Assembly (NCBI RefSeq): GCF_900105385.1
Contig: NZ_LT629772.1
Span: 2,294,001 to 2,358,000, forward strand
Direction: 5' to 3'
Length of the DNA: 64,000 nt
Source of the DNA: Microlunatus soli
GTDB lineage: Bacteria > Actinomycetota > Actinomycetes > Propionibacteriales > Propionibacteriaceae
Shown here: in pieces, positions 1-64,000 of the stretch
Layout of the letters: each line of letters begins with the position of its first letter
How positions within the stretch are numbered: position 1 is the first letter of the stretch
The notes under the pieces: generated by a model
What the model was told of the DNA's origin: nothing
What the model saw: the letters and a program-made list of their open reading frames with translations, nothing else
Database searches by the model: none
Program-made: the position numbers and the translations under genes

Positions 1-729
1 CGTCGAGATGTGCTTGAGCAGCTCCCCCGATCTCTTCAGGCAGGCCCGCCCGAACTCGGTGTTGATCTTGGTCAGGGCAGTGACCTCTTGATCATCATCG
101 GGTGAGTAGTCGAAGGCTGTGTAGTCCTCCATCTGTTCGGAGCTCAGACACCGTACGGGGGTCGACTTGCCGACACCACGGGGATCCCAGCCGATGATGT
201 TGTAGTGCTTGTCCAGCCCGTGCGCGGCGAAGTAGTCGACGTAATCGGTGCCCGACCCGCCCGGACCGCCGGGATTGATGAAGAGGTCACCCTTCGGGCT
301 GCCGGTGCCGGGACGTCGGGCCAACGCCAGCGTCAGCGCCGGCCCGTTCGGCTTGTCCCAGTCCAACGGCGCCAGCACGGTCGCACACTGCTTGTTCGGG
401 ACGTCCTTGACCGGGCAGTCCTCCCAGACGATCTTCTGGCTGGTGTAGCGCGACATCCCCTTGCCCTGCGGCGGATCGTCGATGCCCTTCGGCTGGACGT
501 CGGACGGCACCGGCTCGACCGGGCGCCGGGTCGCCGTCGCCGACGGCACGTCCTCGGACGACGAACCGCTCGCGGTGCTACCAGCGGTCGGGCTCGAGCG
601 TTGTGTCGAGGTGGCCTGCGGCTGCCCGGGTCCCTCCCCCGACCCGCCCGCACTACACCCGGTCAGCAGGATCGCCAGCACGATCCCCAGCAAACCGACC
701 ACCTTCGCACCGGTTGCGTACCTTCGCAC
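1..729 (-). CDS. Secreted lipoprotein alpha/beta hydrolase (TAP-like peptidase family), 3' end outside window
   Basis: Probable exported alpha/beta hydrolase of the SlpD/SlpE/tripeptidyl-aminopeptidase type. The GTG start at 729 opens a lipoprotein signal with lipobox LLTGC (lipidated Cys25), then a Ser/Thr-rich linker to about residue 90. The hydrolase core follows: the oxyanion-hole segment INPGGPGGSG and the strand GWDPRGVGKSTPVRC are typical of this family. The nucleophile Ser and the rest of the triad lie beyond position 1, so catalytic competence cannot be judged. The start codon sits inside a palindromic repeat (701-770), which makes the exact start uncertain. Substrate specificity is unknown. 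Confidence 0.8.
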   Translation of the reverse strand, partial: MRRYATGAKVVGLLGIVLAILLTGCSAGGSGEGPGQPQATSTQRSSPTAGSTASGSSSEDVPSATATRRPVEPVPSDVQPKGIDDPPQGKGMSRYTSQKIVWEDCPVKDVPNKQCATVLAPLDWDKPNGPALTLALARRPGTGSPKGDLFINPGGPGGSGTDYVDYFAAHGLDKHYNIIGWDPRGVGKSTPVRCLSSEQMEDYTAFDYSPDDDQEVTALTKINTEFGRACLKRSGELLKHIST

Positions 730-770
730 CGGGTGTACGTGGTGCGAAGGTACGGAGGTGGTGCGAACGT
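701..770. repeat. Four-copy palindromic ACCTTCGCACC array
   Basis: Two forward copies of ACCTTCGCACC (701-711 and 720-730) face two reverse copies (741-751 perfect, 760-770 with one mismatch). The inner pair forms a perfect 13-bp inverted repeat, GTACCTTCGCACC, with a 10-bp loop at 731-740. Copy centres are 19, 21 and 19 bp apart, so the array is symmetric about 735.5. It overlaps the 5' end of the lipoprotein hydrolase. It could be a tandem operator for a dimeric regulator or a mobile palindrome; neither is demonstrated. Confidence 0.75.
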
Positions 771-811
771 ACGGGACCGGCCGGCTGGGTCGAATGATCA
801 CGTTCGAGGGA

Positions 812-1906
812 CTACTGATCATCAGAATCCGGCGCCGATGCTCCGGACTGGTCACCGTCAGCGGCGGCTCGCCGACGACGGCGGCGCCGGGCCTTGGTGC
901 GTTCCTTCTTCTTCGGCCGCTCGGTCGCGGCCGCCTCGACCTCGGGCCCGGACGGGCCCTTCGACAAGCTCAGGGATCCCTGGTCGGGCTGGTCGGCCGG
1001 CGTTGACCGGTCGGGTTCATCGGCCGGTAGTGCTTGGTCGAGGACTGCGGCAGCGGATGCTTGATCGGCCCGCGGATCGCGGGTTTCGTAGGCGGCGCGG
1101 GAGCCGCAGACCGAGGCTCGCGAACAGCTGGTGATCGCACCGGAATCGCGCATCCGGACGACCACCGCGTCGGCCGGGACCTGATGCCCCACGACGACAC
1201 CGTCGCCGTCAGCGGTGCTGACCTGGCTACCGACCGCCGGCGCATTCCGGGCGAACTCGGCGTACAACGGGTGTTCGTACTTCAGGCAGCACATCAGCCG
1301 TCCGCAGGCGCCGGAGATCCGCATCGGGTTGGACGGCAGGTCTTGGGCCTTGGCCAGTCGCAGGCTGACCGGTTCGAAGTCCTTGAGAAAGGTGGCACAG
1401 CACAGATCGCGGCCACAGCTGCCGATCCCGCCGGTCAGCCGGGCGCCGTCCCGGGATCCGACCTGACGCAGATCGATCCGGGCCTGCAGCGCCCGCGCCA
1501 GCTCGCTGACCAAGGTCCGGAAGTCGACCCGATGCGGAGCGGTGAAGTAGACCACCACCATCTGGTCGAAGTCGGTGCCGCGGTCGAGGTAGTCGACCCC
1601 GACCACCTTCATCGGCAGATCGTTCTTCTTGATCAACTTCTTGGCGACGAGCTTGGCCTCGGCCCGCTTGCGGCGATTGGCCTCGTCACGCTCCAGATCC
1701 TGATCGGCCGCCTTGCCCGCGCACTGCGGCAGTTCGCCGAAGTCCTCGGTCAGCCACTCCGGCGCCCAGACACACTCGGCGACCTCGGGCCCGCCCTCCT
1801 CGGTCGGCACCAGCACCCGATCGCCGATCTGGTAGTCGGCGTCGGCGGCGTCCAGGTAGTACAGCCGCCCGTACCGCTCGAACGAGACGGCCATCACGCG
1901 GGTCAT
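812..1906 (-). CDS. PSP1 domain protein (YaaT/RicT family)
   Basis: Cytoplasmic PSP1-family protein, homologous to Bacillus YaaT/RicT, which belongs to the Fe-S Ric complex that modulates RNA processing and phosphorelay. The PSP1 core spans about residues 60-210. It carries the family cysteine clusters GSCGRDLCC (Cys164, 169, 170) and GACGRLMCC (Cys201, 206, 207). After residue 260 the protein becomes low-complexity and ends in an Arg/Lys-rich block. Residues 311-317 (SLSLSKG) are encoded by a dispersed repeat, see 957-975. Proximity to holB and tmk is the usual bacterial context. The ATG at 1906 is chosen; an ATG four codons downstream is an alternative. Confidence 0.93.
   Translation of the reverse strand: MTRVMAVSFERYGRLYYLDAADADYQIGDRVLVPTEEGGPEVAECVWAPEWLTEDFGELPQCAGKAADQDLERDEANRRKRAEAKLVAKKLIKKNDLPMKVVGVDYLDRGTDFDQMVVVYFTAPHRVDFRTLVSELARALQARIDLRQVGSRDGARLTGGIGSCGRDLCCATFLKDFEPVSLRLAKAQDLPSNPMRISGACGRLMCCLKYEHPLYAEFARNAPAVGSQVSTADGDGVVVGHQVPADAVVVRMRDSGAITSCSRASVCGSRAAYETRDPRADQASAAAVLDQALPADEPDRSTPADQPDQGSLSLSKGPSGPEVEAAATERPKKKERTKARRRRRRRAAADGDQSGASAPDSDDQ
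957..975. repeat. Dispersed repeat CCCTTCGACAAGCTCAGGG, copy 1
   Basis: Exact 19-bp imperfect palindrome of the family also found at 32810, 34719-34791, 38181-38223 and 58359-58441. Here it is translated in-frame within the disordered C-terminal tail of the PSP1 protein. Confidence 0.85.
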
Positions 1907-2057
1907 GGGGCCACCTTACGGGCCGACCGGCACACCGGCGGCATGGTGCCGACGATGGGCGATCCGGATGTCGTACGAGTTCTTCAGCTGGCCCCGCTCC
2001 GGCCGCCGGAGCTCGAACTCATACGACAAAGCGATCGCCTAGGAGTGTAGGACGCAA

Positions 2058-2088
2058 GCAAGGGCGCGCCCGACGGGCACGCCCTTGC
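2058..2088 (-). terminator. Strong hairpin terminator downstream of rpf
   Basis: Fourteen-bp arms GCAAGGGCGCGCCC (2058-2071) and GGGCACGCCCTTGC (2075-2088) pair with one mismatch around a 3-nt loop. It lies 61 bp past the rpf stop and upstream of the PSP1 gene, so it most likely ends the rpf transcript. There is no long U tract, as is common at high GC. Confidence 0.8.
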
Positions 2089-2148
2089 TGTGCTGGGTGC
2101 GTCGTCGCTGATCAGACGATCAGCGCGATGTCCCGGGTGATCTTCGGA

Positions 2149-2922
2149 TCAGAGCTCGATCTTGGCGCCGGCCAGGATCACGTTCGGGTTGGAGATCGTG
2201 CTGGAGTTGATGCTCCACAGAGCCATCCAGCCACCCTCGACGTTGTGCTCGGAGGCGATCGAGGCCAGCGTGTCACCGGACTGGATGGTGACGTACTCGC
2301 CGGTGCCCTTGTAGGAGTGCTTCGGCAGGGCCGGGGTCGACTCGGAGGAGTAGGTGCCGGTGCTGCGCTGAGCGGTGTAATTGCTCGAACCGTTGGAGCC
2401 GGACTCGTTCGAGCTGTAGTTGCTCTGGTTGTTCGAGCTGTAGTTGTTGCTGGACTCGTTGTTCGAGCTGTAGTTGTTCGAGTTCGAGCCGTTGGAGTCG
2501 TTGTTGGAGCTGTAGTTGTTCGAGCTCTCGGAGTTGCTGTTGCTGGAGTAGTCGCTCGAGCCGCCGGAGTTGGAGCCGCCGTTGGAACGAGTCAGGCCAG
2601 CCTTGGCGCCACAGACCGGCCAGGCGCCCGGGCCCTGGGTCTTCAGCACGTTGCGGGCAACCCGCTTCTGCTCGCTCTTGGAGGCGTTCGACGGATCGCC
2701 GGAACCGCCGTTGGCGTTCCAGGTCTGCTGGGTGAACTGCAGGCCACCGGAGAAGCCGTTACCGGTGTTGGTGCTCCAGTTGCCGCTGCTCTCGCACTGC
2801 GCGACCTGGTCCCAGACATCTGCATGCGCCGGGGTTGCGGTCATCAGGCCGACGCCGGCGGTGAGAGCAACAGCCGCTCCGGCAGCACCCACAACGCGCT
2901 TGGTGATCTTGGAGTTGGACAA
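2149..2922 (-). CDS. Resuscitation-promoting factor with C-terminal LysM
   Basis: Secreted peptidoglycan hydrolase of the actinobacterial Rpf family, which cleaves glycan strands and promotes regrowth. Residues 1-34 are a Sec signal ending at AHA. The Rpf lysozyme-like fold follows, starting DVWDQVAQCESSGNW, with catalytic Glu44 and the conserved Cys43/Cys104 pair. A Ser/Asn linker (about 112-195) is built from repeats of the NYSSNN type. A LysM wall-binding domain occupies about residues 208-257. The start is TTG with a purine-rich Shine-Dalgarno (GGGAAGAGG). Upstream is a candidate c-di-AMP riboswitch, the classic regulator of rpf genes. Confidence 0.95.
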   Translation of the reverse strand: MSNSKITKRVVGAAGAAVALTAGVGLMTATPAHADVWDQVAQCESSGNWSTNTGNGFSGGLQFTQQTWNANGGSGDPSNASKSEQKRVARNVLKTQGPGAWPVCGAKAGLTRSNGGSNSGGSSDYSSNSNSESSNNYSSNNDSNGSNSNNYSSNNESSNNYSSNNQSNYSSNESGSNGSSNYTAQRSTGTYSSESTPALPKHSYKGTGEYVTIQSGDTLASIASEHNVEGGWMALWSINSSTISNPNVILAGAKIEL

Positions 2923-2956
2923 GTCCTCTTCCCTTTCCTGACGTGCGCCTGGTCGA

Positions 2957-3122
2957 TGTGGCCTGCGTACGGGCTGTCAGGCGCCCTCCGCGTGCAGAGC
3001 CAGGACCGTGCGTCCCGACGCCGCCACCACACCGTGTGGACCCGACCTCGGCTGTGTCAGCCGACCCCCGCCGGTTCCACCCCCGCCTTGTCGCCCGGGA
3101 CTCTCCCGGCATCCGGCAACCC
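2957..3122 (-). promoter_or_regulatory. Candidate c-di-AMP (ydaO/yuaA) riboswitch
   Basis: The rpf leader contains, in order, motifs resembling the ydaO consensus: GGTTGCCGGATGCCGGG at the 5' side, GGGGGTGGAACC in the middle (consensus GGGGUGAAUC), and CCTGACAGCCCGTACGCAGGC-like sequence at the 3' side (consensus CCGACAGCUAACnnCGnAGGC). GTTGCC can pair with GGCCAC as a P1 helix with one mismatch. The location upstream of an actinobacterial rpf gene matches known ydaO class members. The match is imperfect and was read by eye only. Confidence 0.5.
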
Positions 3123-3560
3123 AGTCGGGTTCGTACCGGACGGCTCGACGTCGGCGGGAACCGGCGCACGCTGAGCACGTGTCGACCACATGTCTGATGC
3201 GGTCGATCTCCTCGCATCCGCCGCGCGATCACCGTTGATAACGTTTTGGCTACGAAGCAGACATCACCGTAGGAAGTGAATCGAGCTTGTGCAAATCCCG
3301 GCCGCCATCAGAGAACGTTCGCCCGCGTCGAAACTCAAAGCCGAAGCTCAGTTTCTGACTAACGCGAACACAACGAGTGGCGATATCAGGCGGAATGAAC
3401 CTCAATCTCGCCCAAACTGAGAGGCTGAGGAAAAAAGTCCGTCGCGAGGGGCTGTCGCAGCCGCCTGAGCGGGCCATACCGCACCCAACACGCCGGGCAC
3501 AACCGCCGAGCGGTGGAACCCCGTTGCGCATCTACCGACGGTGATCATCGACAGGGCGAA
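3123..3560. other. Intergenic stretch between rpf leader and holB
   Basis: This region presumably holds the rpf promoter in its lower-GC portion (about 3235-3440). No convincing gene is seen; the short open frames have atypical composition. Immediately beside it lies the holB stop codon. Confidence 0.5.
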
Positions 3561-4745
3561 TCAGCCTTCGACCAGACCGATCATCATCGCTTCCACCGCC
3601 AGCAGTGGCGCGACATTGTTTTCCAGCGCCTCCCGGCAGGCCAGCAGCGCATCGATCCGGTGCAGGGTGGATTCCGGGGTCGACCGGCGGGCATGGACGC
3701 CGATCCGCGGCGCCAGCTCGATGTTGACCAACGGCGCCGCACTGCCGGTCTGCACGCTGAGCACGTCGCGATAGAACGCGGTCAGCTCGGTCAGCGCACG
3801 GTCGATCGCGTCCCGCTGCAGTCGCTTGCTCCGCGCCTTCTGCTGGTCGGCCAAGTCCTTCATCGCCGCCTGTGCCTGCTTGGGTTTGGCCCCCTTGGTG
3901 CCGAAGCCGAGCGCCTGCTCCAGCTCGGCCTTCTCCCGGGCATCCAGGTCGGCGGTAGTGACGCCGGCCTCCTCGGTGCAGGCCGCGATCAGATCCGCGG
4001 CCGCCTCCAGGCAACCACCCAACCCGGTCAGCCGGTCGGGGATCTGCAGCACCCGCTGCCGACGCTCCCGCGCCTCCGGGTTGCGGGCGAGCGCCCGGGC
4101 GCGGCCGATGTGGCCTTGCGAGGCGCGGGCCGACTGATCGGCGAGCTCGGGCTCGATCCCGTCCCGCTGTTGCAGCAGCCCGGCGACGGCGGCAACGGTC
4201 GGGGTGTGCAGTTGCAGGGTCCGGCACCGGGACCGGATGGTGACCACGACGTCGTCGGCGGTCGGCGCACAGAGGATCCAGACGGTCTTCGCCGCGGGCT
4301 CCTCGACGCTCTTCAGCAGCGCGTCGGCGCCGCGCTCGGTGACCCGGTCGGCATCCTCGACCACCAGCACCTGCCGCCGGCCCAGCGTCGGACTCATCGC
4401 CGCCCGCCGGACCAGCTCACGCACCTCGTCGACACCGATCGACAGCTGCTCGGTCCGCACCAGGGTGACGTCGGGATGCGCACCGGACAGCGCCGTACGG
4501 CATTGCTGACACTCTCCGCAGCCACCGTCCGGGCACTGCAGGGCCGCAGCGAACGCCCGCGCAGCGTTGGACCGGCCCGAGCCGGGAGGGCCGGTGATCA
4601 GCCAGGCGTGCGACATCGCGTGCGAGCCGCCGGCAACCGCGCGCTGCAGGGTCTGGACCGGACGCTCCTGGCCGACCAGATCGGTCCAGACACCGGTGAG
4701 CGGGGAGCCACTCGCGGGCAGATTCACCTCGGTCGCCGACGTCAT
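3561..4745 (-). CDS. holB: DNA polymerase III delta' subunit
   Basis: Clamp-loader subunit that, with DnaX and HolA, loads the beta clamp. The N-terminal AAA+ domain has a P-loop GPPGSGRS (residues 52-59) with Arg replacing the usual Lys. A zinc-module Cys cluster follows (Cys71, 76, 79, 82), then a Walker B-like VLVVEDADR and the sensor-1/SRC region IRSRCRTLQL. Length (394 aa) fits actinobacterial HolB. It is on the same strand as tmk and topA, but accessory genes (4.8-7.2 kb) separate them, unlike the compact tmk-holB pair of many bacteria. Confidence 0.95.
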   Translation of the reverse strand: MTSATEVNLPASGSPLTGVWTDLVGQERPVQTLQRAVAGGSHAMSHAWLITGPPGSGRSNAARAFAAALQCPDGGCGECQQCRTALSGAHPDVTLVRTEQLSIGVDEVRELVRRAAMSPTLGRRQVLVVEDADRVTERGADALLKSVEEPAAKTVWILCAPTADDVVVTIRSRCRTLQLHTPTVAAVAGLLQQRDGIEPELADQSARASQGHIGRARALARNPEARERRQRVLQIPDRLTGLGGCLEAAADLIAACTEEAGVTTADLDAREKAELEQALGFGTKGAKPKQAQAAMKDLADQQKARSKRLQRDAIDRALTELTAFYRDVLSVQTGSAAPLVNIELAPRIGVHARRSTPESTLHRIDALLACREALENNVAPLLAVEAMMIGLVEG

Positions 4746-4806
4746 GGGTCGATTCTGCCTGCTCCCGGTGACATCGGGCGAGCCGACCGCGGGTCAGCCC
4801 CTGGCG

Positions 4807-5478
4807 TCAGTCCGTCAGGCCGAGCTGTCCGGCCTCACGCTCCACCACGGCCTCGTACAGGTCATCGGCCGGCTCGAAGGCTCCGACGAAGTGTCCACCG
4901 AGCTCCAGCCCGATCGTTCCGATGATCCGCCCGAACGCCGCCAGCAGGGCGAGCATCACCGGCTCGTCGATCTCCAGAGCGAGGGCGTCGGCGGTCTGCG
5001 CGAGCTGCCCGCGCAGCGCCCGGCCGTGCACCTCGGGCTGGCCGTCGACCCAGTCGGCAACCGATCGGCAGAAGGCGCTGTACACCCGCACCGCCGGCTC
5101 GACGGTGGTCTGCGGGGCGCGGTAGCCGGGGATACTGGTGCCGTAGATGAGCCCGTACCGATGCGGCTCCTCCCGCGCCCAGTCCCGCAGCGCCCCACAG
5201 ACATCCCGCCAGCGGCGTTGCGGCGAGCGGCGCGGCCCGGTCGCCTCCTCCAGTACGTCGGCCAGATCGTTGTAGGCGTCGGTGATCAGCGCCGTGATCA
5301 ATTCGTCCCTGCTGGCGAAGTAGCGGTAGATCGCGCTGGACACCAGATTGAGCTCGCGGGCGATCGCCCGCAACGAGAGCTCGCCGGCACCGGATTCGGC
5401 CAGCTGCTGCAGCGCCAGGGTCTTGATCCGGCGCAGCGTCTCCTCGCGCGCCAACTGTCGTGGGGTCGGTCCGGCCAT
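4807..5478 (-). CDS. TetR family regulator
   Basis: One-component repressor. Residues 10-60 form the TetR helix-turn-helix (ARELNLVSSAIYRYFASRD is characteristic). The C-terminal half resembles the TetR_C_13 (WHG) ligand-binding domain with LALLAAFGRIIGTIGLELGG near the end. An upstream GTG at 5511 would add eleven residues, but the ATG at 5478 fits the family N-terminus better. It is divergent from the membrane protein at 5610, with a 15-bp palindrome between them, so it probably controls that gene and itself. Ligand unknown. Confidence 0.88.
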   Translation of the reverse strand: MAGPTPRQLAREETLRRIKTLALQQLAESGAGELSLRAIARELNLVSSAIYRYFASRDELITALITDAYNDLADVLEEATGPRRSPQRRWRDVCGALRDWAREEPHRYGLIYGTSIPGYRAPQTTVEPAVRVYSAFCRSVADWVDGQPEVHGRALRGQLAQTADALALEIDEPVMLALLAAFGRIIGTIGLELGGHFVGAFEPADDLYEAVVEREAGQLGLTD

Positions 5479-5564
5479 CGCCCCATCTTCGCGCAGGCGA
5501 TCAATAATCACAAATGTGAGCGCCGCTCTTGTATAGGCGTCGGCGCCGTGTCATGCTCACTTCA

Positions 5565-5579
5565 GAGAGCACTGCTCTC
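5565..5579. promoter_or_regulatory. Likely TetR operator
   Basis: Perfect 15-bp palindrome GAGAGCACTGCTCTC in the divergent intergenic region, 31 bp before the membrane-protein ATG. Position and symmetry suit a TetR dimer site; binding is inferred. Confidence 0.5.
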
Positions 5580-5609
5580 ATCCACTGGGGGACGAAAGGT
5601 TTGTTGATC

Positions 5610-6269
5610 ATGAATGAGCAATCGCCAGGACGACTGGCTCGCTACAGCTCGATCGCCCTGTTGATCATCGCGGCGGTCGCCTTCGCGGCGTATCCGATGT
5701 TGCGCGGATCCGGATCCGAGGTCGGCCTGGCCGGCGCCCGGCTGTACGCCCGACCTGCCTGGCTGCTGGCCCACCTGCTGGGCATGATCGGATTTGTCAC
5801 GATGGCGGTCGGACTGGGTCGGCAGGACAGGCTGGCCGGACGGCTGGCGCTGACCGGAGCGATCCTGGTCCTCCCCTACTACGGCGCCGAGGCCTTCGGA
5901 CTGCACGCGCTCGGACTGGTCGCGCTGGCCACCGGTGACCCGGGCATGATCGCGGCGGCCGACACGTTCCGCTATCACCCCGCAGCGATCACCGTCTTCG
6001 CCGCAGGTCTGCTACTGCTGGCCGGCTGCGGTGTCCGCCTGTTGATCATGATCCGTCGTCCGGGCTCGATGCCCGTTCGCGTCGGGCTGGTGGTCACCGG
6101 TGTCGCGCTGATCGGCTATCTGCCGCAGTTCTTCACCCCGATCGAATTCCGCATCGGTCACGGCATCCTGCTCGGCGTCGGGCTGGTATTGCTCGCGGTC
6201 GCCGCCCTCCGCCGCACCGACACTGCCTCTCGTCCGAGCTCCCGGACACCCGGCCCTGAGCGACGATGA
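5610..6269 (+). CDS. Six-helix integral membrane protein, function unknown
   Basis: The 219-aa protein starts at ATG 5610 behind GAAAGG. The sequence shows about six hydrophobic segments (residues 11-33, 46-66, 71-90, 115-145, 155-175, 188-207) and a short polar tail. No catalytic or transport motif is recognisable. A longer frame opens 27 codons upstream, but its extra residues are Arg-rich and unlike a membrane N-terminus. It is likely regulated by the divergent TetR. I do not recognise the family. Confidence 0.75.
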   Translation: MNEQSPGRLARYSSIALLIIAAVAFAAYPMLRGSGSEVGLAGARLYARPAWLLAHLLGMIGFVTMAVGLGRQDRLAGRLALTGAILVLPYYGAEAFGLHALGLVALATGDPGMIAAADTFRYHPAAITVFAAGLLLLAGCGVRLLIMIRRPGSMPVRVGLVVTGVALIGYLPQFFTPIEFRIGHGILLGVGLVLLAVAALRRTDTASRPSSRTPGPERR

Positions 6270-6308
6270 CCCATGGCAGCCGCACGGACCGCAGGTCCGC
6301 GGCATCGT

Positions 6309-6338
6309 CGAGCCGGGTGTTCCGCGCCGCCCGGCTCG
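6309..6338. terminator. Bidirectional hairpin between convergent genes
   Basis: Perfect 9-bp arms CGAGCCGGG and CCCGGCTCG with a 12-nt loop sit between the converging membrane-protein and secreted-protein genes. Confidence 0.65.
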
Positions 6339-6339
6339 C

Positions 6340-6780
6340 TCAGGAGACCCCGGTGTCGTAGCCGTCGCAGTTGTCCCCCGGGATGCTGGCGTATCCGCGA
6401 CAGATCTTGATGTAGACGTGGTGCTGCTCGGGCACGTCGTACTTGCCGCTGTCACCTTCCCGCAGGTTGTAGCTGTGGTAGGGCTCGGTCAGGACGAAAC
6501 GGTCGCTCTCGATCTTGAGATCCGGACCGGGATCACCCATCGCCGCATACGTGACGTAGGCGACGGCCGCGTCGCCGTCGCCGGGTGGATTCCAGACCTT
6601 GAGCGTCTCGCCCTCTGGTCCGGTGTGGCTGAAGAATGCCTTGTAATCCCCGTGTGCAACCCATTCGTTGGACGAATCCGGAAGGTCGGCGTTGCTGGTC
6701 GGTGCGGACGCCCACAACATTCCGGGTGATGCAACGGCGGCCGCGGCGCCGACCAACAGGAGTTTGGTGCTTCGTCGCAT
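6340..6780 (-). CDS. Small secreted protein with C-terminal Cys pair
   Basis: 146-aa exported protein of unknown function. A Sec signal (residues 1-32, AxA-like cleavage near SNA) precedes a mature region of about 114 residues. The mature part ends with two cysteines in the pattern IKICRGY...DNCDGYD, probably a disulfide. This architecture resembles the product at 24586 (also 146 aa, SCRVG...VCGYS). ATG 6780 is chosen because GAGG lies nine bases upstream and it starts the signal peptide; the longer frame adds 20 charged residues. Confidence 0.75.
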   Translation of the reverse strand: MRRSTKLLLVGAAAAVASPGMLWASAPTSNADLPDSSNEWVAHGDYKAFFSHTGPEGETLKVWNPPGDGDAAVAYVTYAAMGDPGPDLKIESDRFVLTEPYHSYNLREGDSGKYDVPEQHHVYIKICRGYASIPGDNCDGYDTGVS

Positions 6781-6973
6781 GTCGCGTTTCCTCTCGTCGT
6801 ATGAATCGCGGCAGCTGCCGCGGTCATTCGACGTTGTCATGCGAGACGATCACTACCCGGCACCTTTCGAACAGGATCGAAGGGCACGCCAGATCCGATC
6901 AGCGCTGCGACCTCCCTGTTCGGCGATTGGCCGTCGACCAGCGCTGTCAGACGGTGTCGAGGTCGGTGACACG

Positions 6974-7180
6974 TCAGTCCATCAGCGGCAAGTCGGCCAG
7001 GATCTGTTGCAGGGCGATGATCTGACGAGGAATGAACTCGCCCACCGTCAGCCCGACGACGTCGACCACAGCGCTGACGTCGGCCACCACCGGGCAGACT
7101 TGATCACTGCTGAGCCCACCCGCTCGCTGGACCTTCGAACCGACCACGTAGCCGCGGCGCACCACGACGAGCTCAGACAC
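6974..7180 (-). CDS. Possible small protein, 68 aa
   Basis: A GTG-started frame 16 bp downstream of tmk on the same strand encodes a 68-residue protein. Its composition is protein-like, with a hydrophobic stretch VVADVSAVVDVVGL and the end LQQILADLPLMD. No clear Shine-Dalgarno and no recognised family. It could be the last gene of the topA-tmk operon or a chance frame. The flanking 6781-6973 interval shows nothing. Confidence 0.35.
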   Translation of the reverse strand: MSELVVVRRGYVVGSKVQRAGGLSSDQVCPVVADVSAVVDVVGLTVGEFIPRQIIALQQILADLPLMD

Positions 7181-7196
7181 AGGTGATGCAGCTTTG

Positions 7197-7808
7197 CTAG
7201 ACCAACAGCGTGGCGACCCGCTCCCGTACGGCGGCAGCGATCGCGTCCCGCTCGTCGCGGGCGGCCAGCACCAGGTAGTGCTCGGGGTCGCGGGCGGCCA
7301 GCGCCCGGAAGCGGTCCCGGGCGGCGAGGTGGAAGCTGTCGCCGGCGGCCTCGATCCGGTCCTTGTCGGCCATCCCGCCGACCAGTTCGGACGGTTCACC
7401 GTCGAGCAGCACGGTCAGGTCGGGACGCAGATCGTCGGTCGCCCAGCGCGCCAGTTGCTCCAGCTCGGTCGGATCAAGATCACGACCGCCACCCTGATAG
7501 GCCAGCATCGAGTCGACGTAGCGATCACAGACCACCACCTCGCCGCGTTCCAGCGCCGGCCGGACCACCGCGGACAGGTGATGGGCCTTGTCGGCGGCGT
7601 ACAGCAGGGCCTCGGCCTTGGGTGCCAGATCTCCGGTGCTCGGCGACAGCACAATGCTGCGGATCTGTTGCCCAGCAACGGAATCGCCCGGTTCGTAGGT
7701 ACGCAGGAACGCCCGGCCCTGGCCGGCCAACCAGTCACAGAGCAGCCCGACCTGGGTGGTCTTGCCGCTGCCGTCACCTCCCTCGAACACCACGAACAGT
7801 CCGGTCAC
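7197..7808 (-). CDS. tmk: Thymidylate kinase
   Basis: Phosphorylates dTMP to dTDP for DNA synthesis. The P-loop EGGDGSGKTT lies at residues 9-18. The DRY-type motif CDRYVDS carries the catalytic Arg, and DLTVLLDGEP precedes the LID region. Length (203 aa) is typical. The GTG start overlaps the stop of the upstream CYTH-like gene (GTGA), so translation is probably coupled with topA and that gene. Confidence 0.95.
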   Translation of the reverse strand: MTGLFVVFEGGDGSGKTTQVGLLCDWLAGQGRAFLRTYEPGDSVAGQQIRSIVLSPSTGDLAPKAEALLYAADKAHHLSAVVRPALERGEVVVCDRYVDSMLAYQGGGRDLDPTELEQLARWATDDLRPDLTVLLDGEPSELVGGMADKDRIEAAGDSFHLAARDRFRALAARDPEHYLVLAARDERDAIAAAVRERVATLLV

Positions 7809-9202
7809 CGTTTGCCCTTCCGCATCGCCGTGCTCCAGTCCTCGAGGAACTCTTGTTGCGCCTCGGACATCCGCTGCCGATGCCGTTGATAGCTGCGACC
7901 GAGCTCGAAGGCCGTCGCAGCGCCGACGAATCGGGACTCGTGTTGATCATGCTCGGCCTGCTCGGCCTCGGCGCGTGCGGTCAACAGCAGCTGGACCGCG
8001 GGCCGCAACCGACGGGCTTCCCGACGATGCTTCTTGGACACCACCATCCGGGTCAGATGGGACAGCCGGCTGACCTCCTCGGCAGCCACCGCCGCGTCGG
8101 CCCACATCGAGCCGGCAGACTCACCGGTCAGCCGGCCGGCGACGATGATCAACTTCTGCACGGCGTCGTCCAGCAGGCTGATCAGCGTCTCCGCCGCGGG
8201 TAGATCGGAGGAGTTCGGGTCGACCCGTGGCCCCCGGACGGCACCGACCAGCAGGTCGAGCAGGTGCAGATACCGTTCACGGCGGAGCACCGACCGCAGC
8301 CGACCCTCCTGGTCGCCGTCCTCCACGACCACCTCGACCAACGCACCGGACAGCCAGCCCAGCTCTTCGTCCAGCTCGACCAACCAGTCCGGCTCCAGGG
8401 CGCTGGCCAGACCGGTCAGCTCGGCGCGCAACCCGGTGACGGCACGGGCCAGTTGATCGGCGGCCGTCGTGGCGCCGGACCGGCCGGCGAGGTCGGCGGT
8501 GACCAACTCCAGCAGCCGGCCGGCCACCACCGACTCGATGAAGTTCTCGAAGCCCGCGTCGGGTTCGATCGGACGCGGGGCGGGATAGTCGGTGAGCCCG
8601 GTGGCCGGGGTGCCGATCCGCTGCGCCAGACTCGGGAACTCCTCGACCAGGGTGCCGCCGCTGGCTTCCAGGGCACCGATCAGCCACTCCTGTTGGTTCG
8701 ACTTCAGCCCCGCTGGACCGGCTTCGATCCGGACCTCCCGGAAGCGGGCCGTGGTGACCCCGCCACGGCGGACGGTGACCCGGTCGTCGCGCAGCACCGC
8801 GGTCGGTTCGTCGCCGCTGCGGAATTCGAAGGACTGGCGTTGATGACTGATTGCCGCGACCGGGCCGAGCGCACCCCGACGCCGGAACGGCATCGTCAGG
8901 TCACTGAGCCGTTCGGGGAGATCACCCTTGCCGAACGGCTCGACCAGTTCGTCCGGCAGCAGCGGATGCCAGCTCGGGGCTCGCAGGTACCAGTCGCCGC
9001 GCCCTTCGATGACCCGATGCGCCAATTCGATCCCGGACCGGATCAGCCGATGGTCGGCGACGTCCAGCAACGTGACCTCGGCGGCGTACGCAGCGTCCCG
9101 GCCGGCTCGGGCCACCGGTCGTGGCAGCCCGAGCTCGACGTTGTCCAGTCGTGCAGGTTCGGTCGTGTACGGCAGGTCGAACCGCCACACCTGCGCGGTC
9201 AT
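7805..9202 (-). CDS. CYTH/CHAD-like protein between topA and tmk
   Basis: 465-aa soluble protein. Residues about 120-170 look like the second half of a CYTH (triphosphate-tunnel) domain: a basic/acidic strand RDDRVTVRRGG followed by ARFREVRIEA, matching the family fRElEvEl strand. The C-terminal half is helical and Arg/Glu-rich with SHLTRMVVSKKHRREARRLRP, similar to CHAD domains. The N-terminal EXEXK signature is not evident, so enzymatic activity is doubtful. It overlaps both neighbours by four bases. The assignment is tentative; the conserved location suggests a housekeeping operon role. Confidence 0.6.
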   Translation of the reverse strand: MTAQVWRFDLPYTTEPARLDNVELGLPRPVARAGRDAAYAAEVTLLDVADHRLIRSGIELAHRVIEGRGDWYLRAPSWHPLLPDELVEPFGKGDLPERLSDLTMPFRRRGALGPVAAISHQRQSFEFRSGDEPTAVLRDDRVTVRRGGVTTARFREVRIEAGPAGLKSNQQEWLIGALEASGGTLVEEFPSLAQRIGTPATGLTDYPAPRPIEPDAGFENFIESVVAGRLLELVTADLAGRSGATTAADQLARAVTGLRAELTGLASALEPDWLVELDEELGWLSGALVEVVVEDGDQEGRLRSVLRRERYLHLLDLLVGAVRGPRVDPNSSDLPAAETLISLLDDAVQKLIIVAGRLTGESAGSMWADAAVAAEEVSRLSHLTRMVVSKKHRREARRLRPAVQLLLTARAEAEQAEHDQHESRFVGAATAFELGRSYQRHRQRMSEAQQEFLEDWSTAMRKGKR

Positions 9203-11940
9203 GAGCTCGATGAGGAGCTGCCGGCCGCCTTCTTCGCCGTCGTCTTCTTGGCCGTGGTCGTCTTCGCGGCGGCCTTCTTGGCCGGAGCCTTCTTGGCAGT
9301 CGTCTTCTTCGCGGCGGTCTTCTTCGCCGTCGACTTCTTGGCTCCGCGCTTCTTCGGCGCCGGTCCCTTGGCCCGCTTCTCGGCGAGCAGTTCTGCGCCC
9401 CGTTCGGCGGTCATCGACTCCACCGAGTCGTCCCGGCGCAGGGTCGCGTTGTATTCACCGTCGGTGACGTAGGCGCCGAACCGGCCGTCCTTGATCACCA
9501 TCGGCTTGCCGGTCGCCGGGTCGTCACCGAGTTCCTTCAGCGGCGGCTTGGCCGCTGCCCGACCGCGCTGCTTGGGCTGGGCGTAGATCTTCTCCGCCTC
9601 CTCGACGGTGATGTCGAAGATCTGTTCCTCGCTGGTCAGCGAGCGGCTGTCGGTGCCCTTCTTCAGGTACGGGCCGTAACGGCCGTTCTGGGCAGTGATC
9701 TCGACCCCCTCGGCGTCCTTGCCGACGACGCGCGGCAGGTTCATCAGCCGGAGCGCCTGCTCCAGGGTGACGTCCTCGACGCTCATCGACTTGAACAGCG
9801 ATCCGGTCCGCGGCTTGGCACCCTTCGGGCTGCCCTCGGGCAGCACCTCGGTCACGTACGGTCCGAAGCGACCGTTCTTGGCCACCACCTGATGGCCGGT
9901 GTCCGGGTCGACGCCGAGCTCGTGCTCCTCGCCCATCGGCTTGCTGAGGTATTCCCGAGCAAGATCAACGGTGAGCTCATCGGGCGGCAGATCATCGGCG
10001 ACCGATGCCCGCCGCCCCTCGCTGTCCTCGACATAGGTGCCGTAGCGGCCGACCCGGGCGACGATCCCGGAATCAAGGTCACCGATCCCGAAGGTGGACA
10101 GCGCCCGGGCATCGATGTCGCCGAGCTCGGTGACCAGCTTGTGCAGACCTTCCTGATCGCCCCGGCCGAAGTAGAAGTCCTTCAGCACGGCGAGTCGTTC
10201 AAGATCACCATCGGCGATCTTGTCCAGCTCGGCCTCCATGCCGGCGGTGAACTGGTAGTCGACCAGCCGCGGGAAATGCTTCTCCAGCAGGGATGTGACG
10301 GCAAACGCCAGCCAGGTCGGGACCAGCGCCGAGCCCTTCTTGAACACATAGTCCCGGCTGGTGATGGTCCGGATGATCGACGCGTAGGTGGACGGCCGGC
10401 CGATGTTCAGCTCTTCGAGCTTGGCCACCAACGACGGCTCGGTGTAGCGGGCCGGCGGCTTGGTCTCGTGCCCCGAAGCAGTGACCTCCTCGGGGCGCAG
10501 CGACTGTCCTTCGGTCAGATTCGGCAGCCGGGTCTGTTGATCATCGGTGGCCGAGCTGTCGTCGCGGGACTCGACGTAGGCCTTCAGGAAGCCGTGGAAG
10601 GTGATCGTCCGACCGGAGGCGACGAAGGTGCAGGCCTCCCCCTCGGTCGGTACGGCGTTGATCTTGACTGTGACCGTGTTGCCCTCGGCATCCTTCATCT
10701 GGGAGGCGACGGTGCGCTTCCAGATCAGGTCGTAGAGCCGGAACTGGTCACCCTGGAGACCCGTCTGAGCCGGGGTCCGGAAGGACTCACCGGACGGACG
10801 GATCGCCTCGTGCGCCTCCTGGGCGCCCTTCACCTTGCTGGCGTAGATCCGCGGCTTCTCCGGCAGGTACGCGTCGCCGAACAGTCGCTGCACCTGGTTG
10901 CGAGCGGCGCTGATCGCCGAGCTGGACAAGGTGATGGAGTCGGTACGCATGTAGGTGATGAAGCCACCCTCGTACAGATCCTGGGCGACCGACATCGTGC
11001 GCTGGGCGGTGAAGCCGAGCTTGCGGCCCGCCTCCTGCTGCAGCGTGGTGGTGCGGAAGGGTGCGTACGGGCTCCGCCGGTAGGGCTTGGACTCCACACT
11101 GGTGACCGAGAACGCACCGGACTCCAGCCGACCGGCGAGCTGCCGGGCGTTCGTCTCGTCCAGATGCAACAGTGTGTCGTTGCTCTGCTTCAGGTTGCCG
11201 CGATCATCGAAGTCGCGGCCCTGAGCGACCCGAGCAGCACCGACATGGGTCAGCCGGGCCGGGAACTGCGGCGGGTCGGCGGACTCGCCGGCGTCCAGCA
11301 CGGCGTCCAGATCCCAGTAGGCGGAGCTGCGGAACGCGATCCGTTCGCGTTCGCGGTCCACCACCAAGCGGGTGGCGACCGACTGCACCCGACCGGCGGA
11401 CAGCCGTGGCATCACCTTGCGCCACAGCACCGGCGACACCTCATAGCCGTAGAGCCGGTCCAGGATCCGGCGGGTCTCCTGGGCGTCGACCTTGTCGATG
11501 TCCAGGTCGCGAGGGTTGGCGAGCGCCTCGTTGATCGCGTTCTTGGTGATCTCGTGGAAGACCATCCGGCGCACCGGGACCTTCGGCTTGAGCTCCTCCA
11601 GCAGGTGCCAGGCGATCGCCTCGCCCTCGCGGTCGTCGTCAGTGGCCAGCAGCAACTCGTCGGCGCCGGTCAGCGCCTGTTTCAGCTGCTTGATGGTGCC
11701 GCGCTTGTCCGGCGACACGACGTAGATCGGCTGGAAGCCGTCGTCGACGTTGATCCCGGTCCGGGCCCACTTCTCGCCCTTGTACTTCGCGGGCACCTCG
11801 GAGGCGCCGGTCGGTAGATCCCGGACATGCCCACGGGATGACTCGACGACGAATCCGTCGCCGAGATAGCCGGCGATCGTCTTCACCTTGGTCGGCGACT
11901 CGACGATCACCAGACGGTGTCCGGTCCCGTTTGCTGCCAC
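9199..11940 (-). CDS. topA: DNA topoisomerase I
   Basis: Type IA topoisomerase relaxing negative supercoils. The Toprim domain has Glu14 and the acidic triad in ATDDDREGEAIAWH (about 99-112). The nucleophile is Tyr330 in GFITYMRTDS. Several C-terminal repeats of the type NGRYGPYLKKG / DGRFGAYVTDGEYN replace zinc fingers, as in mycobacteria. The last about 50 residues are a Lys/Ala/Thr tail ending in a Ser run, known in actinobacterial TopA to aid processivity. The start is GTG behind AGGAGAGAGG. Upstream (about 11990-12003) there is an AT-rich TATATATA, probably the -10 region. Confidence 0.98.
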   Translation of the reverse strand: MAANGTGHRLVIVESPTKVKTIAGYLGDGFVVESSRGHVRDLPTGASEVPAKYKGEKWARTGINVDDGFQPIYVVSPDKRGTIKQLKQALTGADELLLATDDDREGEAIAWHLLEELKPKVPVRRMVFHEITKNAINEALANPRDLDIDKVDAQETRRILDRLYGYEVSPVLWRKVMPRLSAGRVQSVATRLVVDRERERIAFRSSAYWDLDAVLDAGESADPPQFPARLTHVGAARVAQGRDFDDRGNLKQSNDTLLHLDETNARQLAGRLESGAFSVTSVESKPYRRSPYAPFRTTTLQQEAGRKLGFTAQRTMSVAQDLYEGGFITYMRTDSITLSSSAISAARNQVQRLFGDAYLPEKPRIYASKVKGAQEAHEAIRPSGESFRTPAQTGLQGDQFRLYDLIWKRTVASQMKDAEGNTVTVKINAVPTEGEACTFVASGRTITFHGFLKAYVESRDDSSATDDQQTRLPNLTEGQSLRPEEVTASGHETKPPARYTEPSLVAKLEELNIGRPSTYASIIRTITSRDYVFKKGSALVPTWLAFAVTSLLEKHFPRLVDYQFTAGMEAELDKIADGDLERLAVLKDFYFGRGDQEGLHKLVTELGDIDARALSTFGIGDLDSGIVARVGRYGTYVEDSEGRRASVADDLPPDELTVDLAREYLSKPMGEEHELGVDPDTGHQVVAKNGRFGPYVTEVLPEGSPKGAKPRTGSLFKSMSVEDVTLEQALRLMNLPRVVGKDAEGVEITAQNGRYGPYLKKGTDSRSLTSEEQIFDITVEEAEKIYAQPKQRGRAAAKPPLKELGDDPATGKPMVIKDGRFGAYVTDGEYNATLRRDDSVESMTAERGAELLAEKRAKGPAPKKRGAKKSTAKKTAAKKTTAKKAPAKKAAAKTTTAKKTTAKKAAGSSSSSS

Positions 11941-12012
11941 TGCGTCCTCTCTCCTGCGACCCCTGTGGTCGCCGGTGTTCAGCTCTCTGGTGTCTATATA
12001 TATGGGGTGCGG

Positions 12013-13512
12013 TCAAACCGCGTGTTCCGTCCCCGCTTCGACGAGCAGATTGTCCACGATCAGCCGACGGATCTGCGGCAGCATCTCATCGGCGAGTTCT
12101 TCGGCCTGCAGGCCGAGGATCGCCGCCACACCCCCGAAGATCTGAACCAGCGTCAGTTCCCCGTCACACGCCCCCAGCACCCCGGCGAGAGCGGTATCGG
12201 CGCGTACGGCTCGTCGGAATCCGCGCTGCTGACGCAACACGATAGCTTCTGGATCCGCAACTCCGGGCATCCCGACGGTTTCCTGTCGTACGTCGGGCGC
12301 CAATTGCCAGTGTCGGCTCAGCAGCTCGGCGTCGGTCAGCCGCTGTTCCAGGTCGACCGCGGCGACTCTGGCAGCCCAGGCGTGCCCGATCGGTTGCTCG
12401 ACCGGGTGCGGCCAGTCCTCGATCGTCACCACCGGCTGCTCGCGGCCGGCGTTGGTGAACATCAACCACCCCATTCCGACCGACTCGATACCCAGTCGGT
12501 CGAAGTAGTCACACCAACGGCGATAGGCGTCGGCATATTCCGCTGCCCCGACCAGGCCGGCGTCGGCGAGCCAGATCTCGACGTACTCGTAGGCGTCCAA
12601 CACCTCGCGGCGGACGATATGGGCGTCACAACCGGTCCGGGTCGCCCATTCGGCCAGCCGGTCCTGCCACGGCTGGTCGCGCAGTTGCGCCCAGTTGCCG
12701 AGCACCTGCAGGCTGCCGCCCGGGTTGAGTCGCGCGGCGCCCTCCTGCACCACCCGCTGCACCAACTCGTCGCCGACCAGTCCTGCCTCCCGGTAGGTCA
12801 GCCGGCTGTCCCCCGGCGGGGACATCACGTACGGCGGATTGGTCACGATCAGGTCGAAGGTTTCGTCCGGCACCGGTTCGTAGAGGCTGCCCTCGCGCAG
12901 CTCGACGTCGACCTGATTGAGCCGCATCGTGGCCGCCGCCAACTCCAGCGCCCGCCGGTTGACGTCGGTGCCGACGACCCGGTCGGCGTGCCGGGCCAGG
13001 TGCAGGCTCTGCACGCCGCAGCCGGTGCCGAGGTCCAGCGCGGAGCCGACGGGTTGGCGCATCGTCAGCTCGGCCAGGGTCATCGACGCCGGCGACACCC
13101 CGAGGACGAAGTCGTCGGCGACCGGCGTCATCGGCCCGTCCAGGCCCGGGGTCAGATCGGAGAAGATCCAGCCGGACGCGCCGTCGTCGCTGCCGTACGG
13201 TCGCAGGTCGACCAGCGCGCGAGCCTGATCATGATCGATCCGGACCAGCCCGGCGGTCGACAGTGGCTGCACCAGGCCCGGCAGCGCCGCGTCAAGATCA
13301 TCCAGCGGTACGGTCGCCTGCAGCGGCCAGAGTTTGGTCAACGTCGCCAACGGACCATGATCATCGGCGATCGCGCGGCGGGCCGGGGTGGTGTTGTTCC
13401 GACCCAGCGCGGCATGCTCGGCAGCACCCACCAGCGCGACGATCGCGTCGACGGTGTAGTCGAGCTCGGTGAACCGTTCCCGGAGGCGGCGAAGATCATC
13501 ATCGGCTAGCAC
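12013..13512 (-). CDS. Large class I SAM-dependent methyltransferase (HemK/RlmG-like)
   Basis: 499-aa protein. The N-terminal 130 residues are a helical region. A Rossmann methyltransferase follows, with SAM motif ALDLGTGCGVQSLHLA and the substrate-loop signature IVTNPPYVMS of N-methyltransferases acting on planar amides or bases. The C-terminal 180 residues have a winged-helix-like ending. The actinobacterial relatives sit beside topA. The GTG at 13512 is the best supported start, because upstream the same frame runs into the non-coding repeat region. Substrate unknown; rRNA or protein glutamine are both possible. Confidence 0.85.
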   Translation of the reverse strand: MLADDDLRRLRERFTELDYTVDAIVALVGAAEHAALGRNNTTPARRAIADDHGPLATLTKLWPLQATVPLDDLDAALPGLVQPLSTAGLVRIDHDQARALVDLRPYGSDDGASGWIFSDLTPGLDGPMTPVADDFVLGVSPASMTLAELTMRQPVGSALDLGTGCGVQSLHLARHADRVVGTDVNRRALELAAATMRLNQVDVELREGSLYEPVPDETFDLIVTNPPYVMSPPGDSRLTYREAGLVGDELVQRVVQEGAARLNPGGSLQVLGNWAQLRDQPWQDRLAEWATRTGCDAHIVRREVLDAYEYVEIWLADAGLVGAAEYADAYRRWCDYFDRLGIESVGMGWLMFTNAGREQPVVTIEDWPHPVEQPIGHAWAARVAAVDLEQRLTDAELLSRHWQLAPDVRQETVGMPGVADPEAIVLRQQRGFRRAVRADTALAGVLGACDGELTLVQIFGGVAAILGLQAEELADEMLPQIRRLIVDNLLVEAGTEHAV

Positions 13513-14458
13513 GACGACATCGTGACACAATGCGGCTCCGGCAGCCGACCGGCTGCTCCTCCCGCCCTCGCGTGCACCCGGACACGGTGGACAGGAGGCG
13601 GATGCGGCCCGTGGTCGCCCAGCACTCGCTTCTGACCTTCGTCCTCGCGCCGGCAGCCTGGCGATCTTCGTTCCCACCGTGATCAGCCCCTGATCTCCGA
13701 CACGGCGCCGGGAAGCATGGGCACGTCGCGACCGAGCGCCCGCGACCTCGCGACCTCGGACAGTCGACCGAACTTTAGTGCTGCGTAAGGGAGCGGTCTC
13801 AGACGGTGAAGTGGGGGCGCGAACTTCGGACAGTCGACCGAATTTCCAGGCGGCGAGTGACCTGAGATCGCGAATTCTGGACACTCGGCCGAACTTCGCG
13901 GCGGCGTACGACGGCGGGCCCAGACGTCGGCGCAGCACACCCGACGCGAGCTGGACCGGACAGTACGGACGCGAATTCTGGACACTCGGCCGAACTTCCG
14001 GGCGGCGAATGGCGGTGGGGCGGTGAATACTGGACACTCGGCCGAACTTCGAGGTGGTCGACGTCGTTCCGATGGCTGAGGTGACATCAGTTGCACAGGG
14101 CCGAGACGTTGATCGCGACTCCGGAGTAGCGGTCGTCCTCAGCAACACCGCCCTTGCGAGTCGCGCGAAGACGCGGCGGCCGCCGAGGTCGCCACGTTGA
14201 TCAACGACGCCGCCGATCTCGCGCCGTGGGGGCGGGCCGTACGAACGACAGATGGTGCCGACAGATCGCCGACCTCGAGCACCGACCGTCGAGGACGACT
14301 CAACGATCGGCGTCGCCGCAGCTCGGACTCGAAGGCATCCGGCCGAGTGCCCCGGGTCGGCACTGATCGCCGTGCTTACGGCCGAACTGAGTCTGCACCT
14401 CCGTGCCCCGACCATGATCACTGGGTCGGGTCCGACCTCCGCGCGTAGGGTGATCGTC
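13513..14458. other. Long non-coding interval with repeat cluster
   Basis: 946 bp lie between the divergent methyltransferase and PPOX genes. Open frames run through both strands because of GC content, but none shows a recognisable protein. The centre holds five copies of a short repeat (13758-14049). No RNA gene or mobile element was recognised. Confidence 0.6.
13758..14049. repeat. Five-copy GGACACTCGGCCGAACTT repeat cluster
   Basis: Core copies start at 13758, 13828, 13879, 13980 and 14032. The first two read GGACAGTCGACCGAA(C/T)TT and the last three GGACACTCGGCCGAACTT. Copies 3 and 4 are preceded by CGCGAATTCT, and copies 2-4 are followed by a GGCGGCG block. Spacings are 70, 51, 101 and 52 bp, suggesting a roughly 51-bp period with one missing copy. 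Spacers differ in length and sequence, so this is not a CRISPR array. Confidence 0.85.
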
Positions 14459-14851
14459 ATGGATCTCAGCGACGATCTGCTTCAGCTGCTGCGTGGCCCG
14501 GCGATCTGTTACCTCGCCACCACCATGCCGGACGGCTCGCCGCAGCTGACCCAGACCTGGGTGGACACCGACGGCAGGAACATCATCATCAATACGGTCG
14601 AGGGCTATCGGAAGGTCCGCAACATCGAACGGGATCCCCGGGTTGCCGTCACGATCGCCGACCCGGACCGCCCACACCGCTACTTCGCGATCAGAGGACG
14701 GGTGCTGTCGGTCAGCACCGACGGCGGCGTCGAAGGCATCGAGGCGCTCGCTCACAAATACACCGGACAGCCCTACTCGTGGCACGGCGGCCGTGATCAA
14801 GTCCGGTTGGTCCTGACTGTTGCGGCGGAGCGCATCCTCCCGCACGGCTGA
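14459..14851 (+). CDS. PPOX-class F420-dependent oxidoreductase-like protein
   Basis: 130-aa split-barrel flavin/F420-binding protein. The N-terminal LLRGPAICYLATTMPDGSPQLTQTWVD is the family hallmark, followed by NTVEGYRKVRNIERDPRVAVTIADP and a terminal RVVLTV-like strand. Such proteins reduce small substrates with F420 in actinobacteria. The ATG at 14459 gives the canonical N-terminus; longer in-frame extensions enter the repeat region. No clear operon partner. Confidence 0.9.
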   Translation: MDLSDDLLQLLRGPAICYLATTMPDGSPQLTQTWVDTDGRNIIINTVEGYRKVRNIERDPRVAVTIADPDRPHRYFAIRGRVLSVSTDGGVEGIEALAHKYTGQPYSWHGGRDQVRLVLTVAAERILPHG

Positions 14852-15092
14852 CCCGCCGGTCACCATGCGGTCGGCATCTGCGCACCCGGCGCCGAATACC
14901 GCGGGCTGCAAGGCCAAGTCCACACCCGTTCCGCAAACCCCGGCGACATCGCCCTCACCTGCTACCGAATCGCCCCGAGAACATCCGGTGAAGGGGCGAT
15001 ATCGCAACACCTACTGAGAAAACACCCATGAGGTGAGGGCGGCGCCGACGGCGGCTGGACACCAGCTATCGACCCATGGAACTCGTCCGAAG

Positions 15093-15992
15093 TCAGGCGA
15101 ATTCGAGTTCCTGAACGACAACGGGATCGCTCAGATCCAGCCCGTCGGCCATCGCCTGGGTGTAGCGCCGGGCGGCATCCACATCGGTCTCGGTGTTGGT
15201 GCGGCCCGACTTCCAATAGGCGACGGCGTGCAGGTCGTCGCGGTGAACTCCCCAGTGATCACGGACAAAGCTGCGCAACGTCCGGACGACGCCCGCTTCG
15301 GCGGCGATCCAGGCCTGGATCCGACCTTCGGGTCGAGGTGTGGCGCGTACGGCACGTTCGAGTGGCGTGCCGTCGCCCCGACACGGCGGGGAGACGACCC
15401 ATTCGATCTGAATCCCTTCCTGTGTTGGGATATCGACCCGGTCGGCCTCGGACTCGACCTGAAGGAAGACGGTTGCGTCGGTGCCCTTGCCGAATGACTC
15501 GATGATCGTTGCGGCGGCCGGCAGCGCGCTGGCGTCGGCGATCACCAGGTGGTGATCAACATCACCGACGGCGAAGTCGTGGCGGATCCCGGCCAGCCCG
15601 ACGACATCACCCGGGACGGCGTGCCGCAGCCAGGTCATCGCCAGGCCGTTGGGGTGGATCGCGACGTCGAAGACGATGCGCGACGCGTCGGCGTCATACT
15701 CCCGGACAGTGAAGGCCCGGGCCACCGGCGGCTCGACACCGTCGGGCCAACTCGGCAGCCCGTCGGCGCCACGGGTCGGCAGCGTGACGCTGCCCGAACC
15801 GGCGGCCGGCAACATCAACTTGAAGGCGTCGGCGGGCAGTCGGGTGCGGTAGCCGGCGAGTCCCGCTCCGCGGATCGACGCCCGGACGAAATGCGGGGAC
15901 CGTTCCCGAACGCCCTCGAACTCGACCTCACACAGGATCTGCGCATCGGCGGACCTCGCCAGTGCACGCAGCCCTTCACGAATCGACCCCAT
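15093..15992 (-). CDS. Siderophore-interacting protein (ferric-siderophore reductase, ViuB/SIP family)
   Basis: FAD-dependent reductase releasing iron from siderophores in the cytoplasm. The N-terminal barrel has ARAFTVREYDAD, matching the family R-x-Y-T-(V/I)-R FAD motif. Next comes the phosphate-binding PGDVVGLAGIRHDF. The SIP C-terminal domain contains LVIADASALPAAATIIES and the end RDHWGVHRDDLHAVAYWKSG. Full length (299 aa). An IdeR/DtxR box precedes it, so iron repression is likely. Functionally it pairs with the FecCDE and exporter-fold operon at 27-34 kb. Confidence 0.95.
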   Translation of the reverse strand: MGSIREGLRALARSADAQILCEVEFEGVRERSPHFVRASIRGAGLAGYRTRLPADAFKLMLPAAGSGSVTLPTRGADGLPSWPDGVEPPVARAFTVREYDADASRIVFDVAIHPNGLAMTWLRHAVPGDVVGLAGIRHDFAVGDVDHHLVIADASALPAAATIIESFGKGTDATVFLQVESEADRVDIPTQEGIQIEWVVSPPCRGDGTPLERAVRATPRPEGRIQAWIAAEAGVVRTLRSFVRDHWGVHRDDLHAVAYWKSGRTNTETDVDAARRYTQAMADGLDLSDPVVVQELEFA

Positions 15993-16011
15993 CGACCTCT
16001 CCTCGATCTAC

Positions 16012-16028
16012 TAAGGGTAGCCTAACTT
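16012..16028 (-). promoter_or_regulatory. IdeR/DtxR iron box of the SIP gene
   Basis: TAAGGGTAGCCTAACTT matches the DtxR/IdeR consensus TWAGGTTAGSCTAACCTWA apart from a few positions. It ends 20 bp upstream of the SIP ATG, in promoter position. Confidence 0.75.
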
Positions 16029-16175
16029 GTTAGATCGGGGGCCGGGGCCGGGCATCTCACCAGTTGATCGCTGCCGGATCGACGCCTCCCCCGCGCCGAC
16101 CCCCTACTTTCGTCAGGGGTGGTTGTTGCCGATCGACCGGTGCCCTGCCGGCGTCCGGACCGGCACAGTGATGAC

Positions 16176-17450
16176 GTGACCCGAACTCCTCTGCAGATCG
16201 ATCCGCACTATCCGCACCCGCGCCGGCGCGCACTGGTGGCAGCAGTAGCAGCCGCTGTCATGATCATCGCCGCCGTCATCGGGCTCCCCCGAGCCGTCGC
16301 ACACAGTTCACCCGCCGGTCCGGGCGGCCCGGTGCCGTTCGCACTGCCGGCGCCGACCGGTCCGGAGCAGATCGGGACGCTGGAGATGCAACTGGTGGAC
16401 CGGGCCCGGACCGATCCCTGGGCCGAGAACGGCGGGCTACGGGAGCTGATGATCAACATCTGGTATCCGGCCCGCCATCGGGCGGGTCTGCCGGCGACGC
16501 CGTACCTGACACCGCGGATCGCTTCCTGGTTCAACCAGACGACGGGCGAGCTGGGGATTGCCAAGGATGCTGTCGACTTCAGCGGTGCGGTGTCGCACGC
16601 CCAGACCCGAGCCGCGGTTGTCGATCATGGTCCGCGGCCGGTGCTGATCTACTCACCCGGCGGCGGGTTGCCCCGCGCGATCGGCACCACGCTCGTCGAG
16701 GATCTGGTCAGCCACGGCTTCATCGTCGTCACTGTGGACAGCACCTATCAGGCCCCGGTCGAGTTTCCCGACGGGCTTCGGATGCCGGCACACGGCGTGG
16801 ACATGAAGCAGGCCCTGGCCGAGCGCGTCCGTGACCTGCGATTCATGATCGACCAGCTGGGCCGGATCCGTACCGGCGCCAACCCCGACGTCCAACAGCG
16901 CGACCTGCCGGCCGGCTTGGCGGCGCAGCTCGACCTGGACCGGATCGGCGTCTTCGGGCATTCGATCGGAGGATTCGCCTCGGCCGAGCTGATCCGCACC
17001 GACCACCGCGTACGGGCCGGAGCGAACCTGGACGGAAGCATGGGCGAGAAATATCGCAGCGATCCGACTGCCACGACCACAACCCCGTTCCTGTTGGTCG
17101 GAGCCGGCAACGACGGAGACTCCGGCCGACGGCACACCTACCGGGAGGCTCCGGACTGGTCCGGCTACTGGAAGCTGATGAGGGGCTGGAAGCGCAATCT
17201 CTATCTCCCCGACGGCGAACACCTGAGCTTCACCGACCTCCCGTCGGTGCTTGCCGCGGTCGCGGACGACGTCGATCTTGACCGGCAGGCTGTACGGGAT
17301 GCGGTCGGGACCGTCGACCCGAGCAGATCACTCACCGTGCAGCGCGACTATCTGCGGGCGTTCTTCCGGGCCCACTTGACCGGCAGCACCGAACCGATCC
17401 TCGACCGGGTACCGGTCGACCTGACAGCGACAGCGGAGTTGATTCCATGA
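16176..17450 (+). CDS. Membrane-anchored alpha/beta hydrolase (PAF-acetylhydrolase-like)
   Basis: Hydrolase anchored by one N-terminal helix (about residues 19-40, ALVAAVAAAVMIIAAVIGL). Catalytic core: LMINIWYPA, the nucleophile elbow GHSIGG with Ser as nucleophile, LIYSPGGGL as oxyanion segment, and a late DGEHLSFTD supplying His. The arrangement resembles platelet-activating-factor acetylhydrolases. GTG 16176 is preferred; a GTG at 16119 would add 19 polar residues. It overlaps the following ABC ATPase by four bases, suggesting that substrate modification and export are linked, but the substrate is unknown. Confidence 0.8.
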   Translation: MTRTPLQIDPHYPHPRRRALVAAVAAAVMIIAAVIGLPRAVAHSSPAGPGGPVPFALPAPTGPEQIGTLEMQLVDRARTDPWAENGGLRELMINIWYPARHRAGLPATPYLTPRIASWFNQTTGELGIAKDAVDFSGAVSHAQTRAAVVDHGPRPVLIYSPGGGLPRAIGTTLVEDLVSHGFIVVTVDSTYQAPVEFPDGLRMPAHGVDMKQALAERVRDLRFMIDQLGRIRTGANPDVQQRDLPAGLAAQLDLDRIGVFGHSIGGFASAELIRTDHRVRAGANLDGSMGEKYRSDPTATTTTPFLLVGAGNDGDSGRRHTYREAPDWSGYWKLMRGWKRNLYLPDGEHLSFTDLPSVLAAVADDVDLDRQAVRDAVGTVDPSRSLTVQRDYLRAFFRAHLTGSTEPILDRVPVDLTATAELIP

Positions 17451-18403
17451 TCACCATCGACGGATTGACCAAGCGATTCGGCGACTGGGTCGCGGTCGAC
17501 GATCTCAGCACCACGATCCGGCCGGGTGTCGTGACCGGATTCCTCGGCCCCAACGGCGCCGGCAAGTCCACCACGATGCGGATGATCGTCGGCCTGGACC
17601 GACCGACCGCCGGTAGCGTGACGATCGACGGTCGTCCGTACGCCGCCCTGCCCAGCCCGACCCGGACCGTCGGGGCGCTGCTGGACGCCGCAACCGCGCA
17701 CCCCGGGCGACGAGCCCACGATCATCTCCGGATGGTGGCCGCCAGCAACGGCATCTCCAGGCGCCGCGTCGCGACCGTCCTGGACCAGGTCGGCCTGGGT
17801 GATGTCGGCAACCGCCGGACCGGCGGATTCTCGCTCGGGATGGCACAGCGGCTGGGGATCGCGACAGCGCTGCTCGGCGATCCGGAGATCCTGCTGCTCG
17901 ACGAGCCTGTCAACGGTCTGGACCCCGACGGCGTGCGGTGGATCCGGGAGTTCATCCGGTCGTTGGCGGCCGAGGGCCGCACGGTGCTGGTGTCCAGCCA
18001 TCTGATGAGCGAGATGCAACACACCGCGGATCACCTGATTGTGATCGGCCGCGGCCGATTGATCGCGGACGCACCACTGCAGGACGTCCTGCAGGCAGCA
18101 TCCCTGAACGCCGTCCGGGTCCGGACCCCGCAGCCGGAGACCTTCGCAGCTGAGCTCGTCGGCGCCGGCTGCACCGTCCAGCGAGCGAGCACGGACGAGT
18201 TGGTGATCACCGGCGCGAGCCTGCCCGAGATCGGCGACCTCGCCCATCGGACCGGAATCAGGCTGCACGAACTGACGACCAAGGCCGCCACGCTGGAGGA
18301 GGCCTACCTCGAACTCACGGGCGCAGCCGTCGAATACACCGACGGAGCGGCTGACACCACCCGGGCGTCGGGCCGACGCCCGCGACGGAAGGCACGACGA
18401 TGA
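17447..18403 (+). CDS. ABC transporter ATP-binding protein (BcrA/CcmA-like exporter)
   Basis: ATPase of an ABC-2 exporter. Walker A GPNGAGKSTTM, signature FSLGMAQRLGIA, Walker B ILLLDEPVNGLD and the H-loop VSSHLMSEM are all intact. The C-terminal 80 residues form the extension typical of bacitracin/lantibiotic-immunity ATPases. The ATG overlaps the hydrolase stop and its own stop overlaps the permease start, so the three genes form one translationally coupled operon. The facing two-component operon is a plausible regulator. Confidence 0.93.
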   Translation: MITIDGLTKRFGDWVAVDDLSTTIRPGVVTGFLGPNGAGKSTTMRMIVGLDRPTAGSVTIDGRPYAALPSPTRTVGALLDAATAHPGRRAHDHLRMVAASNGISRRRVATVLDQVGLGDVGNRRTGGFSLGMAQRLGIATALLGDPEILLLDEPVNGLDPDGVRWIREFIRSLAAEGRTVLVSSHLMSEMQHTADHLIVIGRGRLIADAPLQDVLQAASLNAVRVRTPQPETFAAELVGAGCTVQRASTDELVITGASLPEIGDLAHRTGIRLHELTTKAATLEEAYLELTGAAVEYTDGAADTTRASGRRPRRKARR

Positions 18404-19173
18404 CAACGATCTCCCACGCACCGACCGCGGTCCGGCACGCCGGCCATGCGGAGTTGATCAAGCTTCGCAGCGTCCGCTTCAACGGCTGGGCGGTGCTCGG
18501 CGCTGTGCTGCTGACCATCGCCTTCGCGGTGATCGTCGCCTCGTCGATCGCGGCGAGTGCGGCCAACGGCTACGACATCACCGCATCGTCGGCCGGCATC
18601 GCCGCGGATGCGATCATCCTGGGCCAGCTGCCGGTCCTGATGATCGGCATCCTGCTCACCACCCAGGAATACGGAAGTGGGGCGATCCGGCTGACGTTGC
18701 GCTCGACACCACTCCGTGGGCAGTTACTGCTGGCGCGGGCCCTCGTCGTAGGAATCCTGTCGTTTGTCCTCGGCGGGCTGCTCGCAACAGTGGGAATGAT
18801 CACGGCGTCCTGGATGATCGGCGAGGTCGACGTCGCCAGCACCGCCGACCGGCTCCGCACCGTGCTCGGCACCGGCGGATACCTTGCTCTGACCGGCTTG
18901 CTGATCATCGGACTGGGCACAGTGCTGCGCAGCACGATCGTCACCATCCTGGTCACACTGCTGCTCCTGCTGGCCGGACCGGTGCTCACCCAGGTGTCCA
19001 GCGCGGACTGGCTGCACACCGCTCAGCTCTATCTGCCCGGCACCGCCGGTTCGGTCCTGATGGCCCCGGACGGCGGCGACTACGGGACCGGAACCGCACT
19101 GTTGATCTTGGGGTGTTGGGCTGCGGTCGGCCAGCTCGTCGGATATCTCGCACTCTGGCTGCGGGACGCCTGA
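18400..19173 (+). CDS. ABC-2 type permease
   Basis: 257-aa membrane subunit with six hydrophobic segments (about residues 25-50, 70-90, 113-140, 152-180, 188-208, 226-252). QEYGSGAIRLTLRSTP after the second segment is typical of bacitracin-type ABC-2 permeases. Partner of the preceding ATPase, with a 4-bp ATGA overlap. Exported substrate unknown. Confidence 0.9.
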   Translation: MTTISHAPTAVRHAGHAELIKLRSVRFNGWAVLGAVLLTIAFAVIVASSIAASAANGYDITASSAGIAADAIILGQLPVLMIGILLTTQEYGSGAIRLTLRSTPLRGQLLLARALVVGILSFVLGGLLATVGMITASWMIGEVDVASTADRLRTVLGTGGYLALTGLLIIGLGTVLRSTIVTILVTLLLLLAGPVLTQVSSADWLHTAQLYLPGTAGSVLMAPDGGDYGTGTALLILGCWAAVGQLVGYLALWLRDA

Positions 19174-19209
19174 GGTTGCCCAAGTCCCCGCTGCGGCCAG
19201 ATTCGGCGG

Positions 19210-19890
19210 TCACGGGCGATCGTCCGCCAACCCCGCCTGATAGCCCAGGATCGCTGCCTGGACACGATTCTGGACGTCAAGCTTGGTCAGGATGGAACTG
19301 ACGTGCCCCTTTACCGTGCCTTCGACCATGAACATCCTCCGGCCGATCTCGGCATTGGACAGACCCACGGTGACCAGGGTCAGGACCTCGCGTTCACGTT
19401 CGGTCAACCGTCCGACCTGATCGGCCGCACGCGTCTTCGTCGGGTCGGCGCCGGTGCGGTAGCCGGCGATCACCGTCCCGGCGATCCGCGGCGACAGATA
19501 GGCACCTCCGTCGGCCACGGCATGGACGGCGGTGATCATCTCGCGAGGGTCGGACGCCTTCAGCAGGAAGCCGGCGGCGCCGGCGGTCAACGCACGCCGG
19601 ATGTTCTCCTCCGCGCCGAAGGTGGTCAACACGATGATCTTGATCTCCGGCATCACCCGAATCAGTTCCGTCAGGGCGCCGTGCCCGTCCGTTACCGGCA
19701 TCTGCAGGTCCAACAGGACGACATCGGGACGATGGCTGCGTGCCCCGTCGACCGCTTCGCGGCCGTCGGCCGCCTCGGCGACCAGCTCGATCGCCGGATC
19801 GGTAGCCAGCACGGCGCCGACTCCGGCCCGGATCAGTGGTTCGTCATCGGCCAACAACACCCTGATCCGCTGCTCTGCTGCAGTCATCAC
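19210..19890 (-). CDS. NarL/LuxR-type response regulator
   Basis: Transcription factor with receiver domain (acidic pocket DDEP, phospho-acceptor in VVLLDLQMPVTDG, Thr/Lys switch residues in VLTTF and LLKAS). The C-terminal LuxR helix-turn-helix has LTEREREVLTLVTVGLSNAEIGRRMFMVEGTVKGHVSSIL-type spacing over residues 150-205. The start overlaps the kinase stop, so it is the cognate partner. The operon is convergent with the hydrolase-ABC operon. Confidence 0.95.
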   Translation of the reverse strand: MMTAAEQRIRVLLADDEPLIRAGVGAVLATDPAIELVAEAADGREAVDGARSHRPDVVLLDLQMPVTDGHGALTELIRVMPEIKIIVLTTFGAEENIRRALTAGAAGFLLKASDPREMITAVHAVADGGAYLSPRIAGTVIAGYRTGADPTKTRAADQVGRLTEREREVLTLVTVGLSNAEIGRRMFMVEGTVKGHVSSILTKLDVQNRVQAAILGYQAGLADDRP

Positions 19891-21299
19891 GCCTCCTGAC
19901 GGACCAGGCGGTCCTTGGACGCCACCACCGGCGAGGCCGCCGTGTCGGTGAAACAGATCCGATACATGTCCGACGCGAAGTCCAGCACCGAGCTTCGCGC
20001 GAGGTAGAAATCGCAGCGTGCGTCGGGCGGTGCCGGCGGCACCGAAAGGGTCGGCGTCGGCCCCGGTTGGGCACGCGGCGGCAGCAGGTCGGTGATCGCG
20101 GATCGGCGTTGGCCGATGCTGATCTTGGCGAAGTCGTCCGGTGTCAGCGCCGTCTGCGCAAAGGTGACGATGTGAGCGACGGACAGCACCGCGGCGATGA
20201 TCAGCGCCAGGATCGCCGGCAGCAGTGCCGACCGTCTGACGCGGCGGCGCTGTTGGCGTCGCGCCAACCGAGTCGTCATGGTCGCCGGCGGGTCGATGCT
20301 GCGTTCCCGTTCCGGCTGACGCGGGATCCTTGCTCGGACGGCGAATCCGTCCCGCTGCGGTTCGGCGCTGAACGTTCCGCCGAGCTGCCGCAGTCGCTCG
20401 TCCAGCGCGATCAGACCGAGACCCGACCGGTTCGCCGGTCCGACACCGTTCGGGTTCACCGTCGAGCGGCCGGCCGACCGGACTCCACCGGTGCTGATCA
20501 CCGCGATGTCGAGTTGATCATCGGCATCCTCGATGGTGACCGTGATCGTACTGCCCGGTGCATGCTTGGCGGCGTTGGTGAGCGTCTCCTGCAGGACCCG
20601 GTGCACCGCCTGGGTGGTCACGGTCGACCACGTGTCCCGGCGATTGCCGAGCTGGGGCTCGGCGATCAGCAGGCCGGCCTGGCGGGCGCGGTCGATCAGC
20701 GCCTCCAGGTCCTGAGCCGAGCTCGCTTCCGGTGCGCCGTCCCGCAGCAGGTCGACGACGACATGCAGGCGATCGGTCGCCGCGGTCGCTCGGTCCCGGA
20801 TCGCCGCCGCCGCCTCGCGTTGCCGGTCCGACGCCGTACGGTCCAGCTCCCAGGCGCCGGCTCGGAGTGCGATCAGCGCCAGCTCGTGGCCGAGCGAGTC
20901 GTGCATGTCGGCGGCGATCAAGGACCGCTCACTGATCCGTGCCTGCTGGTCGATCAACGCACGTTCCCGGCGGGCCTGCACGACGACCGTCTGACGCAGT
21001 CGACCCAACCACCAGGGAACGGCGACGGCGAACAGCACCGCAAGTTGGCCGGAAATCCCGCGGGACAGCAGCAGGGTCGGTTCGACGACGATCATGATCG
21101 CCAACCCGATGAGATCGGTGATCGCGATCGCTGCTACCGCGGGCAGCAGCGGCTGCAACCATCGCCCGGCGGTCACGGCGATCAGGACCGCGGCCGGTAG
21201 CAGGATCCCGCCGTACGGGCCGAGCGTTGCCAGCAGGGCCGCGGCGGTGGCGACGATCAGCCCGGCAGTCCAGCCGATGACGGCACGGCGCGCGGGCAC
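19887..21299 (-). CDS. Sensor histidine kinase with extra C-terminal extracytoplasmic domain
   Basis: HisKA_3-type kinase. Residues 8-98 carry about four membrane segments. Phospho-acceptor His133 lies in ADMHDSLGHELALIAL, and the HATPase domain has N-box QETLTNAAKHAPG and G2 SGLGLIALDERL. Unusually, a basic linker (RRQQRRRVRRS) is followed by a further membrane helix (about 367-388) and a roughly 80-residue domain. That domain has SmpA/BLIP-like features: LTPDDFAKISIGQ, then a Cys pair in RCDFYL and YRICFTD. The sensor is thus probably outside the cell and attached at the C-terminus. GTG start 10 bp after the UspA stop. Confidence 0.9.
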   Translation of the reverse strand: MPARRAVIGWTAGLIVATAAALLATLGPYGGILLPAAVLIAVTAGRWLQPLLPAVAAIAITDLIGLAIMIVVEPTLLLSRGISGQLAVLFAVAVPWWLGRLRQTVVVQARRERALIDQQARISERSLIAADMHDSLGHELALIALRAGAWELDRTASDRQREAAAAIRDRATAATDRLHVVVDLLRDGAPEASSAQDLEALIDRARQAGLLIAEPQLGNRRDTWSTVTTQAVHRVLQETLTNAAKHAPGSTITVTIEDADDQLDIAVISTGGVRSAGRSTVNPNGVGPANRSGLGLIALDERLRQLGGTFSAEPQRDGFAVRARIPRQPERERSIDPPATMTTRLARRQQRRRVRRSALLPAILALIIAAVLSVAHIVTFAQTALTPDDFAKISIGQRRSAITDLLPPRAQPGPTPTLSVPPAPPDARCDFYLARSSVLDFASDMYRICFTDTAASPVVASKDRLVRQEA

Positions 21300-21309
21300 G
21301 TCCGGCCGA

Positions 21310-22206
21310 TCAGGATTGCTGTGGATCGGATTCGGAGACGTTGACCACCGCCACCGGCCGGTCCGCGTCCTGCAGCACGCGGCGGCTGACCGATCCGAGC
21401 AACAGCCGACCGATCAGCCCGCGGCCGTGCGAACCGACGACGATCAGCTGGGCGTCGGTCGCCTGGCTGAGGATCGCATCCGAGGCACCACCGTCGACGG
21501 TGACCGTCTCGACCGGCACCGATGCGGTGCTGTCCGACTGGGCCCGCCGCATCACCTCGACGATGACCTTGTCGGCCTCGGCCCGTTCCGACTCCTGCAA
21601 CGCGGTGATCAGGTCCGGTTCGGTCGGCACGGCCAGCACCGGAACCCGGTAGCCGGTGACCGCACGGACCGTTGTGTTGCGACGAACCGCTTCTCGCAGG
21701 GCGAAAGCTGCAGCTGCGACGCTGAAATCGGAGTCGTCCACCCCGACGACGATCGGGCCGCTGGCCGGTGTCGGATCACCGGCGCCGATGATGAAGACCG
21801 GGCAGTGCGCCTCGGTCGCCAGCCGGGAGCTGACCGAACCCAGGAAGGCGCCCTCGACCGCACCGACACCCCTGCTGCCGACCACCAACGCGGTGGCGGT
21901 CTTGGACAGCTCGATCAACAGCGCGGTCGGCGCACCCACCTCGTACCGGGTGCGGCAGGTCAGGTCAGGATGCCGCTCGGCGACCCAGGTCTTCGCGCCG
22001 GCGAGCAACTCCTCGGCATAGGACTGCAGACCGTCGATCTGCGGAGCTGTCAACTGGACCCCGGAGAAGTCGACGACCGTAGGCAGATTCAGCGCGTGCA
22101 CGATCTCCAGCTCGGCGCCGGATGCCGACGCCTCTGCCGCTGCATAGCCCAGAGCCTTCGCACTGGTCGGGGAACCGTCGATACCGACAACGATGTGATC
22201 AGTCAT
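21310..22206 (-). CDS. Universal stress protein, tandem UspA domains
   Basis: 298-aa protein of two UspA folds. Each carries an ATP-binding signature G-x2-G-x9-G-S: VVGSRGVGAVEGAFLGSVS in the first and VVGSHGRGLIGRLLLGSVS in the second. Each begins with a VVG(I/V)D strand. It is likely an ATP-binding stress effector as in mycobacterial dormancy regulons. It precedes the histidine kinase by 10 bp on the same strand, so UspA, kinase and regulator appear co-transcribed. Confidence 0.94.
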   Translation of the reverse strand: MTDHIVVGIDGSPTSAKALGYAAAEASASGAELEIVHALNLPTVVDFSGVQLTAPQIDGLQSYAEELLAGAKTWVAERHPDLTCRTRYEVGAPTALLIELSKTATALVVGSRGVGAVEGAFLGSVSSRLATEAHCPVFIIGAGDPTPASGPIVVGVDDSDFSVAAAAFALREAVRRNTTVRAVTGYRVPVLAVPTEPDLITALQESERAEADKVIVEVMRRAQSDSTASVPVETVTVDGGASDAILSQATDAQLIVVGSHGRGLIGRLLLGSVSRRVLQDADRPVAVVNVSESDPQQS

Positions 22207-22455
22207 GATGCAACCTGATCGTACTGCTGCTCAACGCGGCCTTGTGAGCAGGCGCCCTACGCGGCAACAGAGCTGATGATCATCTCGGCCGGCGGCCGTG
22301 TCAGGAGTTGAAACCTGCCCGGACGTTAACGGATTGCGGGGTGACATGGCGCTATCGTCGGTGAACCATGCTCCCGCCGCTCGCGCGAGGGCGTATCGCA
22401 GCGGCTGGCTCGGTCCCGACCGGAACGAGCCGGTGTTCAGGACACGGAAGGACCA

Positions 22456-24570
22456 ATGATGACCACTTCCCAGCTCACCCGCCGAGGGTTCCTCTACGGC
22501 GCGGCAGCCGTCAGCGGCGCCGCGGTGCTGGCGGCCTGCAGTAACGGCGACGGAGGATCGTCCAGCGGTGGCAGCTCCGGCGGCGGTTCGCAGGCGAAGG
22601 GATCGGCCACCAAGGCACTGCCGAAGCCAAAGAAGTTCCAACAGTCACCGTCGCTGAAGGACCTGCCGCCGGTCGAGGAACGACTGCCGGACAACCCGTA
22701 CGTGATCCCGCACAAGTGGGTGAAACCGGGCAAGTACGGCGGCAAGCTGAACATGAACACGGTCACCACGACCGGCGCCGCGAAGTCCGCGTCCGATCGT
22801 GAGTTCTTCTACGGCCACTCGATGCTCCGCTATCTGAACGACGGCCAGGACATCGGCCCAGGCCTCGCCGAGTCCTGGGAGAGCAACGACGACGCCAGTG
22901 AGTGGACCTTCAATTTCCGCAAGGGTTTGAAATGGTCGGACGGCAAACCCTGGACCACGGCAGACATCATGTTCTGGTGGGAGAAGCTGGTGCTGCCCGG
23001 CAAGATGGCCCAGGTGCCGCCGGATGACGCCCGTTCCGGTTCGGGAGAAATTGCCAAGATCGAGGCCGTCGACGACCTGACGCTGAAGATGACCTTCGAC
23101 ACGCCCGCGCCGATGACCGCGGACAAGCTGGCCGCCTGGGCCAACGGCGGCAACGGCGACAACGGACCGATCTGGATGCTGCCGGCGCACTACGTCAAGC
23201 AGTTTCACCCCGACCACGGCAAGAACGTGCCGTCGGACTGGGACGGCGTGGACGGCGTGATGACGACGAAGTCGGACTGGCACCGCAATCCGGACTGCCC
23301 GACCATGACTGGCTTTCGCTGCAAGTCCTTCGACAACAACAAGGGCGTCGTCCTGGAGCGCAATCCCTACTACTGGGCGGTGATGCCCAACGGTGATCAA
23401 CTTCCGTACCTCGACGAGATCCAGATCTCGGTCGTCACCGATCCCGAGGCGGGCAAGCTGCAGGTCCAGCAGGGCTCGGTCGACTACTGCCAAGGCTCGT
23501 TCAACCAGATCACTCTCGGCGATGTCAAGGGACTCCGGGACTCCTCGGAAAAGGCCGGCACCGAGATCGTCCTGTGGGACAGCGGCTCCGGGACAGGTTC
23601 GATCTTCTTCTTCAACTACGACTACGTCGATCCCGACATCCGCAAGTTGATCCGGGAGCCGAAGTTCCGTCAGGCGGTGTCGCTGGCGTTCAACCGGGAT
23701 GCCGTCCGCAAGTCGGTGTACTTCAACACCGGTGAGAAGACCACCGGCACGTTGAGTCCGAAGGCCAAAGAGTTCCAGATCAACGATGAGGGCAAGAAGG
23801 TCTACACCGACTGGCGCGATGCGTATGTGAAGTACGACCCGGAGAAGGCCAAGCAATTGCTGGAGGAGATCGGCGTCAAGGACGCCGACGGCGACGGCAT
23901 GCGTGAATTGCCGAACGGCAAGAAGCTGAAGCTCCGGTTGGACTACCAAGCCGATCAATCCAGTGAGCACACCAGCAAGGACAACCAGCTGGTCTCCGAT
24001 TTGAAGGCCGTCGGCCTGCAGATGGTCAAGAACCCGATCCCGCCGCAGACGTTCGGGGATCAGTGGGAGACCGGGAAGCTGATGGGCCACACCAACTGGG
24101 AGGTCGGTGACGGCCACCCGTTGATCTACGCCGGCTGGGTGGTCCCGGTGCAGTACGATCACTGGGCCCCGTTGCAGGGCCACTGGTACCAGCTGTTGGG
24201 CACCAAGACGCTGAAGACCGAGCTCGACGTCGACCCGTGGAAGCGGCACCCGCCGCGTCTCGAGCCGGAGAAGGGCAGCCCGGTCGCCAAGCTGCAGGAC
24301 CTCTACAACAAGGCCCGGGTCGAGCCGGACGAGATGAAGCGCACCCAGTTCATCTGGGACATCTTCAAGACCCACATCACCGACGGTCCGTTCTTCATGG
24401 GCTGTGTCGCCAACTATCCGCAGGTGATGATCATCAAGAACGGCCTGCAGAATGTGCCGCGGCACGAAAACCTTGCGCTCGGTGGATTCGTCAACCCGTG
24501 GATCCATCCGACCCCGGCCGTCTACGACCCCGAGTGCTACTTCTGGGACAAGCCCGACGAACACAGCTGA
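22456..24570 (+). CDS. Tat-exported peptide ABC substrate-binding lipoprotein (SBP_bac_5)
   Basis: 704-aa family-5 extracellular solute-binding protein. The N-terminus combines a twin-arginine motif (TRRGFLYG) and lipobox VLAACS, so it is a Tat-secreted lipoprotein. Typical features are AESWESNDDASEWTFNFRKGLKWSDGKPWT and RQAVSLAFNRDAVRKS. A Shine-Dalgarno GGAAGGA precedes ATG 22456. No permease or ATPase genes for a peptide transporter adjoin it, so the partner membrane complex must be elsewhere. Codon use matches the neighbours. Confidence 0.93.
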   Translation: MMTTSQLTRRGFLYGAAAVSGAAVLAACSNGDGGSSSGGSSGGGSQAKGSATKALPKPKKFQQSPSLKDLPPVEERLPDNPYVIPHKWVKPGKYGGKLNMNTVTTTGAAKSASDREFFYGHSMLRYLNDGQDIGPGLAESWESNDDASEWTFNFRKGLKWSDGKPWTTADIMFWWEKLVLPGKMAQVPPDDARSGSGEIAKIEAVDDLTLKMTFDTPAPMTADKLAAWANGGNGDNGPIWMLPAHYVKQFHPDHGKNVPSDWDGVDGVMTTKSDWHRNPDCPTMTGFRCKSFDNNKGVVLERNPYYWAVMPNGDQLPYLDEIQISVVTDPEAGKLQVQQGSVDYCQGSFNQITLGDVKGLRDSSEKAGTEIVLWDSGSGTGSIFFFNYDYVDPDIRKLIREPKFRQAVSLAFNRDAVRKSVYFNTGEKTTGTLSPKAKEFQINDEGKKVYTDWRDAYVKYDPEKAKQLLEEIGVKDADGDGMRELPNGKKLKLRLDYQADQSSEHTSKDNQLVSDLKAVGLQMVKNPIPPQTFGDQWETGKLMGHTNWEVGDGHPLIYAGWVVPVQYDHWAPLQGHWYQLLGTKTLKTELDVDPWKRHPPRLEPEKGSPVAKLQDLYNKARVEPDEMKRTQFIWDIFKTHITDGPFFMGCVANYPQVMIIKNGLQNVPRHENLALGGFVNPWIHPTPAVYDPECYFWDKPDEHS

Positions 24571-24578
24571 TCAGGGCG

Positions 24579-24600
24579 AATCCCTTCAGTAGAAGGGATT
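24579..24600. terminator. Bidirectional hairpin overlapping a stop codon
   Basis: Perfect 9-bp arms AATCCCTTC and GAAGGGATT with a 4-nt loop lie between convergent genes. The minus-strand arm also encodes the final residues and stop of the small secreted protein. Confidence 0.75.
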
Positions 24601-25026
24601 GAGTTCCCATTGCGAGTAGCCGCAGACTGTCGGGCGCGCCCTCCCGACCCGGCAGCTCTGCACTCGCAGCGCCCGCACCCCGGAGCTGTTCGCCGCATAG
24701 GTGTGGTCGGTGTAACTGTCGCCGGCGCCGACCGCCCGATGCCAGCTGTAGGAGGTGATCGCACCGGATGGGCTCCGGGTCTGGACCCGACCGGTGGCGT
24801 GCACGCCGTCAGCTTCGGTGTCACGGATAGCAAGCACGAAATCGGCCCTGGTCTTCCAGTGCCAGGTGATCCTGGACGTCTCCGTCAGGGAGCCAAGTGT
24901 CGAGGCTTCGACAGCACTACCGGGCATCGTCGGGTCATCGGCATGAGCGACCGCTGGGCTGCCGGCGGCCAACACGGCCCCAGCCGTCAGGGCGAGCAAC
25001 GCCGCTGAGGCCTTCTTCGTCATCAT
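24586..25026 (-). CDS. Small secreted protein with C-terminal Cys pair
   Basis: 146-aa exported protein. Signal peptide residues 1-28 (cleavage near VAHA). The mature domain has a beta-rich pattern (FVLAIRDTEADGVHATGRVQ; YSWHRAVGAGDSY) ending with SCRVG...VCGYSQW, likely a disulfide. Similar proteins of unknown function are widespread in actinobacteria. ATG 25026 follows GAAAGGAACC; the upstream frame extension has unlikely composition. Its closest relative here is the product at 6340. Confidence 0.8.
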   Translation of the reverse strand: MMTKKASAALLALTAGAVLAAGSPAVAHADDPTMPGSAVEASTLGSLTETSRITWHWKTRADFVLAIRDTEADGVHATGRVQTRSPSGAITSYSWHRAVGAGDSYTDHTYAANSSGVRALRVQSCRVGRARPTVCGYSQWELNPFY

Positions 25027-25159
25027 CAGGTTCCTTTCGGTTGCTGGATCAGCGTCCAGCTTCCCTTCCGGCGCTCGAGGAGTCCTTGGCGGGCAGTCGC
25101 CTCGTCTTGACGATGCGTACCCAACGGTGTCGCACCGACCGGCAGCCACGACGGGCAGG

Positions 25160-25803
25160 TCAGAGTTGATCACTCACTGCCGCATCCAGGTGCGCGGTGT
25201 CGTTCAGTCGGATGATCATGTGGCTGTGGTTCCACGGATTCTTGCCGAGCTCGGTGATCCCACCCGAGTTGAGGCCGAGCTGCACGCGGCCGGCCGATTC
25301 GATCGGCATCTCGATCCAAGCAGCTAGGAACAGGGTCGCGGTACCACCGTGGGTCACCACGATCTCGTTCTGCAGCGGCGGCGCCAGCAGCCGCGCCATC
25401 GCCGCGTCCGCTCGGCGGGCGAGATCCATCCGCGTCTCCGCACCGGCGATCCCCTCGTCATGCCGGAGGCGATCACCGACATCCGGGATCGGGATCTGAT
25501 GTTGCCGCAGCCATTCGGTCGGCCGGCCCTCTGCTACTCCGTAGGACTTCTCTCGCAGGTCCGTGTCGAGTCGGAAGTCGACGCCCAATCGGTCGGCGAT
25601 GATCTCGGCGGTGTGCCGGCACGCTTCAGGTCGGAGGTCACGACCCCGAGCGGCCCGCCGTCGTGTCGACGCTCCAGCTCGGCCGCGATCGCCTCGGCCT
25701 GCCGACACCCGAGCTCGGTCAGGTCCGAGTCGTACCAACCGCCCACCAGACCGGCGACGTGGTGCTCGGCCTGCGGATGGGTGACCAGATAGATGCTCTG
25801 CAC
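25160..25803 (-). pseudogene. Histidine phosphatase family gene with a -1 frameshift
   Basis: Two overlapping frames together make one phosphoglycerate-mutase-like protein. From GTG 25803 the N-terminal half reads YLVTHPQAEHHVAGLVGGWY and GVVTSDLKRA, with the THP catalytic variant of the RHG motif. The second frame continues from about CRHTAEIIADRLGVDF through VVTHGGTATLF to the stop at 25160. The total span is one base short of a multiple of three. The break lies at about 25617-25621, where GCCGGCAC reads as if one G/C base is missing. It could be a real inactivating mutation or a sequencing error. Confidence 0.8.
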
Positions 25804-25852
25804 GACAACCTTCCGACCGCGTCGTTGATCAACTCGGAACACGCTTCCATGA

Positions 25853-27208
25853 TCATCCGGTCCTGGGCACCCATCGGCCGACATGCCGGGCACCGACCAC
25901 CTCAGTCCCCTCACAGACGAACTCGCCCTGCAACCCGGTGAATGGTCCGTCGACGACCAGATAGCGCTCGCCGGGAAGCAGCTTGACCGGGAACGCCAGC
26001 GTCTCCCCGTCGTCGTCGCCATCGGAGATCGTGCCATGGATGATCAATCCGGAGCCGTCGACCACGATCCGCAACTCGATGCCGTCGGTGCGATAGCTGC
26101 CGGCATAGCGGGCCAGTTCGGCGGGCGCGAGCCGCAGCGGTTCGGGCACCCGTTCGATCAGGCCGAGCCGAGATTCCAGGATGTGACGGACGACGTGTTC
26201 GGCCAACTCACGGCCCTGCGGGCTGGAGTTGGTCAGCACGACGATCCCGCAGTCACGCTCCGGGATCACGGTCACGGTGGAGTGCTGGCCGGAGACGTCA
26301 CCGTGGTGCTCGACCAGTCCGACGCCGTCGACCTCACGGAGCAGCCAGCCGATGCCGATCTGCACACCCGGCATCAACTCGTGCGGCGTCGTCGGCGCGT
26401 GCATCGCTCGTAGCGAACGTTCCGACAGCACCTGAGTCCCGTCGGCCGATCGACCGTCGCCCAGCTGGAAGCGTGCCCAGCTGAGTTGATCACCGAGGCT
26501 GGAAGCGAGTCGGGCGCCGGCAGGAAGGTATCCGCGCGGGTCGCTCCACGGTCGGCATTCCTGCAGTCCCTGGTCGGACGGCCCGGTCCGATGGCCGGTC
26601 GCGAAGGAACGGGTCATGATCTCGTTCAACGAGGTCGCGGTCCGGTGCAACCCGAGGGGTTCCAGCAGGAACTGCGACAGTGCGCGTTCGTAGGTCGCGC
26701 CGGTCACCGTCTCCACCACCCGACCGGCGACCAGAAACGCCGCATTGTTGTACGACGCACTCGTTCCGACGGCGAACTGCTGCGGCAGCTCGGCGATCAG
26801 CGCAACCGCCCGTTGCAGGGCGTCATCACCCTCACCGGTGTCCGGCCAGCTGTCGCCGCCGTCCCATCCCGCCGTGTGATTGAGCAGCTGCCCGACCGTG
26901 ACCGTCTCGGCAGCGCCGGCGTCCTGCAGACGCAGCTCCGGCAGATAGTGCCGGACCGGTCGATCGAGCTCGATCACCCCGCGGTCGACCAGCACCATGA
27001 TCAGGGTCGCGGTGAGTGTCTTCGCGGTCGAACCGACTTGGAACAGGGTGCTGTCGTCGATGGACACGCCATGATCACGCCGGGTCACGCCGTACGTGAC
27101 GATCTCGCGTTCGCCACCGTCTACGAACCCGATCGCCGCTCCAGGGACGCCGAGGTCACCGGCGATCCGGGCCACCTCGGCGGACAGCTCGGTCGGATGA
27201 TTCTCCAT
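25853..27208 (-). CDS. Class C beta-lactamase-like serine hydrolase
   Basis: 451-aa member of the beta-lactamase/esterase (DUF with SxxK) superfamily. The nucleophile motif is GSTAKTLTATL (SxxK) and the second motif is TSASYNNAAF (YxN). The third is probably HHGDVSGQHS (HxG). The C-terminal 110 residues form the beta-barrel found in D-aminopeptidase-like relatives. No signal peptide is seen, so it is probably cytoplasmic, possibly an esterase or peptidase rather than a beta-lactamase. It follows the ABC operon by 82 bp. Confidence 0.9.
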   Translation of the reverse strand: MENHPTELSAEVARIAGDLGVPGAAIGFVDGGEREIVTYGVTRRDHGVSIDDSTLFQVGSTAKTLTATLIMVLVDRGVIELDRPVRHYLPELRLQDAGAAETVTVGQLLNHTAGWDGGDSWPDTGEGDDALQRAVALIAELPQQFAVGTSASYNNAAFLVAGRVVETVTGATYERALSQFLLEPLGLHRTATSLNEIMTRSFATGHRTGPSDQGLQECRPWSDPRGYLPAGARLASSLGDQLSWARFQLGDGRSADGTQVLSERSLRAMHAPTTPHELMPGVQIGIGWLLREVDGVGLVEHHGDVSGQHSTVTVIPERDCGIVVLTNSSPQGRELAEHVVRHILESRLGLIERVPEPLRLAPAELARYAGSYRTDGIELRIVVDGSGLIIHGTISDGDDDGETLAFPVKLLPGERYLVVDGPFTGLQGEFVCEGTEVVGARHVGRWVPRTG

Positions 27209-27290
27209 GGCCCGACTCTACGGGGCCGAAGATCAGCGGGAGGCGGACTCCGACAACCCGATCGGACAGCACCCGCCGACTGATCCGGGC

Positions 27291-29063
27291 TCAGGCGTGC
27301 CAGGCCTGCCAGAGCCGGGCATAGCTGCCACCCCGATCGACCAGTTCCTGGTGACTGCCCTGTTCGACCACCCGGCCGTCGTCCATGACGACGATCCGAT
27401 CGCATTCCTGGGCCTGGGACAGCCGATGGGCGACGACCACCGCGGTCCGCCCCTCAAGGGCAGCCCGGGCCGAGTCCTCGAGCGCTCGGGCACCGGCGCT
27501 GCCTGCTTCGGCAGTCGCCTCGTCCAAGATCAACACCGGTGGATCGGCGAGCACCACCCTGGCCAGCGCCAACTGTTGGGCCTGGGCGGCGGTCAGCCGG
27601 TGGGCGCCCTCCCCCACCACGGTCTGCAGGCCCTGCGGTAACGCATCCACCCAGCCGCGGGCGCCGACCGTCCACAGCGCATCCCGGAGTTGATCATCGT
27701 CGGCATCCGGCGCCGCCAGTCGAAGATCATCGGCCAACGTGCCGGTGAAGACGTGCACCTCCTGGGACACCAGAGCGACCCGTCGCCGGATCTGCTCCGG
27801 ATCGAGCCGATCGATCGGATCGTCGGCGATCATGACCGCCCCGGCGGTCGCCGGGAAGACGCCGCCCAGGATCGCCGCCACCGTCGTCTTGCCGGCACCG
27901 CTGGCTCCGACGACGGCGACCCGTTCACCGGCTGCGATCGTCAGATCGACACCGTGCAGGACGTCCGCATCGCCGTAGCGGTGGCTGATCCCGGCCCCGG
28001 ACAACGTGGCCCGTTCCGGCACCGGCCGCTCCGGCTGCCGCTGCGGCGGACGAAGATCAGCTACGCCGACCAGCCGGGCCAGCGCAGCACCGGCCGCCTG
28101 GACGTCGTCGAAGGTCATCAACAAGAAGCCGAGCGGGCCGAACAGCCGGTGGAACATCAACGCGGCGGCAGTGACTGCTCCGACCGTGACGTCCTGCCGA
28201 CCGACCAGCAGGAATCCGGTCAACAGCAGGGCTCCGAGACCGACCGCCTCGGCCAGGTTCATCGTGTTCATGAAGGTCTGCAGGGTGCGGAAGGCCCGAA
28301 GGGTGGCGCCGATCGCACCACGCGAGGCGGCGTTGACGCGGTCGCTGTGTCGGCTCTCGGTGCCGTAGGCGTGCACCGTCTCGGCACCGCTGATCGACGC
28401 CAGCACGGTCTGACCGCGGCGGCCGACCGCGACCCGCTCGGCGGCGTACAGTCGCGGGGCGCGGAGCAGATACCAGCGCAGCGCCAACACATAGACCGGC
28501 ATCACGGTCAGGAAGGCCAGTGCCAGCCGCCAGTCCAACGTCAGGAATCCGACCGCCGTCGCCAGCACCGTCAGCAACGATGCCGACAGCGAGACCAGTT
28601 GGCTGGTCGATTCGCTGACCTGCGCGACGTCGCCGGTCACCCGGGCGGTGATCTCCCCGGTGCCGGCTCGTTCCAGGACCCGGGCGTCGACGGTCAGGGC
28701 GCGGTCCATCACCTGTTCGCGCAGTTCGGCCAGCACGTCGGCACCGAGCCGACCGACCAGGGCGTAGGAGATCCTGGTTGCGACGGCGCCGGCCGCGGCC
28801 ACCAGCACGACCAGCGCGATCAAGCCGAGCAGTTGCCGGACGGTGCCACGATCGATCACCAGGTCGACAACGGATCCGAGCAGGTACGGCGCCATCACCG
28901 ACAGTCCGGCGGCCAACAGCGAACTGATGATCGCCGACAACACCAGCCACGGTTGCCGCCAAGCGATCCGACCGACCACCCGCCAGGTCCGGCCGGCGTC
29001 CGCGGTCGGCACCGCCCGATCCTCACTCTGCTCTGTCTGTGCTGCCACCAGCTCGGCCGTCAT
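27291..29063 (-). CDS. Exporter-fold ABC half-transporter, subunit A (degenerate signature)
   Basis: 590-aa fusion of six membrane helices (about residues 38-300) and an ATPase domain. Walker A VVGASGAGKTTV, Walker B VLILDEATAE and H-loop VVAHRLSQ are intact. The ABC signature is replaced by LTAAQAQQ. The paired subunit encoded just upstream shows the reverse pattern, so together they form a heterodimer with one functional and one dead ATP site. The ATG overlaps the subunit B stop. Located in an iron-controlled operon, it may move a siderophore, like IrtB or YbtQ. Confidence 0.9.
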   Translation of the reverse strand: MTAELVAAQTEQSEDRAVPTADAGRTWRVVGRIAWRQPWLVLSAIISSLLAAGLSVMAPYLLGSVVDLVIDRGTVRQLLGLIALVVLVAAAGAVATRISYALVGRLGADVLAELREQVMDRALTVDARVLERAGTGEITARVTGDVAQVSESTSQLVSLSASLLTVLATAVGFLTLDWRLALAFLTVMPVYVLALRWYLLRAPRLYAAERVAVGRRGQTVLASISGAETVHAYGTESRHSDRVNAASRGAIGATLRAFRTLQTFMNTMNLAEAVGLGALLLTGFLLVGRQDVTVGAVTAAALMFHRLFGPLGFLLMTFDDVQAAGAALARLVGVADLRPPQRQPERPVPERATLSGAGISHRYGDADVLHGVDLTIAAGERVAVVGASGAGKTTVAAILGGVFPATAGAVMIADDPIDRLDPEQIRRRVALVSQEVHVFTGTLADDLRLAAPDADDDQLRDALWTVGARGWVDALPQGLQTVVGEGAHRLTAAQAQQLALARVVLADPPVLILDEATAEAGSAGARALEDSARAALEGRTAVVVAHRLSQAQECDRIVVMDDGRVVEQGSHQELVDRGGSYARLWQAWHA

Positions 29064-30850
29064 CGCAGCACCACCGCCCGGTAGGCCGCGCCGAACTCGT
29101 CATCGGCCAGCAGTTGATCATGAGTGCCGGTGCGCACGTCGACACCGTCACGGACGAAGACCACCCGATCACAGAGCGACAGCAGCGGCGGGCTCGCCGT
29201 CACCAGCACCGTGGTCCGGCCGGCACCGGAACGCATCCTGCGCAGACCGGTCGCCATCTGCTGCTCCGTCACCGAGTCGACCGCGGTGGTCGGATCGGAC
29301 ATGATCAACAGCGGCCGGTCCGCCAGCAGTGCGCGGGCGAACGCCGCCCGCTGCCGCTGACCGCCGGACAGGTTGGAGCCGCCCTCGTCCAGCTCGCGGT
29401 CCAGGCCACCTTGCTCGGAGAGCAGTTGCTCGGCGGCGGCCGCTCGGAAGACCTCGCCGATCTCCTCGTCGGTCACCGCGGCGGCGTCCGCGGCTCCGTC
29501 GGTGATCGCCGACCGCAGCGTCTCGCCGAACAACTCGACCCGGTGTGGCTCGGACAGCAGGGTCGAGGTCCGACTGGCCGAGGATGCTTCGGTCAACGCG
29601 ACGTCGGCCACGGTGACCTGGCCGGCGGTCGGACGCTCGGTGCCGGCCAGTTGGCGTCCCAGCTCTCCGGCGACGGCAAGATCATCGCTGACGACGCCGA
29701 TGATCTCGTCCGGCGCGGCCACCAGTGACACGTCACGGACGTACGCACCGGCCAGCCCGGTCGCGACCAGTGGCCCCGGGGTCAGGATGCGGTCGCCACC
29801 GGCGACCCGCAGCGGTGCGTTCAGGATCTCGGCCAGTCGCTCCGCGCCGGCGGCGCAGCGGGCCCGCATCCGGACGCCGAAGGCCAGACCGTTCACCGGC
29901 TCCGCGACGAACTGCCCGAGCCCGACAATGGTGATCAACTCGCCGACGGTGATCTCGCCGCGCAACGCGAACACACCGCTGATCGCAGCGACCAGGGCGA
30001 GCAGCAGTCCACCGGCCAGTGCGGTCACGCCTTGGAAGGTGGCGTCCGCGCGGGCAGCGCCGATCGCGGCCTGCCGCGCCCGTTGACTGGACTGCCGGTA
30101 GCGGCCGGTGGCGACCCGTTCGCCACCGAAGCCGCGGAGGGCCCGTAGCCCGGACAGCAGATCAGCGGCCAGCGCGGCGGCGGCGCCGATCTCACGTTGC
30201 TGGGTTGCGGTCCGGTGGGCGATCCGGGGTGACAACGCGTTCAGGCCGAGCGCGACCAACGGGACCCCGATCATGATCACCAGGCCGAGCCGCCACTCGA
30301 TCGTGAGCAGGGTCGCGATGCTCACCACCAGTCCGAACGCGACCCCGGCCATCCGCGGCACGACCATGATCATTCCCGAGGTCAGGTCGGCGTCGGTGGT
30401 GGTGATGGAGAGCAGGTCCCCGCTCTGCCGGTCGGTCCGGATCCCGCCCGGCGACAACACCCGGCTGACCGCCGAGGCGCGGAGATCGTGGGCCTCCAGC
30501 AGTTCGGCCCGCCGGACCAGCCAGGCACCACTGCGGTAGGCCATGGTGAGCACCGCGAACAGCACGAACAGGCCGAGCAGGGAGACCAGCATCGCAGTCC
30601 AGTCGCCGGTCCGTACGGCGTGATCGATGATCAGACCGATGGCCACCGGAACCATCGCCTCGCAGGTCTGGTGCAGGGCCCAACAGCCGGCGGCCGCCAG
30701 CATCGGGCCTCGGCGCCGCCGGAAGATCTGGCGGATCAGCGAAGCACCGGTCACCTGCCCGGGAGCAGGTCCGTTGTCTGCTGGGGAGTTGTCTCCCGCC
30801 GACCGGGCAACAGCTCTGTCGGCGGCATCGCCGACAGCGTCAACGGCCAT
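29060..30850 (-). CDS. Exporter-fold ABC half-transporter, subunit B (degenerate Walker motifs)
   Basis: 596-aa half-transporter with six membrane helices and an ATPase domain. The canonical signature LSGGQRQRAAFARAL is present. The Walker A region (IIGVVSDDLAVAGELG) lacks the GKS/T, Walker B reads LLIMSDPTTAVD with Ser for the metal-binding Asp, and the H-loop His is replaced (TASPPLL). It complements subunit A. ATG 30850 is chosen because it overlaps the end of the FecE gene by 11 bp; a start at 30910 would extend further into it. Confidence 0.88.
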   Translation of the reverse strand: MAVDAVGDAADRAVARSAGDNSPADNGPAPGQVTGASLIRQIFRRRRGPMLAAAGCWALHQTCEAMVPVAIGLIIDHAVRTGDWTAMLVSLLGLFVLFAVLTMAYRSGAWLVRRAELLEAHDLRASAVSRVLSPGGIRTDRQSGDLLSITTTDADLTSGMIMVVPRMAGVAFGLVVSIATLLTIEWRLGLVIMIGVPLVALGLNALSPRIAHRTATQQREIGAAAALAADLLSGLRALRGFGGERVATGRYRQSSQRARQAAIGAARADATFQGVTALAGGLLLALVAAISGVFALRGEITVGELITIVGLGQFVAEPVNGLAFGVRMRARCAAGAERLAEILNAPLRVAGGDRILTPGPLVATGLAGAYVRDVSLVAAPDEIIGVVSDDLAVAGELGRQLAGTERPTAGQVTVADVALTEASSASRTSTLLSEPHRVELFGETLRSAITDGAADAAAVTDEEIGEVFRAAAAEQLLSEQGGLDRELDEGGSNLSGGQRQRAAFARALLADRPLLIMSDPTTAVDSVTEQQMATGLRRMRSGAGRTTVLVTASPPLLSLCDRVVFVRDGVDVRTGTHDQLLADDEFGAAYRAVVLR

Positions 30851-31721
30851 CGGCCGGGCAGTGGTGACGACCGATCGGGATGATCGTCGGAGTATGTGAC
30901 ACCGGATCATCGATCACGGTGGCGGACAGCCCGAAGACGTCGCGCATCAGCTCCGGCGTGATCACCGCACTCGGCGTGCCACTGGCGACGATCTGCCCGT
31001 CGCACATGGCGACCAAGTGATCGGCGTACCGGCAGGCCAGGTTGAGATCGTGCATGACGACGGCGATCGTCGTACCGCGACGACGGTTCAGGTCGGTCAG
31101 CAGGTCCAGCACCTCGAGCTGATGCGAGAGATCCAGGAAGGTGGTCGGCTCGTCGAGCAGCAGGATGTCGGTCTCCTGGGCCAGCGCCATGGCGATCCAG
31201 ACCCGCTGCCGCTGGCCACCGCTCATCTCCTCGATCGGCCGGTCGGCCAGGGCCAGGGTGTCAGTGGCGATCAGCGCCTCGGTGACGGCCCGTTCGTCGT
31301 CGGCGGTCCACTGTCGGAACCAGCCCTGATGCGGGTAGCGGCCACGGCCGACGAGGTCGGCGACGGTGATGCCCTCCGGCGCGTTCGGTGCCTGCGGCAG
31401 CAGCCCCATCACCTTGGCGATCTCCTTGGAGGGCTGGGAATGCACGCTCTTACCGTCCAGCAGCACTGCACCACCGGTCGGGGTCAACAGTCGGGCCATC
31501 CCGCGCAGCAGCGTCGACTTGCCGCAGCCGTTGGCACCGATGATCACCGACACCTGGCCGGTGGGCACCTCCAGCGACAGGTCGGAGACGATCTCCCGTC
31601 CGCCGTAGCCCAAGCTGAGCCCGGTCGCCTCGAGCCGACGTTGCGGCACCGGTGCGACGGCGGGCGCTTCGTCGGATTCGATGCTGCGAACATCGACGTC
31701 CGGGTTCTTGATCATGGTCAT
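30840..31721 (-). CDS. Ferric-siderophore ABC ATPase (FecE/FepC family)
   Basis: 293-aa ATPase of a type II importer. Walker A GANGCGKSTLLRGMARLL, signature MSGGQRQRVWIAMAL, Walker B ILLLDEPTTFLDLSHQ and H-loop VMHDLNLA are complete. LPQAPNAPEGITVADLVGRGRYPHQ is characteristic of siderophore importers. The gene lies between the FecCD permeases and the exporter-fold pair, all with overlaps or tiny gaps. Confidence 0.96.
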   Translation of the reverse strand: MTMIKNPDVDVRSIESDEAPAVAPVPQRRLEATGLSLGYGGREIVSDLSLEVPTGQVSVIIGANGCGKSTLLRGMARLLTPTGGAVLLDGKSVHSQPSKEIAKVMGLLPQAPNAPEGITVADLVGRGRYPHQGWFRQWTADDERAVTEALIATDTLALADRPIEEMSGGQRQRVWIAMALAQETDILLLDEPTTFLDLSHQLEVLDLLTDLNRRRGTTIAVVMHDLNLACRYADHLVAMCDGQIVASGTPSAVITPELMRDVFGLSATVIDDPVSHTPTIIPIGRHHCPADGR

Positions 31722-31725
31722 CTCG

Positions 31726-32835
31726 TCAGCCTCCGGTACCGAGACGGTTGGATCTGATCAACAGGAAGATCAGGTACGGGGCGCCGATCACGGCAGTGAG
31801 GATGCCGACCGGCAGTTGGACAGGGAGCAGGTGTTGACCGGCGAAGTCGGCGACGCTGACGACCAACGCTCCGACCAGGCCGGCGGGGATCAGGGCGGTG
31901 CCGGTGCCGCGGGTCAGCCGACGGGCGATCGGACCGGACACGAAGGCCACGAAGCCGACCGGGCCGGCTGCAGCGGTCGCGATCGCGGCCAGTGCGACGC
32001 CGAGCAGGATCAGCAGCAGTCGGGATCGCTGCACGGCAAGGCCGATCGACTGTGCGGTGTCGTCGCCGAGCTGCAGACCGGACAGCCAGCCACCGGCGAT
32101 CAGGGTGACCGGGACGATGATCACGGCCAGGATCGCCAGCGTGGTCATCGTCGAGGTGGACGAGGACGACAGTGACCCGGTCAGCCAGAGCAGAGCCGTC
32201 TGCGCATCCTCCACGGTCGCCCGGGTCATCTGGTACTCGATCACGGCCGACATCACCGCTGCCATCCCGATGCCGATCAGGACGAAGCGGTAGCCCGACA
32301 ATCCGCCGCGATAGGACAACAGGTAGATGATCAGCGCAATCACCAGAGCACCGGCGAAGGCGAAGACCGAGATCGTGATGCCGCCCAGCCCGAGCATCAG
32401 GATCCCGAAGACGGCCGCGGCGCTGGCGCCCGAGGTGACACCGATGATGTCCGGGGTGGCCAGCGGATTCCTGATCATGGCCTGGAAGATCGCGCCGGAG
32501 ATGCCGAAGCACAGGCCGACCAACATGCCGGTGATCACTCGCGGCAGTCGCAGGTCGTAGACGATGAAGTTGGTCGCCGATGTCCCGCGGCCGGTCAACG
32601 CGTAGAACAGCTCGGACAGGCCGAGCGGGAAGTCACCGACGATCATCGCTGCGCAGAACACCACCAGCAGCGCGATCAGCAACCCGATGCAGACCATGAT
32701 CGTCCGCCGCAGCAGCCGATGCCGTACGCTCCGGACCCGACCGAAGTCGGCACGGCCCAGCGGCGTTCCGCCGAGCTCGGTCACGGGTCCCTGAGCTCCG
32801 GCCACCGAGCCCTGAGCCTGTCGAAGGGCGGTCAC
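31726..32835 (-). CDS. Ferric-siderophore ABC permease (FecCD family), second subunit
   Basis: FecCD permease with the family signatures GISGAIFQAMIRNPLATPDIIGVTSGA and GPVGFVAFVSGPIARRL. Eight to ten membrane helices. The N-terminal 40 residues are not membrane sequence. They include an in-frame copy of the dispersed repeat (32810-32828, reading LRQAQGS) and DFGRVRSVRHR. The true start may be downstream of the repeat. The annotated ATG overlaps the preceding permease stop by 4 bp, supporting coupling. Confidence 0.93.
   Translation of the reverse strand: MTALRQAQGSVAGAQGPVTELGGTPLGRADFGRVRSVRHRLLRRTIMVCIGLLIALLVVFCAAMIVGDFPLGLSELFYALTGRGTSATNFIVYDLRLPRVITGMLVGLCFGISGAIFQAMIRNPLATPDIIGVTSGASAAAVFGILMLGLGGITISVFAFAGALVIALIIYLLSYRGGLSGYRFVLIGIGMAAVMSAVIEYQMTRATVEDAQTALLWLTGSLSSSSTSTMTTLAILAVIIVPVTLIAGGWLSGLQLGDDTAQSIGLAVQRSRLLLILLGVALAAIATAAAGPVGFVAFVSGPIARRLTRGTGTALIPAGLVGALVVSVADFAGQHLLPVQLPVGILTAVIGAPYLIFLLIRSNRLGTGG
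32810..32828. repeat. Dispersed repeat CCCTGAGCCTGTCGAAGGG, copy 2
   Basis: 19-bp copy at the junction of the two FecCD genes, translated as part of the N-terminus of the second. A partial copy (TCCCTGAGCT) lies at about 32788. Confidence 0.85.
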
Positions 32836-33965
32836 AGCTCGGCCAACTTCTTGCGGCGGACCAACGCGATGAAGACCGGCGCACCGATCACCGCGGTCAC
32901 GATGGCGACCTGCACCTCGCCGGGACGGGCGATCACCCGACCGACGATGTCGGCGCCGAGCAGCAGAATGGGGGCCAACACCATCGAGAACGGCAACGTC
33001 CAGCGATAGTCCGGTCCGGTGATCATCCGGGCGACGTGCGGGATGGTCAACCCGACGAATCCGATCGGTCCGGCGGCCGCGGTTGCGGCGCCGCAGAGCA
33101 GCACCACGACGGCCGCGGCGGCGGCGCGGGACAGCCCGACCCGGGCACCCAGCCCGCGAGCGACGTCGTCGCCGAGCGACAGCGTGTTCAGGGTGCGGCC
33201 CAGGAACGGGGCCAGCAGGCAGCCGATCAGCAGGAACGGGGCCAGTTGGCCGACCATCCCGAGCTCACGGCCGGCCAACGCGCCGACCTGCCAGAACCGC
33301 ATCTGGTCGAAGGTCGTCTTGTTGAGCAGCAGGAAGGCCTGGGTGACCGCGGCGAAGCCGGCCGACAGAGCAGCACCGGCCAGCGCGAGTTTGATCGGCG
33401 TGGCGCCTTCGCGACCGAGCGCGGCGATGCCGTACACGATGACCGCCGCTACGGCGGCGCCGACGAAGGCGAACCAGACGTAGCCGCCGGGGGTGCCGAC
33501 ACCGAAGAAGGTGATCGCCAGGACGACGCTGAGGGCGGCGCCGGAGTTGATGCCCAGGATGCCGGGATCGGCCAGCGGGTTGCGGGTGACGCCCTGCATC
33601 ACGCAGCCGGCCAACCCGAGGGCGGCGCCGACCATCAGGCCGAGCAGGGTTCGCGGGACGCGGAGGGTGAGGATCACCAGCCGGTCGGTGTCGTCGGCGT
33701 ACCGCTGCGGCAGGCCGGCCATCACATCCTGGGCGCTGATGGCGTGGAACAGGTTGAAGTCGCCGATGGTGTCCAGGACGACGCCCGGTGAGATGGTGCG
33801 CGCACCGACTGCAATACTGAAGACGGCAAGCACGGCCAGCACCGCCAGGCTGAGCACCAGCCCGGGGATCAGCTTGGTCGCCTTGCGTACTCTCGGCGTT
33901 GTGGCGTGACCACGATCCCGATGGCCCTCATCTGGGCGCACCGGTGCGGTGGTCGTCGCGGTCAT
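32832..33965 (-). CDS. Ferric-siderophore ABC permease (FecCD family), first subunit
   Basis: 377-aa permease with LGLAGCVMQGVTRNPLADPGILGINSGA and GPIGFVGLTIPHVARMI, defining the family. Nine to ten helices follow a polar N-terminus of about 30 residues. It is the first gene of the operon. The IdeR box lies directly upstream of its ATG. No periplasmic FecB-type binding-protein gene is present in the operon or elsewhere in the window. Confidence 0.95.
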   Translation of the reverse strand: MTATTTAPVRPDEGHRDRGHATTPRVRKATKLIPGLVLSLAVLAVLAVFSIAVGARTISPGVVLDTIGDFNLFHAISAQDVMAGLPQRYADDTDRLVILTLRVPRTLLGLMVGAALGLAGCVMQGVTRNPLADPGILGINSGAALSVVLAITFFGVGTPGGYVWFAFVGAAVAAVIVYGIAALGREGATPIKLALAGAALSAGFAAVTQAFLLLNKTTFDQMRFWQVGALAGRELGMVGQLAPFLLIGCLLAPFLGRTLNTLSLGDDVARGLGARVGLSRAAAAAVVVLLCGAATAAAGPIGFVGLTIPHVARMITGPDYRWTLPFSMVLAPILLLGADIVGRVIARPGEVQVAIVTAVIGAPVFIALVRRKKLAEL

Positions 33966-33966
33966 A

Positions 33967-33981
33967 AGGTGAGCCTAACTT
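33967..33981 (-). promoter_or_regulatory. IdeR/DtxR iron box of the fecCDE-ABC operon
   Basis: AGGTGAGCCTAACTT matches the DtxR/IdeR consensus core (AGGTTAGSCTAACCT) at about 13 of 15 positions. A further half-site GCCTAACT follows at 33988-33995. The box almost touches the annotated ATG, so either the leader is very short or the real start is downstream. Confidence 0.75.
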
Positions 33982-34103
33982 CGGATCGCCTAACTCCCCA
34001 AGCCCCAGCGGCCCAGAATCTCACGGACATGACGACAATCACAGTCGCGTCGCGTGCCGAGACACTTCTGTACAGGTCAGTCCATAACTGTTACGGTCGC
34101 ACC

Positions 34104-34703
34104 ATGGGCCGTCCACGCAGCTTCTCCACCGAGGACGTGGTCGATGCCGCGATCGAGCAGTTCCGCAGCAGTTCGTTCAGCGCGACATCGACCGACCAGC
34201 TCTGCGACTGCACGGGACTGTCCCGCAGCAGTCTCTACAACGCCTTCCGCAGCAAGTCGGAGATCTTCGCCGCCGCACTGAGCCGATACGACGAGACCCA
34301 GACGGCCGACCGCGCACACCACCTCGACGACGACGACACGGGCCGGGAGATCCTGGAACGACTACTCCGGGAGACGATCGCGATCCAGTTCAGGACCGAC
34401 GACCACCGGACCTGCATGGTGCTCGCCGCCTCGGTCGAGTTGGGCCGCAGCGACGAGCAGATCGCCGAACTCGCCCGTCACAACCTGGCGGCATTCGCCG
34501 ACACGATCACCCGGATCATCGAACGCGGTCAATGTGACGGCACCCTGCGATCCGACCTGGCTGCCGGCGACCTGGCCCGGATGCTGCACGCCATGCTGAA
34601 CGGGCTGCAGATCGTCGGCCGGGTCAGCGAGGACGATGTCGCGATCCAGGCAACCATCGACACCGCCCTGCAGCTGCTCCGCCCCACCACCGATCAGCGT
34701 TGA
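34104..34703 (+). CDS. TetR family regulator (AcrR-like)
   Basis: 199-aa repressor beginning MGRPRSFSTEDVVDAAIEQF. The TetR helix-turn-helix covers residues 8-55 (TSTDQLCDCTGLSRSSLYNAFRSKSEIF). The C-terminal domain resembles TetR_C_16-type regulators with MLHAMLNGLQIVGR. ATG 34104 is the family start; the longer frame extends into promoter sequence. It lies 197 bp upstream of, and on the same strand as, the MFS pump it probably controls. Confidence 0.92.
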   Translation: MGRPRSFSTEDVVDAAIEQFRSSSFSATSTDQLCDCTGLSRSSLYNAFRSKSEIFAAALSRYDETQTADRAHHLDDDDTGREILERLLRETIAIQFRTDDHRTCMVLAASVELGRSDEQIAELARHNLAAFADTITRIIERGQCDGTLRSDLAAGDLARMLHAMLNGLQIVGRVSEDDVAIQATIDTALQLLRPTTDQR

Positions 34704-34718
34704 GACGACCGAAGTGCA

Positions 34719-34791
34719 CCGAGCCGACCGAAGGCCCCTGAGCCTGTCGAAGATCCCTGAGCCGACCGAAGACCCCTGAGCCTGTCGAAGG
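34719..34791. repeat. Dispersed repeat cluster, copies 3a-3d
   Basis: Four partial or full units in 73 bp between the TetR and MFS genes: 34719-34734 (GAGCCGACCGAAGG type), 34735-34752 and 34774-34791 (CCCTGAGCCTGTCGAAG), and 34755-34771 (CCCTGAGCCGACCGAAG). Two sequence subtypes alternate. Confidence 0.8.
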
Positions 34792-34900
34792 ACGTGCGAC
34801 CAACCAGGGATCGCTCCGACCTGCCGCCAGCTCCACTGTCCCCACAAGCCACGATCCGTTTTGAACTGTATTGTCCAGAACCACCGATACGAGGAACGTC

Positions 34901-36175
34901 ATGACCACGACCGCATCGGCAGCGCCGAGGGTGCGCACCAGACCACCGCTGGCCGTCTACGTGCTGGGCGCCGCGATCTTCGCCCAGGGAACCTCGGAGT
35001 TCATGATCGCGGGACTGTTGCCCGATCTGACCTCCGACCTGGAGATCAGCGTGCCGCAGGCCGGCATGTTGATCACCGCCTTCGCTGTCGGGATGGCGAT
35101 CGGGGCACCGCTGATGACGGTGGCGACCTTGCGGTTGCCGCGGAAGCTGACCTTGATCGCCGCCGCGATCGGTTACCTACTGCTGCACCTGGTCGGACTG
35201 TTCGTCCACAACTATCCGGCCTTGATGATCACTCGGGTGATCTCAGCCGTGCTGTACGCGACCTTCTGGGCAGTGTCGGCAGTCGTCGCCTCCCGATTGG
35301 CGGGTCCGGCCGTGATGGCTCGCGCCCTGGCGATCCTGGTCGGCGGGCTGTCGGTCGCCAACGTGCTCGGCGTGCCGGCAGGGACGTGGCTGGGTGAACA
35401 CTTCGGTTGGCGGGCGGCGTTCCTGGCGGTTGCGGTCGCCACGGCCGCCAGCGTGGTGTCGATCGTGATCTTGGTCCCGGACACCGACAGCCGGACAACG
35501 GTGATTCGTCCGATGCGTCAGCTGATCACCGAGGAGGTGCAGGCGTTCCGTCGGGGCCGGCTGTGGCTGGCGCTGTTGACCACCGCACTGTTCCAGGGAG
35601 CGATCTTCGCGGCGTTCTCCTACTTCTCGCCGCTGCTGATCAACATCACCGGTGTTTCGGCGGACCGGGCCCCGCTGTACCTGTTGATCTTCGGGGTCGG
35701 CGCGTTCGTCGGGACGACGCTCGGCGGCCGGGTCGCGGATCGGGGCCCGCTGGCCAACGTGATGATCAGCCTCGGGGCCACGGTGCTGGCCTCACTGCTG
35801 CTACTCGCCGTGGTGGGCTCGGCCGTCGGGGTCGCGATCGCGATCGGCCTCTACTCGTTGGCGGCCTTCTCGATCGCCGGAGCACTGAACGCTCGCGTGT
35901 TCGGTTTCGCCGGCTCGGCGCCGACTCTTGCCGCCGCGGTCAACACCAGTGCCTTCAATGTCGGCAATGCCGTCGGTCCCGCGCTGGGCGGGCTGGCGAT
36001 CGCCGGCGGCCTGGGCTTCCGGTCTCCGGTCCTGGTCGGCGTTGCCATGCTGGTGGCAGCGCTGGCGGTGGCAACGGTCTCTGCGGTCGTTGAACGCCGT
36101 CCGGACCGCGACGAATCGGCACCCGAGCTCGACCCCGCAGCTACCCCGGCCGCCACGGCGGTCTGCGACGGCTGA
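34901..36175 (+). CDS. MFS drug efflux transporter (Cmx/CmrA-like)
   Basis: 424-aa proton-coupled exporter with 12 predicted helices. GAAIFAQGTSEFMIAGLLPDL at helix 1 is characteristic of the chloramphenicol-type (Cmx/CmrA) and AraJ-like DHA1 pumps. The motif between helices 2 and 3 reads GAPLMTVATLRLPRK. The ATG at 34901 follows GAGGAAC; an upstream in-frame ATG at 34871 lacks this. The TetR gene just upstream suggests drug-inducible expression. Substrate unproven. Confidence 0.92.
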   Translation: MTTTASAAPRVRTRPPLAVYVLGAAIFAQGTSEFMIAGLLPDLTSDLEISVPQAGMLITAFAVGMAIGAPLMTVATLRLPRKLTLIAAAIGYLLLHLVGLFVHNYPALMITRVISAVLYATFWAVSAVVASRLAGPAVMARALAILVGGLSVANVLGVPAGTWLGEHFGWRAAFLAVAVATAASVVSIVILVPDTDSRTTVIRPMRQLITEEVQAFRRGRLWLALLTTALFQGAIFAAFSYFSPLLINITGVSADRAPLYLLIFGVGAFVGTTLGGRVADRGPLANVMISLGATVLASLLLLAVVGSAVGVAIAIGLYSLAAFSIAGALNARVFGFAGSAPTLAAAVNTSAFNVGNAVGPALGGLAIAGGLGFRSPVLVGVAMLVAALAVATVSAVVERRPDRDESAPELDPAATPAATAVCDG

Positions 36176-36349
36176 CCAGCAGACGCCGTCACCCGGGACC
36201 GATCGATGCGGAGATGTCGATCCGACCGGTCGGCCCACTTTCGGCCGCGGCCGGCTTCCACGCCGGTACGGACCCCGTGTCTGCACCCGTGATCGAGGGC
36301 GGTGCAACGGCTCAGCGCAGCCCCTCGCGCAGCGGACTAGCCTGGCTGA

Positions 36350-37246
36350 ATGACCGCCGCGCCGACCGCCCTGCCGCTGCTGGACCGGATCCGGGTCCGG
36401 ATGGCGGAAGCTGTCGGGTCGCGGATCGGCACCACTGGGCCGACGTCGGCGTTCGCCGTGCTGCGCGAAGATCAGGACGCGAAGCGCTGGTATCCAGCGG
36501 AGTCGCCGGTGCGGACGGTGCACGGCGACATCGCGATGCTGATCGGCGGGATCCGGTCATTGCTGTTGCAGTCCTTGCATCCGGTCGCGATGCAAGCCGT
36601 CGAAGAACATTCCGGATATCGCAGCGACCCGTGGGGCCGTCTGCAGCGGACGGCAGCGTTCATCGCGATCACCACCTTCGGCTCCGAGGAACAAGCCCGG
36701 GCAGCGATCGACCGGGTGCTGCGGGTCCATGATCACGTCACCGGCACCACGCCAAGCGGTCTACCCTATCGAGCCTCGGATCCGCACCTGTTGTCCTGGA
36801 TCCATGTCGCCGAGGCGGACAGCTTCCTGACCGCCCATCGGTTGTACGGCACCAGCCGGCTGTCCCCGGCCGGGCATGACCGTTACGTCTCCGATCTTGC
36901 TCGGACCGCCTCGGCGCTCGGGGTGACCGATGCACCGGCCGACGTCGACCAACTCCGGCGGCAGCTGGCAGCGTTCCGTCCCGAGCTGCGGGGTGGCGGT
37001 CAGGCACGGGCGGCAACCCAACTGTTGCTGTGGCGTCCTCCGCTGTCCGGCACGGTCGGTGCGGGCTATCGGCTGTTGGCGGCCGGAGCGGTCGCCTCGC
37101 TGCCACCGTGGGTGCGCCAGGAGCTGGAGCTGCCGTCCTTGCCGATCCTGGATCGCGCGGTCGTCCGGCCGGCGGCCAAGGCACTGCTGATCAGTGTCGA
37201 CCGGGGATTCGCTGCGACCTTCGAACGGCGCCCGGGCGCGGCATGA
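36350..37246 (+). CDS. MpaB-type oxygenase domain protein (DUF2236)
   Basis: 298-aa protein of the DUF2236/MpaB/latex-clearing (Lcp) superfamily of haem b proteins. Markers are HGDIAMLIGGIRSLLLQSLHPVAMQAVEEHSGY with a conserved His near residue 77, FGSEEQARAAIDRVLRVHDHVTG, and PHLLSWIHVAEADSFL. No signal peptide. The stop abuts the stop of the convergent acyl-CoA synthetase with no spacer. Substrate unknown. The 174 bp upstream hold no recognisable feature. Confidence 0.93.
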   Translation: MTAAPTALPLLDRIRVRMAEAVGSRIGTTGPTSAFAVLREDQDAKRWYPAESPVRTVHGDIAMLIGGIRSLLLQSLHPVAMQAVEEHSGYRSDPWGRLQRTAAFIAITTFGSEEQARAAIDRVLRVHDHVTGTTPSGLPYRASDPHLLSWIHVAEADSFLTAHRLYGTSRLSPAGHDRYVSDLARTASALGVTDAPADVDQLRRQLAAFRPELRGGGQARAATQLLLWRPPLSGTVGAGYRLLAAGAVASLPPWVRQELELPSLPILDRAVVRPAAKALLISVDRGFAATFERRPGAA

Positions 37247-39187
37247 TCACTGGGTCAGGATCGGTCGCAGTCCGTCGATCACCGACGGGTCCTCGATGGT
37301 CGAGGGCACCTGAGTGTGCTGGCCGTCGGCGATCTCTCGCATCGTCTTGCGCAGCACCTTCCCCGACCGCGTCTTGGGTAGCGCCGGTACGGCATCGATC
37401 CGTCGCAGCGATGCGATCGCGCCGATCTCCTGGCGGACCAGGGCGACCAGCTCGTCGCGTAGTTGATCATGGTCGATCTCGACACCGGACTTGATCACCA
37501 CCAGGCCGCGCGGGAGCTGTCCCTTCAGCGGGTCGGCGACCCCGATCACGGCGCATTCGGCGACCGCGGGATGGGTCGCCAGCACCGCCTCCAGCTGCCC
37601 GGTGGACAGCCGGTGGCCGGCGACGTTGATCACGTCGTCGGTGCGGCCCATCACGAACAGATAGCCGTCGTCATCGAGGTAGCCACCGTCACCGGTCAGG
37701 TAGTAGCCGGGATAGGTCTCCAGATAGCCGGTGACGAACCGCTGCGGATCGCCCCAGACGCCGGTCAGGGTGCCCGGTGGCAGCGGTCGACGGAGGCAGA
37801 TCGCTCCCTCGGCACCGACCGGCACCGGCGTACCGTGTTCGTCCAGGATCGCCACCTGGTAGCCGGGCACCGGGACGGTCGACGATCCGGGCTTGATCGG
37901 CATCGGCTCCAGCCCGCGCAGGTTGGCGACGATCGGCCAACCGGTCTCGGTCTGCCACCAGTGGTCCACGACCGGGACGCCGAGTTGATCATCGGCCCAC
38001 CGATAGGTGTCCGGATCCAGCCGTTCGCCGGCCAGGAAGAGCGTCTGCAGCGTCGAGAGATCGGACGCAGCAATGGCTTCCCCGTCCGGATCGACCTTGC
38101 GGATGGCGCGGATCGCCGTCGGTGCGGTGAAGAGCACCCTGACGCCGTGCTCGGCCACCACCCGCCAGAACGCACCGGCATCCTGAGCCTGTCCCCCGGC
38201 GGTGTCCTGAGCTTGTCGAAGGGCACTGACCGGCTTGCCCTCGTACAGCACGGTCGTTGCACCGACCAACAGCGGCGCGTAGGCGATGAAGGAGTGCCCG
38301 ACCACCCAACCGACGTCGCTCGCGGTGAACATCACCTCACCGGGCCCGACATCGAAGATCGACCTCATCGCGTAGCTGAGCGCCACCGCATGACCGCCGT
38401 TGTCGCGAACGATGCCCTTCGGCTTCCCGGTGGTGCCTGAGGTGTAGAGGATGTACAGCGGATCCGTGGCTGCGACCTCGACCGGGACGGCCGGCTCGAT
38501 CCGGGCGTCCCTCATCAACGCGGCCAGATCAAGATCACGTGGCTCGGACATCTCGACGACGGGTGCGTCGGCGTGATCATTGCGTGGCACGATCACGCAG
38601 TGTCGCGGCTGATGCTCGGACAACTCCAGGGCCGTGTCCAGCATCGGCTTGTAGGCGATCACCCGGTCCGCCTCCAGGCCGTAGGCCGCGGAGATGATCA
38701 CCACCGGCTGAGCGTCGTCGATCCGCTTGGCCAGCTCGGCGGGCGCAAATCCACCGAAGACGACCGAGTGCACCGCGCCGATCCGAGCACAGGCGAGCAT
38801 CGCGATCACCGCTTCGGGGATCATCGGCAGATAGATCACCACCCCGTCACCCTTTCCGACACCGAGTGCGGTCAGTGCGCCGCCGAGTTTGCCGACCCGC
38901 TCCAGCAGGTCGGCGTAGCTGAACGACCGACGCCGTCCGGTGACCTCGGAGTGGAAGATCAGGGCCGGCTGTTCACCACGGCCGCCGATGACGTGTCGAT
39001 CGAGAGCGTTGTAGGAGGTGTTCAGCACACCGTCGGCGAACCAACGGTCGACGTCACCGGAGCCGGCCGGCTCGGTCGAGTGTGCCGACCGCGGTCGGGT
39101 GAACCAGTCGATCGCGTCGGCCTGCTGGAGCCAGAATCCCTCCGGATCCTCGATGCTGCGCCGATAGCTCTCCGCGTATGCGCCCAT
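37247..39187 (-). CDS. prpE: Propionyl/acetyl-CoA synthetase (PrpE/Acs family)
   Basis: Activates propionate or acetate to acyl-CoA through an acyl-adenylate. The N-terminus ends in WFADGVLNTSYNALDRHV; the AMP-binding motif is YILYTSGTTGKPKG, and RDNGGHAVAL follows as in propionyl-CoA synthetases. The C-terminal acetylatable-lysine motif is KTRSGKVLRKTMREI. 646 aa is near normal, but residues about 322-336 (LRQAQDTAGGQAQ) come from an in-frame dispersed repeat (38181-38223) that relatives should lack. With ActP at 59.8 kb it suggests short-chain fatty acid assimilation. Confidence 0.93.
   Translation of the reverse strand: MGAYAESYRRSIEDPEGFWLQQADAIDWFTRPRSAHSTEPAGSGDVDRWFADGVLNTSYNALDRHVIGGRGEQPALIFHSEVTGRRRSFSYADLLERVGKLGGALTALGVGKGDGVVIYLPMIPEAVIAMLACARIGAVHSVVFGGFAPAELAKRIDDAQPVVIISAAYGLEADRVIAYKPMLDTALELSEHQPRHCVIVPRNDHADAPVVEMSEPRDLDLAALMRDARIEPAVPVEVAATDPLYILYTSGTTGKPKGIVRDNGGHAVALSYAMRSIFDVGPGEVMFTASDVGWVVGHSFIAYAPLLVGATTVLYEGKPVSALRQAQDTAGGQAQDAGAFWRVVAEHGVRVLFTAPTAIRAIRKVDPDGEAIAASDLSTLQTLFLAGERLDPDTYRWADDQLGVPVVDHWWQTETGWPIVANLRGLEPMPIKPGSSTVPVPGYQVAILDEHGTPVPVGAEGAICLRRPLPPGTLTGVWGDPQRFVTGYLETYPGYYLTGDGGYLDDDGYLFVMGRTDDVINVAGHRLSTGQLEAVLATHPAVAECAVIGVADPLKGQLPRGLVVIKSGVEIDHDQLRDELVALVRQEIGAIASLRRIDAVPALPKTRSGKVLRKTMREIADGQHTQVPSTIEDPSVIDGLRPILTQ
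38181..38223. repeat. Dispersed repeat within the PrpE coding region, copy 4
   Basis: A partial unit TCCTGAGCCTGTC (38181-38193) and a full unit TCCTGAGCTTGTCGAAGGG (38205-38223) are separated by 11 bp. The 43-bp block is read in-frame and adds about 14 residues between the KPVSAL segment and AGAFWRVVAEHG. Confidence 0.85.
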
Positions 39188-39280
39188 GCTCGCCTCCCAC
39201 GTCGATGTCGGTCCATCCTGCCATCGCGACAGGCCGGGCGCACTCGGTCAAACGACGCCGCCGGACGAGGCCGGTCCGAC

Positions 39281-40084
39281 TCAGCGGTCCGGCGCCTGCT
39301 CCGACGGCGGCGTCGTCCGGTCGGCCAGTCGGGAGAGGAACTGCCGAGTACGTTCCCGGCGCGGGGCCTGCAGGATCTCCGCCGGTGTCCCTTGCTCGTG
39401 GATCTCGCCGCCGTGCAGGAAGCAGATCCGATCGGCGATCCGGCTCGCGAAGCTCATCTCGTGGGTATTGATGATCATGGTCATGCCCTCACTGCGCAGC
39501 TCGGCGAGCAGATCGAGCACCTCACCGACCAACTCGGGATCCAAGGCCGAGGTGACTTCGTCCAGCAGCATCACGGCAGGATCGTTCACCAAGGCCCGCG
39601 CGATCGCCACCCGCTGTTGCTGGCCGCCGGACAGATCGTCCGGACGTGCCGTCGCCTTGTCCGGCAGACCGACCCGTTCGAGCATCTCCATCGCCCGCCG
39701 ACGCGCTGCGGCGACGGGCACCTTGTGCACCCGAGTCGGTGCCAGGGTGATGTTGTCGATCACCGACAGGTGCGGAAACAGGTTGTAGGCCTGGAAGACG
39801 ATCCCGATCCGACCGCGGATCCGATCGACGGCGACGCCGGGATCGGTGATCTCCACACCGTCCAACGTGATGATGCCGTCGTCCACCGTCTCCAACAGGT
39901 TGATGCAACGCAGCAGTGTCGATTTCCCGGAGCCGCTCGCACCGATCAGCACCACGCACTCGCCGCTTGCGACCTCCAGATCGATCGATCGGAGGACGAC
40001 GTTGGTCTCCCGGCGGCTGCCGAACGACTTGCGGACTCCGCTCAGTGACAGCAGGCTGGATGCTCCGGGAACGGCCGCGGTCAT
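39281..40084 (-). CDS. Polar amino-acid ABC transporter ATPase
   Basis: 267-aa GlnQ/HisP-type ATPase: Walker A GASGSGKSTLL, signature LSGGQQQRVAIARAL, Walker B VMLLDEVTSALDPEL, H-loop NTHEMSFA. The start overlaps the permease stop by four bases, so SBP, permease and ATPase are coupled in that order. Confidence 0.95.
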   Translation of the reverse strand: MTAAVPGASSLLSLSGVRKSFGSRRETNVVLRSIDLEVASGECVVLIGASGSGKSTLLRCINLLETVDDGIITLDGVEITDPGVAVDRIRGRIGIVFQAYNLFPHLSVIDNITLAPTRVHKVPVAAARRRAMEMLERVGLPDKATARPDDLSGGQQQRVAIARALVNDPAVMLLDEVTSALDPELVGEVLDLLAELRSEGMTMIINTHEMSFASRIADRICFLHGGEIHEQGTPAEILQAPRRERTRQFLSRLADRTTPPSEQAPDR

Positions 40085-40959
40085 ACCAGACCACCTGCCC
40101 CGTGAAAGCCCTGCTTCCGGGCGATCCAGTCGGTCAGCCGTGCCATCGGGATGGTGAGACAGACAAACAGGATCCCGGCCACCACGTACGGGGTGAAGTT
40201 GAAGTCGGTCGCGGTCGAGATCTGCGCAGCCCGGATCGCGTCGATCACCCCGAGGACGGCGATCAGCCCGGAATCCTTCTGCAGCGAGACAAGATCATTC
40301 ATCAACGGCGGCAGCACCCGACGGACCGCCTGCGGCAGCACGACATGACGCAGCGTCTGCAGATGACTCAGGCCCAGTGATCTTGCGGCTGCCCGCTGCG
40401 ACGGGTGGACCGACTCGATGCCGGCCCGGAACACTTCGGCGACATAGGAGGAGTAGGTCAGGACCAGCGCGGCACAGCCCCAGAAGAGCACGCTGGACGG
40501 CAGACCCTGCAGCCGCAGTGCGGGCGCTCCGAAGCCCAGCAGGAAGATCACCAACAGCAGCGGCAGCCCGCGGAACACGTCGACGTACACCGTGGCGAGC
40601 AACCGGAACGGGAACGCCACCGGCCCGCGCAGGGTGCGGACGATCGCCAACACCAACCCGATGATCCCGATCAGCACGGCGCAGACCAGCATCACCCGGA
40701 TATTGAGCCACAGCCCGGTCAGCACCTGTGGCAGCGCCTCGGCAGCCTTGGCCGGATTGAAGAAGGTCTGCTGGACGCGCGGCCAGCCAGGAGATCCGAG
40801 CACGCCGGCGCCGAGCAGTCCGACAACGATCAGGGTCGAGAGCAGAGCGATCACCATCGACCGACGGGCTCGCCGCCGACGGAAGGCGACCCGTCGGAGT
40901 TGATGGTCCGATGGTGTCCAGTCGTCGCCGACGACCGGCGGGCCGGGTTCGGTGATCAT
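40081..40959 (-). CDS. Polar amino-acid ABC permease
   Basis: 292-aa HisM/GlnP-type permease. The conserved EAA loop region reads AARSLGLSHLQTLRHVVLPQAVRRVLPPLMND. About six hydrophobic segments, the first after a roughly 45-residue polar N-terminus. ATG 40959 overlaps the SBP stop (ATGA), which supports this start over the longer one at 40992. Confidence 0.93.
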   Translation of the reverse strand: MITEPGPPVVGDDWTPSDHQLRRVAFRRRRARRSMVIALLSTLIVVGLLGAGVLGSPGWPRVQQTFFNPAKAAEALPQVLTGLWLNIRVMLVCAVLIGIIGLVLAIVRTLRGPVAFPFRLLATVYVDVFRGLPLLLVIFLLGFGAPALRLQGLPSSVLFWGCAALVLTYSSYVAEVFRAGIESVHPSQRAAARSLGLSHLQTLRHVVLPQAVRRVLPPLMNDLVSLQKDSGLIAVLGVIDAIRAAQISTATDFNFTPYVVAGILFVCLTIPMARLTDWIARKQGFHGAGGLV

Positions 40960-41816
40960 GTCAGCTCCGGCGCTCCTTTGGCCGACAGCCATTCCTTCTC
41001 CAACTTGTCCAACGTGCCGTCGGAACGCAGCGTGTCCACTGCCTTGCTGACGCAGCTGGTCAGCTCGGATCCCTTGTCCAGCACGGCCCCGAACTGCTCG
41101 GGTTGTGCGCCGGAGGGCAACTGGCCGACGATCACGCCGTTGTCCAACTGCGCCGCCGTCATGTAGAACGCGGTCGGGACGTCGACGACGATGCCGTCGA
41201 TCTGCTTGTTCTTCAATGCCTGCACGGCGAGATCGTTGGTGTCGTAGACCGCGACCTGTTCGGTCGGCTTGATCTGCTTGGTGGCGGCGTCGTAGGAGGT
41301 CGTCCCCACCTGGGCGCCGAGCTTGGCCCCGGTCAGGTCGCTGATCTTGGTCTTGCCGTCGATCGGGCTGCCCTGATAGGTGATCACGGCCTGCCGGACG
41401 TCGTAGTAGCCGGAGGAGAAGTCGACGGCGTTCTTGCGCTCGGCGCTGATCGACACCTGGTTGAGGTCGATGTCGAAGGTCTTCTCACCCGGCGTGATCA
41501 CCGAGTTGAACGGTACCGTCTCCCACTTCACCTTCGACTTGTCGAAGCCGAGCTGGTCGGCGATCGCATAACCGACCGTCGACTCGTAGCCCTTGCCGTT
41601 GCTCGGGTCGTCGTCGACGAACCACGGCGCGTAGGCCGGCTTGTCGGTGCCGATGGTGAAGGTGCCCTTGGTCTTGACGGCGAGCTGGTCGGTGCTGCAG
41701 TCGGCAGCGCTCGCCGAGGACTCGGCCGCTTCGTCGATCGGTGCGCTGCAGGCGGCGATGCCGAGCAGCGGGGTGAGGACGAGGACGGTGGCAAGGAGGT
41801 CGGAACGACGGGACAT
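40956..41816 (-). CDS. Amino-acid ABC substrate-binding lipoprotein
   Basis: 286-aa family-3 solute-binding lipoprotein with lipobox GIAACS (Cys23). It has the characteristic opening GTFTIGTDKPAYAPWFVDDDPSNGKGYES, then VPFNSVITPGEKTFDIDLNQVSISAERKNAVDFSSGYY. It delivers a polar amino acid to the permease encoded next. Shine-Dalgarno AGAGG precedes the ATG. Specificity cannot be read from sequence. Confidence 0.95.
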   Translation of the reverse strand: MSRRSDLLATVLVLTPLLGIAACSAPIDEAAESSASAADCSTDQLAVKTKGTFTIGTDKPAYAPWFVDDDPSNGKGYESTVGYAIADQLGFDKSKVKWETVPFNSVITPGEKTFDIDLNQVSISAERKNAVDFSSGYYDVRQAVITYQGSPIDGKTKISDLTGAKLGAQVGTTSYDAATKQIKPTEQVAVYDTNDLAVQALKNKQIDGIVVDVPTAFYMTAAQLDNGVIVGQLPSGAQPEQFGAVLDKGSELTSCVSKAVDTLRSDGTLDKLEKEWLSAKGAPELT

Positions 41817-41979
41817 GACGGGCCTCTTTCTCCAAAAGCAGACCAGGGAATGATACGGCCCGGCTTACCGGGTGTTTTCGATCTGATCGAATGTCGACGG
41901 TCACCGCCCCTCCCGACCGGCACGCTGACCGACCTCAGCACGCTGTCGCATCGTGCAGTCTCAGAGAGGACTCCCTACC

Positions 41980-42489
41980 GTGTCGCATCGCAACCAACTG
42001 AAGAGCCGGATCGTCGGTGGCTTGGCCGCCGCCATCGTGGCGGCAAGCGCCGCCGTCGGCGTCGCCACGCCGGCGCACGCCTACAGCCCGAATCCGTCGC
42101 CGAAGCCCGGACCGACCAGAGTCTCGACCGATCAGAGCCGGACCCTCACCGACCCGGTCGACAACACCTACTTCCACAAGGATCCGGGCGGTTACGGCGC
42201 GAAGATCGAGCTGCGCACGAAGAGCGGCCACTACATCGGGAAGGTCGAGTTCCACCCATACGGCGAGAAGGCCTACGTCTACGACACCAGCAACGACAGC
42301 GACAGCTTCTACGTCATCCTCCGTAGTCCAGGAGCAAACCCCGAGGACTGCAATCCACCGAAGACACCGAAGACCGTCGATCTGAAGGTCTGCGATCTGA
42401 GCTACAAGGAGGGCAAGCCGGTCTACATCACGGTGTACGACAACCAAGGCCAGTCCGACGAACTCGCCATGGTCACGGGCAACGCCTGA
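41980..42489 (+). CDS. Small secreted protein, unknown function
   Basis: 169-aa exported protein. The GTG start follows AGAGAGGA by nine bases. The signal peptide ends at THAHA-like PAHA (residue about 34). The mature domain has alternating beta-strand features (GYGAKIELRTKSGHYIGKVEF, AYVYDTSNDSDSFYVIL) and a Cys pair in EDCNPP and LKVCDLSY. The overall plan resembles the other two small secreted products of this window without clear sequence identity. Confidence 0.8.
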   Translation: MSHRNQLKSRIVGGLAAAIVAASAAVGVATPAHAYSPNPSPKPGPTRVSTDQSRTLTDPVDNTYFHKDPGGYGAKIELRTKSGHYIGKVEFHPYGEKAYVYDTSNDSDSFYVILRSPGANPEDCNPPKTPKTVDLKVCDLSYKEGKPVYITVYDNQGQSDELAMVTGNA

Positions 42490-42495
42490 CCTCGT

Positions 42496-42512
42496 GGCGT
42501 GCAGTGCACGCC
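42496..42512. terminator. Perfect 17-bp palindrome between convergent genes
   Basis: GGCGTGCAGTGCACGCC: 8-bp arms around one base, lying between the secreted-protein stop and the CPBP stop. It probably serves as a bidirectional terminator, though the loop would be tight. Confidence 0.45.
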
Positions 42513-43657
42513 TACGGGGCTGTCGGCGCAGCTGCCGGCCCCAGCGCGGACGGCTGGCCGCTCGGTCGGTAGATCCGCTGGATCCGCTGCCGCTTGGCCT
42601 GCCAGAGGATCAGCGCGACCGCGATCGCGTTGACCACCAGGGTGATCACCGGCGCCAGCGGGCTGCCTTGCGAGGTGGAGCTGACGAAGGCCTGGTCCCA
42701 GCCACCGAACAGGATGGTGCCGATCATGATGGTGACGTTGTTGGACAGGTGCAACGCCACCGACGCCTCCAGACCACCGGTGCGCCAGACCAGGAAGCAG
42801 GAGGCGGTGGCGAAGATCGCCAGATCGAGGAAGATCCACGGATCGGAACTGCCGTGGGCGGCCGCGAAAAGCAGGACCGACGGGATCATCGAGACGATCA
42901 ACGCGACCTTGGGGTTGGCGAACCAGGCACCGACGTTCTGCATCAGCAGGCCGCGGAAGGCATACTCCTCGCCGGCCGATTGGAACGGGATACCGATCAC
43001 GACCATGATCAACAGCGCGATCCAGCCCTCCGGCTTCGGGCCGGTCTGCCCGTCCACCAGCAGTTGCAGTCCGATGTAGACGATGAACAGCGGCAGCGTG
43101 ATCATCAGGCAGCGCGCCAGCCAGCCCCAGCGGAATCCGCCGACCACCGAGGACAGGTAGCGGGGACGGATGCCGTGTGCGATCCGGTTGGCCAGCATCG
43201 ACAGTGGGATCAGGCTGGCCAGTCCGGCAATCAGGTAGGCGAAGGCGATCGGGTCGACCTTCCCGCTGACCATGCCGCCGATGACCGACATCGGATCGAG
43301 CCCGGCCGCGACAACGTAGATCATCAGCGGCACCATCAGCAGCAGCTGGGCCCCGATCGCGAAGACGACGGTGAGCACGATCGCGACCACCGGCCGCCAG
43401 CCGGCGAAGCGGAGGCCGCGGGGCAGTTGCTGATACTCCCGGGGTGTGATCGGCATCGGTCCGGGCCGTTCGGGCGGGGCGGCCGGCTGAACGGCCCCGT
43501 ACCCGCCGGCCCCGTACCCGCCGGCCCCGTACGCGCCGCCGGCGGCATTCCCCGCCGGGCCGACGACCGGCTGGTGAGCGGGAACCCCGAGGCCCGGCCC
43601 GAGAGACTCGGGCCGGGCCGATGGGTGGTTCCCGGACGGGTCCTGCTGCTGGCTCAT
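42512..43657 (-). CDS. CPBP family intramembrane metalloprotease
   Basis: 381-aa integral membrane CAAX-protease/bacteriocin-processing (CPBP, Rce1-like) protein. About eight helices follow a 90-residue Pro/Gly-rich N-terminus containing a short GAGGYGAGGYGA repeat. Active-site motifs: EEYAFRGLLMQ (EExxxR), AAHGSSDPW (His) and ALHLSNN (HxxxN). ATG 43657 (MSQQQDPSG) is chosen; the longer frame adds nine residues. Substrate unknown. Confidence 0.92.
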   Translation of the reverse strand: MSQQQDPSGNHPSARPESLGPGLGVPAHQPVVGPAGNAAGGAYGAGGYGAGGYGAVQPAAPPERPGPMPITPREYQQLPRGLRFAGWRPVVAIVLTVVFAIGAQLLLMVPLMIYVVAAGLDPMSVIGGMVSGKVDPIAFAYLIAGLASLIPLSMLANRIAHGIRPRYLSSVVGGFRWGWLARCLMITLPLFIVYIGLQLLVDGQTGPKPEGWIALLIMVVIGIPFQSAGEEYAFRGLLMQNVGAWFANPKVALIVSMIPSVLLFAAAHGSSDPWIFLDLAIFATASCFLVWRTGGLEASVALHLSNNVTIMIGTILFGGWDQAFVSSTSQGSPLAPVITLVVNAIAVALILWQAKRQRIQRIYRPSGQPSALGPAAAPTAP

Positions 43658-43746
43658 AGGGCCGATTGTGTCAGCAGCGGCCAAGGAGCGTGGTGTTCTA
43701 CCCTCCGAGCAGCCTGCGCGGCGACCGGACCGCTGCCGACTCCCGT

Positions 43747-46128
43747 TCAGACGCCGTGGGTGTTCTCCGGTGCCCGCTCAGGGGTCTCGACCGAGGTAGC
43801 GGGAGCCTCACCGGCCAACGCCGGCGTGGACCCGCCGCCGTTGCCGCCGCCGTTCTCATCGGCGATGCCGACCTGACGCTTGGTGCTGATCACCACGACG
43901 GTGACCACGACAGCGAAGGCGATCAGGGCGATCACGAACCGCAGCGGGTTGGACGAGTTGCTGATCGGCGACATCGCGACCACGGCCGGGGCGATCAGCA
44001 CGGCGACCAGGTTCATCACCTTGATCAACGGGTTGATGGCCGGGCCGGCGGTGTCCTTGAACGGGTCACCGACGGTGTCGCCGATGATGGTGGCCTCATG
44101 GGCATCGGAGCCCTTGCCGCCGCCGTACCCGTCCTCGACGATCTTCTTCGCGTTGTCCCAGGCCCCGCCGGAGTTGGCCAGGAAGACCGCCATCAGGGTG
44201 CCGGCCGCGATCGCACCGGCCAAGTAGCCGGCCAGGGCCGGGGCACCCAGGCCGAAGCCGACCGCGATCGGCGCCATGATCGCCAGCAGGCCCGGGGTGG
44301 CCAGCTCACGCAGCGAGTCCCGGGTGCAGATGTCGACGACCTTGCCGTACTCGGGCTTGCCGGTGCCTTCCATGATCCCGGCGATCTCGCGGAACTGGCG
44401 GCGTACCTCGTAGACGACCGCACCGGCGGCCCGACCGACGGCGCTGATCGCCAGCCCGGAGAACAGGAATACCACGGCCGCACCGGCGATCAGACCGACC
44501 AGGGTCTGCGGTGCGTAGACCACGGCGTCGGCGGTGAACTTGGCGTAGGCATCGCCCAGCACGCCGCGGATCGCGTCGGTGTAGGAGCCGAACAGGGCGG
44601 TCGCGGCGAGCACGGCGGTGGCGATCGCGATGCCCTTGGTGATCGCCTTGGTGGTGTTGCCGACCGCGTCCAGCTCGGTGAGGATCTGAGCGCCGTCACC
44701 GTCCACGTCGCCGGACATCTCGGCGATGCCTTGCGCGTTGTCCGAGACCGGACCGAAGGTGTCCATCGCGACGATCACGCCGACGGTGGTCAGCAGGCCA
44801 CAGCCGGCCAGCGCGATGCAGAACAGCGCGACGATGCCGGTGCCGCCGATCAGGAAGGCGGCGAACACGGCGGCCGCGATCACCAGCGCGGTGTAGACCG
44901 CCGAGGACAGGCCGAGCGACATGCCGGACAGGATCACCGTGGCCGCACCGGTCAGCGAGGTCTTGGCGACATCCTTGGTCGGCCGGTTCTCGGTGTCGGT
45001 GTAGTAGCCGGTCAGCGACAGGATCAGCACCGCCAGCACGATGCCGACGATTACCGACAGCAGTGCGACCACCCGCGGATCGTCGATCGGGCCGCTGAAG
45101 GTGCCCTTGGCCAGGCCGAGATCGGCAAAACTGGACGGCAGGTAGACGAAGGCGGCGATCGCGACCAGGACCGCCGAGATGACCGCGGAGATGTAGAACG
45201 ACCGGTTGATCGTCCGCAGCCCGCTCTCCCCCGCACGCGGGCGAGTCAGGAAGATGCCGATGATCGCGGTGATCACGCCGATCGCCGGGACGATCAGCGG
45301 GAAGATCAGCCCGGCCTCGCCGAAGGCGGCCTTGCCCAGGATCAGCGAGGCGACCAGCATCACCGCATAGGACTCGAACAGGTCGGCGGCCATCCCGGCG
45401 CAGTCGCCGACGTTGTCACCGACGTTGTCGGCGATGGTCGCGGCGTTGCGCGGGTCGTCCTCGGGAATGTTCTGCTCGACCTTGCCGACCAGGTCGGCGC
45501 CGACGTCGGCGGCCTTGGTGAAGATGCCGCCGCCGACACGCATGAACATGGCCAGCATGGCGGCGCCGAAGCCGAAGCCTTCGAGGATGGTCGGGGCGTC
45601 GCTGCGGAAGATCAACACGACCAGTGCAGCGCCGAACAGCCCGAGCCCGACGGTCGACATGCCGACGTGGGCGCCGGTGCGGAAGGCGATCTTCATCGCC
45701 GGGTCACGGCCCTCGTCCCGCGCGGCAGCCGCCACCCGGACGTTGGCGCGGACCGCGAGCCACATCCCGAGGTAGCCGATCATCGCGGAGAAGAACGCGC
45801 CGACGATGAAGGCCAGCGAGCGGCCGATCCGGAGCAGCACCTGGGACGCGCCGGTGTCGGTGTGCGCCGGCAGCAACAGCAGCAGCAGGAACGCGACGAC
45901 AGCGAACACACCGAGGGTTTTGAACTGGCGGGTGAGGTAGGCGGCGGCGCCCTCCTGGACGCCCTGCGCGATGGTGCGCATGCTCTCGGTGCCTTCACCG
46001 GCGGCGAGCACCTGACGACGGAAGACCAGAGCCATTGCCAGGGCGATCAGCGCGATCACCGCGACGATCGCGACGACGGTGAGATTGCCCGACGACAAGG
46101 TCACTTGTTGTGCGGTAGGAAAGTACAT
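43747..46128 (-). CDS. hppA: K+-independent H+-translocating pyrophosphatase
   Basis: 793-aa membrane pyrophosphatase, about 16 helices, pumping H+ at the expense of PPi. The substrate site DVGADLVGKVE and the loop DDPRNAATIADNVGDNVGDCAGMAADLFESY are intact. The stretch GNTTKAITKG has Lys where K+-dependent enzymes have Ala, indicating the K+-independent H+-pumping subclass. The C-terminus adds a roughly 40-residue polar tail. Shine-Dalgarno CAGGAG precedes the ATG. Confidence 0.97.
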   Translation of the reverse strand: MYFPTAQQVTLSSGNLTVVAIVAVIALIALAMALVFRRQVLAAGEGTESMRTIAQGVQEGAAAYLTRQFKTLGVFAVVAFLLLLLLPAHTDTGASQVLLRIGRSLAFIVGAFFSAMIGYLGMWLAVRANVRVAAAARDEGRDPAMKIAFRTGAHVGMSTVGLGLFGAALVVLIFRSDAPTILEGFGFGAAMLAMFMRVGGGIFTKAADVGADLVGKVEQNIPEDDPRNAATIADNVGDNVGDCAGMAADLFESYAVMLVASLILGKAAFGEAGLIFPLIVPAIGVITAIIGIFLTRPRAGESGLRTINRSFYISAVISAVLVAIAAFVYLPSSFADLGLAKGTFSGPIDDPRVVALLSVIVGIVLAVLILSLTGYYTDTENRPTKDVAKTSLTGAATVILSGMSLGLSSAVYTALVIAAAVFAAFLIGGTGIVALFCIALAGCGLLTTVGVIVAMDTFGPVSDNAQGIAEMSGDVDGDGAQILTELDAVGNTTKAITKGIAIATAVLAATALFGSYTDAIRGVLGDAYAKFTADAVVYAPQTLVGLIAGAAVVFLFSGLAISAVGRAAGAVVYEVRRQFREIAGIMEGTGKPEYGKVVDICTRDSLRELATPGLLAIMAPIAVGFGLGAPALAGYLAGAIAAGTLMAVFLANSGGAWDNAKKIVEDGYGGGKGSDAHEATIIGDTVGDPFKDTAGPAINPLIKVMNLVAVLIAPAVVAMSPISNSSNPLRFVIALIAFAVVVTVVVISTKRQVGIADENGGGNGGGSTPALAGEAPATSVETPERAPENTHGV

Positions 46129-46458
46129 AAAACGTGCACTCCTGATGCTGCGGAAGTTTCGGATTTACTCCACAACGCGCCCTCGCGCGCAGCTTGCCGG
46201 GAGTCTAACCATGACCGCCCGGCTCACGCATGACCTGGGTCACATTGGCGACACAGATGGGCCCCGCGTCGCTGTCGTTGTCTGCGTCACTGACCGGCCC
46301 GGAGTGCACGGATGCGCAGTTCCTGCAGTCGGGATGTCTGTAGTGCGCACGTGCAGTGATCGTGAACCGACAACTCGCCGTCGACCGCGTCCCCTCGGTG
46401 ACCACTCGTCCGGGGCGTCCGTTGACGCACTGTCGGAGCGCGGCGGCACACTGGGACG
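46129..46458. other. Divergent promoter region hppA / helicase
   Basis: 330 bp between divergent genes. It holds the hppA Shine-Dalgarno at about 46144 and lower-GC sequence (46120-46180) likely to contain its promoter. Short frames are present, but none resembles a known protein. A cold-shock gene often found here in relatives is absent. Confidence 0.5.
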
Positions 46459-48792
46459 GTGACCATCTCGACCGATCCCGCCGCGTCCGGCACCGACGCC
46501 GGCCGCGTCCGGCACCGCCGGCGGCTCGACGGGCGGACGGCCGAGTTCGGCGACTGGCCGGGTTGGTTGCCCGCCGAGATCGTCGAGTCGCTGCGGGCGA
46601 CCGGTCTGGAGCGGCCGTGGACCCACCAGGTCACCGCCGCCGAGGCCGCCTATTCCGGCAGTCACGTCGCGCTGACCACGGGTACGGCATCGGGCAAGAC
46701 GCTGGGTTACCTGATGCCGGTGCTGGCCGCGACCTACGGCGGGGTCGCGGCGACCTCCCGTGCGCCGGTCGGTGGCCGGGCCGAGCTGCGGGAGCTGATC
46801 GTCAAACCGAAACGGCCGCACACCGCGCTCTACCTGGCACCGACCAAGGCACTGGCCCATGATCAACTGCGGGTGACAGACCAGGTGGGTCTGCCGGATT
46901 GGCGGGTGGCCGCCGTCGACGGCGATTCCGAACGCCAGGAACGGGACTGGGCCCGGGAACACGCATCCTATGTGCTGACCAATCCGGACTTCGTGCACTA
47001 TTCGATGCTGCCGCGGCACGGGCGGTGGGCATCGTTCCTCTCCGCTCTGCGCTATGTGGTCATCGATGAGGCGCACCGCTACCGCGGCGTCTTCGGCAGC
47101 CACGTCGCGCAGGTGATCCGGCGGCTGCGGCGGCTGTGTGCCGCGCATGGTTCGCATCCGACGTTCATCCTCGCCTCGGCGACCGTCACCGCCGCCGAGG
47201 AGATGGTGTCGGAGCTGATCGGCTGCAGCACTGACGAGGTCACGGTCGTCGATCGGGACGCGTCTCCGCACGGTCCGGTCGAGATGATCATGTGGGACCC
47301 GGAGGCCTATCCGACCGACGAGGCGGCCGTGCTGCTCGCCGATCTGGTGACGGCGGGCAAACAGACGGTTGCCTTCATCCCGTCCCGCCGGATGGCCGAG
47401 CTGACTGCCGTACGAGCCCAGGAGCGGGCGTCACGGCTGACCGGTGCTTCCGAAGGACTGACCGTGAACCCGCCGAAGGAAGACCCGCGGATCGATTCCT
47501 ATCGCAGCGGTTACCTCGCCGCCGACCGCCGTGCTCTGGAGCGTGCGTTGCAGGATGGGTCGCTGCACGGGCTGGCGGCCACGAACGCCCTGGAGCTCGG
47601 TGTCGACGTGGCCGGGCTGGACGCAGTGATCATCTGCGGCTTCCCCGGCACCCGGTCCGCGCTCTGGCAGCAGGCCGGACGCGCCGGGCGATCCGGTCGT
47701 GAGGCAGAGGTGATCTTGATCGCGGCGAAGAACCCGCTCGACGCCTACTACTTCGATCATCCCGGGCTGCTGTTCGACGAACCGGTGGAAAAGACCGTCC
47801 TGCACGCCGACAATCCGTACGTGCTCGGTCCACATCTGGCCGCGGCTGCCCAGGAGCTGCCGCTCACCGACACCGACAAGGTCTGGTTCGGCGACTCCAT
47901 GATCAATACCCTCCGCCGGTTGGAGGCGCAAGGTGTGTTGCGGAAGCGGCCGGCAGGGTGGTTCTGGTCCCGGCCGGACCGGGCGGTCGATTCGGTGGAT
48001 CTGCGCGGCTCGGGCGGGCCGACCGTCGACATCATCGAGGACGAGAGCGGCCGGGTGCTGGGCACGGTCGATCAAGCCGCCGCCGACGGTACGGTGCACG
48101 AGGGCGCGGTGTATCTGCATCAGGGCGAGACCTATCTGGTCGACGAACTTGATCTTGAAGAGTCCGAGGCACTGGTGCACGCCGCCCGGCTCGGCTATTA
48201 CACCGAGCCGCGCGGCAGCAACGAAGTCGAGGTGGTCGCCGAGCAGTTCACCCGCCCGTTCGGCCGCGGCATCCTGCATTACGGCGATGTCGACGTGTTC
48301 TCCCAGGTGATCGGCTATCTGCGTCGGGACGAGGTGACGAGCGACGTCTGGGACGAGACACCACTCGACATGCCTGAGCGCCGGCTGCGGACCAAGGCGG
48401 TCTGGTGGACCTTCGATGCTGCAGCCCTCGATCTGTCGGCGGTCCAGCTCGGGTCGGCCGCACATGCCGCTGAGCACACCGCGATCGGGCTGCTGCCGAT
48501 GTTTGCGCCCTGTGACCGCTGGGACATCGGCGGGTTGTCCACGGTGCTGCATCCCGACACCGGGACGCTGACGGTCTTCGTCCATGACGGCCAGGCCGGC
48601 GGCGCCGGGTTCGCCGAACGTGGTTACCGGGTCGCCGACGACTGGTGGCAGGCGACCCTGGAACGGCTCCGGTCCTGCGAATGCAGCGCCGGCTGCCCGT
48701 CCTGTGTGGTCTCCCCCAAATGCGGAAATGCCAACCAGATGCTCGACAAGCAGGCTGCCATCTGGCTGCTGGAGGCGCTGCTCGTCGACTGA
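46459..48792 (+). CDS. DEAD/DEAH helicase with DUF1998 zinc domain
   Basis: 777-aa SF2 helicase of the YprA/Hrq1-like group. Walker A LTTGTASGKTLGY; DEAH box YVVIDEAHRYRG; motif III ILASATVTAAEEM; motif VI QQAGRAGRSGR. The C-terminal DUF1998 domain ends with the four-Cys zinc site CECSAGCPSCVVSPKCGN. Probably DNA repair. The GTG start is at 46459. It matches Rv3649 by position beside the tad cluster. Confidence 0.95.
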   Translation: MTISTDPAASGTDAGRVRHRRRLDGRTAEFGDWPGWLPAEIVESLRATGLERPWTHQVTAAEAAYSGSHVALTTGTASGKTLGYLMPVLAATYGGVAATSRAPVGGRAELRELIVKPKRPHTALYLAPTKALAHDQLRVTDQVGLPDWRVAAVDGDSERQERDWAREHASYVLTNPDFVHYSMLPRHGRWASFLSALRYVVIDEAHRYRGVFGSHVAQVIRRLRRLCAAHGSHPTFILASATVTAAEEMVSELIGCSTDEVTVVDRDASPHGPVEMIMWDPEAYPTDEAAVLLADLVTAGKQTVAFIPSRRMAELTAVRAQERASRLTGASEGLTVNPPKEDPRIDSYRSGYLAADRRALERALQDGSLHGLAATNALELGVDVAGLDAVIICGFPGTRSALWQQAGRAGRSGREAEVILIAAKNPLDAYYFDHPGLLFDEPVEKTVLHADNPYVLGPHLAAAAQELPLTDTDKVWFGDSMINTLRRLEAQGVLRKRPAGWFWSRPDRAVDSVDLRGSGGPTVDIIEDESGRVLGTVDQAAADGTVHEGAVYLHQGETYLVDELDLEESEALVHAARLGYYTEPRGSNEVEVVAEQFTRPFGRGILHYGDVDVFSQVIGYLRRDEVTSDVWDETPLDMPERRLRTKAVWWTFDAAALDLSAVQLGSAAHAAEHTAIGLLPMFAPCDRWDIGGLSTVLHPDTGTLTVFVHDGQAGGAGFAERGYRVADDWWQATLERLRSCECSAGCPSCVVSPKCGNANQMLDKQAAIWLLEALLVD

Positions 48793-48806
48793 CCCGCCGG
48801 CTGATC

Positions 48807-48852
48807 ATCGGGGAAACTTCTGCCGGTTACTCGCGGCAGGATCTTCCCCGAT
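48807..48852. terminator. Nested two-stem hairpin after helicase
   Basis: Outer arms ATCGGGGAA and TTCCCCGAT (9 bp, perfect) enclose an inner stem CTGCCG/CGGCAG with an 8-nt loop. It ends immediately before the ATG of the next gene, so it can act as a terminator or leader structure. Confidence 0.6.
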
Positions 48853-50409
48853 ATGCCCGGTACGGTATGGCCGGTGACTTTCCTGCTGTTCCCGGGCCGC
48901 CATCACGTGCTGACCACCTTCCAGGCCGACTATCTGCAGTCCGTGACAGGCCCCGACGGGCAGTGCCCGGAGGCGACAGTGGTCTGGGCGGTCACGTCGG
49001 CGAACCACCACACCACCAAGCGCAACCCCGTCCCGTACGACCGCCGCGAGGCCGCGATCGAACGGTTGTCGACCCAGACCGGGCTCCGGTCGCTGGTGGT
49101 CGCGGTCCACGACGTACCGCCGACCGACCTGTTCGCCGACGCCACGGTGAAGGCTTGCGAAGAAGCACTGGGCGAGGACCTGTCGCCGGCGACCACGACG
49201 GTTGCCTGTTCGACCGCTTCGGTGGCGGCGATGTACCGCGATCTTGGCTACACCGTGCTGCCGGTCGAGGACGGTCTCGACCCGCAGCCGGCCCGACCGT
49301 GGGACGTGTTGCTGGAGATCGCCGACGGCTCCGACGTTTGGCGGAAGTCAGCGCACCCGGCGACCGTGGATGTCTTCGAGCGCTACCGGCTGGATGATCA
49401 TGTCCGCCGGTGCGTCAACGATCCGGTGATCGGCGACGACGGCGGGCTGACGCCGACTCGGGATTATCACACCTATGCCGAGGCGTTCGAGACGGCGTCG
49501 GACCGCAAATGGGAGCAGATCGCCGACTTCGTCCGGCCGGGACGGATCCTCGACATCGGCTGCGCGACGGGTGGTCTGTTGGAGCGGATCGATCGTGACC
49601 TGCGATTCCACGAATCCGACCTGCTCGGCGTCGAGGTGGCGCGACATCTGATGGCCGAATGCGAACACAAGCTCAACCAGGGCGTGTTCAGCAATCCGAA
49701 CGTCTACTTCTATCAACGCAACATGCTCGGTGACGCGATCTTCTCGCCGAACTCGATCGACACCTCGATCAGCATCGCACTGACCCACGAGATCTGGTCC
49801 TACACACCGCCGACCTCGCCTTCCAGCCGGCTCGACGCGGTCCGTCGCTTCGTGCACAACATCGCAGCCCACACCACTGCCGGCGGCGTCTGGATCAACT
49901 CCGATGTCTGCGCCCCCGACGATCCGGACCGCCAGGTCGCCCTGAGTCTCGACGATTCCGACGGCCGGAATCCCAACAGCGTCAGGGATCTCGACGGACT
50001 ACCCAGAGCAGAGGTGGCCGACCACGTCGGCGCGCTGTCAACGCGAGCGAAGTTCGATCAGTTCCAGCACGACTTCGCCCGCAACGCCGGCGTCATCATC
50101 GGCGCCGAGACCAGTGGCGCCGCGATCCTGCTCCGCCTCGGCGATGCGATGGACTTCCTGACCCGCAAGGACTACGCCGACAACTGGCTGTCGGAGTCGC
50201 ACGAGCAGTTCTGCGGACTGACCTACGCCGACTGGACCAAGATCATCTCCGAGGCAGGTCTCTCGATGGCACCGGGGTCCCATGCCTGGCGTAATGACTG
50301 GGTGATCACCAACCGCATTGCACCGGTAGCCTCCCTGGCCGACCCCGGCGGCGCCAGCATCGACTGGCCCGTCACCCACCTGCTCGCGATCGCCGAGAAG
50401 CCCCAATAG
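48853..50409 (+). CDS. Nucleotidyltransferase-like/SAM methyltransferase fusion
   Basis: 518-aa two-domain protein. Residues 1-150 resemble a nicotinamide-nucleotide adenylyltransferase-type Rossmann fold: FLLFPGRHHVLTTFQ carries the His pair expected of the nucleotide-binding H-x-G-H region, though the HxGH itself is not exact. The second half, from about residue 220, is a class I methyltransferase with RILDIGCATGGLLERI and later NDWVITNRIAP. No partner genes give a pathway. The ATG follows the hairpin directly; GTG 48874 is an alternative start. Confidence 0.75.
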   Translation: MPGTVWPVTFLLFPGRHHVLTTFQADYLQSVTGPDGQCPEATVVWAVTSANHHTTKRNPVPYDRREAAIERLSTQTGLRSLVVAVHDVPPTDLFADATVKACEEALGEDLSPATTTVACSTASVAAMYRDLGYTVLPVEDGLDPQPARPWDVLLEIADGSDVWRKSAHPATVDVFERYRLDDHVRRCVNDPVIGDDGGLTPTRDYHTYAEAFETASDRKWEQIADFVRPGRILDIGCATGGLLERIDRDLRFHESDLLGVEVARHLMAECEHKLNQGVFSNPNVYFYQRNMLGDAIFSPNSIDTSISIALTHEIWSYTPPTSPSSRLDAVRRFVHNIAAHTTAGGVWINSDVCAPDDPDRQVALSLDDSDGRNPNSVRDLDGLPRAEVADHVGALSTRAKFDQFQHDFARNAGVIIGAETSGAAILLRLGDAMDFLTRKDYADNWLSESHEQFCGLTYADWTKIISEAGLSMAPGSHAWRNDWVITNRIAPVASLADPGGASIDWPVTHLLAIAEKPQ

Positions 50410-50447
50410 CCGACGAACCGGAGGTGGTGCCGCTCAATGTCGCAGCG

Positions 50448-51050
50448 TCAGCGGACGTTTCCATCCCGCACGCAAGCGTTGCGCTTCCACTCACTCTTCG
50501 TGAGCGCTTCAGTGCTCCTCAGATCGGCGACCCGCCAGCGATCGTCTGGCCCCTTCTCGGCCACCATGTGTTGGATCAGATACCTGCTGCCAGGGTCCCA
50601 TAGCGGCTTCCCAGACTCGTCGTCGACGACCTCGAACCGTGACCAGTCCTCGCACCCGACGAGCACGGCTCGGCCTCGCTCCTCATTGAGTGCTGTCACA
50701 ACGACGCCTATTCGAAGGACGCCGGTGCCCGTTACGCCAGGGGCGATGCCCTCCATGTTGAGCTCTAGGTAGTTCCCGGTCATTGTCTGTTTTAGTTCGC
50801 GCGTCGGCTTTGCACTCCCGCCCATCCGCTGGATCCGCGTGGCCTCGGCGAACCCGGCCCGGTACGCGTGCTCCACACTTCCGCGGTCACTCGTCGTTGA
50901 CGGCTTGTCCTTCTCTGTGTCCGCCGATTGCTTGCTTCCCTTCGACGGTGCGACCGCGCTCGGCACAACGCCCGGTCGCTCGCCGTCGGGCACGCCTGAG
51001 CATCCGGCGAGGAGAACCAACGCAAGACCGCACAGAGACGCCTTCAACAC
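50448..51050 (-). CDS. Lipoprotein of unknown function
   Basis: 200-aa lipoprotein. The signal starts at GTG 51050 and the lipobox VLLAGC places the lipidated Cys at 17. A Ser/Lys/Pro linker is followed by a soluble domain (HAYRAGFAEATRIQRMGGSAKP, then VRIG-type strands and YLIQHMVAEKGPDDRWRVADL), typical of small actinobacterial lipoproteins with an NTF2-like look. GC and codon use are lower than the neighbours, suggesting acquisition. The ATG-like start at 51092 would add 14 residues. Confidence 0.75.
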   Translation of the reverse strand: MLKASLCGLALVLLAGCSGVPDGERPGVVPSAVAPSKGSKQSADTEKDKPSTTSDRGSVEHAYRAGFAEATRIQRMGGSAKPTRELKQTMTGNYLELNMEGIAPGVTGTGVLRIGVVVTALNEERGRAVLVGCEDWSRFEVVDDESGKPLWDPGSRYLIQHMVAEKGPDDRWRVADLRSTEALTKSEWKRNACVRDGNVR

Positions 51051-51224
51051 ATCAGAATGATGGACCGTGGCTGGCTGACTCACTCGACGCACCCGGACAC
51101 GTTCTCTCTGTTCAACCCACCTCCCGAATCACGAGAGGTATCGCACGTCTCGTCCGCAGGTCTCCCCGCCACGACCAGCAGAGTCGTGCTGGTGCGCACG
51201 GCGAGCAGACTCGACGGATGCCCA

Positions 51225-51559
51225 TCAGTCGCCAAACGTGCATCGCGTTCGTGTTCTGACCTGATCACTGCGGAACACCTTCCAGGCGCCAGCCTGGTTG
51301 TACTTCGTCGGATCGTCCACGATCGGCGCATGCATCTCGACGGCAACGAGTTCCCAGTCTGTATTCGAGACTGCTCTTCCGTTGGCCTCCGCTCGGCGCT
51401 ATCGGAGGCACTGGGAGTCGACGTTGCATCCGTGGCTCTTGACGTCGATGGTGTCACGTCCGTCGACGGCGATCGCCCACCCATGCTCGGCGTATCGCCA
51501 GCGCATGCGCTGACACCGCACATCACAATCACCGCCATCCAGCCGGCTGGTGATCTCAT
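51225..51559 (-). pseudogene. Frameshifted small lipoprotein gene
   Basis: The ATG at 51559, with GGAGGG upstream, begins a clear lipoprotein signal (MAVIVMCGVSACAGD, lipobox VSAC) and a Ser/Thr linker. The plausible mature domain lies in another frame: TDWELVAVEMHAPIVDD, KYNQAGAWKVFRSDQ, ending at 51225. The frames would join if one base were restored between about 51350 and 51390. In the original frame the sequence becomes compositionally unusual. It could be a recent inactivation or a sequencing error. Confidence 0.6.
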
Positions 51560-51609
51560 GGCTCCCTCCGCCGGTGAGCGCTAGCAGCGGGCCAACTCGC
51601 CGGCGCGGC

Positions 51610-51987
51610 TCACCGCACGGGTCCTGCATGAGCCTGGACTACCAGGGTTTTCCGGAGGCCAGGCATCTTGATCGGGACCGGCTGGGAGATCTTGGTCGTG
51701 ATCACGAAGTCCGTCGGGTCGCCGACGATGTCGCAGTGGACGAGCTTGTGCCGGTTCTTGATCGCGTTGGCCGCGGCGGCGAGGCAGCCGTCGGCGCCGG
51801 TGCCGTAGGCGCGGGCGCCGGCGAGGGCGGCCAGGTCTGCGGCCGCCCGCGCCTGATGGTTGGCGACGATGTAACGCCCGACGACTCCGAAGCCTGCGGC
51901 CAGCACCAGCATGAAGATCACCACGGTCATCAAGAGGATGGTGCCGCTGCCCCGCTCCCGGCCGCGCAGCGGCACACGACTGATCAC
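51610..51987 (-). CDS. TadE/Rv3654c-like secretion-associated protein
   Basis: 125-aa protein with a basic start (VISRVPLRGRERGSGT) and a single hydrophobic helix (ILLMTVVIFMLVLAAGFGVVG), then the conserved RAAADLAALAGA. This matches the small Flp/Tad-locus helix protein encoded last in the mycobacterial cluster. GTG 51987 overlaps the preceding tadE stop. Confidence 0.88.
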   Translation of the reverse strand: MISRVPLRGRERGSGTILLMTVVIFMLVLAAGFGVVGRYIVANHQARAAADLAALAGARAYGTGADGCLAAAANAIKNRHKLVHCDIVGDPTDFVITTKISQPVPIKMPGLRKTLVVQAHAGPVR

Positions 51988-52355
51988 GATCCCGGCTCCT
52001 TCACTGCTGTCGACTGTGCTTGCAGCGTCACCGCGGGCACGAAGTCGAAAGGCTTGGAGGTCACCTTCACGATGACGGTGACCTCCTGCCCATGGCTGTC
52101 CACGTCGACCGTGGATCCGGTCGGCGCCGACGCGGTCTCCCGGCGGACTGCGTCCTTGTCTCCGCGCGCCGCCTGCCGGGCGATGTCGCTGGCTGCGTCG
52201 ATGCACATCGCCTGCGTCCCGAACAGGGAGATCGCCCAGCCGAAGAACGCGAGCATCATCATCACGATCAAGATGCCGCAGACCAGTTCGACGGTGACCA
52301 TCCCGCGGTGTGATCCCGTGGCCGGCGACCGATCCGAACGCTGCAATCGAGGCAT
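51984..52355 (-). CDS. TadE-like pseudopilin
   Basis: 123-aa TadE-family protein: the prepilin-like G-MVTVELVCGILIVMMMLAFFGW segment carries Glu at +5, and the C-terminal domain begins DAASDIARQAARGD. ATG 52355 with GGAGG spacing 8 is preferred; the longer frame reaches into the preceding gene. It is coupled to the next gene. Confidence 0.88.
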   Translation of the reverse strand: MPRLQRSDRSPATGSHRGMVTVELVCGILIVMMMLAFFGWAISLFGTQAMCIDAASDIARQAARGDKDAVRRETASAPTGSTVDVDSHGQEVTVIVKVTSKPFDFVPAVTLQAQSTAVKEPGS

Positions 52356-52377
52356 CGCTGATCCTCCGAAAGATCGA

Positions 52378-52632
52378 TCAGTCGAAGATCTTGCTGACCA
52401 GATCCTTGAACACTCCGGCCAGGAACGTCGCCATCTTCTCGTCATGCAGCATCGTCGCCACGACGGTGACGATCGCGATCACCACCAGCGTGCCGAAGAT
52501 GAATTCGACGGTGACCATGCCTCGCTCCGACGGGCGAGGCGGCGACAGGATGTAGCCGAGCATGGTGCTGAACAGACTGAGCGGACCGGCGCTGACGCTC
52601 GCCGCCGAAGCCGCCTCCAATGATTGATGCAT
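52378..52632 (-). CDS. Flp-like small pilin (DUF4244)
   Basis: 84-aa protein. The C-terminal half has ERGMVTVEFIFGTLVVIAIVTVVATML, the processed-pilin type hydrophobic region with Glu+5, and ends in LAGVFKDLVSKIFD, matching DUF4244. The ATG follows GAGGAG. It is probably the major fibre subunit of the Tad/Flp apparatus. Confidence 0.88.
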   Translation of the reverse strand: MHQSLEAASAASVSAGPLSLFSTMLGYILSPPRPSERGMVTVEFIFGTLVVIAIVTVVATMLHDEKMATFLAGVFKDLVSKIFD

Positions 52633-53096
52633 CCCAACTCCTCTGTGTGAAGAGGGGAGCCCCGATGTGCTCCCCGGACTTGCCCTGCACTGACACTCTG
52701 GGGATTTTCGACCGTGACTGTTTCGCCTGTGGACAGCGCTTCGTGGTGGGTTTCGGGCTGTGGACAACTGTCTGCTGGTGCCGCCGCCCCGTCCTGCAGA
52801 GAGGTTCGGAAGCCGGACCAGAAGTCGCGACGGCCGCGTCCACGAAGATCCGAGGTCCTGTGAAGCCGGGAGGTTCCCGCGAAAAGGGCCCCGGCATCCT
52901 GTTTGCGACGTCGAGGTCGGGCGGAGTCGGCGCGGGACACGTGTGCCCGGCGAGCTTGACCGAGAAGGTTGCTGCCAAACGGGCTGGATCACAGCAACTC
53001 GCTCGGTCAACTTGATGACTTGGCTGTTCGCCACGCAGATCCCAACGGGCGAGAGCGATGAGCAACGGGGCCGGACAGCCACCTGTCGCTGTCGTC
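52633..53096. other. Gap between pilin genes and tadC with DnaA-box-like sites
   Basis: 464 bp with no convincing gene. It holds direct repeats of the form GTTTCGnnCTGTGGACA at 52720-52736 and 52751-52767, each containing a TGTGGACA DnaA-box-like core. The promoter for the pilin gene should lie here. Confidence 0.5.
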
Positions 53097-53894
53097 TCAG
53101 CCCAGCGAATTCTGCAGTGCCGACACGATCGTCGGCACCACGCAGACGAGCAGGAACGCCGGGACGAAGCAGACCATCAGCGGCGGCACCGACTTGACCC
53201 CGACCGTACGGGCTCGGGCCTCCATCGCGCCGCGGCGATCCCTGCGCGCGATCTCCGCGGAACGCCGCAGCACGGCAACCAGCATCGTCCCGGAATCGAC
53301 CGACCGGGCGAGATCGACGCTCACCCGCCCGAGTTGTGGATGATCACGAAGGGCGCGCCAGGCGTCCGCGTCCGAACGACCGAGGTCGATGTTGCGGACG
53401 ACGTCGGCCAGGTCGTCGGTCAACGGCCCGCTGGTCACCGCCACGACCTCCCGTACGGCAGCACGCAGCGGCAAGCCGGCGTTCATCGCCGAGGCCATCA
53501 ACTCGAGCACATGAGGAAGATCCTGGATCATCTGCTCCCGGCGCCTGCGCTCAGCGGGAAGCTCCGCACGACCGAGAAAGATGATCATGACGACCCCGAT
53601 GATCGGAACCGCGAGCACGACGACCGGCCCGACATCCGGATCGAGGACCCGCCAGCCGAGCATGGCAACCAGGCCGGCGGCGACGCCGACCAGGTAACGC
53701 GTCCGAACGGGTGGAGCATACGGTCTGGGCGCCAGCAATTGCAGCCACCACCGCAGCCGCGACTGCTCGGGCGAACGCCGCCGTTGCCTGCCCAATCTGT
53801 GGAGTCGCCCCGACGGGCTGCTCACCAGACCGGCTGCCGAGAGTCCGGCAAGGGTCACGGATAGTGCTAGCGCCACCATGACGTGCATGATCAT
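53097..53894 (-). CDS. tadC: Type II secretion F-family protein TadC
   Basis: 265-aa inner-membrane platform protein. Three or four helices flank the cytoplasmic F domain (LPHVLELMASAMNAGLPLRAAV; ARSVDSGTMLVAVLRRSAEIARRDRR). The ATG at 53894 overlaps the tadB stop, which supports this start. Pairs with TadB in the Tad apparatus. Confidence 0.92.
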   Translation of the reverse strand: MIMHVMVALALSVTLAGLSAAGLVSSPSGRLHRLGRQRRRSPEQSRLRWWLQLLAPRPYAPPVRTRYLVGVAAGLVAMLGWRVLDPDVGPVVVLAVPIIGVVMIIFLGRAELPAERRRREQMIQDLPHVLELMASAMNAGLPLRAAVREVVAVTSGPLTDDLADVVRNIDLGRSDADAWRALRDHPQLGRVSVDLARSVDSGTMLVAVLRRSAEIARRDRRGAMEARARTVGVKSVPPLMVCFVPAFLLVCVVPTIVSALQNSLG

Positions 53895-54712
53895 CTCCCG
53901 CCGGATGCGTGATCGGCAACCCGTTCCATCCACAGCACGCCGGCGGCAGCCAGGGCCGCACCGGCGATCAGACAGGCCCAGCCGGCACCGGAGTTGATCA
54001 GGAAGTCGAGCGGATCACCGCCGATCAGGTAGCCCAGTGCCACGCCCACCAACGGGAGCGCTGCCATCACCTTGCCGCTGGCACGCGGCCCCGCGGCCTC
54101 GCTGCCGATCACCAGGCCCAATGATTCGTCAGCCACCAGGGCCTCCGACACGTCATCCAAAGCCTCGGCCATCCCGGATCCGGTCGTCGACGACAGCCGC
54201 CATGCCCTGGCAAGATCAGCGAGGCCGGCGCGTCCTGCTTCACGCGATTGACGCAGCCACCCGTTCGGCATGTCGCCACCGAGGTCAGCAGTAGCGACAG
54301 CGGGACGTAACACCGGGCAGTCCTGGGCCGCTGACCTCAACGCGACCAATGGCGGCTGGCCGATCCGCACCTGCGCGGCCAGCACCGCACATGCCTGGGC
54401 GACTTCGCGACTGTTGTCGGCTGCCCGACGTCGACGAAGGGCGCGCTTGATGATCACCCAGCCCGTGCCAGCCATGATCATGATCGGCACGCACAGCCAG
54501 AAGGCCTGCCGCCCCCAGGCCAGACCGATCAGTGCAGGCACCCCGATCGCCAGCGTCGCCGGCACGACCAGACCCGCGTGGATGCGCCGCCGACGGCGCG
54601 GCTCGATCTCTGATGCCTCGACCGAGAGTCGCCGCAGGACGATCCGGGACAGCGGCGGCCGGACCGCGATCGCGGCGGCCAACCCCGCCACCAGCACGGT
54701 GAAAATGATCAT
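53891..54712 (-). CDS. tadB: Type II secretion F-family protein TadB
   Basis: 273-aa membrane protein. Two helices near the N-terminus and two at the C-terminus flank a cytoplasmic F-type helical domain ([50 protein letters not shown]). ATG 54712 overlaps the tadA stop. Confidence 0.9.
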
Positions 54713-55860
54713 GATCTGGACAGCAACTCCTTCAACCGATGCGATCCCGGGCCGAGCGCCGAGCGACCCCGCTCATCGAAGCGGACCGCCGGTTCGGCAC
54801 GCACCCACGAAGACTCGCGGTCCCGGTCGACGACGTCGATCTCGGCGATCCGTCGTTGCCCGGTCGCCGAACGGGTGATGTGCACCAGCACGTCCAGCGC
54901 CGAAGCGACCTGTGCATGCAGGGCATCTCTGGCCATCCCGCCCAGCGCGGCCAATGCCTCCAACCGCGCCGGGACGTCGGCGGCGGAGTTGGCATGCACC
55001 GTGCCGCAGCCACCTTCGTGCCCGGTGTTCATGGCGGACAGCAGATCACACAGTTCCGGTCCTCGGACCTCGCCGACGATCAACCGGTCCGGCCGCATCC
55101 GCAACGCCTGACGCACCAGGTCGGTCAGGGTCACCGCACCGATCAGCTCGGCGTTGCCCGGTCTGGCCTCCAGTCGAATCAGGTGCTGGTGATCCGGGGC
55201 GAGCTCACGGGAGTCCTCGACGATCACCATCCGCTCGGTCGGCGGGACGCGAGCCAACATCGCGGCCAACAGTGTCGTCTTGCCCGATCCGGTGCCGCCG
55301 CTGATCAGGAACCCGACGCGGGCGTTGATCATCGCCGTCAGCAACTCCGCACCGACGGCGGACATCGAACCGGAATCGACCATGTCCTGCAGCGAGAAGG
55401 ACCGGCGTGCCGGCACCCGCAGCGAGATGCAGGTCCCCGGATCGGCCAGCGTGCCGAGGATCGCGTGCACCCGGGTGCCGTCGGACAGTCGCGTGTCGAC
55501 ATACGGTGCGGCGTCATCGAGGCGGCGCCCGGCGCCGGCCGCCAGCCGCTGCGCCAGTCTGCGGACCTCGGATTCGGAACCGAAGCGGACACCGGACGGC
55601 TCAAGGCCCGTGCCGCGGTCGATGAACACCTGGTCGGGCCCGTTGACCAACACGTCGGTCACCCCGTCGATCCGCAGCAGCGGATCGAGCGGACCCGCTC
55701 CTACGCTGTCCCGGCGGATCGCTTCCACCGTCTCGAAGAGGCTCGCGTCACTGACCAGCAGCCCTTCGGCCCGCATCGCCGCAGCCACGTCGGCCGGTGT
55801 GTGGGCCCGTCCGAGACCTGCGAGCTTGGCCCGGATCGGATCCAGATCGGCGACAGTCAT
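54709..55860 (-). CDS. tadA: Tad/CpaF-type secretion ATPase
   Basis: 383-aa hexameric ATPase powering pilus assembly. Walker [20 protein letters not shown]; Walker [13 protein letters not shown] with acidic residues; His box [14 protein letters not shown]. The N-terminal domain carries the conserved [22 protein letters not shown]. The start overlaps the ssd stop; its product supplies energy for TadB/TadC. Confidence 0.95.
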
Positions 55861-56960
55861 GCTGCCCGTGACTCGACGTCGATCCGCTCCAGCAGTCGCC
55901 GGCTCAGTTTGGCCAGCGGGCCACGGGACGCTCTACCGGGAGGATCGCCGCGCTCCGCCCCCTGACGGAGCGCGGCGTCCTCCCGCAGCACCCCTGCCAG
56001 CGGAAGCTCGAGCGCGTCGGCCACCAGTCGCGCCTCGACGCCACCGCTGCGCGGTCGCCGGACAACCAGTTCGACGTCGATCGCCGCCTCACGCAGGGCA
56101 GGGACGAATTGTTGGGCCGCTGCGATCCCTCGGACGTCGGCCGCGACGACCACCAGCGCGAGATCGGCCCGACGCAGCACCTCGCGCCCACCGGGATCCA
56201 GTGCCCGCGGCAGGTCGACGACGGTGAGCCGATGGGTCCGCGCGGCCGACTGCAGCACAGCCCGTACGGCGTCGACGGTCGGTATGACGACCACGTCCTC
56301 CCGCGCCGCCGACAGCAGATCGAGCCCGGCCAGCCGCGGCAGATGTCCGCTCAGATCCCCGAGGTGGCCCTGGGCGGCGACCAGCCGTGGCCATCGCCAG
56401 CCCGGCACCCCTTCGGCCCCGACCAGCAGGTCCAGCCCGCCACTCATCGGGTCCAGGTCGACCAGCATCGCCGGCAGCCCCTGCCCCGCCGCCACCACGG
56501 CCAGCCCCGCAGCCAGCGACGACGCGCCGACACCGCCGGATGCGCCGACTACGGACACCGTCCGGCCACCACCGCTCGGTCGTCCGGTGGCATCGGCGAT
56601 CGCCGCGGTCAGCACGCCGGCAGCCTGCGGCAGCCCCAGCACCGCCGCACCGAGTGGGGCCGACCAGCGCCACAATTCATCGTCGTCCTGGGGGCCGACG
56701 ACATACACCTCGGTCCGATGTGGGAGGACGAGCTCGGCCAACTGCCGCGCCCGATCGAGCCCGACGACGACGATCGCTGCCGTCATCCACTGCGGTCTGA
56801 CCGCCGCAGGCTCGGCGCTGACCGTCGGCTCGACCCCGGCCGCTGCTGCAGCGGCAAGGACGCTGTCCAACAGATCCACGTCACCGGTCAGCACCAATGC
56901 CGATGCAGCCTCGGACCGACCATCCGGTCGACCGCGGGTCTGTGTCTGGTTGACTCCCAT
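55857..56960 (-). CDS. ssd: Ssd/CpaE-like MinD family protein
   Basis: 367-aa ParA/MinD superfamily member of the mycobacterial Ssd (Rv3660c) type. Residues 1-130 are a receiver-like domain. The deviant Walker A reads VVGASGGVGASSLAAGL without the P-loop Lys. LVDLDPMSGGLDLLVG is the Walker A' aspartate region. First gene of the tad cluster. Confidence 0.9.
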   Translation of the reverse strand: MGVNQTQTRGRPDGRSEAASALVLTGDVDLLDSVLAAAAAAGVEPTVSAEPAAVRPQWMTAAIVVVGLDRARQLAELVLPHRTEVYVVGPQDDDELWRWSAPLGAAVLGLPQAAGVLTAAIADATGRPSGGGRTVSVVGASGGVGASSLAAGLAVVAAGQGLPAMLVDLDPMSGGLDLLVGAEGVPGWRWPRLVAAQGHLGDLSGHLPRLAGLDLLSAAREDVVVIPTVDAVRAVLQSAARTHRLTVVDLPRALDPGGREVLRRADLALVVVAADVRGIAAAQQFVPALREAAIDVELVVRRPRSGGVEARLVADALELPLAGVLREDAALRQGAERGDPPGRASRGPLAKLSRRLLERIDVESRAA

Positions 56961-57514
56961 ATCTTCACCATGGGGCGAATCGGCGTCACCTGTTCGGCGA
57001 TGACCGCTCGATTGTGGACAACGGTCGGATCGTGTACGCCGGGGCTGTGGAAAACCACCGGCACCCGGTCAGCAGCGGTCAACCGGTTCCAAGATCAGAC
57101 GATCGTCCAAGGTTCGCGCGACCGTCAGGAGTGGACCAGAAAATTGGTGACGGACCCTTCTCAAATGGCGTCGGCAGGAGTACAACTGATGCCAAGAAGA
57201 ACTGAATGATCTCGTACCGAGTGCAGACCGGGATTGTTGTCCTGCTTAGGTTTTGATCGGTCCGCCCGCTGTGTCGGACTGTCGGCGACGATGCCGAGTC
57301 GGCCCGCTGTGGCCGTCCGCAGTCGGCGCGATGATCATCAGTGATTCTTGCGCAGGAACCAAGTACCCACGCGGTGATCACCCATCCGCAAAGGGCAGTT
57401 GCGATCCAGGCTTGCCTGGGCCAACACATAGTGTGCACGCTTGGTCGCTTGGATGATTGCGCAAGCCGGCGCCCACCCGTCAGGTGTGGGCGCCGAGCTG
57501 TGTGCGGGCTGCTG
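56961..57514. other. Intergenic stretch ahead of ssd
   Basis: 554 bp. TGTGGACAA (57013-57021) and TGTGGAAAA (57046-57054) are DnaA-box-like, about 53 bp upstream of ssd. A strong hairpin lies at 57467-57495. The short open frames carry no recognisable protein. Confidence 0.55.
57467..57495 (-). terminator. Hairpin terminator downstream of the Fic-like gene
   Basis: Perfect 10-bp arms CGGCGCCCAC and GTGGGCGCCG with a 9-nt loop, 20 bp past the stop of the Fic-like gene. Confidence 0.75.
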
Positions 57515-58243
57515 CTAGCGGGCGATCGGCTTCAGCGGCGACAGTTCGGCACCCTTGGCCACCGCCTCACAAACATGCAGCAGCCAATCCCGTACCCCGT
57601 CGGCCGCCCCGGTGCGATACGCCGCCAGCGCCCGCCGATAGTCGCCCTCGAGTGCTTGATGCCCAGCCTCCGGCACTGTGACCGCCGGCCGGTCGAGGTC
57701 GCCGTCGATCAAGATCATGTGCTGCACCGCACGGGCCACCATGCCGTTACCGGTGACGAACGGGGCCATCGTGATCAACTCCGCGTGAGCGACTCCGGCG
57801 AGGACGATGACCGGCGCGTCGGTGTGCGTCGTCAGCAATCGTTGGAGAGCCGTCAACCGGGCGCCGAGATCGTCCCCGGGGCGGACCCGGCCAAGATCAT
57901 CATCGGCAGCGATCCCGCGGCACAGGATGGCGTGCGAGCGGGCGATCGCCTGACCGGGCGAAACCCGGATCAGGCCGGCGAGATCGACCAATTCGGTGTA
58001 CAACCGGACCGCCGGCGCGGTCCAATCGATCGCCGGACCGGCGTGATCATCCTGGTTGATCTCCAGGGCTGCGGTCGCCCGCGCTGCCGCCAGCAGGGCC
58101 GCCGCACTCTGCTCTGCCGACACGGTCCGGCGGCCGCGGTCCCGTAACACCGCATCGAGCGCGTCGCGTGCGGCCGCAGCCGCCGATCCGACCCCCTCCA
58201 GTCGGGTCAGCTCGGCGAGCGGATCGCTGATCGGCGTCGCCAT
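57515..58243 (-). CDS. Fic-like protein with degenerate motif
   Basis: 242-aa helical protein. HAELITMAPFVTGNGMVARAV resembles the Fic AMP-transfer motif HPFxxGNGRxxR, but the catalytic His is Ala (APF) and the Arg is Met, so it is probably inactive or repurposed. The same protein family stands next to ssd in many actinobacteria. Upstream region carries Ala-rich helices and SRSHAILCRG-like context. No partner antitoxin gene is visible. Confidence 0.75.
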   Translation of the reverse strand: MATPISDPLAELTRLEGVGSAAAAARDALDAVLRDRGRRTVSAEQSAAALLAAARATAALEINQDDHAGPAIDWTAPAVRLYTELVDLAGLIRVSPGQAIARSHAILCRGIAADDDLGRVRPGDDLGARLTALQRLLTTHTDAPVIVLAGVAHAELITMAPFVTGNGMVARAVQHMILIDGDLDRPAVTVPEAGHQALEGDYRRALAAYRTGAADGVRDWLLHVCEAVAKGAELSPLKPIAR

Positions 58244-58358
58244 CTGGCACCTCCACGGCTCGACGTCTGGAGCAGGAACAGTAACCCCACCCGGGGCGCG
58301 TTGCCGCCCCCGGGAGCGTCGGCGGCGACTCCCGACGCCGCAAGCGCGCGGCGCTCGG

Positions 58359-58441
58359 CCCTTCGACAGGCTCAGGAGCCTTCGACAGGCTCTGCCCCCT
58401 CCCTCAGACTCGGCGACCTCGGTCCTTCGACGCGCTCAGGA
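58359..58441. repeat. Dispersed repeat cluster, copies 5a-5c
   Basis: Three units in 83 bp: CCCTTCGACAGGCTCAGGA (58359-58377), a truncated GCCTTCGACAGGCTCTG (58378-58394) and TCCTTCGACGCGCTCAGGA (58423-58441). They lie between the Fic-like and methyltransferase genes, with no coding role apparent. Confidence 0.85.
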
Positions 58442-58517
58442 ACCTTCGGACGGCAGGACCGGGTTGCCGGGCCGCGTCGTGCGGAGCCGGGGAGCAGGGG
58501 TGATTTACACTGCGGGC

Positions 58518-59279
58518 ATGCCTGAGCCGCGCCGTACGCCGTTCCCCGTCGCGGCGCTCGACTGGATGGCCGGCAACGATCCGCGGCGGGTGCTCGACCT
58601 GGGATCGGGTCGTGGCCGGTTCGCCCGGATGCTGGCCGATGCCGGCCATCAGGTCTTCTGTGTCGACCGGTCCACGGAGCGGATCTTCCGGCTGACGGCG
58701 ACGATGCAGAGTCGGCTGCACCTGGTCGCCCAGGCCGAGTCCTTGCCGTATGCCGACCAGCAGTTCGATGTCGTCACCTCCGCGGAGTCGCTGCACAAGT
58801 TCGCCCCCGGCCTGGTGGCCGCGGAGATCGCCCGCGTATTGCGGCCCGGCGGCGTCGTTTCGGTGCTCTACAACACCCGCGACGACACCGTTCCGTGGGT
58901 GAAGAAGCTGGCGAAGATCCTGCAGTACGTCGACCCGGATGCGATGCGCGGCGCCTACGGCCAGGACTCGGTCCATGCATTGGCCGACAGTCCGTACTTC
59001 GTCGATCTGGAACAGAAGAATTTTCGCAACTGGGTGCCGATCGACCGTGCCGGATTGATCGACATGGTGTCCCGTCGTCCGGTCACCGCCCAGTTGGACG
59101 AGCCTGATCGGCACCGGTTGCTGGACGAGGTCGGGTCCTTGTACGACTCCTACGCGCGTGGGCCCGAGCCTCTGTTGCTGCCCTTCCAGACCTCGTGCTG
59201 GAGGGCGGTTGTCGATCATCAGCAGTTGGCACCTCCGGCCGACGACGACTCCGGTCTGGAGATCCCGCTCACCTTTTGA
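58518..59279 (+). CDS. SAM-dependent methyltransferase (UbiE-like)
   Basis: 253-aa class I methyltransferase: motif I VLDLGSGRGRFARML, motif II acidic FCVDRST, the ESLPYADQQFDVVTSAESLH loop, and the end motif RVLRPGGVVSVLYN. ATG 58518 is the likely start; upstream codons in the same frame cross the repeat cluster. Substrate unknown. Confidence 0.9.
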   Translation: MPEPRRTPFPVAALDWMAGNDPRRVLDLGSGRGRFARMLADAGHQVFCVDRSTERIFRLTATMQSRLHLVAQAESLPYADQQFDVVTSAESLHKFAPGLVAAEIARVLRPGGVVSVLYNTRDDTVPWVKKLAKILQYVDPDAMRGAYGQDSVHALADSPYFVDLEQKNFRNWVPIDRAGLIDMVSRRPVTAQLDEPDRHRLLDEVGSLYDSYARGPEPLLLPFQTSCWRAVVDHQQLAPPADDDSGLEIPLTF

Positions 59280-59426
59280 AAGGCCCTTCCGCTGCGCGAC
59301 GCGCAGTCGAGCACCCAAGTCGGACTGGTGCCCAATCTCGGCTTGTCGGTCCTCCGGTCCTGGCTGCAGCCGCTGTTAGCGACTATCGTCACCAGCACCG
59401 CAATTGACTGTGGAGGTGGCACGACG

Positions 59427-59801
59427 ATGTCCCAACCAGACACTCCGGAAGCGGATCGGATCGATCCGGCCCAACACAAGGCCTACGCCGAGATCGCCGC
59501 GTCGACGGAGTTCCAGAACCTCCGGAAACGCTTCCTGAGCTTCGCGTTCCCGGCGACCGTCATCTTCATGATCTGGTACGTGGTCTATGTACTCTGCAAC
59601 AACTGGGCACGAGGCTTCATGGACATCCAGGTCTTCGGCAACATCAACATCGCGCTGATCTTCGGGCTGTTGCAATTCGTCTCGACCTTCGTCATCGCGA
59701 TCTTGTATGCCCGTCATGCCAACCGGTCGATCGATCCGGCGGCCGACAAGCTGCGCCAGCAATTCGAGGCTCAGGTTCAGCCGAAGGAGGATCGATCATG
59801 A
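59427..59801 (+). CDS. DUF485 membrane protein (ActP partner)
   Basis: 124-aa protein. Two helices (about residues 40-61 and 74-97) follow a cytoplasmic segment typical of DUF485, FQNLRKRFLSFAFPATVIFM. ATG 59427 with GGAGGTGG upstream. It overlaps actP by four bases, the standard YjcH-ActP pairing. Confidence 0.94.
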   Translation: MSQPDTPEADRIDPAQHKAYAEIAASTEFQNLRKRFLSFAFPATVIFMIWYVVYVLCNNWARGFMDIQVFGNINIALIFGLLQFVSTFVIAILYARHANRSIDPAADKLRQQFEAQVQPKEDRS

Positions 59802-61444
59802 TCACTGCTGATCTTGTACCGATGATCATGCCGCTGCAGACCCAGGGACGCGGTCTGACGATCGGCCTTTTCCTGGTCGTCGTGCTGCTCACCCTGGCGA
59901 TCACGATCTGGGCATCCCGGCAGACCAAGACCGCCGCGGACTACTACGCCGGCGGTCGCTCGTTCTCCGGATTACAGAATGGGTTGGCGGTCGGCGGCGA
60001 CTACATGTCGGCGGCTTCCTTCCTCGGCATCTCCGGCTCGATCGCGCTGAACGGCTACGACGGCTTCCTCTACTCCATCGGCTTCCTGGTCGCCTGGCTG
60101 GTCGCATTGCTGCTGGTGGCCGAGTTGCTGCGCAACTCCGGCAAGTACACGATGGCCGATCAGCTGGCCTACCGGATGCGGCAGACTCCGGTACGCTCCG
60201 CCGCCGCGACCTCGACGATCGTGGTGTCGATCTTCTACCTGCTCGCCCAGATGGTCGGCGCCGGCAGCCTGGTCGGCCTATTGCTCGGCGTGGAAAGCAC
60301 CACGATCAAGTCCCTGGTGATCGTCGGAGTCGGCGCGTTGATGATCATCTATGTCACGTTCGGCGGCATGAAGGGCACCACCTGGGTGCAGATCGTCAAG
60401 GCCGTGCTGTTGATGCTGGGGACGTTGTTGATCACCATCCTGGTGCTGGCGAAATTCGGCTTCAACCTCTCCGAGCTGCTCGGCAGTGCCGCGGACAAGT
60501 CCGGCCAAGGTGCGGCTTTCCTGCAACCAGGACTCTTGTACGGCAAGGATCTCGTCGGCAAGTTCGACTTCCTGTCACTGGGGCTCGCGCTCGTCCTCGG
60601 CACCGCAGGGCTGCCACACATCCTGATCCGGTTCTACACCACGCCGACCGCCCGAGCCGCCCGCAAGTCGGTGCTCTGGGCGATCGGTCTGATCGGCGCC
60701 TTCTATCTGATGACCCTGGTGCTCGGCTTCGGCGCTGCGGCGCTGGTCGACACCAAGGAGGGCAGCCCGGTCGCGGAGTCGTCGGGCAACGTCGCCTCCC
60801 CGCTGTTGGCCCAGGCCGTCGGCGGTGGCGAGGGATCCTTCGGCGGCGCGATCCTGCTGGCCTTCATCGCCGCGGTGGCCTTCGCCACCATCCTCGCGGT
60901 GGTCGCCGGATTGACACTGACCTCGGCCTCGTCGATGGCGCACGACATCTACGCCAACGTGATCAAGAAGGGCACCGCCACGGAGCGGGGCGAGATGGCG
61001 GTGGCTCGGCTGTCGGCGATCGGCATCGGCGCGGTGGCGATCCTGTTGGCGATCTTCGCCCAGCGGTTGAACATCGCCTTCCTGGTCGCCCTGGCGTTCG
61101 CGCTCGCGGCGTCGGCCAATCTGCCGGCGCTGCTGTTCAACCTGTTCTGGCGGCGATTCAACACCACCGGCGCGGTGTTCAGCATCTACGGCGGGTTGGC
61201 GGTGACGCTGTTCCTGGTGATCTTCTCCCCCGTCGTGTCCGGGACGGAGAAATCGCTGTTCCCCAATGCCGACTTCGCCTGGTTCCCGCTGTCCAATCCG
61301 GGGCTGATCTCGATCCCGATCGGCTTCCTGCTCGGCGTCATCGGGACGTTGATCGGCAAGGACGACGGCAGTGCCGGCCGGTACGACGAGTTGTCGGTAC
61401 GCGCCCTGACCGGCGCCGGTGCGGAGGGTGCCTCCAAGCACTGA
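59798..61444 (+). CDS. actP: Cation/acetate symporter ActP
   Basis: 548-aa sodium/solute symporter with 13 helices. SGSIALNGYDGFLYSIGFLV and YTMADQLAYRMRQTPVR are ActP signatures, and a long insertion lies near residue 330. It imports acetate and other short-chain acids, possibly feeding the PrpE/Acs-type enzyme at 37-39 kb. Confidence 0.95.
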   Translation: MITADLVPMIMPLQTQGRGLTIGLFLVVVLLTLAITIWASRQTKTAADYYAGGRSFSGLQNGLAVGGDYMSAASFLGISGSIALNGYDGFLYSIGFLVAWLVALLLVAELLRNSGKYTMADQLAYRMRQTPVRSAAATSTIVVSIFYLLAQMVGAGSLVGLLLGVESTTIKSLVIVGVGALMIIYVTFGGMKGTTWVQIVKAVLLMLGTLLITILVLAKFGFNLSELLGSAADKSGQGAAFLQPGLLYGKDLVGKFDFLSLGLALVLGTAGLPHILIRFYTTPTARAARKSVLWAIGLIGAFYLMTLVLGFGAAALVDTKEGSPVAESSGNVASPLLAQAVGGGEGSFGGAILLAFIAAVAFATILAVVAGLTLTSASSMAHDIYANVIKKGTATERGEMAVARLSAIGIGAVAILLAIFAQRLNIAFLVALAFALAASANLPALLFNLFWRRFNTTGAVFSIYGGLAVTLFLVIFSPVVSGTEKSLFPNADFAWFPLSNPGLISIPIGFLLGVIGTLIGKDDGSAGRYDELSVRALTGAGAEGASKH

Positions 61445-61511
61445 CTCGATGCGCGGGGCGTACGGCTGGACCCTAAGCCGGCTGTCGGTGCTGGGCTCTA
61501 CGGTGTCGGTC

Positions 61512-62102
61512 ATGGACGAGCGAGTGGACGAAGATGTCGTCGACGAGGACTGGTACGGCAACGAGCTGAGCGGCATGCGGTTCGTCGATGTCCGATTCAG
61601 CCGGGTCGACTTCACCGAGGTGCGGACCGGCGGCCTGGTGTTCGAGGACTGCCGGTTCGCCAACTGCAAGTTCAACGTGTCGGAGCACCGGAGCTCGAGC
61701 TTTGTGGCCTGCACGTTCGCCCGCAGTTCGTTCTTCTCCGCAACGTTGGATGCCTGCAAATTCTCCGGCTCCACCTTCGTGGACTGCGTCTTCCAGCCGA
61801 TCACGATCATCGGCGGGCTGTGGCAGGGGGTCACGATCCGTGGCACCGACCTGACCAAGATCAAGTTCGCCGGCGCCGACCTGCGGGACGCCGACCTGTC
61901 GGAGTCCGACCTCACCGGTGCCGACCTGAGCGGCTGCAACCTCGGGCATGCCACCTTGCGGAACACCCAGCTGGCCGGGGCCGACCTGACCGGCGCTCAG
62001 CTGGATGCGGTCGACCTCCGGGACGCGGTGCTGCGCGACACGAAGGTCGACCTGAACGGCGCAATCAGCGTCGCCGCAGCCTACGGAGCAGTCCTGGCCT
62101 AG
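61512..62102 (+). CDS. Pentapeptide-repeat protein
   Basis: 196-aa right-handed beta-helix of pentapeptides A(D/N)LxX. Runs such as RFVDVRFSRVDFTEV and ADLRDADLSESDLTGADLSG are clear. Function unknown; some members (MfpA-like) protect gyrase. Its last 38 bases overlap the convergent RND gene. ATG 61512 is preferred to the longer frame. Confidence 0.9.
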   Translation: MDERVDEDVVDEDWYGNELSGMRFVDVRFSRVDFTEVRTGGLVFEDCRFANCKFNVSEHRSSSFVACTFARSSFFSATLDACKFSGSTFVDCVFQPITIIGGLWQGVTIRGTDLTKIKFAGADLRDADLSESDLTGADLSGCNLGHATLRNTQLAGADLTGAQLDAVDLRDAVLRDTKVDLNGAISVAAAYGAVLA

Positions 62103-64000
62103 CCGCCCGCTGCTCCGCCTCGATCTCGGCCTGCCGCGCCGCCTCGGCTGCCTCGGCAACGCGCTTCTCCTCGGCACGCTGGGCGGCGATCTCCGCCTCC
62201 CGGGCGTGCCGTTCGGCCTCCCGAGCGAGCGCCTTGCGTTCCCTGCGTCCCTCGACCAGCTTGTAGAGCACCGGCACCAGGATCAGCGTCAGCACGGTCG
62301 ACGACAGCAGGCCGCCGATCACCACGATCGCCAACGGCTGGGAGATGAACACGCCGCCGCCGGTCACTCCCAGCGACATCGGGATCAGCGCGAAGATCGT
62401 CGCGATCGCGGTCATCAGGATCGGCCGGAGCCGTCGACGGGAACCGTCGATCAGGGCATCATCAACCGACTCGCCCTGCGCCCGGTAGTGGTTGACCAGA
62501 TCGATCAACACGATCGCGTTGGTCACCACGATGCCGACCAGCATCAGCAGCCCGATCAGACTCGGCACACCGAGCGGGGTGTCGGTGATCACCAGCGCCA
62601 GCAGGGCGCCGACCGCAGCGAACGGGATGGAGACCAACAGGATCAGCGGCTGGATCAGACTGCGGAACGTCGCCACCATCACCACGTACACGATGGCGAT
62701 GGCGACCAGCAGCGCGAGCCCGAGCTGGGAGAAGGCGTCGGCCTGATCGGAGCTGACGCCGCCGAGCTCGGTCTCGGCCCCGGACGGCAGGTCAAGCCCG
62801 TCGAGAGCCTCGGTGACGTCGGCGTTCACCGCGGTGAGATTGTCGCCGGTCGGGGTGAGTGAGACGGTCGCACTCTGCTGCCCGTCGCGGCGGCTGATCG
62901 TCGGCGCCACCTTGGTCTGGCGGACCTCGGCGATCGAGGAGAGTTTGATCTTTTCCGGCTTGGTCTCCTGCTGCGTGGCTGTCGAGCCCGACTGACCGGT
63001 CGTACCGGCGCCGGCGCCTGCACCGGACTGATCGGTGCCTGCCTGCCCTGCCCCTGCCTGACCAGCACCCGCCTGACCGGCACCCGCCTGACCAGCACCC
63101 GCCTGACCAGCACCCGCCTGACCAGCACCCGCCTGACCAGCACCCGCCTGACCAGCACCCGCCTGACCAGCACCCGCCTGACCAGCACCCGCCTGACCAG
63201 CACCCGCCTGACCAGCACCAGCCTGACCAGCACCAGCCTGACCAGCACCAGCCTGGCCGGCCGAACCGGATTGCCCGGTTGCCGACGTCGGCACGGTGAT
63301 CTTGAGATCGCGCAGTTCCTGGATCCCGACCGGCGCATCGGCGACCTTGAGCACAATGTCCTCGTCATCACCGGTGGTCTCGATGGTCCCCACGGTCGCC
63401 GGCGCGAGCACTCCCTTCAGAGTGTCGTTGACCTGGCTCGCCGACAGTCCCTTCTTGGCGGCCTTGATCGGGTCGACATCGATCTGCACGATCGGCTGCG
63501 CGGCGGCGATCGAGGAACTCACGTTGGTCGTCCCCGGCACCTTCTTCATCCGGGCCAGCACGTCGCTGGTCGCCTCGTCCAGCTTGGCGCTGTCCGGAGC
63601 TGTGACGATCACCTCGACATCGGAACTGGTCCCGAAGCCGGAGTTGCTGCTCACCGTGACGTCGCCGACGTCGACAAGATCATCAACGGCTGCTGACACG
63701 TCGCGTTGGATCCGGTCCTGATCATCGTCGGCATTCGTGGTCACGGTGAACGACGCCGAGTCCGACCCACCACCACCGAAGCCGGCGAAGCCGCCACCGC
63801 CGATCGTGGTCTGGACGGTCTGCACCCCGTCGATACCCTTGATCGCCTTCTCCACCTTGGCTGCTTGGGCGCCCTTGGTGTCCAGACTCAGCACCGGGGT
63901 GAACTGCTGGCTGACGGTCAGTGTGTTCTGGCCGCTGCTGCCCAGGAAGTCGGTCTTCAGATTGGTGGCCAGGGTGCCGGTGCCGCCCATCACCAGCAGG
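62065..64000 (-). CDS. RND efflux transporter, C-terminal part (5' end outside window)
   Basis: About 645 residues of an AcrB/HAE1-type or related RND permease. The visible part starts in the TM7 region and includes a periplasmic porter loop and helices 8-12 (LALLVAIAIVYVVMVATFRSLIQPLILLVSIPFAAVGALLA; IGLLMLVGIVVTNAIVLIDLVNHYR). A stretch of 13 QAGAG pentapeptides lies in the periplasmic loop (about residues 250-315). The C-terminal 60 residues are a charged helical tail, EAERHAREAEIAAQRAEEKR, ending in LLRRLRRR. Confidence 0.9.
   Translation of the reverse strand, partial: LLVMGGTGTLATNLKTDFLGSSGQNTLTVSQQFTPVLSLDTKGAQAAKVEKAIKGIDGVQTVQTTIGGGGFAGFGGGGSDSASFTVTTNADDDQDRIQRDVSAAVDDLVDVGDVTVSSNSGFGTSSDVEVIVTAPDSAKLDEATSDVLARMKKVPGTTNVSSSIAAAQPIVQIDVDPIKAAKKGLSASQVNDTLKGVLAPATVGTIETTGDDEDIVLKVADAPVGIQELRDLKITVPTSATGQSGSAGQAGAGQAGAGQAGAGQAGAGQAGAGQAGAGQAGAGQAGAGQAGAGQAGAGQAGAGQAGAGQAGAGQAGAGQAGTDQSGAGAGAGTTGQSGSTATQQETKPEKIKLSSIAEVRQTKVAPTISRRDGQQSATVSLTPTGDNLTAVNADVTEALDGLDLPSGAETELGGVSSDQADAFSQLGLALLVAIAIVYVVMVATFRSLIQPLILLVSIPFAAVGALLALVITDTPLGVPSLIGLLMLVGIVVTNAIVLIDLVNHYRAQGESVDDALIDGSRRRLRPILMTAIATIFALIPMSLGVTGGGVFISQPLAIVVIGGLLSSTVLTLILVPVLYKLVEGRRERKALAREAERHAREAEIAAQRAEEKRVAEAAEAARQAEIEAEQRAARPGLLRRLRRR
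63061..63255. repeat. 13 x 15-bp in-frame tandem repeat in the RND gene
   Basis: Thirteen consecutive 15-bp units encode QAGAG on the minus strand. Most are ACCAGCACCCGCCTG; one reads ACCGGCACCCGCCTG and the last four or so end CACCAGCCTG. Degenerate units flank the array. Near-perfect identity makes length variation likely. Confidence 0.95.

Follow-up and report, generated by a model that had tools for sequence, protein, structure and literature searches.

The window, by which we mean the whole stretch of 64,000 nucleotides that was analysed, derives from the Microlunatus soli chromosome and contains an array of short direct repeats between two divergent genes. The array spans 13751..14050 on the + strand and is contained in a gap at 13513..14461. 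The gap is flanked by a gene for a class I methyltransferase with DUF7059 and MTS domains (12013..13512, - strand) and by one for a pyridoxamine 5'-phosphate oxidase-like (PNPOx-like) protein (14462..14851, + strand), both assigned by gene prediction and domain scan. The initial annotation had described this interval as free of genes. Indeed, a codon-usage caller predicts no gene in the approximately 950 bp; long open frames run across the interval that holds the array.

The cluster of five repeats reported there is real. The copies start at 13758, 13828, 13879, 13980 and 14032, all on the + strand. The last three carry the quoted 18-mer exactly; the copies at 13758 and 13828 deviate from it by two (GGACAGTCGACCGAACTT) and three (GGACAGTCGACCGAATTT) mismatches, respectively. 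By chance, the 18-mer gave a mean of 0.10 matches per shuffle, and five matches were never reached in 100 shuffles. The corresponding 26-bp sites (family positions -7 to +18) are located at 13821..13846 (unit 2), 13872..13897 (unit 3), 13973..13998 (unit 4) and 14025..14050 (unit 5) on the + strand, the last three with an exact core. Units 2, 3 and 5 were found by the 18-mer match, the R1 model and the weight matrix, and unit 4, which scored highest genome-wide when the first model was run, by the 18-mer match and the R1 model. For unit 1 we give only the core (13758..13775, + strand), which has a degenerate left arm and reaches 20.8 bits with the R1 model. Measured from start to start, the units are 70, 51, 101 and 52 bp apart, so that the proposed spacing of about 51 bp or multiples thereof holds for three of the four distances and fails for one. 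The spacers of this array are partly alike (GGCGGCG), which we take as a trace of local tandem duplication. A related sequence that had been pointed out at 32.74 kb lies within a predicted gene (31726-32784, - strand) and is missed by the family model; it is thus not a member. Another weak unit-like sequence (GCGAACCTTGGACGATCGTCTGATCTTGG) is present in a predicted gap at 57084-57116 on the - strand, with a matrix score of 18.9; it is absent from the family-model matches in the window.

The earlier idea of a dispersed element family is supported: the same genome contains 57 units, which are distributed over about 23 loci between genes. We searched the 6.73 Mb genome, a single contig and the one genome of the species that was covered. 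The census was built stepwise by a core search of the genome, which gave additional copies at several places, again arranged as direct repeats of this type, followed by model R1 (23 units), model R2 (54 units) and a weight-matrix scan, with 150 candidates scored per genome in the underlying model searches. Most loci hold two to five units in head-to-tail order (full range one to five). Neighbouring units are 51-53 bp apart in 21 of 31 cases, a pitch close to five helical turns at about 52 bp; distances of 63-65, 67, 70, 78 and 101 bp also occur, and the phasing is hence not strict. All loci with predicted genes are intergenic, the locus at 6.53 Mb being outside this gene-context count. The arrays sit between convergent genes in six cases and between divergent genes in two to three, the remainder being in tandem gaps.

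The conserved part of the unit is a 26-bp site, GAWTTYYGGACACTCGKCCRNWTTTC, whose edges are dyad-symmetric and whose consensus reads GAW-TTY-Y-GGAC-ACTC-GKCC-R-NWT-TTC. Column information is approximately zero outside positions -10 to +18, with steep increases at -7 and +18. The symmetric contacts consist of GA at -7,-6 facing TC at 17,18 and of GG.C at 0-3 facing G.CC at 8-11. The degeneracy is also mirrored over the dyad: position -1 is a pyrimidine (Y) and position 12 a purine (R) in all 57 units. Invariant positions (1, 3, 7 and 8) adjoin the freely varying positions -4, 9 and 13. Since the units were gathered by core similarity, the conservation of the core is overstated; this bias bears less on the abrupt edges and on the difference, within the core, between positions that never change and those that vary freely. 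The centre of the site, A-S-T-C, is conserved and asymmetric, which would be unusual for a plain homodimer operator. A sharply bounded double-stranded site of 26 bp that is kept while the DNA in between drifts points to recognition by a putative protein.

The array had also been suggested to be a structured RNA, a reading that includes 3'-UTR hairpins transcribed from the arrays. In its favour, an imperfect hairpin with ACTC as its loop can be drawn from the consensus. The data give this proposal no support, and we consider it hardly credible. Covariation lies below that of shuffles (the observed score was attained in 491 of 500), and the cells of the hypothetical stem are paired in 80.6% of cases compared to 81.2% in shuffles. 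At the -1/12 pair we find C..A in 15 units and T..G in 23, a pattern that contacts with DNA would produce but a hairpin would not. For the whole window array, neither strand folds better than its shuffled versions (z-scores of 0.21 and -0.15), and Rfam gave nothing at gathering score in the window, the two sub-threshold matches both being outside the array. Additionally, the orientation of the arrays is independent of transcription of the flanking genes: in tandem gaps, seven point in the same direction as the genes, six in the opposite direction, and one locus has both. Single units at first seemed to show compensatory changes, but these did not hold up when counted. A covarying hairpin is excluded as far as the data allow.

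The same gene arrangement bears on the proposal of an operator array, i.e., of sites bound cooperatively by a protein that regulates transcription of the genes next to them. The dyad symmetry of the site and the near-helical pitch would fit such a function, several of the neighbours are themselves regulators (LacI type, response regulators, HxlR), and the array in the window is placed between divergent genes. However, at the six loci between convergent genes no downstream gene start is available, the arrays in tandem gaps show no common direction, and among the flanking proteins scanned the neighbours share no pathway or function. From the missing common pathway and the six loci without a downstream gene start we conclude that ordinary operators are improbable.

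Arms of dyad symmetry around an asymmetric overlap are also the anatomy of the core sites of tyrosine or serine recombinases, which could rearrange arrays or cassettes. The length of 26-30 bp, the conserved asymmetric centre (recombining sites need identical centres) and the direct repetition of the sites would agree with this. Yet no genes or cassettes are present between the 52-bp units, no recombinase gene was found among the flanking proteins scanned, and the site is unlike the dif-like site of this genome. We therefore consider core sites of this type very improbable.

Comparison of the units within and between arrays gave insight into how the arrays may have grown. Core identity is 0.79 within arrays and 0.72 between them, a difference that label shuffles never reach, and flank identity is 0.42 within and 0.32 between. 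Spacer likeness exceeds that of shuffles in only three arrays, namely those at 535 kb, at 813 kb and in the window; between most loci the spacers share nothing, and their information content is near zero. Together, these values fit arrays that grew by duplicating locally in tandem and whose spacers then drifted as the core was retained. The G/C skew of the spacers follows the replication strand (+0.21 in co-oriented compared to -0.08 in anti-oriented arrays, P 0.004), as is expected of neutral, drifting DNA that has long been in place. The window array is an exception to this trend, having G-rich spacers though it is anti-oriented. Origin and terminus were placed by dnaA (approximately 3,056,300-3,057,994) and by a dif-like site (CTGTCCGATAAGCTACATTATGTCAAGT) at 6,350,649, which agree with the change in skew; the contig does not start at dnaA. 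A KOPS-like orientation of the units along the replication strand was considered and dropped, the count of 17 co-oriented versus 9 anti-oriented being not significant (P 0.17 by array strand groups).

Some arrays share more than the core. Those at 1.523 Mb and 5.337 Mb resemble each other over approximately 136 bp, including about 45 bp past the last unit, and at the 5.337-Mb array this stretch beyond the last unit coincides with the 3' end of a Na+/H+ exchanger gene, which suggests that flanking DNA was copied together with an array. The array at 690 kb has one spacer in common with that at 6.44 Mb. The likeness past the last unit and the common spacer suggest that pieces larger than the core have been copied between loci. 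We also noticed that 30 bp at 97% identity adjoin two arrays (L062 4129-4158 and L072 4026-4055), the copy in L072 being the 3' end of the Na+/H+ exchanger.

Outside of this genome the family was not found. The initial annotation had reasoned that a core confined to this one place and lacking in relatives would imply chance duplication. The core does occur elsewhere in the genome; that no other tested genome has it is the part that stood. Model searches found no members in 19 congeners, and the family was undetected in 292 other genomes of the order, searched with the model under stricter filters and with few candidates scored. Run over GTDB r220, a strict degenerate pattern matched four times, each time in isolation and in distant phyla (Bacteroidota and Clostridia), which we read as chance. 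Two isolated pattern matches came from the viral collection and a single 34-bp match from the plasmid collection, while the phage collection had none; with no useful match among them, an origin from a phage, plasmid or virus was dismissed. A literature search gave no papers on this repeat family. The transaldolase-zwf gap holds two units here; in the nearest of the congeners compared (88% identity in transaldolase) it lacks units and measures about 240 bp less. A gain of the locus in our genome is possible, and the empty gap in relatives may instead reflect a loss. The gap after a TrmH-like gene contains two units here and measures 670 bp, compared to 46-571 bp in those congeners that keep the adjacent pheS. 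At the window locus the compared congeners have different genes upstream of the methyltransferase, so that no readable empty site is offered there.

These observations bring up a selfish or neutral interspersed repeat (MITE/MIRU/REP-like) without a role for the cell, in which the core would be conserved as the recognition sequence of a mobilising enzyme. Detection in one genome, the strictly intergenic location and the orthologous transaldolase-zwf gap without units all speak for it, as do the 136 bp shared by the 1.523- and 5.337-Mb arrays and the spacer shared by the 690-kb and 6.44-Mb arrays. Conserved cores with unrelated spacers could also arise if a mobile unit of approximately 30 bp were inserted again and again at a fixed pitch. 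Against this stand spacers that look old and drifted next to intact cores, a head-to-tail pitch of 52 bp that differs from REP dimers, and arrays at which neither element ends nor target duplications were seen. A REP-associated tyrosine (Y1, PF01797) transposase also has no match in the genome, with control genomes positive; we rejected mobilisation by a RAYT on this ground. All in all, we regard the selfish repeat as a real though somewhat doubtful possibility.

Most bacterial interspersed repeats are either hairpins that Y1 transposases mobilise or tandem repeats with uniform units. By layout, the nearest known system is MIRU, tandem repeats of 46-101 bp at 41 loci of the M. tuberculosis chromosome (PMC3914561). 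The likeness lies in the tandem arrays at many intergenic loci, MIRU having first been described as intergenic repeats. In our family, however, conservation is limited to 26 bp per 52-bp period, this conserved part is dyad-symmetric, the whole unit is not conserved between loci (0.32 for flanks and spacers), and the orientation of the arrays is independent of the genes. REPs form hairpins that carry an unpaired tag and are mostly arranged as head-to-head or tail-to-tail dimers; the GTAG types come with RAYT transposases, whereas for the CGTC types no dedicated transposase is reported (PMC3733652). With REP/BIME elements of the GTAG and CGTC superfamilies, our family shares that the repeats are short (20-40 bp), palindrome-like and intergenic, frequently occur in groups and are restricted to a species or clade, and intergenic, dispersed and grouped copies are found here as well. 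It differs from them by its head-to-tail arrays and by having neither a covarying stem nor a Y1 transposase. CRISPR arrays are similar in their direct repeats, regular pitch and unlike spacers, but the repeats here are imperfect (0.79 within arrays), the spacers of 22-26 bp drift and are sometimes shared, and each of the approximately 23 loci carries one to five units; no cas genes were found among the flanking genes scanned. Finally, the matS and Noc site families comprise tens of dyad-symmetric sites across the chromosome that are bound by one protein. In contrast to these, our sites form phased arrays, are distributed chromosome-wide without confinement to origin or terminus, and were detected in one species. 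The best reading is consequently that of a bacterial interspersed intergenic repeat that is partly MIRU/BIME-like.

We tentatively favour an intergenic repeat family, detected only in this genome, whose core is kept as a putative protein-recognised DNA site and whose spacers drift. The 26-bp site is most likely a docking site for a putative DNA-binding protein. A sequence-specific and probably dimeric protein would recognise the site as double-stranded DNA and occupy several phased sites together. The arrays would then serve chromosome organisation or a recombinase or transposase, and not the transcription of one neighbour. The family could have spread by occasional copying into new intergenic sites, and arrays may have grown by tandem duplication, after which the spacers would drift with the core held. 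One may go further and speculate that the arrays are phased docking sites of a putative lineage-specific chromosome-organising or site-specific recombination protein, and that the site spread to about 23 intergenic places in one species and is under selection; this we consider rather unlikely. If a binding protein is found, it would link the repeat family to chromosome architecture or to a mobile system. If none is found, the family would be a clean case of a lineage-restricted repeat.

Marginal family-model matches at 4013324 (E 0.005) and 6422298 (E 0.002) may represent further loci. At the 6.380 Mb locus (piece L074 3862-5226), an IS256/Mutator-type element with inverted ends sits between two units. 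Without this element, the two units would be spaced by nearly 78 bp, a value that is seen in two other arrays.

Follow-up and report, generated by a model that had tools for sequence, protein, structure and literature searches.

A predicted NadM-type adenylyltransferase domain, probably retired from catalysis and fused to a likely methyltransferase, in Microlunatus soli

A gene of Microlunatus soli encodes a protein in which a NadM-type NMN adenylyltransferase domain, apparently retired from catalysis, is fused to a likely active SAM-dependent methyltransferase; this architecture is well supported by the predicted structures. The gene lies in a stretch of 64,000 nucleotides, which was analysed as a whole and is referred to here as the window (Table 1). 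In the mechanism that we tentatively put forward, the former adenylyltransferase domain lost its catalytic ATP-handling motifs and would now serve to bind a nucleotide that bears a phosphate, most likely a pyridine nucleotide of the NMN/NAD type or a derivative. The presumably active C-terminal methyltransferase would then methylate the bound nucleotide or a small molecule attached to it. Pyridine-nucleotide binding is a reasonable guess from the fold, the retained residues and the nrtR linkage described below, and there is real evidence against it.

Gene and domain architecture

Comparative sequence evidence indicates that the fusion is a real gene under purifying selection, since an orthologue with 70% protein identity is present in genome G010 (the sole match among 19 other genomes of the genus) and a comparison of the two genes over 508 aligned codons shows 100 differences at first, 96 at second and 237 at third positions. 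The true start may be an in-frame GTG at position 48874 instead of the ATG at 48853, because the conserved block begins only at ...LLFPGRH. In another genome (G024, contig C1, 4921725-4923210; L008/L045), the fusion gene is apparently broken near the C-terminus, with two matches in different frames.

A full-length AlphaFold2 model was built from seven sequences (the window protein and six related loci) and had a mean pLDDT of 69. Within the N-terminal domain, ten-residue means were mostly 73-90, falling to 60 for residues 1-10, 56 for residues 51-60 and 57 for residues 141-150. A Foldseek search with this domain gave a best E-value of 1.1e-7, and all 17 matches at E ≤ 0.001 were NMNAT or NadM. 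According to VIA, the predicted domain superimposes on an archaeal NMN adenylyltransferase with Z 18.2 and an rmsd of 2.2 Å over 163 residues; the archaeal NMNAT/NadM structures ranked highest (Z 17-18), followed by NadM-Nudix (14-15) and NadD, NadR and PPAT (about 12-13).

Support from sequence is weaker. A profile of 15 N-terminal domains placed the M. jannaschii NMNAT (MJ0541) at the top of a PDB search with an E-value of only 0.021, and hhalign aligned the N-domain profile with NadM-Nudix from the Bacteroidota relatives at a probability of 86 (E 5e-6). No Pfam or NCBIfam model matched the domain at its cut-off. The best NCBIfam NMNAT match (E 0.022, in two of 15 members) was below the cut-off and was equalled by an unrelated NCBIfam model (E 0.018), and in Pfam no nucleotidyltransferase was matched at E-values of up to 1. 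Structure prediction nonetheless supports a NadM-type nucleotidyltransferase fold.

The C-terminal domain of the window protein matches Pfam Methyltransf_25 at 28 bits against a cut-off of 27; the homologue at locus L014 has no Pfam model over cut-off. All 42 distinct family sequences have an intact SAM-binding motif I and keep the acidic residue that follows strand 2. Modelled alone, the domain reached a mean pLDDT of 73. Its best VIA match had Z 13.5, followed by dozens tied at 11.6-12.8, small-molecule and RNA methyltransferases alike, and the best 50 VIA matches listed are all methyltransferases, as judged by their titles. Assignment to class I SAM methyltransferases is thus supported, and we infer that the domain is likely active from the intact SAM motifs. 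The original prediction of an NMNAT/NadM-type domain joined to a class I methyltransferase was borne out by the Foldseek, VIA and Methyltransf_25 matches; a non-nucleotidyltransferase fold at the N-terminus would have spoken against it, and the predicted fold is that of NMNAT/NadM.

No specific methyltransferase subfamily stands out among the fold matches. Nicotinamide N-methyltransferase appeared in Foldseek amid many matches of similar E-value and was absent from the VIA matches listed, and it was disregarded. PRK06922 (NF005379), a weak best NCBIfam match, was rejected as parent family, as it covers only the SAM-binding core. PHROGs gave a weak tRNA methyltransferase match only, and among defence-system models the methyltransferase part matched mads_2 weakly and nothing else. 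The C-terminal extension carries a family signature, invariant in the alignments in its longer form KDYxDNWxSExxExFC; a search for its core KDYx0-3NW among the remaining ORFs of the loci covered by that search gave no match. The stretch between the two domains (residues 191-212) was modelled with low confidence.

Table 1. Positions of the features discussed; coordinates are those of the window unless a locus is named
Feature	Position	Strand	Basis
Whole ORF, putative pseudo-NMNAT/methyltransferase fusion	48853..50409	+	518 aa plus stop
Predicted N-terminal NadM/NMNAT-type nucleotidyltransferase fold, residues 7-190	48871..49422	+	AlphaFold2 model; residues 8/9-190 match archaeal NMNAT at Z 17-18
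T21-x-F23-Q24, at the site of the ATP-binding motif T/HxGH	48913..48924	+	TxFQ in 42/42, alignment A3
S49-R65, VTS(A/S)NHxxT(K/R)RNPx(P/A)xxxR, on SAQxSHxxxxPFTAGER of archaeal NMNAT	48997..49047	+	42/42; HMMER alignment to MJ0541; 1ej2 letters
Helix starting P149-W150, at the place of the NadM S-x-T-x-x-R motif, without conserved Arg	49297..49323	+	Model, alignment A3, 42-sequence set
Class I SAM-dependent methyltransferase with C-terminal extension, residues 205-518	49465..50406	+	Pfam; model of domain alone; fold matches
SAM-binding motif I, D234-I-G-C-x-x-G240	49552..49572	+	D[IL]GCxxG in 39/42, DVGCGAG in other 3
Family signature K439-D-Y-x-D-N-W445	50167..50187	+	13/13 rows in each of two alignments
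TTTGYGTN7ACRCAAA copies directly before nadM-Nudix	L080 11555, 11608; L082 11656, 11709; L085 8140, 8191; L113 6164, 6214; L014 3205; others		
kptA	L014 244-813; L080 13983-14531; L081 5878-6450; L082 15021-15569; L086 2312-2851; L113 2793-3317		

Catalytic and binding residues of the N-terminal domain

Residue conservation was assessed in the 42 distinct sequences, which were collected by script from the loci of the best matches rather than from all matching genomes. The filter required PGRH, NP within 90 residues and a further 300 residues; conservation of PGRH in this set therefore reflects its selection, and TxFQ was not a requirement. All 42 sequences, the window protein included, carry TxFQ at the place of T/HxGH, and HxGH is kept in all seven true NadM controls from neighbouring genes. 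This register was taken from the structural match, in which residue 9 falls on residue 4 of 1m8f and residue 1 of 1f9a, so that R16 corresponds to R11 and R8 of the two archaeal enzymes and Q24 to H19. The hhalign register differs, aligning TxFQ with RFQ of NadM and not with HxGH, which counts against the pyridine-nucleotide reading. In E. coli NadD, replacement of the second His of the motif (H19A) leaves 0.62% of activity (PMC1249556).

The second motif, S/TxxR, is likewise not conserved: the region after the last strand reads PWxxx without a conserved Arg. A loose S/T-x2-3-R search matched seven of the 42 family rows, and the stricter NadM pattern was found in six of seven controls. Because TxFQ replaces T/HxGH throughout and the S/TxxR-type Arg is not conserved, the N-terminal domain is probably not a functioning adenylyltransferase. 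The original prediction had implied a working enzyme, a view that the replacement of the ATP-handling motifs across the family does not favour. A canonical NadD is encoded separately in the genome that holds the window, and the fusion gene would therefore be dispensable for that step.

We consider it very unlikely that the domain has remained a nucleotidyltransferase by rebuilding its active site around T21 and Q24, with the invariant H17 taking over from the lost His, so that the protein would form a dinucleotide and then methylate it. Thr is permitted at the first position of T/HxGH, H17 (of GRHH/GRHQ) is invariant in alignment A3, and the mutants of the M. thermoautotrophicus enzyme have been read, in PMC1249556, as showing an enzyme that merely positions its substrates. 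Against this stand the Gln in place of the second His in 42 of 42 sequences and the unconserved S/TxxR arginine.

Two arginines of the archaeal enzymes are retained. The first-strand R16 matches the conserved archaeal active-site Arg (R11 in M. thermoautotrophicus, R8 in M. jannaschii), and R65 aligns with the Arg of PFTAGER. Other positions count against the pyridine-nucleotide reading: R57 aligns with R47 in the M. thermoautotrophicus enzyme, whereas MJ0541 has Glu there. In archaeal NMNAT, W87 stacks on nicotinamide; in the weak alignment to MJ0541 this Trp is matched by T98, an argument against an NMN pocket that has stayed the same.

Distribution and gene neighbourhoods

The fusion family is common to two phyla and patchy in both. 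With the Microlunatus genome included in each count, the fusion was found in 10 of 40 genomes in the sample of relatives, in three of 197 in the class sample (one of four matching genomes having been dropped as a generic methyltransferase match) and in two of 396 in the phylum sample, where 17 of 19 matching genomes were dropped for showing only the generic methyltransferase core (E 7.5e-7 or weaker). In the Micromonosporaceae, the family of the genome with locus L010, 57 of 150 genomes carry it; two of 59 matches were dropped on the same grounds, the seed genomes G589-G592 are counted, and fragments or split genes among the carriers include G982, G992, G1003 and G1019. In the Bacteroidota order of G594, the genome of L014, it occurs in nine of 298 genomes, G594 counted and one of ten matches dropped as generic core. 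A tree of 42 sequences places the ten Bacteroidota rows on one side of a branch with 100/100 support, subject to long-branch and letter-composition warnings. No relatives were found in the phages, plasmids and viral contigs searched.

Neighbours of the fusion vary among actinobacteria. In the window, they comprise an H+ pyrophosphatase, an MrfA-like helicase and tad genes. The helicase, an MrfA/HRQ1-like DEAD protein with an MZB zinc domain (46459-48792), lies directly upstream on the same strand with a gap of 60 bases and is possibly co-transcribed with the fusion. For the Micromonosporaceae, neighbourhoods were drawn from part of the 57 carriers (20 loci in the main set plus some others), and no conserved neighbour or biosynthetic neighbourhood was found in the loci examined. 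In one Micromonosporaceae genome, a radical SAM protein gene (L091, 10874-11842) lies directly upstream of the fusion. KptA co-occurred with the fusion in this family (53 of 57 carriers versus 57 of 93 non-carriers; Fisher's test, p = 9e-6), but the association was set aside because genome size and kinship were uncontrolled.

Since the actinobacterial neighbours vary, the methyl acceptor may lie outside NAD metabolism. This agrees with a ligand-gated methyltransferase, in which the retired domain only senses NMN-, NAD- or ADP-ribose-like nucleotides and switches a methyltransferase acting on an unrelated acceptor. Such a protein would draw on the same fold and motif evidence as the reading we prefer, and it has a precedent in the NrtR family, whose proteins, according to PMC4666351, probably bind ligands through a repurposed Nudix-like domain. 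The low-confidence residues 191-212 show no signal route; we regard ligand gating as rather unlikely.

Two observations in actinobacteria count against a pyridine nucleotide as the ligand. NAMPT was found in only one of the 150 Micromonosporaceae genomes, and that genome is not a carrier of the fusion. In one genus of the same order as M. soli, a family 2 glycosyltransferase gene precedes the fusion by a few bases in all six genomes; at L045, the preceding gene was called as a tail piece of a family 2 glycosyltransferase. The same stretch also holds NeuB and GtrA genes (tested in L041). These findings would fit an N-terminal domain that binds a different nucleotide-linked substrate, joined to a sugar, a lipid or a natural product, for modification by the methyltransferase, the nrtR adjacency in Bacteroidota being incidental. 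The apparent loss of the stacking Trp points the same way, as does the nucleotide-sugar N-methyltransferase TylM1, one among the many tied fold matches. We consider such a substrate doubtful: the Micromonosporaceae loci examined share no biosynthetic neighbourhood, and nrtR adjoins the fusion in nine Bacteroidota loci. No support was found for a modified base, the other substrate that had been suggested at the outset.

In nine of the ten Bacteroidota loci, nrtR is adjacent to the fusion and divergent from it (L013 and L014 are close kin). These nrtR genes are 68-100% identical to that of L014, whose product passes the Pfam NrtR_WHD cut-off but falls short of the one set for NCBIfam NtrR. Loci with nrtR also contain nadM-Nudix (seven), NAMPT at 63-100% identity (seven) and kptA (six); in an eighth locus, NAMPT is only 37% identical. 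In G695, the end of contig C17 holds nadM, NAMPT and kptA, and the contig with nrtR and the fusion also ends close by. Nine of the 298 genomes of the order have an nrtR with 68% or more identity to that of L014, and eight of these nine carry the fusion. The tenth locus, L087, has none of these neighbours, which counts against the pyridine-nucleotide reading. The expectation that the neighbourhood would give no clue thus holds for the window's own genes but not for these relatives.

The palindrome TTTGYGTN7ACRCAAA lies before nadM in all seven loci that show nadM, often doubled. A scan of eight whole genomes gave 0 to 2 sites per genome, and a single site of the reversed pattern in one genome. 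Judging by its position, it is likely the operator of the nearby NrtR. The exact pattern, by which weaker sites would be missed, was absent from all nine nrtR-fusion gaps. That the likely operator lies before nadM and not in the shared gap is evidence against simple NrtR co-regulation of the fusion. The nrtR-nadM-NAMPT cluster is also present without the fusion (L103, L104 and L105), so the fusion is an add-on to it.

KptA, an RNA 2'-phosphotransferase that consumes NAD, is encoded in or near the NAD salvage cluster. A DUF1963 protein gene lies near nrtR and the fusion in four of ten Bacteroidota loci (L013/L014 3328-4227, L083 11679-12542 and L086 6700-7581).

Known systems and significance

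The N-terminal domain shares its fold (Z 14-18) with archaeal NadM (PDB 1ej2/1m8f; MJ0541, 1f9a) and bacterial NadM-Nudix (2qjo, 2r5w), together with the GR after strand 1, the SAxxxxTxRNP stretch and the strand-helix order. It differs from both in having TxFQ for T/HxGH, in lacking the S/TxxR arginine and in scoring below all NMNAT model cut-offs, and from NadM-Nudix also in having a methyltransferase as its partner where that protein has the Nudix domain. Like class I SAM methyltransferases, the C-terminal domain has SAM motif I, the acidic residue after strand 2 and a Rossmann-like core, but it adds the long extension with its KDYxDNWxSExxExFC signature. The fusion resembles the members of NrtR-linked NAD salvage clusters (nrtR, nadM-Nudix, NAMPT/nadV) in its physical linkage in the Bacteroidota loci, and differs in having its own promoter region without the palindrome and in being absent from some clusters.

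Full-text literature searches returned no description of the fusion among the matches listed, with most subscription papers lying outside their coverage. The word 'methyltransferase' is absent from the main text of PMC9503650.

The retired NMNAT module that we tentatively favour, binding a probable pyridine-type nucleotide for its attached methyltransferase, could also be placed in a new branch of NAD metabolism. In that case, the domain would hand an NMN, NAD or ADP-ribose derivative to the SAM methyltransferase, and the methylated product would be a signal, a storage form, a protected cofactor or a discard product. We judge this extension unlikely at present.

In members of two phyla, the scaffold of an essential NAD enzyme appears to have been kept, its catalytic motifs discarded and a methyltransferase joined to it. 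Such N-terminal domains should not be annotated as adenylyltransferases. If the ligand is a pyridine nucleotide, the fusion would provide a direct and testable link between the SAM and NAD pools in bacteria.
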